Shown here: one piece after another, positions 1 through 27,477 of the stretch
Layout of the letters: each line of letters begins with the position of its first letter
How positions within the stretch are numbered: position 1 is the first letter of the stretch
Origin: a virus
DNA length: 27,477 nucleotides
IMG/VR virus record: IMGVR_UViG_3300031772_007576
Span: 1-27,477 of that record
Reading direction: 5' to 3' (one strand)
Program-made: the position numbers and the translations under genes
Notes under the pieces: model-generated
Database searches by the model: none
Seen by the model: the letters and a program-made list of their open reading frames with translations, nothing else
Told to the model about the DNA's origin: nothing

Positions 1-23
1 GCCCGCCGGAGTTATCCAAGGCG

Positions 24-275
24 TCAGAAATGCTTTTGGGCGAAAGCCCGCCCGGAGTGGGTCTTCAGATACCGCTCGAATGCCAGGGCCTTTTCCTTGT
101 CCCGGAAGGCGACGGCAGTTTCGATTCGCCATGGCGCAAACTTTGACGTGTGCGGCACTTTGAGCGAGTTGTGGGCCTTCAAACGCTCGGGCAAGTTCTC
201 CGTCATGCCCACGTAATAGCGCTCCGGGCGCTGTACGCTTTGGAGCATATAGACATACCAGAAGGCACCGTTCAT
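24..275 (-). CDS. Small GIY-YIG domain nuclease (YhbQ/COG2827-like)
   Basis: An 83-residue protein that is a single GIY-YIG nuclease domain. The first motif strand is WYVY at residues 6-9 and the second is YYVG at 20-23. Arg31, the His35-Asn36 pair and Glu67 (in FERYLK) sit where the family has its catalytic and metal-binding residues. Stand-alone copies of this size are common in bacteria and are usually called putative endonucleases; their biological substrate is mostly unknown. The start at 275 is preferred because GGGAG lies just upstream. A longer in-frame start at 395 would add about 40 residues of arginine- and serine-rich sequence read from the repeat-rich spacer, which looks non-coding. 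It has no close partner gene: the next gene, the Pycsar effector, ends 435 bp away. The family call is secure; a role in defence is only suggested by position. Confidence 0.85.
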   Translation of the reverse strand: MNGAFWYVYMLQSVQRPERYYVGMTENLPERLKAHNSLKVPHTSKFAPWRIETAVAFRDKEKALAFERYLKTHSGRAFAQKHF

Positions 276-710
276 AGCGCTCCCTTTTGATTGCCTTCCG
301 TCTTCGCCCTGCGGGCTTCGCCGTGACAAGGGCTTGCCAAGGCGTCCGACTTCGCTCCGCTGCGCCGTGACAAGTAGTTCGCCGCAGCTACCCATGCGAA
401 CAGAGCCCGGCTTCGCCCGCGGACGGGCTTCGCCGTGGCAGTCTTCCCCTGCGGGTTCGCCTTGTCAAGCCGAACAGACCGGCTTGCCAAGGCGAAGTTC
501 GCCGCGGCCTTGGCCGCGGCGAACGAAGACTGGAGGCGGTGTAACTGGCAGCGAAACAATTTACATTTGCGAGTCCCGTCGTTTTACCCTTGTTTCATAG
601 GGCGAAATGCATGTCCGCCGAAAACCTAGAAAGTTCGATCCCCACCGCCCTGATGACTGTAATCAAAACATTAGCGCGATATCCCGGGGCTTCTGTTGCT
701 TCATCGCCAG
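276..710. repeat. Gene-free spacer with short GC-rich direct and inverted repeats
   Basis: About 435 bp with no convincing gene. Short words recur: GGGCTTCGCCGTG at 313-325 and 425-437, and CTTGCCAAGGCG at 333-344 and 483-494. Variants of TTCGCCG occur throughout. Open frames cross the spacer on both strands, but they encode Arg/Ser/Ala-rich sequence with no recognisable domain and no convincing ribosome binding site. From about 600 to 710 the composition becomes ordinary, and no T-tailed terminator is obvious after the Pycsar effector gene. Confidence 0.6.
498..523. repeat. Perfect 12-bp-arm inverted repeat (hairpin)
   Basis: TTCGCCGCGGCC at 498-509 pairs exactly with GGCCGCGGCGAA at 512-523 around a 2-nt centre (TT). 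The stem is very GC-rich. No T-run follows on either strand, so it does not look like a standard intrinsic terminator. It fits a repetitive extragenic palindrome better, and it lies among the direct repeats of the same spacer. Confidence 0.7.
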
Positions 711-1373
711 CTAAGGCACAACGTCCTTCAGCAGGACCGCCGCCGCCCCTGACGCCGCACCGACGAGCGCGACCCAGATGCTCAGGGCCACCCAGAAGTA
801 CTTGCGTTTGCACACTCCGGCCAGCGTGAACAGGTGGGCGGACAAGTGCTCGGCCATGCCGTCAACGCTCTGGGCCCGGAATGCCGACCAGAAGTCGGAT
901 GCGGACCTGAACCCTCGAATGCTGTTCCAGAACACAAAGCCCTGAGACTGATCGTTTGTGAGGCGCGGCTTGATCGCCCAGACAGCCAGGGCGACCGTGG
1001 CCGCGAGAAGGGCAAATGAGGACGTAGCGAGCCAGTCCAACCAGTGCCATTGGCTAGGCCACTTGCCGAGAACACCGACGTGGAGCTTCGCCGCGTACAT
1101 GGCGGCTATGATCCCGGATGCGAGGACAACAACCACGCCGGCCTTGGTGTCAGAAAACCGGATGTACTCATTCAGGTAATTGTGGGTGTTCCAGAGGAAA
1201 TCAGCGGCCTTGTCAGCATCGGCCGTGCTCGCACCCGCCATAGTCTGGGCCGATGCTTGTGCGGGCTCGGTTGTGCCCCGCGGCAGGGCCTCGACAAGTG
1301 GTCGGAGTGGAGCCGCCAGTGTTTGGCTCTCGGGTTGACCTTCGTCGTACTTGGGGATCTGTTCGGTTGTCAT
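711..1373 (-). CDS. Pycsar-type transmembrane effector (PycTM / DUF5706-like)
   Basis: A 220-residue membrane protein. Residues 1-50 are a low-complexity, Pro/Ala/Thr-rich lead. A soluble helix with the signature NEYIRFSDTKAG (68-79) runs into the first membrane segment (about 79-97). Two more segments lie at about 116-134 and 193-215, with a GFVFWNSIRGF motif at 145-155 between them. This layout matches the Pycsar effector family (Pfam DUF5706), in which a cyclic nucleotide made on phage infection is thought to trigger membrane damage and abortive infection. The start at 1373 has AGGAA upstream and lies 8 bp after the stop of the adjacent cyclase gene, so the genes are one operon with the effector last, next to its expected signal source. 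The family call rests on the motif and membrane layout read by eye; no profile search was run. Confidence 0.82.
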   Translation of the reverse strand: MTTEQIPKYDEGQPESQTLAAPLRPLVEALPRGTTEPAQASAQTMAGASTADADKAADFLWNTHNYLNEYIRFSDTKAGVVVVLASGIIAAMYAAKLHVGVLGKWPSQWHWLDWLATSSFALLAATVALAVWAIKPRLTNDQSQGFVFWNSIRGFRSASDFWSAFRAQSVDGMAEHLSAHLFTLAGVCKRKYFWVALSIWVALVGAASGAAAVLLKDVVP

Positions 1374-1381
1374 GTTCTTCC

Positions 1382-2179
1382 TCACGATGTCGGCTGCGCG
1401 AGCCGGTAATTGAGACGCCATGCCGGATACGGCGCCCCATTGGACTTGTACTCGAAACCCGTAGGCACAGGGACTTGCGCACACCAGGCGCCCCAGCCCG
1501 CGGGAAGGCGACGGTGGACCTCGTTCCCGACGCAGATGCCACCGTCCGGGATCAGCCGCATGATCTTGCAGGCGATGTTCGCCGGCGTGCCGATTGCCAC
1601 AAACGAGTTGAGACCACCCGGCACGCCAACCTTGCCTATCGTCACCTCGCCGAAGTTGATTCCAACGCGGAAGGCTATCTGGCGGAACCCTTGCTGGACA
1701 AGCCAAGGCCCTATGAGTTTCTCGTTGACGTAGTACATCACGACGGCCGATTCAACGGCCTGGCGCACAGCGGCTTTGTCGTCCGTGGAGTCGGCCCCAA
1801 AGTAGGCCATGAGCCCGTCACCTGTGTTCTTCTCGAATAATCCGCCGAAGTCCCTCACGATGTTCATCATCTCGGCCATGAAGACGTTCATCACCCGCAG
1901 CACCGTGACCTGCTCCGCGTGATCGGAACTCGGCCAGGAAGAAAAGTTGCAGATATCGAGAAACAGGATGGCGAGCATATAATGCTTGCCGCTGCCGATG
2001 GCGACCTGCTCAAGTTTAGGTGGAGTTCGCCCCTGTGGCAGGTCGGTGGTGCGGTCGTACAGGTTCTCGATGCGCGTGTTGGCCCGCTCAATGATCTGGT
2101 TCACATAGGCCTGGGTCCATTTGCGGGGATGCTCGGCCAGTATCATCCTCAGTATTTCGGCTTGCGATAGAGTCGTCAT
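1382..2179 (-). CDS. Class III nucleotide cyclase of a Pycsar-like cassette (cyclase A)
   Basis: A 265-residue class III nucleotidyl cyclase without transmembrane or receiver domains. The first metal-binding Asp is D75 in FLDICNFS and the second is D121 in KNTGDGLMAYFG. Lys117 sits four residues before D121, where purine cyclases carry a base-contacting lysine. N201 in the GTPANIACK segment matches the transition-state Asn, but the usual Arg four residues later is Lys205. The catalytic core therefore looks active. It would make a cyclic nucleotide (cCMP or cUMP in characterised Pycsar systems) that activates the neighbouring membrane effector. The start at 2179 overlaps the stop of the preceding cyclase as ATGA, giving translational coupling, with AAGGA just upstream. 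A longer frame to 2293 only reads into that neighbour. The product base cannot be deduced safely from sequence alone. Confidence 0.85.
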   Translation of the reverse strand: MTTLSQAEILRMILAEHPRKWTQAYVNQIIERANTRIENLYDRTTDLPQGRTPPKLEQVAIGSGKHYMLAILFLDICNFSSWPSSDHAEQVTVLRVMNVFMAEMMNIVRDFGGLFEKNTGDGLMAYFGADSTDDKAAVRQAVESAVVMYYVNEKLIGPWLVQQGFRQIAFRVGINFGEVTIGKVGVPGGLNSFVAIGTPANIACKIMRLIPDGGICVGNEVHRRLPAGWGAWCAQVPVPTGFEYKSNGAPYPAWRLNYRLAQPTS

Positions 2180-2937
2180 GATCCTTCTCCAAGCATGCGC
2201 CAAGGAAAAACCACCGCGTGGCCGGGCGGCGACCCGTAGGTGGGTTTCAGTCGGGTCATGCCACCCGGGCCGCTCGGGTAGGAGCCAAGGCACGCAGGCG
2301 ATATCACGACAGATCCATCGGCCTGGTCACACAATTTGGAGGCCGTGTTGACCGCGTCACCGTAGGCCGTGACCTCGTGGGCATCGTCGAGGCCGATCCT
2401 CGTGATGACGATCTCGCCCTGGTCGACGCCCACGCCGATGCGGACACCGGCCGGGAGTTCAAAACGGGCGAGCAGCGGGTTCACGACGTCGGCCACCGCT
2501 TCGAGCATGGTCTGGCCACAGACTGCGGCCCCTTGAACGGCTTCGCCCTTGCTTCGGCCGGCCGGATTCGTCGCGTACTCGTCGATGCCGAACGCGGCGA
2601 ACAACCCGTCCCCGCGAAAGCCGACGATGTAGCCTCCCGCGTCGTTGACCAGCAGCGCCATGGCGGGAAGCAGCGCGTGCATGGTCACGAACGTCGCCCT
2701 TGCGCCGACCGCCTTCGCCCTGGCCGTGGAGTCCCGCATGTCCATGAAGAGGACTGCCGCCCATGCCTTCTCGGCGGACGTCAGCCGCAAGCGGGCATAC
2801 CTGGGGATGTCGGTGATCATCCCCTTGGCGGCGGCATACTTGCGGACGTTCTCGACCAGACTAATCTCGTCCGCCGTTTCCAACGCCTGTTGTAGATTCG
2901 CCACAACTACTGCTGCTACCTGGGCCTTCGTCGCCAT
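2176..2937 (-). CDS. Second, divergent class III nucleotide cyclase (cyclase B)
   Basis: A 253-residue cyclase with both metal aspartates: D66 in LFMDMRDST and D110 in GFRGDGLFAAFG. The Asn of the third motif is N197 in AYGDAVNTASK, and Lys201 replaces the usual Arg. Unlike its neighbour it has Gly106 where cyclase A has Lys117, and the sequence before the second Asp is different, so the two are not a recent duplication. A helical segment (1-57) precedes the catalytic domain. The start at 2937 is chosen for AGAAGGA about 6 bp upstream; the longer frame to 3405 runs into the IS21 end. It is the first intact gene of the three-gene Pycsar-like operon. It could form a heterodimer with cyclase A, make a different nucleotide, or be the main synthase with the other as regulator. 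Confidence 0.83.
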   Translation of the reverse strand: MATKAQVAAVVVANLQQALETADEISLVENVRKYAAAKGMITDIPRYARLRLTSAEKAWAAVLFMDMRDSTARAKAVGARATFVTMHALLPAMALLVNDAGGYIVGFRGDGLFAAFGIDEYATNPAGRSKGEAVQGAAVCGQTMLEAVADVVNPLLARFELPAGVRIGVGVDQGEIVITRIGLDDAHEVTAYGDAVNTASKLCDQADGSVVISPACLGSYPSGPGGMTRLKPTYGSPPGHAVVFPWRMLGEGS

Positions 2938-2956
2938 GTCAATCCTTCTCCGTAAG

Positions 2957-3163
2957 TTACGGGACTTGGCCATGGGTACGCGCAGCCACGCCGCTGGTCG
3001 ACCATGGGCCTGACACGGGAGGTCCACCCCAGGATGCAGAGTTGCACAGTTCGCCCTGCTTCTGCAGCTCTTCTGGCTGCGTTGGAGGGGAACCTCCATA
3101 TGTAAATAATGCCCAGCTGAAATGGTCCGCCATGCAGCCGCCGTAGGACTGCTTCTTCTTCTC
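2957..3163 (-). pseudogene. Possible 3' part of the small gene split by IS21, plus leader of the Pycsar cassette
   Basis: Joining the gene fragment that starts at 6090 to this side, after removing the IS and one copy of CTTCTC, gives a continuous 90-codon frame. It ends with TAA at 2957-2959, 19 bp before the cyclase B start. The first 24 residues look like a good amphipathic helix. The rest is rich in Trp, Cys, Gly and Pro and looks less like a folded protein, so part of this stretch may instead be leader DNA. It contains an AT-rich patch (about 3098-3111, ATATGTAAATAAT on the plus strand) that could hold a minus-strand promoter for the cyclases, and a short hairpin GGAGG/CCTCC at 3084-3097. 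Confidence 0.3.
3158..3163. repeat. IS21 target-site duplication, left copy (CTTCTC)
   Basis: CTTCTC at 3158-3163 directly abuts the left IS terminus and is repeated exactly at 6019-6024 after the right terminus. Six bp lies within the 4-8 bp expected for IS21-family insertions, so the ends are defined to the base and the insertion was simple. Confidence 0.85.
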
Positions 3164-3214
3164 TGTCGGCGGGCGGGCAAAACCGGCCAGGGCTGGGCAG
3201 GTGAAAACCGGCCA
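3164..3214 (+). repeat. IS21 left end: terminal inverted repeat with two binding repeats
   Basis: The end starts TGTCGGCGGGCGGG. The core AAAACCGGCCA appears at the ends of 3171-3189 and 3195-3214, spaced about one helical turn by two. The arrangement mirrors the right end (5967-6018). Such multiple end repeats are typical IstA binding sites. Confidence 0.8.
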
Positions 3215-3285
3215 TCTGAGGAAAGGTCGTCATCAATCGGTACTCTCTTTCCTTTCCCCGTATGGGGCAAGGAAGGAGCGGCTGG

Positions 3286-5130
3286 ATGGCGAACGATCTC
3301 AAGATGGACAAGGTTTTCTCGATACTTACGTTGCACAAGGCTGGCTGGTCGGACCGCCAGATCGCACGAGAGCTGGGCATTCACCGCGAGACGGTAGCCC
3401 GGCATCTGCGACTGGCTGGGGTGGGGCCTGCCTGTCCGGCAGGGTCAAAACCGGCCACAAACCCGCCCACCGGGTCGGATGGGGTGCCCAACCTGCCCAC
3501 CGGCTCTGCGAGCGAACCAAACCCGGCCAGTAACCTGCCCACCGGGTCCGCGGGTTCTTCGGGCGGGCCCTGGAACACATCCGGGGTCCAGCCTTGGACG
3601 GAAGATGGATTTATCGCTTTACTGCCAACGGCAGCAGACGATAGCCTGAGCAACGCCGTCGCGGAGGATAGGGCTCTGCTGGGAAGCAACCCGAGCGCCG
3701 CGGCGGAGCCATACGGCACGGGCGGCCTCGACTCGATCGGGGCCGCCTGCATTCCTCCCGAGTGCGGCAAGTCAGGGCCAATCAGCGACTGCGGGCCGTA
3801 CCATCAGATCATCCTGGCCAAGCTGGATCAGGGCTTGTCGGCCCAGCGGATTCACCAGGACCTGGTCAGCGACCACGGCTTTGGCAGCGGCTATGACAGC
3901 GTCAAGCGGTTCGTGCGGAAGTTGGGAGCGGCGACGCCGCTTCCATTCCGCCGTATGGAGTGCCTGCCAGGCCAGGAGTGCCAGGTGGACTTCGGCACCG
4001 GGGCGCCCATCGTTGGTGCTGACGGACGGCGTTGCAAGAGCCACGTCTTTCGAACTGTGCTGGGCTGCAGCCGCAAGGGCTACAGCGAGGCGGTGCTACG
4101 GCAGACGACGGATGACTTCCTGCTGTGCCTGGAGAACGCCTTTTGGGACTGGGGCGGGGTGCCCAGGATCACGACGATTGACAACCTTAAGGCCGCGGTA
4201 AAGCACCCGGACTGGTACGACCCGGAACTGAATCCCAAGGTCCAGTCGTTCTGTGAGCACTACGGCACGGTGATCATGCCCACTAAGCCCTACACGCCTC
4301 GCCACAAGGGCAAGGTGGAACGCGGCATCGCCTACGTGCAGGACAATGCCCTCAAGGGACGGACGTTCAGCAGCCTGGCCGAAGAGAACCGCCACCTCCA
4401 GCAGTGGGAATCCACTGTCGCCGACACCCGCATTCACGGTACGACGCGCAGGCAGGTAGGCAGGATGTTCCAGGACGCGGACAAGCCGGCGCTGCTGCCC
4501 TTGCCGGCGGGCAGGTTCCCGTTCTTCCACGAGGGTCAGCGTCGGGTGAACCGCGACGGGCACATCGAGGTGGCAAAGGCGTACTACTCTGTGCCGCCGG
4601 AGTACCTGGGCCGGACGCTGTGGGTCCGCTGGGATGGGCGCTTGGTACGGGTCTACAACAAGCGGCTGGAGCAGATCGCCGTCCATGCCCAGCGCCAGCC
4701 TGGCCAGTTCAGCACGCAGGGGCCGCACATCGACGCCCGCAAGATCTCCGGCATAGAGAGGGGAACGGGCTGGCTGCTGCGGAAGGCGGGCATGATCGGT
4801 GATAACGCCGAGAAGTGGGCGGCTGAGATGCTGGTGGATCGCGGCATAGCCGGCCTGCGAGTGCTGCAGGGCCTGATCCACCTGGCCAATCGGCATGACA
4901 GCGACAGCATCGACCGGGCATGCCGAATCGCACTGACGCATCGGGCCTTCCGCCTGCGCAGCGTACGGGAGCTCATCAAACGTGGCGGATGCGAGCAGGA
5001 GCAGTTCGAGTTCCTGGCCGAACACGAGATTATCCGCAACATGTCGGACTATGGGCACATCGTGCGGGCATCCATTCTTCAGGATCCCGCGGCCCTTGAA
5101 CCCCTGGAACCTGCCCAAGGCAGGCAATGA
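3286..5130 (+). CDS. istA: IS21-family transposase IstA
   Basis: A 614-residue DDE transposase. The N-terminus has a helix-turn-helix (WSDRQIARELGIHRETVARHL region, about residues 18-40). A proline- and glycine-rich linker follows, built on repeats of LPTGS/PTGSA (about 55-95). The catalytic core has D235 (QVDFG), D299 (TIDNLKAAV) and E345 (HKGKVERG). IstA binds the IS ends and performs strand transfer with IstB. The start at 3286 is chosen for AGGAG 7-8 bp upstream; 3262 is an alternative that adds eight residues. The stop is 10 bp before istB. At 614 residues it is longer than most IstA proteins, mainly because of the low-complexity linker, part of whose DNA copies the IS terminal repeat (3438-3457). 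Confidence 0.93.
   Translation: MANDLKMDKVFSILTLHKAGWSDRQIARELGIHRETVARHLRLAGVGPACPAGSKPATNPPTGSDGVPNLPTGSASEPNPASNLPTGSAGSSGGPWNTSGVQPWTEDGFIALLPTAADDSLSNAVAEDRALLGSNPSAAAEPYGTGGLDSIGAACIPPECGKSGPISDCGPYHQIILAKLDQGLSAQRIHQDLVSDHGFGSGYDSVKRFVRKLGAATPLPFRRMECLPGQECQVDFGTGAPIVGADGRRCKSHVFRTVLGCSRKGYSEAVLRQTTDDFLLCLENAFWDWGGVPRITTIDNLKAAVKHPDWYDPELNPKVQSFCEHYGTVIMPTKPYTPRHKGKVERGIAYVQDNALKGRTFSSLAEENRHLQQWESTVADTRIHGTTRRQVGRMFQDADKPALLPLPAGRFPFFHEGQRRVNRDGHIEVAKAYYSVPPEYLGRTLWVRWDGRLVRVYNKRLEQIAVHAQRQPGQFSTQGPHIDARKISGIERGTGWLLRKAGMIGDNAEKWAAEMLVDRGIAGLRVLQGLIHLANRHDSDSIDRACRIALTHRAFRLRSVRELIKRGGCEQEQFEFLAEHEIIRNMSDYGHIVRASILQDPAALEPLEPAQGRQ
3438..3457 (+). repeat. Extra copy of the IS21 end repeat inside istA
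   Basis: GGGTCAAAACCGGCCA within this interval matches the core of both IS ends, including the variant GGGTCAAAACCGGCCA obtained by reversing 5967-5986. Here it encodes part of the istA linker. It may be a third internal transposase-binding site. Confidence 0.6.
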
Positions 5131-5140
5131 AAGGAATGTC

Positions 5141-5935
5141 ATGAACGAATCGTTACAGAGCGCGTTGAAGAAGTTGCGGCTGTCAGGCATGAGCCAGACA
5201 CTGGAGGTCCGATTGCAGGAGGCCGCCGGCAATCGGCTCAGCCATGCTGAGTTCCTGGAGCTGGTGCTTCAGGACGAGCTGGCCATCCGCTCGGATCGGC
5301 TGGTGGGCCGCCGCGTGAAGTCCGCGGCGTTCCGCGAGCAGAAGACGCTCGAGGACTTCGACTGGCATTTTAACCCGTCGATCAAGAAGAAGCAGGTCTT
5401 CGACCTTGCCACATGCCAGTTCATTCACCAGGGCAAGGATGTGCTGCTGCTTGGCCCGCCCGGCACGGGCAAGAGCCACCTGGCCCAGGCCATCGGCTAC
5501 CAGGCGATCAAGGCGGGTCTGCTGGTGCTGTACCGGTCGATCTTCGACGTGGTGCGGGACTTCCTGCACGACGAGGCCTTCGACGGCCAGGAGAAGGTCC
5601 TGGCCCGCTACCTCAAGCCGGACTTGTTGATAATCGACGACATGGGCATTAAGCAGTTGCCCAAGCGGTCCGGGGAGTATCTCTTCGAGATCATCATGCG
5701 GCGGTACGAGACGAAATCGACGATGATGACCTCGAACAGGCCGCTGGAGGACTGGGGCAAGCTGATCGGCGACGTGCCCAGTGCCACGGCGATCCTGGAC
5801 CGGTTCCTGCATCATGCCGAGATCATCACGATCACCGGCCGCAGCTACCGGCTGAAGGACCACCCAGCCCCGGAACCCCCGACGAAGCCCCGCTCTGGCA
5901 AGCAATCTGCCGCGGAAGAAGCTTGCCAGGAATAA
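5141..5935 (+). CDS. istB: IS21-family helper ATPase IstB
   Basis: A 264-residue AAA+ ATPase of the DnaC/IstB type. An N-terminal helical region (1-90, with the MNESLQSALKKLRLSGM opening typical of IstB) precedes the ATPase core. Walker A is GPPGTGKSH at residues 105-113 and Walker B is LLIIDDMG near 163-170. A sensor region (MMTSNRPLEDW) follows, then the GRSYRLKD box near the C-terminus. IstB forms ATP-dependent oligomers that select and bend target DNA for IstA. The start at 5141 follows AAGGA with a short spacer, 10 bp after the istA stop, so the two are co-transcribed. The gene appears intact. Confidence 0.95.
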   Translation: MNESLQSALKKLRLSGMSQTLEVRLQEAAGNRLSHAEFLELVLQDELAIRSDRLVGRRVKSAAFREQKTLEDFDWHFNPSIKKKQVFDLATCQFIHQGKDVLLLGPPGTGKSHLAQAIGYQAIKAGLLVLYRSIFDVVRDFLHDEAFDGQEKVLARYLKPDLLIIDDMGIKQLPKRSGEYLFEIIMRRYETKSTMMTSNRPLEDWGKLIGDVPSATAILDRFLHHAEIITITGRSYRLKDHPAPEPPTKPRSGKQSAAEEACQE

Positions 5936-5966
5936 CCCCAGTGAGGTATAGATCAACAACAACTAC

Positions 5967-6018
5967 TGGCCGGTTTTGACCCGCCCACTACTGGCCGGTT
6001 TTAACCCGCCCGGCGACA
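5967..6018 (-). repeat. IS21 right end: terminal inverted repeat with two binding repeats
   Basis: Two near-identical repeats, TGGCCGGTTTTGACCCGCCC at 5967-5986 and the same with TTTTAACCC at 5992-6011, precede the terminal CGGCGACA. They are inverted relative to the left-end repeats. The next 6 bp (6019-6024) is the second copy of the CTTCTC target duplication. Confidence 0.85.
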
Positions 6019-6090
6019 CTTCTCGGCCTCAACTTCTTCCAGCAGCATCTCGAACGCTGACGACACGTTGGTGGGGTTGTTCTCGATCAT
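6001..6090 (-). pseudogene. 5' end of a small operon gene truncated by IS21
   Basis: An ATG at 6090 lies 11 bp after the helicase stop and has AAGGA about 9 bp upstream, as expected for the next gene of the operon. It encodes 24 native residues (opening MIENNPTNVSSAFEMLLEEV) predicted to form an amphipathic acidic helix. The frame then enters the IS right end, adds five IS-encoded residues and stops at 6001-6003. The target duplication shows the gene was open before insertion. Virtual removal of the IS gives a 90-codon frame ending at 2957. I do not recognise the family. Being last in a methyltransferase-sigma-helicase operon suggests a small accessory subunit, now lost or shortened here. Confidence 0.6.
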
Positions 6091-6101
6091 GGCGTTTGTC
6101 C

Positions 6102-9100
6102 TTAGATAAGCGCTTCGCTGCACACGATCTTGGGAACGGGTTTCTCTCCGAAGTCCAGGCTCGGCCTGTCCAGCCATTCCCGCATGTTGTGTTGGAGGTA
6201 GAGATCACTCAGGAGTTTCAACAAGGTTTGGCCGGCAATCCCGTTCCGGCGGATTCGATTGAGCTCCTGATTGAGCACTCTTGTGACCGGGGCACGAAAT
6301 GCTTTTTCCAGGATGTTGACCTGTCCCCGCACGTCCTCGTCACCGGTTAGCCCGAAGAGCACACGAAGCTCTCGCAGGACATAACGCTGCCCATGCGTCA
6401 GGGAAAGCGTATGCTCCCGCTCCGTCTGGCGGTGTTTGACCTCTTCGGCGAACTGACGCTGGACCCGCATGACCGCCTGATTGTAGTTCTTGGGCAGGTC
6501 GTCGGCCTTCAGGTCCGGCCCGCACTTGATGGCTCCGAGCACCTTGGGGATGTCGCGCGAAAGTATCTGACCCTGCGGATCGACCATGAAGAGTTGCTGG
6601 TATCGCCCGGCCTGGCAGAAGACGTACACGCCCTTGTAGGTGGACGACCGGGCAGTGCGGATGCCGTCGTGGAGATTGGCGATTCGCTCGTATTCGGCCG
6701 GGTCATCCTTTCGGAGTTGCCGGAGGATCTCTTCGGCCTCGTTGATGTCGAGGATTTCCTGCTCGTCTTCGTCATCGAAGAGCGCGAGCTGTCCGCCTTG
6801 TTTCTCGTAGATTGCGTACATGGCCTCCTCGTTAAGCCGCTCACTCTTGTCCAGGATGGCCGAGTCTTCCCCGATGCTGTCATGAATCTCCTGTATGCGG
6901 TTGTGCAGCTTCTGCCGGAGCCCCAACTGCCGCTCGATTCCCGTTTCCGGCAGGAAGTTGAACCCGTAAATGATCAGATGCTCCGATCCGATTCGGTCGA
7001 TGCGGCCGAACCGCTGAATCAGCTTCACGGGGTTCCAGTGGAGGTCGTAATTGATGATGTTATCGCAATCCTGAAGGTTCAGACCTTCGGCCAGCACGTC
7101 CGTGGCCACAAGCGTCGTGATCTCAGATTCGCCGCCCTGGAACTTGTACTCGGGGTTGGCCTTGGGCGCGAAACGTCCAACGACCTTGACCTTGGACTTG
7201 TCCCCGCTGAAGATGACCTCGATGTCGTCGCGCCTTGCATCGGGGTTCAGGTTATCGAAGATGTACCGAGCCGTGTCCGCATACTGAGTGAAGATCAGCC
7301 GCTTGCCGTTCTTGAGGGGCTTCTGGTTCAAGCGACGGATAAGCGTCTGAAGCTTGGCATCTCGTTCAGGTGTTATGGGCGCCACCGCCTTCAGAATCTT
7401 CTGCAGCAGCTTCAGGTCGTGCTCGATGTGCGCCTCAAGTCGGTCTGTGTCGAAGTCGCTGGCCGGGTACTTGCCTTCAACACCCCGCAACGCCTCCACG
7501 ATATCTCGTTCCTCCGCCTCGTTGGGGTCATAGAGGATCGCCTGCGCCTCTTCGCCGGCGGCCACGATGCCCTGGCGCAGGGCATCCAGGAATCGCTTGT
7601 GTCCGGTGATCAGCCGCCCAATTGTGCAACGGAAGGCCTCCACACTGGACTCGAACCGCTTGAACAGCAGAATGCGCATCAGGCCGCGGAGGTTGACCCC
7701 GGCCCGCTTAAGGCTGGCGTAGGGCTCCCGGCGGCGCTTCTCTTCCGGCAGGTAGTGCCACAGGCCATAACGAGCATAGGTCAGTTCATCCAGGTGGGGG
7801 GTCGCCGGCTGGCCCTTACGCCTCTTGCCCAGATACCCGCGCAACTGCTGGTAGAGGCCCTGATAGGTGTCCTCGATGCTGTACTCGATGGTTTCCAATT
7901 CACGGGTGGGAAAGAACTGATGCCTGCCGCCGACCATGACATACGCCCGGCGCGTGCCATCCACGTACTCCTTCCACCGGGACGGATCGACCTGTTGGTG
8001 CGTTTCAGCATCAAAGCCGTAGAAGCGCAGAATGTGGCTGCGCAGTCGCCGAATCAGGATGTGACGCAAGAGTTCCTGAATCTGCTTCTCGCCTTTCTCT
8101 ATCTGCTTGAAGTATTCCTTCAGGTCTGGCGGCGATATGGGCAGGTCCGTCTTGTCGTCAGGGTGAAACAGCTTAATCTGATGGTACACGTCCCAGGCGC
8201 TCTTGTTCCGCGGCGTGGCCGTCAGGAAACAGCACCGCTTGCCGACCTTGAGAAAATCCTGGACAACCCGATATCGCTGCGTGTCGCTGTGGCGGAAGTT
8301 GTGGCTTTCGTCGATCAGCACAAAATCCCGGTCACGGTACTTCACGTCATCGCGCAGGAAATTGGCAAACCGGTCCCCGTCGTCCTCGTGGAGATAGCCC
8401 ATCGACAGGACGCGGGCATTGAGTTGATAGACCTCGTTGTACCGCTCCCACATCTCCACAAGGGGCGCCGGGCAGATGATAAGCGGCCGGGCACGCTCAA
8501 CCCGCTCGAAGTGCTTGACGATGGCCGCACCGATGTAGCTCTTGCCCATGCCAACCACGTCGGCCACGAATGCGCCGCCGTAATCACGGACCATCTGGAT
8601 CGCCTGCCGCACCGCCACCTTCTGGAAGTCGGCCAGAAGCTTGGTAACATCGTCGTCCCACAGCAGATCCTGGTCGTCGGCGCCTTCCAGCCGGTCCCTG
8701 ACCAGCGCGTACAGCGTCTTCATGTAGATGTCGTAGGGGCGAACGGAGGCTGCCGCCCACGACTGCTTCATCTCTTGCATCAGGGCTTCATCGAAGTCCT
8801 GTGACTCCTTCCACAGCTCGTCGAACCAGCAGACAAGTTCCGCGTGGTTGTCGTTGCCCTGGACGACGACGTTCAGTTCCGTGTTGTGCGTCACGCCCGA
8901 CAGAGTGAGGTTGGACGAACCTACGATGGCAATGCCCTTCTCATGGCGGTCCACGGTCTTGCCCTTGCCATCGAACACCTTGCCGTAGTCAAAGATGTAC
9001 GCCTTGGCGTGCATCCGGCCCTTGGTGTAGACCTTCACCTTCAGACGCTTTTCCTCGATCATCCGCACCATGCCGCGCACCAAAGTTTCCGCCTCGTCGG

Positions 9101-9443
9101 TCTGGTCCATCAGGCTGACCGCTTCGCGGATGTTTTCGGCCGTCTCGCCGGCCATTTCCTTGACTGCGGTCCGCTTGGGGTACGCCTCCTCCTCGATTTT
9201 ATCCTTGACCAGTTCCAGCCGCCTGTATCCTTCGGCAAGCTGTTCCAGCGTCTGGCGGTTCGTCGTGTTGCCGATCAACAGGCGCAATTCCTTCACGTCG
9301 GCCAGCTTCTGGCCAATGGAGGTCAGCCCCGACAGGAAGAAGTACCCGACGGCAAACCGGGCCGATTCGGTGCTGGAGAGTATCTGGTTGATGTGGTCAA
9401 CCAGCTTTTCCTTGCGGTTGTCAATTATGTCGTGCGTGGGCAT
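6102..9443 (-). CDS. PLD-nuclease / SNF2-type helicase fusion
   Basis: A 1113-residue two-part enzyme. Residues 1-200 form a phospholipase-D-like nuclease domain with one HKD motif (H145, K147, D152 in HAKAYIFD) and a following GSSN (175-178). Residues about 270-850 are a superfamily 2 SNF2-like helicase: motif I GMGKS 298-302, motif II DESH 378-381, motif III TATP 408-411, and motif VI QRFGRIDRIG 810-819. The C-terminal 260 residues are helical and unassigned. PLD domains usually dimerise to complete an active site. Such PLD-helicases accompany methylases in DISARM-like and restriction-like loci and would translocate on and cut unmodified DNA. The start overlaps the end of the sigma-fusion gene by 23 bp, and its Shine-Dalgarno (AAGGA) is almost flush with ATG, so translation probably depends on coupling. 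Confidence 0.87.
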   Translation of the reverse strand: MPTHDIIDNRKEKLVDHINQILSSTESARFAVGYFFLSGLTSIGQKLADVKELRLLIGNTTNRQTLEQLAEGYRRLELVKDKIEEEAYPKRTAVKEMAGETAENIREAVSLMDQTDEAETLVRGMVRMIEEKRLKVKVYTKGRMHAKAYIFDYGKVFDGKGKTVDRHEKGIAIVGSSNLTLSGVTHNTELNVVVQGNDNHAELVCWFDELWKESQDFDEALMQEMKQSWAAASVRPYDIYMKTLYALVRDRLEGADDQDLLWDDDVTKLLADFQKVAVRQAIQMVRDYGGAFVADVVGMGKSYIGAAIVKHFERVERARPLIICPAPLVEMWERYNEVYQLNARVLSMGYLHEDDGDRFANFLRDDVKYRDRDFVLIDESHNFRHSDTQRYRVVQDFLKVGKRCCFLTATPRNKSAWDVYHQIKLFHPDDKTDLPISPPDLKEYFKQIEKGEKQIQELLRHILIRRLRSHILRFYGFDAETHQQVDPSRWKEYVDGTRRAYVMVGGRHQFFPTRELETIEYSIEDTYQGLYQQLRGYLGKRRKGQPATPHLDELTYARYGLWHYLPEEKRRREPYASLKRAGVNLRGLMRILLFKRFESSVEAFRCTIGRLITGHKRFLDALRQGIVAAGEEAQAILYDPNEAEERDIVEALRGVEGKYPASDFDTDRLEAHIEHDLKLLQKILKAVAPITPERDAKLQTLIRRLNQKPLKNGKRLIFTQYADTARYIFDNLNPDARRDDIEVIFSGDKSKVKVVGRFAPKANPEYKFQGGESEITTLVATDVLAEGLNLQDCDNIINYDLHWNPVKLIQRFGRIDRIGSEHLIIYGFNFLPETGIERQLGLRQKLHNRIQEIHDSIGEDSAILDKSERLNEEAMYAIYEKQGGQLALFDDEDEQEILDINEAEEILRQLRKDDPAEYERIANLHDGIRTARSSTYKGVYVFCQAGRYQQLFMVDPQGQILSRDIPKVLGAIKCGPDLKADDLPKNYNQAVMRVQRQFAEEVKHRQTEREHTLSLTHGQRYVLRELRVLFGLTGDEDVRGQVNILEKAFRAPVTRVLNQELNRIRRNGIAGQTLLKLLSDLYLQHNMREWLDRPSLDFGEKPVPKIVCSEALI

Positions 9444-10707
9444 TCCTTGTCTCCCGGCCGCTTGGCGTGCCGTCAGCGTTTAACAGGAACCCGAGCCGGG
9501 CAAGTGCCTTACTCTCGATCTGTCGCACGCTCTCCCGTGTCAGTCTAATGCTTTTCCCGGTTTCTTCCAGTGTTTGCTCGTTGCCAGTAATCAGACCGAA
9601 CCTGGCGCTGATGACGACCCGTTCCATCGGCTTCAGTCGATCTACGGCCATGCGAACAGCATCGCGTCGTTCATGCAGAACAAGCCCGCGTTCCGGACCT
9701 ACGGCGTTTAGGTCTCGCAGATCGTGCCGCTCCAAAACATCAACCACGGAACGCTTGAAGAGTGGGCGTTCATTTGCATCCACCCGCCTCACCAGCCCGT
9801 AATACACGATCATCGCACGCAATAGGTGGGTCTTAATCGCCCGCACGGCATAGGTCGAAAACCTGGTGCCTCGCTGGGCGTCGAAGCAGTTGGCAGCTCG
9901 AATCAAACCGATGTTGCCAAGTTGGATCAAATCGTCAAGATCAAGCCCCCCTGCGTACTGCCTCTTTGCCAACCGCATAGCAAAGTATGCCGAAAGCAGA
10001 AGATTCGCGCAGACCAGTGCATTACGCACATCGAGATACTCCCGACTGGCGTCCTTGTTGCCCGTGCGCTCGATGCGGAGCTGAGTCAGCCGTACAACGA
10101 TATCCCGTTCCTCCTTGGCTGACAAACGCGGATAACGCCGCACGTCCCGCCAATAGGGTGTATCACCATCCCGTCCTTGCTTGGCAGGCTCAAACTGTCT
10201 TCGTCCGCGGCTGAATACGGTGTCAAACGCATTAAGCAGGCCAGCAAGGGGCCTATCTCGGCCGTCTTTCGCATATGTCCGCAAACGCGCGAGTTGGGCA
10301 GCCAGTTTAGGCGTGCTATCCCCATCGGGTCCGATCCGCAGGTGTCGGAGTTCTTCGCCGTCCCGCCCGGCGCGGTGAAACACCAGGTTCCAGGCAACCT
10401 GACCTGCATCGGAAAACACCAGCAGAGCATACGGCATGACTTGCTTGACGTGATCTGCCAGCGCCCGCATGGCGGCGGCACCATCGTGTTGGGAAGTCAT
10501 TCTGGCATAGATGACGTGCAAACCCTGATATCTAGCGAACAAGCGGACTTCATGGAATTGGGAGGCCAGGTTTTCGTCCATAAGCCGCTGGGGGAATGAC
10601 GCCTCGGTGCGGTCGTAACCCAGTGCAGACCAAAAGAGCTTCTTCAGCGGCTCTTCGCCGCGGAAATCCTTCAACAGACCGACAATCTCATTTTGAAGCT
10701 CCCACAC
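9421..10707 (-). CDS. Methyltransferase-type N-terminal domain fused to a sigma-70 factor
   Basis: A 428-residue, uninterrupted fusion. Residues 1-165 are homologous to the N-terminus of the neighbouring methyltransferase: LLKDFRGEEPLKKLFWSALG (11-30), HVIYAR (64-69) and PYALLVFS (92-99) have direct counterparts there. From 183 it is a sigma-70-family factor. Region 1.2 is at about 183-212. Region 2, with the RNA-polymerase-binding stretch DLIQLGNIGLIRAANCFD (259-276) and FSTYA (283-287), follows. A short degenerate region 3 comes next, then a good region 4 with helix-turn-helix LEETGKSIRLTRESVRQIES (380-399). The tryptophan pair used by housekeeping sigmas to melt promoters is replaced (VRAIKTH), as in alternative sigmas. 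A GTG start at 10707 with AGGGG upstream is used; the same frame has TAG at 10717-10719. It may regulate the operon, or bring the restriction proteins to transcription complexes. Confidence 0.88.
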   Translation of the reverse strand: MWELQNEIVGLLKDFRGEEPLKKLFWSALGYDRTEASFPQRLMDENLASQFHEVRLFARYQGLHVIYARMTSQHDGAAAMRALADHVKQVMPYALLVFSDAGQVAWNLVFHRAGRDGEELRHLRIGPDGDSTPKLAAQLARLRTYAKDGRDRPLAGLLNAFDTVFSRGRRQFEPAKQGRDGDTPYWRDVRRYPRLSAKEERDIVVRLTQLRIERTGNKDASREYLDVRNALVCANLLLSAYFAMRLAKRQYAGGLDLDDLIQLGNIGLIRAANCFDAQRGTRFSTYAVRAIKTHLLRAMIVYYGLVRRVDANERPLFKRSVVDVLERHDLRDLNAVGPERGLVLHERRDAVRMAVDRLKPMERVVISARFGLITGNEQTLEETGKSIRLTRESVRQIESKALARLGFLLNADGTPSGRETRNAHARHN

Positions 10708-10716
10708 AAGGAACCC

Positions 10717-10806
10717 CTATATATGAGCAGTCACGCCAGGCACGAAGACCGGGAAACCTACGACACGTCCGTGACGCTGAGTCATCCAGATTGTGTAACT
10801 GGTCAT
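10717..10806 (-). CDS. Possible 29-residue leader ORF in frame with the sigma fusion
   Basis: The 128-bp gap between the methyltransferase stop and the sigma-fusion start contains an ATG frame of 29 codons (MTSYTIWMTQRHGRVVGFPV and nine more residues). It ends with TAG exactly three codons before, and in frame with, the GTG start of the sigma fusion. The AAGGAG upstream is about 16 bp from ATG, which is too far to be strong. It could be a leader peptide that couples or attenuates translation, a read-through N-terminal extension, or chance. Confidence 0.25.
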   Translation of the reverse strand: MTSYTIWMTQRHGRVVGFPVFVPGVTAHI

Positions 10807-10834
10807 GTTCAATAGTCTCTCTGCTCCTTCCACT

Positions 10835-13800
10835 CTATAACTCGTCAACTTCATCGAGAGCAAACGGTAAGCCGCTCTTGTACCAGTCGTCGAAGCTTTG
10901 TCTTGCCTCTCTGGCTGTATCGCTCTTCGCCATACGCGACCAGATCATCTGGCAAGTAGCATTCTGTAATTCGGAAACCAACAGGCGTCGCTGTCGTGAG
11001 TCAGAAAAACCTAACGCTTCCAAGTACGCCTCATCGAGGGCCCTTCGATCCTCTCTGCGCACCTCATCGTAGAACATAAGCGGTTCACGAGTGGCTACTC
11101 GGTCAAAGCACGCGCCGAAATGTTTCAAGTGTTCCGTGCTGATCGTGCGAGGGTCCAAGACTGGCAGGTCGCCAAGTTCATATGTCTGTGTCTTCAAAAG
11201 TCCCTGACCGAAATTAGCCCGGCCCGCGATCTCATAGACCATGAGTGTAAACGCTGATAGAACGCTGCCGGCCACGATCTTGCGCCATGATGGATTGTGT
11301 AACCTGACCTCGACAAGATTGTCGCTGGCACAGGCGTTCGGACTGATAGCCACCACCGGCCGTCGTTTGTGTCCTATTGGTATGAGGATATCTGCGGCCG
11401 ATCTGACATCGATGCGATACCAAGGATCACGGACCCTGAGAGTTGGGCGCTCGTGGTAGCCAAGTCGCTCACCGCGCTTGATGTATGAGAGGGCAAAACG
11501 ATGCCGGCCGGTAACATCGTTTAGGCTTACAAGTTTGTAAGAAACGTCAGAAAGGGTAAGATGAGGCCGGCGGAGTTCCCTCGCTTTGACAATGACAGGA
11601 AGCGTCACGAACTCCTCTTCGATTCGATGGATGCTATCGTCGTCACAGACGATCTCCGCGACACCATCCTGCGAAGAAGCTACGCGAACAAAGAAGAAAT
11701 CATTTGCGCCCGTTGTCAAGCCACGACGAACGTCTCCGAGCTCACGAAGAGGGACAAGCCTGTCGCTGGCCTTCTCTTTGATGGCCCAATATATCTCTGG
11801 TGCTCTAAGATACTTTCCGCCCCATTTGTTGGGGCCATAGCTAGGCGCCTCAAGTAACGAGCGGCGATGAGGGGTAGCTGTTTCTCCGTCGTCGTCGCCT
11901 TTTATCGCCATGCAGCCGTCGTGAAACAAGTCCAGTTGGGTGAGCGAAAACAGCCGGTATTCGGCAGTCGATTTTCGGTGGCGAGTCTCCTCTATTTCCT
12001 GGTAGAGGATCGGTGAAAGCGCCTGTTCAAAAGGCACCTTGAACATTATGAACCGGGCGGTGTGGGATAGTCCTCCATCGTTGTGGTCATCCGGCCGGGA
12101 AAGCAGGGCGATCACCGTGTTTATGTCGGCCGAGGCGAAGGACCGCTTAGCCTGGTTGTCGATGACCATCTTCACATGGCCGTGCCGCAGCAGGAACTCC
12201 TGGAGGTCGGCGCCGTAGGCGACATCCAGCCAAGAGTTCGAGGTGATGAAGCAGAACGAGCCCTTGGTGTTCAGCAGCGACAGGCCGTGGAAGTAGAAAT
12301 AGACATATAAGTCGCTCTTGGCGTTGATCTTGCGGGCAGGCTTTTCGCTGTTGGCCTTGTAACCGAAGAAGGCTGGCCAGGCCTGGTAGACCGACCGGGC
12401 GAGCATGGCCTTGTATTCCTTCTTGTCCTCCGTAACCTGCCTGCCGCTGACGATGGGGGCGGCGATGCTTTCTTGGCGGACATAAGGCGGGTTGCCTACG
12501 ACGATGTCGAAGCCGCCCGTGTCGGATTCCATTACCTCGGCGAAGGCGATGTCCCAGACCAGAGGCACATCCTTGGGATGGCGAAGGGCGGCCTGCTGCT
12601 GCTTCAGGGCTGCAACCTCTTCCATCAGATCGGCAATCTGCTTCTCCCGCTCTTCATGGGCGAGGGACATCTGCCTGGCTGGCCCATCGGCCTCGCCCGT
12701 GAGCAGGTTGCGCTGTGTGGCCGGCTTTTCAGCCTGGATGCGCATGAGCTTCTTGGCCTCTTCATCCAGCGCGGCTGCCCGGTTGCCGAGCAGGTCACGG
12801 AAGATGACGACTTCGTCGCTCTCGATCCGCTTCTTCTCTCTGTCATAGTCAGCTCCAGGAACTTCGTTGTTGAAGAAGGCGAGCTTGGCATTCTGGAGCT
12901 TGCGGAGCCGGTCCTTGATGACCTTGGGGATGTCCATGTTGCCGCGGCGGCGGCTCAGGGATATGCCGCCGACCTCCTGAACCAGACTGTCGCCGCAACG
13001 AATCTTGAAGGAGAAGTGCGGCAGCAGCGGCTCCTGGCGGACGTGGAGTTCCTCGCGGGACATCTCCACGTCGATAATCAGGGCAAGCCACAGGCGCAGC
13101 TCGGCCACGTGGCAAGCCCATTCCATCACGTCCACACCGTAAAGGCTGCGGCCGATGATGCCTTTCTTGCGGTCGTAAGGCGACTCCTTTCGGCCGACTT
13201 GTCCGGCGGCCCGGGCGCGCAGGTCGTCCAGGATGTGCAGCATTCCGACCAGGAACGAGCCCGACCCGCAGGCCAGGTCCGCCACGGTGATCCGCTGGAG
13301 GTGCTCGTCCACTGCCGGCCAGAGCTTGGCCTTGGCCAAGCCGGCGTCGGCGCACTGTTTCTCGTCTAGCTGAATGGCAAAGACGGCCTCGTAGAACAGG
13401 TTCTTGTGCTTATCGCCCAGATGGTTAGCCAGGTTGTCCACCAGGGCCAGGCGGCACATGAGGTCAATCTCGGTGCGGGGCGTGTAGAAAATGCCCGCAT
13501 CGCCGCGTTCGTCGGCCTCCTCGGCCTCCTCGGAAAGATTGACCAACGACTCGTACACCTTGCCGATCATCTCGGGGTCCACGGCAACTTCCTGGTCGAG
13601 GGGGCTGTCTTCGGCGATGGTGAAGTTGTACCGCTCCAGGAAGGTGAAGATCTGCTTGAACCGCACGTCGGCGATATCGAAATCGTATTGGTGGTCCAGG
13701 TCGTTTTCCGAGAACAGGCCGCCGTTGAGGAACGGGGCCATCTGAAGAGCATCGCGGACAGTGTCCGGGAAGTGTTTGTGCCCGCCGTGGAACTTGTTGT

Positions 13801-14614
13801 TGAACGCCTCGAAGAACAAGACGCTGAGCCACTTGGAGAAGAACGTGTCGTTCGGCTGGCCCGCCTTGTTGTAGGCGTTCCAGAAGGCGCCGAGAAACTC
13901 GGCATCATCGCCCAGCCAGCCCTTACGTTGCACGAAGTAGAGGAACATGCAGCGGTTAAGGAACTGAAGGGCGTAATCGTGCGCCCAATGTTCGTCACGA
14001 GTCTGCTTGCCAAGATCATCCCGTAACAAATTGAAGACGGCCTTGTATTCCTCGTAGAACTGCTTCGTGACGGATTCAACGTCAAAGGCCTGGTCGTGGC
14101 GGTTTTGGATTTCCAGCGTCGAAATGCCAAAGAGGTTGAGGTTGATCGACGCCAGGTCCAGCATGGCCACCCGCTCGGAGGCGGTTCGCAGGCGCTCCAG
14201 CGGGCCGATGGTAATTCGGCGGAAGAGTCGCCGCTTCTGGTGATCTTCGCCCAGCTTGACGTTTACGAAGTGCCAGTGGTCTTGGCGCTTGTTGGAGAAT
14301 ATGAAGAGCGAATAAGGGTGTTCCTGAAGGAGGCGCGACACTACCGGGCGCTCCATGCCCAGGCGAAGATCGGGCGAGTCCAGCCGAGCATAGATGACAT
14401 GGAATGAGTTGTCGCTGCCTCCGGTGGCGAACAACACCGGGTCTTCAGCAAGCGATTCGGTGGCGAGCTGGCCCCACCCGCGTCGGGATATGGGCTCATT
14501 GACGCGCTGGTAGTTTAGCTGCGACCAGAACACTTGCTTCAGCGGGTCAAGCCCCCGAAGATTCTTCAGTAGCTCCCAGATCGACTGGTGTACTTCACGT
14601 TCTGGCCGCACCAT
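10835..14614 (-). CDS. Eco57I-like N6-adenine DNA methyltransferase of the defence operon
   Basis: A 1259-residue class I DNA methyltransferase. Residues 1-165 match the N-terminus of the sigma fusion (LLKNLRGLDPLKQVFWSQLN at 15-34, HVIYAR 72-77, PYSLFIFS 100-107). A helical region typical of long Eco57I/PglX-like enzymes follows, including FLNRCMFLYFVQRKGWLG. The SAM-binding motif is ADLACGSGSFL (about 445-455) and the catalytic motif is NPPY (708-711), the adenine-specific form. A coiled segment (about 560-680) lies between them. The last 400 residues should contain the target recognition domain. I see no clear PD-(D/E)XK nuclease motif, so cutting is probably left to the PLD-helicase. The start at 14614 is chosen for AAGGAG 6-7 bp upstream; the longer frame to 14686 is Arg-rich. 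DNA for the C-terminal third (10835 to about 12080) looks AT-richer than the rest. Confidence 0.9.
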   Translation of the reverse strand: MVRPEREVHQSIWELLKNLRGLDPLKQVFWSQLNYQRVNEPISRRGWGQLATESLAEDPVLFATGGSDNSFHVIYARLDSPDLRLGMERPVVSRLLQEHPYSLFIFSNKRQDHWHFVNVKLGEDHQKRRLFRRITIGPLERLRTASERVAMLDLASINLNLFGISTLEIQNRHDQAFDVESVTKQFYEEYKAVFNLLRDDLGKQTRDEHWAHDYALQFLNRCMFLYFVQRKGWLGDDAEFLGAFWNAYNKAGQPNDTFFSKWLSVLFFEAFNNKFHGGHKHFPDTVRDALQMAPFLNGGLFSENDLDHQYDFDIADVRFKQIFTFLERYNFTIAEDSPLDQEVAVDPEMIGKVYESLVNLSEEAEEADERGDAGIFYTPRTEIDLMCRLALVDNLANHLGDKHKNLFYEAVFAIQLDEKQCADAGLAKAKLWPAVDEHLQRITVADLACGSGSFLVGMLHILDDLRARAAGQVGRKESPYDRKKGIIGRSLYGVDVMEWACHVAELRLWLALIIDVEMSREELHVRQEPLLPHFSFKIRCGDSLVQEVGGISLSRRRGNMDIPKVIKDRLRKLQNAKLAFFNNEVPGADYDREKKRIESDEVVIFRDLLGNRAAALDEEAKKLMRIQAEKPATQRNLLTGEADGPARQMSLAHEEREKQIADLMEEVAALKQQQAALRHPKDVPLVWDIAFAEVMESDTGGFDIVVGNPPYVRQESIAAPIVSGRQVTEDKKEYKAMLARSVYQAWPAFFGYKANSEKPARKINAKSDLYVYFYFHGLSLLNTKGSFCFITSNSWLDVAYGADLQEFLLRHGHVKMVIDNQAKRSFASADINTVIALLSRPDDHNDGGLSHTARFIMFKVPFEQALSPILYQEIEETRHRKSTAEYRLFSLTQLDLFHDGCMAIKGDDDGETATPHRRSLLEAPSYGPNKWGGKYLRAPEIYWAIKEKASDRLVPLRELGDVRRGLTTGANDFFFVRVASSQDGVAEIVCDDDSIHRIEEEFVTLPVIVKARELRRPHLTLSDVSYKLVSLNDVTGRHRFALSYIKRGERLGYHERPTLRVRDPWYRIDVRSAADILIPIGHKRRPVVAISPNACASDNLVEVRLHNPSWRKIVAGSVLSAFTLMVYEIAGRANFGQGLLKTQTYELGDLPVLDPRTISTEHLKHFGACFDRVATREPLMFYDEVRREDRRALDEAYLEALGFSDSRQRRLLVSELQNATCQMIWSRMAKSDTAREARQSFDDWYKSGLPFALDEVDEL

Positions 14615-14719
14615 AGATAACTCCTTACGGCTGCTGTGCCGGCGAGCCAGTGCCGGCCGATCTTCACGCCGGGGCCTTGCCGTCACGGGCGATTTGGCAG
14701 AGCCTCGATGCTGACATCC

Positions 14720-14899
14720 TCATGGTTTCTTGCGATATACGTTCAGCCCGATCTTTTCCTCCCGGTCAGGAACCGACACGTTGCCCTCGGTGGAGGCGAT
14801 GATGATCGTCTTGCCGGAGGACGACGGGCCGAATTCCTTGGTCAGGTCTACCTTGATGGTCAAAATGTCGCCCTCGACGGTCATTTCCACGTTCTTCAT
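14720..14899 (-). CDS. Small conserved-looking protein of unknown function (59 aa)
   Basis: A 59-residue protein opening MKNVEMTVEGDILTIKVDLT and continuing through a Gly/Ser turn (FGPSSSGKT) to a basic C-terminus (NVYRKKP). The alternating polar and hydrophobic pattern suggests a small all-beta protein. GGGAGA lies 5-8 bp upstream of ATG. It is on the same strand as the methyltransferase and ends 105 bp before it, so it could be the first gene of that transcript. It could equally be an independent gene divergently arranged with the plus-strand ORF at 14929. No family is assigned. The FGPSSSGKT stretch should not be taken as a P-loop, since the spacing and context are wrong. Confidence 0.6.
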   Translation of the reverse strand: MKNVEMTVEGDILTIKVDLTKEFGPSSSGKTIIIASTEGNVSVPDREEKIGLNVYRKKP

Positions 14900-14928
14900 G
14901 CTGATTCTCCCGTTGCGTTGGGCTGATT

Positions 14929-15111
14929 ATGGCAGAAACGACCGACGTTGGCAAGAATCGCCGCCATCGTCTCGAAGTCCGGCACCTTACCCGCAGCCGC
15001 AAGCTGGTGGTGCTGGTGGGCACGCTGAAGGCCCTGGCCATCGCCGTCAAGAACATGGATGCCCGCCGGCGCGTGACGCTGCTGAAGCAGCGGCTGGAAG
15101 GCATAGGATGA
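14929..15111 (+). CDS. Small basic protein, unknown function (60 aa)
   Basis: A 60-residue, Arg/Lys-rich frame with a basic N-terminal half (GKNRRHRLEVRHLTRSRK) and a helical C-terminal half (TLKALAIAVKNMDARRRVTL). It starts 29 bp from the divergent small gene at 14899, so both would share one short promoter region. The ribosome binding site is weak (GGGCTG). Coding potential is plausible but not proven. A nucleic-acid-binding role is suggested only by charge. Confidence 0.4.
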   Translation: MAETTDVGKNRRHRLEVRHLTRSRKLVVLVGTLKALAIAVKNMDARRRVTLLKQRLEGIG

Positions 15112-15130
15112 TGGATGATGGATGATGGAC
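15106..15130 (+). repeat. Tandem heptamer repeat (GGATGAT x3)
   Basis: Three tandem copies of GGATGAT start at 15106, running over the stop codon of the 60-residue ORF into the following gap. A 7-bp unit is not a multiple of three, so copy-number change would alter the reading frame at the end of that ORF. Confidence 0.6.
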
Positions 15131-15214
15131 CCGCTCCGGTGCGGTAGAATGGCGTTTCATCACAGAGACTGGCTGATGTGCGATGCCAAGGCGGCAGAAT
15201 GGAGCAAGAAGACC

Positions 15215-16042
15215 ATGATCGAGTTCCAATGTCCGAAATGCGGGGAGATGATGAGCGTCCCGGACTCACTCGTAGGTCAGGCGGAGACTTGTCCAGAGTG
15301 CGGCAATGTCGCGATTGTATCTGCCCCGCAAACAATCGGTGCTGGTATGCGGATTCAGTCTGTGGCGCCGGTGCGCCTCGCCCGGCTCAGTGTGGCTGAA
15401 GCCTTTGACAATGTTGACGCGATCTGTCCAAACTGCAATCATGGCCTGGAGAAGAGGCCGGGCAGGAAGAAGAAGTGTCCTCACTGCGGCCAATTCATCT
15501 ACGTGCGAACCCGGCCAAGTGACGGAAAGAAAGTGCTGGCTACGGAAGCCCAAGCCGAGCAAATCGCGGAGCAGTGGTTCATTAGCCGCGGGGGAACACA
15601 CGATGAGTTCTTGTCAGAACAGAGGCGGCTTGCGGAGGAAAAGGAACGTGTGGCCGGCAGACTCGCCCATACCAAAGACCCGCTGGAGATCGCGAGACTG
15701 CTGCTGGCTCACGGCAAGAACTGGCCGGAGGTCGCCAGAACGATAGGCAAGAGCATTCCAGGGATATCCAGGACCGAGGCGGACGCATTCACCAAAATCG
15801 CCTTAACGGAGTGGCGCCGTACGCAAGCTGAGAGACAACTCGACCAGATAGAAGCTCTTGGCGCAGAGGAGTTCGAGGTGAAGGTTGAGTGGTCCACTGC
15901 GGGAGATGATGGGGTATGTCACGCATGCGCAGCGATGGAGGGGAAGATCTTCACCGTGAAAGGAGCCAGGAGATTGATGCCGCACGCCAAATGTACCTCG
16001 GAGGACGGCTGTCGCTGCTGCTGGACCCCGGCCGTCGAGTAG
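15215..16042 (+). CDS. Zinc-ribbon protein with a MuF-like C-terminal domain
   Basis: A 275-residue protein. Four CXXC knuckles form two zinc ribbons: C6/C9 with C26/C29, and C71/C74 with C88/C91. A charged helical middle (about 110-215) follows. The C-terminus has DDGVCHACAAMEGKIFTV (231-248), then LMPHAKC and a CRCC cluster (254-269). The VCxxCaxxxGkxf...hxxC pattern is that of the phage head-morphogenesis (Mu gpF/SPP1 gp7-like) C-terminal domain, where the cysteines are structural. This domain also occurs in toxin and effector proteins. The start at 15215 is chosen because GGAG lies 10 bp upstream; a longer frame from 15122 starts in the tandem repeat. It is on the plus strand, facing the tail module, so it is probably a separate transcript. 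Function is uncertain. Confidence 0.65.
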   Translation: MIEFQCPKCGEMMSVPDSLVGQAETCPECGNVAIVSAPQTIGAGMRIQSVAPVRLARLSVAEAFDNVDAICPNCNHGLEKRPGRKKKCPHCGQFIYVRTRPSDGKKVLATEAQAEQIAEQWFISRGGTHDEFLSEQRRLAEEKERVAGRLAHTKDPLEIARLLLAHGKNWPEVARTIGKSIPGISRTEADAFTKIALTEWRRTQAERQLDQIEALGAEEFEVKVEWSTAGDDGVCHACAAMEGKIFTVKGARRLMPHAKCTSEDGCRCCWTPAVE

Positions 16043-16200
16043 CAAGCGTCTTGGTGCGCTGTGAAAGGTGATGGGGTCTTGCTGGTGTAAGCCCCGCCCG
16101 ATGACTTGATGATTTGCCCTTATCCCCCCGCCGGCCAGCGCTGGATGACGCCCTTGTCGGTCGGGACGATAACGATATTTACGCAGTGGCCGACCACGCC

Positions 16201-16743
16201 TTACAGCCCCCGCACGTCGGCGTCCAGAACGAAGACTGGGCCGGGAAAGACCGTCACGGGCACGCGGTGGCCGACGACGCCGGCTTTGGCGGGGGCTATG
16301 CCGGCGCGGATGCAGGCGTTGAAGAGGATCGGGCAGCCGCAACTCCCGTCGGCTGGCGGTTTCCAGCACTCGCCCAGCGCCGCGACCGCCGCTCGCGAAA
16401 GCTTGACGGCGGCGGCGGAAAGGGTGTGCGGGTGGACTTCGATGCCGTCGGACGCGCCTACGACGTGAGGGCCCGTCACGTCGGCCTGGCTGGCCAGGAA
16501 GGGCTGGCTCTCGGCCGTCAGGACGATGTCGTCGTCGAGCATGACCAGCCACGGCAGGGCGCATTCGTCCAGGAACCACCGGAACATAGCGTTGCGGACG
16601 GCGAAGATGCCCTGCCATGTGGCCGAGCCGGGGAACTCGCGGTAATGGGCTACCGACTGGCCGAAGCGGCGAAGGTGCCGATTGACGGCGGGCCTGCCGC
16701 GAAGGACCGCGAACTGGATGTCGGGCCAGCGGGAGCCGCTCAC
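16201..16743 (-). CDS. Glycosyltransferase-A-like protein at the end of the tail operon
   Basis: A 180-residue protein starting with GTG at 16743, which overlaps the stop of the upstream gene (GTGA). A segment with aromatic residues (ATWQGIFAVRNAMFRWFLDE) leads to a hydrophobic strand and an acidic LPWLVMLDDDIVL motif (about 62-74). This resembles the DXD metal/sugar-nucleotide motif of GT-A (family 2-like) glycosyltransferases. Cysteines at GCGCP in the second half may be structural. It is shorter than most GT2 enzymes, so it may be minimal or a degenerate family member. As the last gene of a coupled phage-type operon it could modify a virion or host surface sugar. The DXD call is by eye. 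Confidence 0.5.
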   Translation of the reverse strand: MSGSRWPDIQFAVLRGRPAVNRHLRRFGQSVAHYREFPGSATWQGIFAVRNAMFRWFLDECALPWLVMLDDDIVLTAESQPFLASQADVTGPHVVGASDGIEVHPHTLSAAAVKLSRAAVAALGECWKPPADGSCGCPILFNACIRAGIAPAKAGVVGHRVPVTVFPGPVFVLDADVRGL

Positions 16744-17828
16744 GATTCCGGCTCCCAAACGCCGTCGCCCCAGTCCGTGTCGTCGTGGCAGCCGCCTGCC
16801 CCAAATTCGATTGTGCCGGGGGCCTGCGGGTGGCTCTTGCGCCAAACCGCCCCGGCAATCACGCAACTGAGCATAGAGTCGCCGTCGTTGACGGTCCTGA
16901 GTTCCAGACTGCCCGACGTGGTGACGCGGGCCTGAATGTGAAAATACGGTATTGCCTCGACGCCCTCGCCGATCAGATCGCCAGTCGCATCATGGGCCGT
17001 ATAGCCCAGATCGAACCAAGTGTCATCGTCGCCGGCCCAGGAGGCCAGGCAGTTGCCCGCGAAGCCCTGGTTGGCCTTGGCGAGCGTGCAGCCGGGGTGG
17101 TTGCCGGTCGGCAGGTCGTACTGGCACTTCCGAACGTCCATCGCGATCTGGATGAACGAGTTAAGAGAACCACCCAGCGACCAGAATGCGGGCGTTTCCT
17201 CCGGCCACTCGGTGAAATAACGGCTCATGGAGTAATGGGCGGTGAACGAGCCGCCGGAATCATCGGTGCTGCCAGCAGAACCCCCGCCGGCGCCGAGCAG
17301 GCAGACGCACCAGAGCGTCCCTGTCTCTTCGCCATCGTACCAGAGGATTCTGGCTGAGCCGCTTTCGGCGGCTGTCAGGTAGCCCGGCTCGCCGTCGGTG
17401 ATGTCAGCCCAGTCGGCCTTGTCGAGGTCGTCGATCTGGACCTGGACGTACACGGCGCCCTGGACGATGGCCCGGCCGACGGCCCCGCTGGCGATAGGCT
17501 CTAATAGGACCACGAACGCGCCCAGGTGGTCGGGATCGGCTGGGTAGATGCCCGACATGACCGGCCCATGCGAAAAGTCGGCGGTGTTGTCTTCGGGCGG
17601 GAAGACCGGCTCGTCCAGGCCGAGCACCTCGAACCGGGCACGGTCTTCGCCGCTGTCGTTCTTGACCGTCAGGATCACTCCTGGAGGCGGCAGGGCCATT
17701 CCCGGCCGGCGCTTGGCGTTCTGACGGCTGGCCAGGTGGTCGCGGGCCACGTCGATCAGCGTGTTGAACGTCGCGGCCGGGATGCGGAGCGGGTCGCCTG
17801 GTTGGACCTTTTTCAGCGAGTCACCCAC
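16740..17828 (-). CDS. Phage-type structural protein, unknown function (362 aa)
   Basis: A 362-residue soluble protein. The first 60 residues (GDPLRIPAATFNTLIDVARDHL) are helical and basic. The middle is beta-rich (VLLEPIASGAVGRAIVQGAVYVQVQIDDL, read in parts) with a Gly/Ser hinge (GAGGGSAGSTDDSGGS). The C-terminal third is rich in Trp, Cys and Asp and ends GDGVWEPES. This style fits a tail-tip, fibre or baseplate-associated protein, but I recognise no domain. GTG at 17828 is chosen because GGAGG lies 9 bp upstream; the longer frame to 17930 reads the neighbouring gene out of frame. The start overlaps the 65-residue upstream gene by 8 bp and the stop overlaps the next gene, so it sits in a coupled chain. 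Confidence 0.6.
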   Translation of the reverse strand: MGDSLKKVQPGDPLRIPAATFNTLIDVARDHLASRQNAKRRPGMALPPPGVILTVKNDSGEDRARFEVLGLDEPVFPPEDNTADFSHGPVMSGIYPADPDHLGAFVVLLEPIASGAVGRAIVQGAVYVQVQIDDLDKADWADITDGEPGYLTAAESGSARILWYDGEETGTLWCVCLLGAGGGSAGSTDDSGGSFTAHYSMSRYFTEWPEETPAFWSLGGSLNSFIQIAMDVRKCQYDLPTGNHPGCTLAKANQGFAGNCLASWAGDDDTWFDLGYTAHDATGDLIGEGVEAIPYFHIQARVTTSGSLELRTVNDGDSMLSCVIAGAVWRKSHPQAPGTIEFGAGGCHDDTDWGDGVWEPES

Positions 17829-18018
17829 GATGGCTTGCCTCCAAGAACGGTCTGATCTCGCGCAGGAGAACTTCCAGGTCCGCCAGGGCGTCCGCCGCAA
17901 ACTGGCACAGTGGGTCGTCGCCCTGGCCACACAATTCCGCTATGCGCACATGGCGAAGCGCCCACTCGCACCGCTCGGGCGTCAATCGCAACTTGGCTCT
18001 GAGTTCTGCCGCGGTCAT
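17821..18018 (-). CDS. Small helical protein of the tail operon (65 aa)
   Basis: A 65-residue acidic/helical protein (MTAAELRAKLRLTPERCEWA...), with leucine-rich amphipathic helices and two cysteines in the middle. Its ATG overlaps the stop of the preceding gene as ATGA at 18015-18018, and it overlaps the next gene by 8 bp. The tight coupling supports a real gene, but no function can be assigned. Confidence 0.6.
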   Translation of the reverse strand: MTAAELRAKLRLTPERCEWALRHVRIAELCGQGDDPLCQFAADALADLEVLLREIRPFLEASHRG

Positions 18019-18842
18019 GTTGTCCCTATGGCAAGGTCGGCGAAGCTGCCTTCGTCATAGACCTTCTCGATGTAGACGGCCAACGGCTTCTTCACCAGGG
18101 CCTTGGCGGTGGCGTCCACGCTGTCCTCGTAGCGGACCCACAGGTATTCCCAGCCCTTCTTGGCGATGCCGGTGATGTCGCCGACGGTCAGGCCGGTCTT
18201 GTTCGGGCTGGCGGCGAAGCGGAAGCTGATCTCCCAGTCGCCCTTGCCGCGTTTTGAGCCCGAGGCGCCCAGGAACAGGGCTTCGCCGATGGCAAAGCCC
18301 TTGAACGCAGCGTTGTTGGTCTTGCCAGTCAGGGCGGCCAGCTTGCCTTTGTAGGCGTTGGTCACCGCCGAGTTGGCCAGGATGTGCGTCTCGCTGAAGT
18401 TATAGACCGGCACGGTGATGTCCACGCCCTCGACGCTGTCGGCTGTGACGCCAATGGCGCCCTTAAAGTCCGGGGCGGTCTTGCCGGCCGGGGCGTAAGA
18501 GGCGATGTGGGACAGGGCCTGCGTGATGTGCTGTGTGCCGCCGCCGGTGTCGAAGCTGTAGCTCGACTCGCCCACCTCCAGTTCAGTGGCGGGCGTCATT
18601 GCGTACTGGACCGTTGCATCCCAGGTAGTCGGCCCCGTCGCCTCGACAGTGATCGCGCCGCGGTCCATGTAGTTCTGCGTCGTCGGGGCCTCCGAGCGGA
18701 CCGCCTGGATCGCCGCGGCCTCATCGTCGGTCCCGGTGACGACGTAATGCAGCTCGGTCGTCTGAAGGTCGGTCGTCGTCGCTCCCTGGCCGGAATCGGT
18801 CGTCGCCCCGTCCAGATATTTCCTTGCGGCTACTATCGCCAT
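18015..18842 (-). CDS. Tail-associated structural protein, unknown function (275 aa)
   Basis: A 275-residue soluble, Gly/Thr/Ala-rich, beta-type protein (MAIVAARKYLDGATTDSGQG..., then GVDITVPVYNFSET and GDWEISFRFAASPNKTG). It starts 9 bp after the tape-measure stop, with AGGAG upstream of ATG. Genes directly after the tape measure usually encode distal-tail or baseplate hub proteins, and that position is the main clue. No catalytic motif, signal peptide or membrane segment is seen. Confidence 0.6.
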   Translation of the reverse strand: MAIVAARKYLDGATTDSGQGATTTDLQTTELHYVVTGTDDEAAAIQAVRSEAPTTQNYMDRGAITVEATGPTTWDATVQYAMTPATELEVGESSYSFDTGGGTQHITQALSHIASYAPAGKTAPDFKGAIGVTADSVEGVDITVPVYNFSETHILANSAVTNAYKGKLAALTGKTNNAAFKGFAIGEALFLGASGSKRGKGDWEISFRFAASPNKTGLTVGDITGIAKKGWEYLWVRYEDSVDATAKALVKKPLAVYIEKVYDEGSFADLAIGTT

Positions 18843-18851
18843 TGGTCACTC

Positions 18852-20828
18852 CTAGATAAACACCGCCGCGCCGTTGGCCATGTAGCCGATCAGCTTCTTC
18901 GTGTTCTTGGCGGTGTCTTCCGTGGCCTTGGCCGTGCGGTCGGCGGCGGTTCCCGCGCCCATGCCGAACAGGGCCGAGGCGTTGAACGTGCCGGTCACGG
19001 AGGATTTGATTGCGTCGCTCAGCCCTGACGAGGCGCCCTGTATTTTCTGCCAGAGGTCGTTGTAGCCGCCGAAGACATCGGACCCGGTCTTGCGGGGACC
19101 CCAGGCGCCGGACTCCTTGGCCGTACGGGCCTGTTTCGCGGCCCCTCGGGCGCCTTGCCATTCCTTTTGCGCCGCGTCCAGGCCCGCCTCAGCGGCCTTG
19201 ATCTTCGCGTCGTGCTCCTTCTGGAGCGCCTGTCGGCTGGCCTGCGTCTCGAAGGCGATCTTGCGGAGGGTGTCATCATAGTCCTTCGCCTCCGCCACCC
19301 GTTCCGCCGCACGCTGGTCCTCGATGGCCTTCTTGCGGGCCGCGGCCTCGGCGTCGATACCCTTCTTCGTCGCCTCGTATGCCTGGTCGGCGGCGGCGTT
19401 GGCGGCTTCGGCGTCGAAGCTGTCATCCCACAGGCTCTTGAGCCAGTTCCAGGCGTGTGTGATCTTGTTCCCGACCCAGTACCAGGCGGTGAGCACGCCG
19501 TTGACGAAGCTGGTCCATGTGTCGGCCAGGAACGCGGTGGTCTCGATCCACGCGACCTTGAGCCCATAGCCGACCGTGCTGAATATGCTCCGCAGCCCGC
19601 CCCATGCCGTGGTGAAGGTGTCCTTGACCCAGAGCATGGCGTCATTCCAGATCGTGCTGATGCCGGCGACGCCCGTGGTCCACCACATCTTGAGCGTGGT
19701 CCACAGCACCTTGGCGGCCAGGCCGATCTCGCCGGCGGCCAGGGCGTCGGCGATGCCCTGATAGCTGTCCGACGCTTCGGACTGAAGCGTGGCGAACTTG
19801 CCGCCCAGCCAGTCCAGGGCCTTGCCGCCTGCCCCTGTCTCGGCCAGGATCACGGCACCGAGCGCCGCCACGGCGATAATCGCGGCCCCAATGGGGCTGG
19901 TCATGAAGGCCAGGACGGGCACAAGGGCCTTGATCGCCACGGCCGCGATGCCGAAGACCAGCCCGAGCTTCTGGACCGCGACGCCCAGGACGGCCAGGCC
20001 AGTCCCGGCTGCGACGGCGACTGCCGCGATCTGAAAGACGGACACCACGAGGCCCTGGTTGGCCTTGAGCCAGTCGCGGACCATCGCCGCCGCGCGGCTG
20101 ATACGGCCCACAAAGTCTTGCAGGATCGGGATGATGGCCGAGCCGATGGCGCCCCAGGCGCTCTTGATGACCCGGCCCATGAGCGTCATGGCGTCGGAGA
20201 ACTCCTTGGCCTGCTTGGCGGACTTGGTGGACTTGATAATCCCGAAGTCCTTGGCCTCGCCGTGGAGCCTCTCGAACTGATCGAGCATCGGAATAAGCTC
20301 CGTGCCGGATCGACCAAATATCGCCAGGGCCGCCGCGGCTTTCAGCGATGGATCCCGGATGGCGCGAATACGCGAGGCAATCAGGCCGAACTGCTCAATG
20401 GGGGCCTTACCGACCAAGTCCGCGGCCGAGAGGCCCAGATGGTCGAGCTTGCCGGTAGTGCCCTCGGCGGCGTCGGCGGCGCCCATGATCGACTTCTGCA
20501 TGATGCGGACGCCGCGCTCGACGCCTTCGAGAGAACTGCCCGTCTGGGCGGCCATGTAGTCGAGCTCCGACAGTGCCTCGACGGCGATCCCGGTCCGCTT
20601 GGACATATCCCAAAGCTGCGCCCCCGAGTCGGCGAAGCTCTTGGCCGCGGCGACCATCGGGGCCGCAATTGACATTCCCAGGCCCGCCACCCCGAGGCCC
20701 ACGTTGCGGACGCCGGCGCCGAAAGCCTTGAGCCTGGCTTGGGCAGCTTTAAGCCCGGATGTGAGCTTGTCGCCGATGCCGAGCTCGATGTACGCTCTGC
20801 CGGCCTTGATTCCACTGGTGTCTGCCAT
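18852..20828 (-). CDS. Phage tail tape measure protein
   Basis: A 658-residue tape measure protein. The N-terminus (IKAGRAYIELGIGDKLTSGL, then LKAFGAGVRNVGLGVAGLG) has the pattern typical of the family. A helical, Ala/Gly-rich region containing SGTELIPMLDQF follows. Strongly hydrophobic segments lie at about 260-350. A Trp-rich stretch (about 380-470) precedes an Ala/Lys/Glu-rich coiled coil (about 475-580). Tape measures set tail length and chaperone the tube during assembly. At 658 residues it would fit a short to medium tail if siphovirus-like scaling applies. A repeat element (20843-20938) lies upstream, immediately before AGGAG and ATG. A truncated copy of the same N-terminus is at 21370-21651. 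Confidence 0.85.
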   Translation of the reverse strand: MADTSGIKAGRAYIELGIGDKLTSGLKAAQARLKAFGAGVRNVGLGVAGLGMSIAAPMVAAAKSFADSGAQLWDMSKRTGIAVEALSELDYMAAQTGSSLEGVERGVRIMQKSIMGAADAAEGTTGKLDHLGLSAADLVGKAPIEQFGLIASRIRAIRDPSLKAAAALAIFGRSGTELIPMLDQFERLHGEAKDFGIIKSTKSAKQAKEFSDAMTLMGRVIKSAWGAIGSAIIPILQDFVGRISRAAAMVRDWLKANQGLVVSVFQIAAVAVAAGTGLAVLGVAVQKLGLVFGIAAVAIKALVPVLAFMTSPIGAAIIAVAALGAVILAETGAGGKALDWLGGKFATLQSEASDSYQGIADALAAGEIGLAAKVLWTTLKMWWTTGVAGISTIWNDAMLWVKDTFTTAWGGLRSIFSTVGYGLKVAWIETTAFLADTWTSFVNGVLTAWYWVGNKITHAWNWLKSLWDDSFDAEAANAAADQAYEATKKGIDAEAAARKKAIEDQRAAERVAEAKDYDDTLRKIAFETQASRQALQKEHDAKIKAAEAGLDAAQKEWQGARGAAKQARTAKESGAWGPRKTGSDVFGGYNDLWQKIQGASSGLSDAIKSSVTGTFNASALFGMGAGTAADRTAKATEDTAKNTKKLIGYMANGAAVFI

Positions 20829-20842
20829 GTCGCTTTGCTCCT

Positions 20843-20938
20843 GGTAGCCTGTAGCCCGTAGCCGGTAGCCGGTTGGGAGGCAAGCCGACTCGCGGCTCTT
20901 TCCGTTTTCACTGGCTACCGGCTACCGACTACTGGCTA
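20843..20938. repeat. Dispersed GTAGCC-type hairpin element, copy A
   Basis: The element is built from GTAGCC(T/C/G)-like heptamers. It has 16-bp arms GTAGCCGGTAGCCGGT (20858-20873) and ACTGGCTACCGGCTAC (20910-20925) that pair with one mismatch. The loop contains GGGAGG and CGGCTCTTTCC. A second copy is at 24396-24497. Both sit just upstream of a minus-strand gene start, and the adjoining 17 bp containing AGGAG and ATG are also nearly identical between copies. Confidence 0.85.
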
Positions 20939-21382
20939 CTACTTCACCGAGTTTGCCCAAAGGCCCGGGAACTTGGGCATTACCTTTACCATCGCCGGAC
21001 CCATATACGGCCGGGCCGCAATCCTGATCCTGCGCTTTCGGCGTTTGCCTCGCCGGCCGCTTACCACGGTGGATGGGCCGCCATGTTCCAAGGCCTCGGG
21101 GGCGGCGCCGATCTTCTGGTTCAGCCGCATCGGGCCGACAACGACGGTCTTCCGATCCGCGTCGTAGCCGAAGAAGATGAACCGCTTCAGCAGGCCCGTG
21201 TGCGAACTGGGCGGCTGGCCCGGCGCCGAGATCGCCTTCCGCTTACGGATGCTCGACTTAGCCGCCGTGCGGATGAAGGCGCCGGCCTTGGACAGAACCT
21301 TGCGCGTGGCCGTGTCGGCCGCCCGTTTGACACGCTCGGTGTCGAAGAACATGTCCATGCTGACGGTCTTCATGCGGAACAT
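20939..21382 (-). CDS. HK97 gp10-like phage tail protein
   Basis: A 147-residue basic protein. Pattern elements of the gp10/tail-completion family are visible: an N-terminal helix (FFDTERVKRAADTATRKVLS), then a loop with SAPGQPPSSHTGLLKRFIFF (about 51-70), VVVGP (80-84), and a C-terminal ARPYMGPAM (122-130) after a very basic RRGKRRKRRIRI stretch. The family joins tail to head or completes the tail. ATG at 21382 has GGGA about 5 bp upstream; ATG at 21373 is an alternative. The gene overlaps the truncated tape-measure ORF by 13 bp. Its place between two tape-measure reading frames is unusual, since gp10-like genes normally precede the tail tube gene. Confidence 0.75.
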   Translation of the reverse strand: MFRMKTVSMDMFFDTERVKRAADTATRKVLSKAGAFIRTAAKSSIRKRKAISAPGQPPSSHTGLLKRFIFFGYDADRKTVVVGPMRLNQKIGAAPEALEHGGPSTVVSGRRGKRRKRRIRIAARPYMGPAMVKVMPKFPGLWANSVK

Positions 21383-21651
21383 ATCATTCCCTGTTCGGCG
21401 GCGAAGCCCATCGGGGCCGACATCTTCGCCAGGGCGTCGCCCATCTGCGAGAAGACCTTGGTGGACGCCAGCAGCGGCGTGGCGACGGCCGATCCCAGGG
21501 CCGCGAGCTTCAGGCCCATGTTGCGGACGGACTCGCCGAATGCCTTCAGCTTCGCCGACGCCCGGCGCAGACCGCGCACGAGCTTGCTGTCGTCGGCGAA
21601 CAGCTCGACGAAAGCCCGGCCGGCACGGATGGCACCTGTTGAACTAGGCAC
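21370..21651 (-). pseudogene. Truncated tape measure N-terminus (93 aa)
   Basis: The 93 residues correspond to the start of the full tape measure. IRAGRAFVELFADDSKLVRGL aligns with IKAGRAYIELGIGDKLTSGL (less one residue here), and LKAFGESVRNMGLKLAALGS aligns with LKAFGAGVRNVGLGVAGLGM. The frame then ends soon after DALAKMS, where the intact protein continues for another 570 residues. A GTG start at 21651 has GGAGAA about 8 bp upstream, so it is still translatable. The divergence between copies shows it is not a fresh duplication. It may be the relic of an ancestral tape measure replaced by recombination, or a retained short chaperone-like protein. Confidence 0.7.
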
Positions 21652-21693
21652 TTACGTTTCTCCAGCGAAACGAGTAGAATCCGGCGAGGTTAC

Positions 21694-22629
21694 ATGGAGT
21701 CTCAAATGCACCGAACAGCCGTAGCCATATTCCCGGTCACCGTGTTGACGATCTGCTTTTGTGGGTGCAAGCCAGGCGGTGAGGAGGGCACGCCAGTGAA
21801 GAAGGGCGAATCGGCGGTCGAATACTATGCATCGCAGGGAACCATGGCTGAGCCGGGTAAGTATGTCGCCCTTTATGATGGCTTGCCCGATTCGATCCCG
21901 GACTTGGTTGCTACTGTCCAAGGGGTCTTGATGCATGCCGGGCACGCATGGCGATACGGCGTGACGCTCTCGAAGGACCAAGACCCGATGAAGGACAGCC
22001 CGAGACGAGTCGAGGAAATGCTGAGGCGGATAGCTCAGATTGATGGCCGTCCAATTGCAACCACGAGAACACCTGGGAAGCGACTTCCCGTCGTCTGCCG
22101 CCACTTCGCTCTGCTCACCTGCTCTGTCCTGCGGCACAAAGGTTATTCTGCCCGCGTCCGTGCCGGCTTCGCCACGTACTTTCCAAGCGGCGTCAACGAG
22201 AATCACTGGATATGTGAATACTGGAACACAGGCGAGAAACGTTGGGTCCAAGTTGACCCACAACTGGACGGAACAATCCGAAGTGGACTGAAGATCACTT
22301 TCGACCCCTTGGACCTTCCCAAAGGCAAGTTCCTGACTGGTGGACAAGCGTGGATGCTTTGCCGCCAGGGCAAGGCAGACCCCAATCACTTCGGGCTGAA
22401 CCCGAAGCTTGCCGGCATCCACATGGTGAAGGGCTTGGCTGTTCATGATCTACTCACTCTGAACAAGTTTGAACTCCTGCCATGGGAGGGAACAGGCAAG
22501 GACCCATCCGACGAAGTTCTTGATCGACTGGCCGAGCTTACGGAGTTGCCAGAACAGCATCTTCAGGAGCTCCGTGGGCTGTACGCGCACCACCCGGAAT
22601 TCCACATGCCACCCGACTGGCAGCCGTGA
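21694..22629 (+). CDS. Transglutaminase-like lipoprotein (cargo gene)
   Basis: A 311-residue exported protein. The N-terminus has a short hydrophobic signal (AVAIFPVTVLTI) and a cysteine-rich lipobox-like end (CFCGC, residues 21-25), so it is probably lipid-anchored. The catalytic triad of the transglutaminase-like (papain-fold) superfamily is C135 in VVCRHFALL, H171 in NENHWICEYW, and D188 in WVQVDPQLD, all with normal spacing. Bacterial members act as proteases, peptide-modifying enzymes or cell-wall enzymes; the substrate here is unknown. It runs against the surrounding minus-strand tail genes and its 5' end is 42 bp from a divergent ORF, so it needs its own promoter. ATG at 21706 (GGAG 6 bp upstream) is an alternative start giving a cleaner signal peptide. 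The last 20 codons are Pro/His-rich. Confidence 0.8.
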   Translation: MESQMHRTAVAIFPVTVLTICFCGCKPGGEEGTPVKKGESAVEYYASQGTMAEPGKYVALYDGLPDSIPDLVATVQGVLMHAGHAWRYGVTLSKDQDPMKDSPRRVEEMLRRIAQIDGRPIATTRTPGKRLPVVCRHFALLTCSVLRHKGYSARVRAGFATYFPSGVNENHWICEYWNTGEKRWVQVDPQLDGTIRSGLKITFDPLDLPKGKFLTGGQAWMLCRQGKADPNHFGLNPKLAGIHMVKGLAVHDLLTLNKFELLPWEGTGKDPSDEVLDRLAELTELPEQHLQELRGLYAHHPEFHMPPDWQP

Positions 22630-22642
22630 TTGTCGGCAACTA

Positions 22643-22837
22643 TCAGCCTTGCGCCTTCTGCACCTCGTTGGCGATGCCGGCCCGGATGAAACAGGCCTGC
22701 GCCACCGCCCACGCCGCCGCCAGCAGGCCGGCCGTGCCGATCTGCCCGTCGGCCCAGGCGGCGACAGCGCCGAGCAAGCCGATAGCCGCGGTGATGTACG
22801 CCTTCTTGCCCTTGAGGAAATCTCTTACCTTGTTCAT
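22643..22837 (-). CDS. Small membrane protein, possibly holin-like (64 aa)
   Basis: A 64-residue protein. After a basic start (MNKVRDFLKGKK) there are two short hydrophobic segments, AYITAAIGLLGAVAAWA (13-29) and TAGLLAAAWAVAQACFI (35-51), linked by a turn. The C-terminus is polar. Size, charged ends and a two-segment layout fit small phage holins, but also other small membrane proteins. The start at 22837 is chosen for GGAG 7 bp upstream; an upstream in-frame extension to 22921 is Trp/Cys-rich and overlaps the neighbour. No endolysin gene is next to it, which weakens the holin reading. Confidence 0.6.
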   Translation of the reverse strand: MNKVRDFLKGKKAYITAAIGLLGAVAAWADGQIGTAGLLAAAWAVAQACFIRAGIANEVQKAQG

Positions 22838-22856
22838 GCCAGGCTCCTTTCCGTAC

Positions 22857-23204
22857 CTAAAGACCCACCATAGCAGCCAGCACCGACAGCACGATCGGCG
22901 CCAGCCGCAGCAGGATTTCATTCTTGAGGTCCTCGCGGACCTTGTTGTACTGGGCGACGTTCTCCCACCGGGCCGTGTTGGCCTTCACCTTGGCGATAAA
23001 TGCGTCGTCGCTGAGCTTCGCGTCCAGTTCGGTTACAACGTCCAGGTCGCCGGCCATCAGGCGACGTAGCATCTGCCAGGCATCCTCCTGGGCTAGATCG
23101 AAGAATCGCGGGCCGTACTCGGCCAAGAGGGCACCAGCCGCCTGCCGCTGCGCGTCGGGAACCTTCGCCAGCAGCGCCTGGGCTTTGTCGATTGTGTCCG
23201 TCAT
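22857..23204 (-). CDS. Helical protein with C-terminal membrane anchor (115 aa)
   Basis: A 115-residue, mostly charged helical protein (KAQALLAKVPDAQRQAAGAL, LDAKLSDDAFIAKVKANTAR) ending in a single hydrophobic stretch (LRLAPIVLSVLAAMVGL, about 99-115). AGGAG lies 7 bp upstream of ATG. It is followed 19 bp later by the small two-segment membrane protein, so the two may form a membrane or lysis-related pair. I recognise no family. Confidence 0.65.
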   Translation of the reverse strand: MTDTIDKAQALLAKVPDAQRQAAGALLAEYGPRFFDLAQEDAWQMLRRLMAGDLDVVTELDAKLSDDAFIAKVKANTARWENVAQYNKVREDLKNEILLRLAPIVLSVLAAMVGL

Positions 23205-23274
23205 GTCAGTGCTCCTGTGTTTCCTGTGACTTTTGTTCTCAGCATCCGCTCCCCGTGAGCAGCTTCAACAGCAC

Positions 23275-23601
23275 TCAGCCGCCCGCCTTGGTGCCCGGCG
23301 CTGATCCGCCCGTGGCGGACTCGCTCGGCAGCTTCGGCCCCCAGGCCGTGTCCTTCTTGGCCGACCAGACGAAGCACCGCCACTGCTTGAAGTTCTCGTC
23401 GAGGTAGACCTTCGTCCAGTGGGGGATGTTCGGGTCAGCCCCGGCCCGCTGTGATGCGTTGAAGGCGTCCAGCGTCGAGGTCTCCGCGCTGATCATGGCA
23501 TCACCCTTCAGCGTCACGTTGCCGCAGCCGGCCGTGCTCAGCACAGCCAGCACGCCGATGAGCATCGCAATATCGCTCGCAACTCGTCCGATCGGTCTCA
23601 T
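23275..23601 (-). CDS. Putative lipoprotein in the tail operon (108 aa)
   Basis: A 108-residue protein with a signal sequence (MRPIGRVASDIAMLIGVLAV) and a lipobox-like LSTAGC ending at Cys26. The mature part is polar with WTKVYLDENFKQWRCFVWSA, and ends Gly/Ser/Ala-rich. The ATG overlaps the stop of the upstream tail-chaperone frame (ATGA). Phage-encoded lipoproteins can act as Rz1-like spanins or superinfection-exclusion proteins; nothing here decides between these. At 108 residues it is longer than typical Rz1. Confidence 0.65.
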   Translation of the reverse strand: MRPIGRVASDIAMLIGVLAVLSTAGCGNVTLKGDAMISAETSTLDAFNASQRAGADPNIPHWTKVYLDENFKQWRCFVWSAKKDTAWGPKLPSESATGGSAPGTKAGG

Positions 23602-23927
23602 GTCACACGCTCCTTCTTGGTTGGGCCCGACTTACCGGCCGGGCTGTCAATGACTTTTGCAAACACCGTCTTCAGGATTTCGATATTCGCCGCCGTCAGC
23701 GGGATGCCCTTGGTCCGCTTGCCGCCGGAGCGGTACGGGTTCAACTTGGCCGGGTCGATCATCTTGTCGCGGAAGCTGCTAAGGGCAGCCGCCGCAATCG
23801 TCGCCGTGTGGTCCCACAGCCGCCGGTTGCGGCCCTCGGCCATCCAGAGCAGCTCGCGGATGGTCAGGGGGCCTGGGTCTGCGCCGACGAATCCGGCGAG
23901 CTCGTAGACGAGCTGCCAAGGGCAGAC
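23598..23927 (-). CDS. Tail assembly chaperone, second frame (probably made by frameshift)
   Basis: The conserved-looking part begins PWQLVYELAGFVGADPGPLT at 23921 and continues RELLWMAEGRNRRLWDHTAT. It lies in the -1 frame relative to the 24376-23864 gene and overlaps its last 20 codons. No ATG, GTG or TTG start precedes the conserved stretch in a sensible place. Upstream codons of the same frame, open to 24017, give Gly/Arg-rich sequence that looks like shadow translation. This is the arrangement of lambda gpG/gpGT-type tail chaperones, where ribosomal frameshifting joins two frames. I see no canonical X-XXY-YYZ slippery heptamer in the overlap, so the site is unknown. The left coordinate is the stop; the right coordinate is approximate. 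The region ends in an ATGA overlap with the lipoprotein gene. Confidence 0.6.
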   Translation of the reverse strand, partial: VCPWQLVYELAGFVGADPGPLTIRELLWMAEGRNRRLWDHTATIAAAALSSFRDKMIDPAKLNPYRSGGKRTKGIPLTAANIEILKTVFAKVIDSPAGKSGPTKKERVT

Positions 23928-24376
23928 ATTTCTGCCAGAAGGGTCTCGACCGCCGCAGGCAGTTCCTTCTCCGCTTTGGCGTCCAACACGTCCTGGGCTT
24001 TTTCGATCATCGCCCACGTCGTCGCGATCACCTTCCTGGCCCGCGCCCGGTCGCGCGGGCTCGGGGTAAAATCCGCCAGCTCCTCGAGGAAAGCCTTGGT
24101 CGCCGCGTCGATGGCGTCGCCACCCATGGCCCGGCCGAACTGCTCATCCGTGATGGAAGCCGAGTCCGCCTGGTCCTTGCAGACGACGTACAGCACATCC
24201 ACCAGCAGCACCGGGTCGGCGATCAGCCTGAACAGCAGCCCCGGCTTCTGCGCCGAGGCCGATTCCCCGCCCAGGTCCAGCAGGTCCACGCCCAGCAGAT
24301 CCCGGACCTTCTTGACCGTCCAGACGTTGAGCGTCAGGCTCCAGGTCCGGCCGGCGTTGTCCTTGAATGTCCTCAT
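23864..24376 (-). CDS. Tail assembly chaperone, first frame (170 aa)
   Basis: A 170-residue protein opening MRTFKDNAGRTWSLTLNVWT, with VKKVRDLLGVDLLDLGG and VLYVVCKDQADSASITDEQF following. This pattern is typical of small tail chaperones encoded between the tail tube and the tape measure. The last 17 residues are Ser/Gln-rich, which is what an out-of-frame reading of the second conserved frame would give. The start at 24376 has AGGAG about 10 bp upstream, right after repeat copy B. The function inferred from position and sequence style is to coat the tape measure during tail assembly. No profile was run. Confidence 0.7.
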   Translation of the reverse strand: MRTFKDNAGRTWSLTLNVWTVKKVRDLLGVDLLDLGGESASAQKPGLLFRLIADPVLLVDVLYVVCKDQADSASITDEQFGRAMGGDAIDAATKAFLEELADFTPSPRDRARARKVIATTWAMIEKAQDVLDAKAEKELPAAVETLLAEMSALGSSSTSSPDSSAQTQAP

Positions 24377-24395
24377 GTCGCTTCGCTCCTTCTTT

Positions 24396-24497
24396 GGTAG
24401 CCGGTAGCCTGTAGCCCGTAGCCGGTTGGGAGCCAGAGGCACCCGCTAAGCTCTTTCCTTTTCCCAACTGGCTACTGGCTACCGGCTCCCGGCTACT
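24396..24497. repeat. Dispersed GTAGCC-type hairpin element, copy B
   Basis: The second copy of the 20843-20938 element. Arms GTAGCCGGTTGGGA (24418-24431) and TCCCAACTGGCTAC (24462-24475) pair with one mismatch. The loop again contains GCTCTTTCC followed by a short T-rich run. It lies between the tail tube stop (24505) and the chaperone start (24376). The motif AGGAGC(A/G)AAGCGACATG that follows is shared with copy A. Confidence 0.85.
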
Positions 24498-24504
24498 GCC
24501 GTTG

Positions 24505-25305
24505 TCACACGCCGCCGGCCATGCCGGTGACGGCGATGTTCGCGCCGGTCTTGGTGATCGCCACGTTGCCGATGACGCCAAGCGTCTGGTGCGTCAGGTC
24601 GGCAGAGTCGCCCGCGCCTTCGGTTGCGCCAATCGTCAGGGCCGACGCGTTGATCGCGTCGATCAGGGCCGTGATGGTGTTCGATGCCGCCACGCCGATC
24701 TTGATGCGGGTGTGGCCGGCCTCAACGGCGCCGGGATCAGCGGCCGAGTCGAACTCGAACGTGACCGTGCTGACGCCGTCGCCGATGACGACAATGTTGG
24801 CGTCGCCAGGCTGGCCGCTCAGGGTGACCGTGCCGGTGGCGGCAATCGTGCCGGCCGGCATGACAAGCCACGTGGTGAAGCTCGACGGCTTGAGTGTGAC
24901 GCTTACCGTGACGGCCTCCTCCAGCGGCTCGTTCCGCTTGAAGCTGGTAACGACGCAGTTACCGGCCAGGCCCTGGCTACCAGCTACGGCCATGCCGCCG
25001 CTCATCGCGGCGACGGCGATCTCCTTATTGTTCAGCCAGGCGTCCAGGACCGCCGCGAAGGCCGGGTCGGAGGGCTTCCAGAGCATTTCGGTCTCAATGC
25101 TGGCCTCCTTCAGCGTCGCCGCCGTGGCCTTCCAGCCGCTGTTGCCGCGCGTGGTGATGTCGGCCTCGCCGTTGTCGAGTTGGAGGTTCACATCCTTGGC
25201 GTTGTCGATCTCCGTCCAGTCCTCCGCGCCGGTCGGGGTGGCGGTGAGGGTTTCGCCGTAATACAGTTTGCAGTCCTTGCCGAGTACGAAGTTCTCGCCT
25301 GACAT
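24505..25305 (-). CDS. Phage tail tube protein with extra C-terminal domain
   Basis: A 266-residue protein. Residues 1-150 have the tail-tube pattern: MSGENFVLGKDCKLYYGE, then DWTEIDNAKDVNLQLDNGEA, TTRGNSGWKATAATLKEASI, and FKRNEPLEEAVTVSVTLKPS. The order of short strands and the ADITTRGNSGW loop resemble siphovirus-like major tail proteins. Residues about 155-266 add a Gly/Ala/Thr-rich domain (GTVTLSGQPGDANIVVIGDG, TVTFEFDS, ITALIDAINAS) that probably decorates the outside of the tube. The gene precedes the chaperone frames, which is the expected order. Copy B of the hairpin repeat follows it. Confidence 0.75.
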   Translation of the reverse strand: MSGENFVLGKDCKLYYGETLTATPTGAEDWTEIDNAKDVNLQLDNGEADITTRGNSGWKATAATLKEASIETEMLWKPSDPAFAAVLDAWLNNKEIAVAAMSGGMAVAGSQGLAGNCVVTSFKRNEPLEEAVTVSVTLKPSSFTTWLVMPAGTIAATGTVTLSGQPGDANIVVIGDGVSTVTFEFDSAADPGAVEAGHTRIKIGVAASNTITALIDAINASALTIGATEGAGDSADLTHQTLGVIGNVAITKTGANIAVTGMAGGV

Positions 25306-25326
25306 TGCTTATGTCTCCTGTGCTGT

Positions 25327-25341
25327 CGTCCCGTGGGGACG
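25327..25341. repeat. Short hairpin between the secreted protein gene and the tail tube gene
   Basis: CGTCCC (25327-25332) and GGGACG (25336-25341) form a perfect 6-bp stem with a 3-nt loop in the 57-bp gap. No T-run follows on the minus strand, so termination is doubtful. It could tune read-through or mRNA stability ahead of the highly expressed tube gene. Confidence 0.4.
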
Positions 25342-25362
25342 GTCTTTGCCAATGATTGCCAA

Positions 25363-26475
25363 TTATTGCTTCTGTGCCGCCTGCGCTGCCGCGACCGCCT
25401 GAAGCGCCTCGACCTTGAGGGCGGCGTCGTTGATGCTGTCCGACCAGACCACCAAGCCGCGCCACTCCTGAAGGGTCATCGCTTTCAGCAGCAGCGGAGC
25501 CTTGGCCCGCCAGATCTTGCGGATGTACTCCGCGTCGGCGGGCTTATAGTTGTACCGGGTGCCTGTGAACTCGATCAGCACGCAGGGCCTTTCGCCAAGA
25601 TCGCCAAGAGCCGCCAGCCCCAGCCGTTCCAGGACGAGCTTGCGGGGGTTGGCAGGGGCCTCAAGGATGGCCGGGAACAGGGCCAGGCCGTACACCGCCC
25701 AGCCGTCAAAGCCCGCCAGGTCGTCGCCGAAGGCCTGCGGCCAGGACTTCTCGGTCTTGTGGGTGAACTTGTTGGTGGCCGAGACCGCCAGCAGCACCGG
25801 GGCGTCCGAGACCATGCGGATCACCTTGACCACCCGCTTGACCTCCTCGGCGGCCTGGGAGTAGTCCTCCGGCCTGTCCTCGGCGGCGTGGTTGTGTCCG
25901 ACCACCACGGCGACGATGTTCGGGCCGGCCAGCACCTTGAGGGCATTGACGGACAGCCCGGCCGGCTCGGCGATGACGATGTACTTCTCATCCGGGTGGG
26001 CGGAGGCATAGTCCGTCGCTGCCGCCGATCGCGCCACATCTCTATAGTCTGCGAACCGCAGCACGCGGACGCCGGCCCTTGGGGCCCCTGGCGGGGAGGG
26101 CGAGTCGATCTTCTCAAGGGCGTCGTCCTCGCGGCTGAATTGCTGCCTGGAGTTGCAGGCCACCGCCGTGAAGAACTCCGGCGGCTTGCGGGCCTCGCCT
26201 CCGTCGCGGAGCGTCAGCCCCTCGCGGGTCAACAGGTCGCGCAGGGCCTGGTCATCCTCGCAGGAGAGAACCAGGCGGATAGCCCGCCCGCCGTACAACT
26301 CGTCAGCGCCGAAGGGCTTCGGGCCGACGACGGCCACCGCCGCACGCTCATTGATCGCTGCGCCCAGCGAGACAACTGCCCGATCCTCCGGCACCTTCGG
26401 GCGCTGGGGTTCGGCGGCCGACGCCGGCCACGTCATGCACGTCAGCGTCACGATTGCGATTGCCATTCTGTTCAT
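25363..26475 (-). CDS. Secreted protein of unknown function (370 aa)
   Basis: A 370-residue protein with a classical signal peptide (MNRMAIAIVTLTCMTWPASA, cleavage likely after ASA). The mature part has alternating strands and helices (VRVLRFADYRDVARSAAATD, YIVIAEPAGLSVNALKVLAG, NIVAVVVGHNHA, VLLAVSATNKFTH, CVLIEFTGTRYNYKP), suggesting a TIM-barrel or glycosidase-like fold. It ends with an Ala/Gln-rich helix. The acidic residues in IAEPAG and IEFTGTRY are candidate catalytic positions; this is inference only. ATG at 26475 overlaps the stop of the upstream gene (ATGA). A Sec-exported protein coupled to a tail operon is odd for a phage structural gene. It could be cargo, a cell-wall enzyme, or a sign that the operon is domesticated. 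Confidence 0.6.
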   Translation of the reverse strand: MNRMAIAIVTLTCMTWPASAAEPQRPKVPEDRAVVSLGAAINERAAVAVVGPKPFGADELYGGRAIRLVLSCEDDQALRDLLTREGLTLRDGGEARKPPEFFTAVACNSRQQFSREDDALEKIDSPSPPGAPRAGVRVLRFADYRDVARSAAATDYASAHPDEKYIVIAEPAGLSVNALKVLAGPNIVAVVVGHNHAAEDRPEDYSQAAEEVKRVVKVIRMVSDAPVLLAVSATNKFTHKTEKSWPQAFGDDLAGFDGWAVYGLALFPAILEAPANPRKLVLERLGLAALGDLGERPCVLIEFTGTRYNYKPADAEYIRKIWRAKAPLLLKAMTLQEWRGLVVWSDSINDAALKVEALQAVAAAQAAQKQ

Positions 26476-27477
26476 GGGTTCACCAGGTCTGCGACGGGGT
26501 TGGTCGCCACGGTGCCGTTGACGAACTTGACGAACTCCAGCGCCTTGCCGTTGTAGTGCTGCTCCATGCAGCGGATCGCACCGGCGGCCGCGTTGACCCA
26601 GGCGACGTAGTCCCTGTCGTTCTCGGCGGCCTTGGCCCTGGTGTATGCCTCGCGGAAGGCGGCCGGGTACTCGCCCCTCAGCAGTGGAACAAGGAACGAC
26701 GCCAGCGGCGCGCCGGCCAGCGTCTCGGCCAGGCTCCTGGCGTCGTCGCTGATGGTCAGGGGCCTGGCCGTTCCGCCCTTGGTGAGCTGGTCGGCCAGCG
26801 CCAGCAACATCTGCGAGTTCAGCTTGCCCGCGATCTTGCGGAGTTCGAGCTTGCGGCCGTCGAGCACCTGCTGGGCCGTCAGGCCGCAGCACAAGGCCAC
26901 GTCGTCGGTCGGCAGCACGTGCGCGAGGGCCTTGGTAGCGCCCGCAGGGTCGGCAGCGACCTTCAGGTACTCCGTCGCCTCGGCCTTGAGGTCGCCCATC
27001 CGCTTGAGCTGGACCATCAGGGCCAGCCGCCGAGACCGCATCGCCTCGGCCGTTGCGGCCTTGCCGGAGTAGTCAAGGCACGCCTTGAGGGCGTCGTCGT
27101 GCTTGTTGGACGCCACCAGCGCGTTGTACAGGGCCATGAACGCCCCGTTGCTGGTGTCGCTGATCGTCAGGGCTGTGCGCGCCAGGGCGGCCCGGGCGGT
27201 CTGGTCGGCTTCGAGCTTCACGAGGTCCAGGCAGCCGTTGACCAGCGCGCTCTTGCGCTGATCGCGCACGTCGCCCGCCAGGTCGGCGGTGTCCGCGGCC
27301 AGGGACTCGGCCTTTTCGCCCAGCCAGGTTGCGGCCTCGGCGTGCTTGCCCGACCTCCACATCAGGTTGGCCATCGTGCGGGCGTTGTCGGCCCACAGGG
27401 CGTCCTTGGCGTCGGACGCCTCCAGTACCGTCGCCCTGGCCAGGGCGGTCGCCGTGTCCTTGGCGGCGGAAGCCTGC
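26472..27477 (-). CDS. Alpha-helical repeat protein, 5' end outside the window
   Basis: At least 335 residues, open to the window edge, so the true start lies beyond 27477; an internal ATG at 27374 is not needed. The sequence is almost entirely short amphipathic helices (KHAEAATWLGEKAESLAADT, QTARAALARTALTIS, MALYNALVASNKHDDALKACLDYS), as in TPR-like or solenoid repeats. No membrane segment or signal peptide is visible in the part present. It is translationally coupled to the secreted protein that follows. The partner and function are unknown. Confidence 0.6.
   Translation of the reverse strand, partial: QASAAKDTATALARATVLEASDAKDALWADNARTMANLMWRSGKHAEAATWLGEKAESLAADTADLAGDVRDQRKSALVNGCLDLVKLEADQTARAALARTALTISDTSNGAFMALYNALVASNKHDDALKACLDYSGKAATAEAMRSRRLALMVQLKRMGDLKAEATEYLKVAADPAGATKALAHVLPTDDVALCCGLTAQQVLDGRKLELRKIAGKLNSQMLLALADQLTKGGTARPLTISDDARSLAETLAGAPLASFLVPLLRGEYPAAFREAYTRAKAAENDRDYVAWVNAAAGAIRCMEQHYNGKALEFVKFVNGTVATNPVADLVNP

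Follow-up and report, generated by a model that had tools for sequence, protein, structure and literature searches.

The nearest described systems to the operon considered here are the type-2 BREX-related (BR) systems, whose genes include those for an HKD(PLD)-Swi2/Snf2 helicase and an N6-adenine methyltransferase and whose defining components are a DUF499 ATPase and, in type 2, DUF3780 (PMC12839542). Pycsar cassettes, the second point of comparison, pair a PycC-type pyrimidine cyclase, which produces cUMP or cCMP during infection, with an adjacent effector, which may be the membrane protein PycTM. Insertion sequences of the IS21 family have an istA-istB gene pair, an IstB AAA ATPase, ends of the form TG...CA and a short target duplication, the length of which is 4-8 bp in this family. 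In known Mrr-type proteins, Mrr_N winged-helix domains bind DNA or help in restriction.

The window, which is the whole 27,477-bp stretch of DNA analysed, belongs to an uncultivated virus contig (IMGVR_UViG_3300031772_007576). On its minus strand, an Eco57I/type IIG-like DNA methyltransferase (10835..14686), a sigma-70 region 2/4 fusion protein (9421..10707) and a PLD and SNF2/SF2 helicase of 1113 residues (6102..9443) form an operon that ends in a small gene. The HKD-Snf2 helicase and the N6-methyltransferase are common to this operon and the type-2 BR systems, but the sigma fusion and an Mrr_N stump take the place of DUF499 and DUF3780. Since Pfam recognizes neither of these two domains in the genes of the operon or of Pycsar, membership in the type-2 BR systems was rejected. 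An IS21-family element separates two anti-phage gene clusters, the operon and a Pycsar cassette, and the frames of the methyltransferase, the sigma fusion, the helicase and all three Pycsar genes are intact. It is highly probable that this element inserted at the joint of two unrelated pieces, one being a 23-codon Mrr_N stump at the end of the operon and the other a non-coding stretch that leads into a two-cyclase Pycsar cassette independent of that operon.

An ordinary IS21-family insertion with a true target duplication

The element occupies positions 3164..6018 on the plus strand (2,855 bp). Its sequence begins TGTCGGCGGG... at 3164 and closes ...CCGGCGACA at 6018, and its terminal inverted repeats, which start with TG (TGTCGSCGGGCGGG...), are imperfect, with an 85% match over about 50 bp. 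The istA gene (3262..5130, plus strand) encodes a transposase of 622 residues, in which Pfam recognizes HTH_23, rve (1.2e-8) and Mu-transpos_C_2 (4.5e-15) domains. Downstream on the same strand lies the ATPase gene istB (5141..5935, with its ATG at 5141), for which the IstB_IS21 match of 7.1e-71 was scored on the longer open reading frame 4982-5935. The hexamer CTTCTC flanks the element on both sides, at 3158..3163 and at 6019..6024, where the right copy spans codons 23-24 of the stump. For this one fixed length, an exact 6-bp match of the flanks would arise by chance about once in 4096 cases. The ends, the two CTTCTC copies and the IstA and IstB domains confirm the earlier note's reading of an IS21 insertion with a precise 6-bp duplication.

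The nearest relative found is an element of 2,674 bp with six copies in a Planctomycetota genome; its IstA is 60% identical to that of the window and its ends likewise start with TGT. Five of the six copies are flanked by repeats of 4-6 bp, so the 6-bp duplication in the window is a normal product of such an element. Since the six copies use targets unlike one another, the equal flanks cannot be attributed to a preferred target, and that source was rejected. The remaining one of the six, in L104, is without a matching duplication, which is a sign of rearrangement at the edge of the element. No close relatives of IstA were found in viral contigs. Nothing notable distinguishes the element from the IS21 family, and it is an ordinary insertion of that family with a true target duplication.

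The operon and its small gene

The small gene, the last of the operon, starts at 6090 on the minus strand. A degenerate pattern of its N-terminus, NPTNV..AFE, has one match in 392 Planctomycetota genomes, in a gene (L080:945-1541) for a protein of 198 residues that starts MLENNPTNVSAAFEMLLEEMEAEIDFINTVG... and whose C-terminal end is a winged helix recognized by Pfam as Mrr_N (6.5e-15). Relatives of this protein are present in L081, L082, L089, L090 and L091, and more remote ones in L092 and L105. The family protein has about 195 residues, with a coiled coil and the Mrr_N winged helix. Only residues 1-23 of the L080 protein align with the window (6022..6090, minus strand), and 20 of the 23 are identical (E 1.3e-8). 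This stretch also matches the family HMM (7.9e-6) and contains the conserved family N-terminus NP..VS.AFE.LLEEVEAE. The Mrr_N (PF14338) small proteins of helicase/methyltransferase operons (L080, L081, L089, L090 and L091) are 74-87% identical to it in their first 23 residues. The Mrr_N domain and coiled coil that these proteins carry are both absent from the window, in which nothing similar to the remaining 175 residues of the L080 protein is present.

Codon 24 is Lys in the window and Ile or Val in all seven family members in which the position can be read (codons 24-25 are Val/Ile-Asp in L089, L091 and L081), so Lys24 was rejected as a normal family variant. At the DNA level, the match to the family stops after GAGA, within the duplication GAGAAG. 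Judged from its sequence, the window gene is shown to be a truncated remnant from which the other 170 or so codons are lost, and not a working member of the family. The stump would mean that the restriction operon has lost an accessory component for binding DNA. In the viral contig L081, codon 21 of the Mrr_N gene (10001-10579) is an in-frame TAG (EEV*TEIDFVN), near the break point of the window; this is either a second loss or the sign of a downstream start.

In five loci (L081, L082, L089, L090 and L091), the neighbours of a full Mrr_N gene are a large methyltransferase and a PLD-SNF2 helicase, and the small gene therefore belongs to such operons as a genuine partner. The earlier note had placed a small gene in the operon; these distant loci bear that out, although the window itself keeps codons 1-23 only. 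A sigma-70 region 2/4 gene is present in two of the five (L081 and L090). The methyltransferase-sigma-helicase order of the window recurs in L070, where a relative of the sigma fusion is also found and where the contig ends inside the helicase. No close relatives of the sigma fusion were found in viral contigs.

Over its N-terminal 150 or so residues, the sigma fusion resembles the N-terminus of methyltransferases of the window's own methyltransferase family (27-39% identity), and the N-terminus of the L081 sigma gene matches that of a type IIG methyltransferase model (1.3e-19). In relatives (L005, L007, L021, L031, L062 and others), the gap between methyltransferase and helicase is a hot spot for passengers, which include PIN, nucleotidyltransferase and HEPN toxin-antitoxin-type genes and Uma2 nucleases. 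A DprA-like gene (DNA_processg_A) stands just after the Mrr_N/sigma genes in L081 (11776-12423) and L091 (10241-10858).

Order of events at the junction

In the most likely order of events, a deletion or recombination would have taken away the 3' part of the small gene, so that the Pycsar leader came to lie alongside the stump, and the IS21 element would then have inserted at the scar, making the 6-bp duplication. This order is roughly twice as probable as a deletion beside a resident element using the shared GAGA, because the duplication is intact. Some observations count against the explanation as a whole. The scar and the target of the element lie within a few bases of each other, which, for independent events and a uniform chance of insertion across an interval of about 300 bp, would be a coincidence of about 2%. 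The helicases of the five loci with a full Mrr_N gene are only 26-29% (about 27%) identical to that of the window, and closer helicases, up to 76% identical, are without such a gene, so the history of the stump within the window's own helicase clade is not directly seen.

If the element came first, it would have inserted into the Pycsar leader, and a later deletion running to the outer edge of the duplication would have eliminated the Mrr_N gene's 3' part, the remainder being joined at GAGA. That the stump matches its family up to the GAGA within GAGAAG fits such an order, and one of the six copies of the related element has lost its duplication, so that the flanks of such elements do rearrange. 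However, adjacent deletions made by a transposase begin at the end of the element and would remove the duplication, and the deletion would have to end within 6 bp of it. Insertion before deletion is consequently unlikely, but it is the best of the alternatives. Much less probable is a chimeric metagenome contig, in which two places with the same element would have been joined in assembly. The record is an uncultivated-virus contig and the element is longer than short reads, which speaks for such an error, but the 6 bp match on both sides at odds of about 1 in 4096, and codon 24 of the right flank is Lys where insertion into an intact gene would give the Ile or Val of the family.

As a consequence of the junction, the Mrr_N protein would have been lost, and the Pycsar cassette would be cut off from read-through of the operon and would depend either on the leader in front of it or on outward transcription from the element. 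The duplication argues that the stump with its operon and the Pycsar cassette adjoined just before the element arrived, in this one lineage. The searches found no uninterrupted copy of the locus, and the ancestral order is therefore one that we infer.

The Pycsar cassette and the sequence upstream of it

The cassette (711-2937, minus strand) consists of cyclase B (2176..2937), cyclase A (1382..2179) and PycTM (711..1373). Cyclase B matches PycC models and PDB entry 7r65, while cyclase A, the ATG of which overlaps the cyclase B stop, matches PycC models on the longer open reading frame 1382-2293 and the cytidylate cyclase 8jsf. Asp66 and Asp110 of cyclase B align as the predicted metal-binding residues and are conserved in cyclase A. 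PycTM lies beside the cyclases and is recognized by PF18967 (6.5e-11, above the cut-off) and by the PADLOC PycTM model (1.1e-25). No close relatives of cyclase B or PycTM were found in viral contigs.

The cassette shares the PycC-type cyclase and the PycTM effector with Pycsar but differs from it in having two unlike cyclases in tandem. Both keep the two metal Asp residues and an Asn, and Lys replaces the Arg of classical class III cyclases, as in 7r65. The two may form a heterodimeric cyclase. A Desulfosporosinus plasmid (L076) also has two cyclases, in this case flanking one PycTM, and a Planctomycetota genome has a single Pycsar cyclase with PycTM between apparent dnaK and clpB genes (L077/L093, 501-1819). 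Among the papers searched, none joins Pycsar with the phrase 'two cyclases'.

When the element and one copy of the repeat are removed, the minus-strand frame that starts at 6090 runs without a stop through 90 codons to 2957, reading MIENNPTNVSSAFEMLLEEVEAE and then KKKQSYGGC... across the join; with the element in place it stops after 29 codons. It starts 11 bp past the helicase stop, and 19 bp separate its end from the ATG of cyclase B (2937), so that all the distances given in the earlier note are correct, as is its remark that the C-terminal half looks weak. When codons are scored by their frequencies in the genes of the window, with real 66-codon stretches for comparison, the first 23 codons are coding-like (0.61 bits/codon, against a median of 0.41 in real stretches), and the following 67 codons score -0.13 bits/codon, a value exceeded by 98.6% of real gene stretches. 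The 3' part also has no codon-position GC pattern (0.57/0.59/0.63, compared with 0.64/0.34/0.79 in the helicase). Because 9.5% of shuffles stay open as long as its 67 codons, its openness is weak evidence for a gene.

No homologue of the 90-residue frame was found by a motif search of viral contigs or among the open reading frames of 71 loci with related helicases, and none besides two chance matches in plasmids at E<=10. No Pfam family, Mrr_N included, scored above its cut-off with the frame. The 27-residue N-terminus, a short query and thus a weak test, had no match in 48 helicase-bearing genomes, and the leader DNA (2940-3163) had no meaningful match in plasmids and phages. The 3' part (2957..3157, minus strand), judged non-coding by its codon score, its GC pattern and its want of a homologue, is best read as the leader of cyclase B, and hence of the Pycsar cassette, rather than as a gene. 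A search of the 200-bp leader and of the element's end next to it found no consensus sigma-70 promoter.

The 71 loci have helicases mostly 65-76% identical to that of the window; 66 contain the helicase end, and the sequence downstream of it extends for 500 bp or more in 62 loci and for 5 kb or more in 51. Profile searches, the positive controls of which worked, found no cyclase or PycTM in any of the 71, and no Mrr_N-family gene is present in them either. The five distant operons with a full Mrr_N gene have no adjoining cyclase (PycTM was looked for in the 71 only). Since no Pycsar gene stands beside any relative of the operon, a standing link between the two is unsupported, and the relatives show that the two clusters are not normally joined; the cassette is most probably independent of the operon. 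The proposal that the operon and the Pycsar genes were once contiguous would, as the duplication argues, hold for this lineage just before the insertion and not as a general arrangement, and joint control by the sigma fusion has no support beyond adjacency. A real 90-codon gene split by the element, with the restriction operon and Pycsar transcribed together and perhaps under the control of the sigma fusion, would agree with the open frame, the tight spacing and the true duplication, but it is the least probable explanation and is largely refuted, since the family protein of about 195 residues has another C-terminus, unrelated to the rebuilt frame when homologues are aligned, the 3' part has a non-coding character and no homologue, and Pycsar follows the helicase in none of the close or distant relatives. 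Both observations that the earlier note named as refuting its reading were thus made.

These results prevent the rebuilt frame and the joint operon from being wrongly annotated and supply the true identity of the small gene, which belongs to the Mrr_N winged-helix family. The set of PLD-SNF2 helicase, methyltransferase, sigma fusion and Mrr_N protein recurs in viral contigs and in Planctomycetota and is a candidate defence module. Tentatively, the operon of the window may be a reduced form of an unnamed four-part defence module that recurs across phyla and consists of the PLD-SNF2 helicase, the type IIG-like methyltransferase, the sigma-factor fusion and the Mrr_N protein; a dedicated sigma-like protein and the winged-helix protein would control or guide restriction in it. 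If so, the Mrr_N part of the module has been lost in the window and is also interrupted, by the in-frame stop, in L081.
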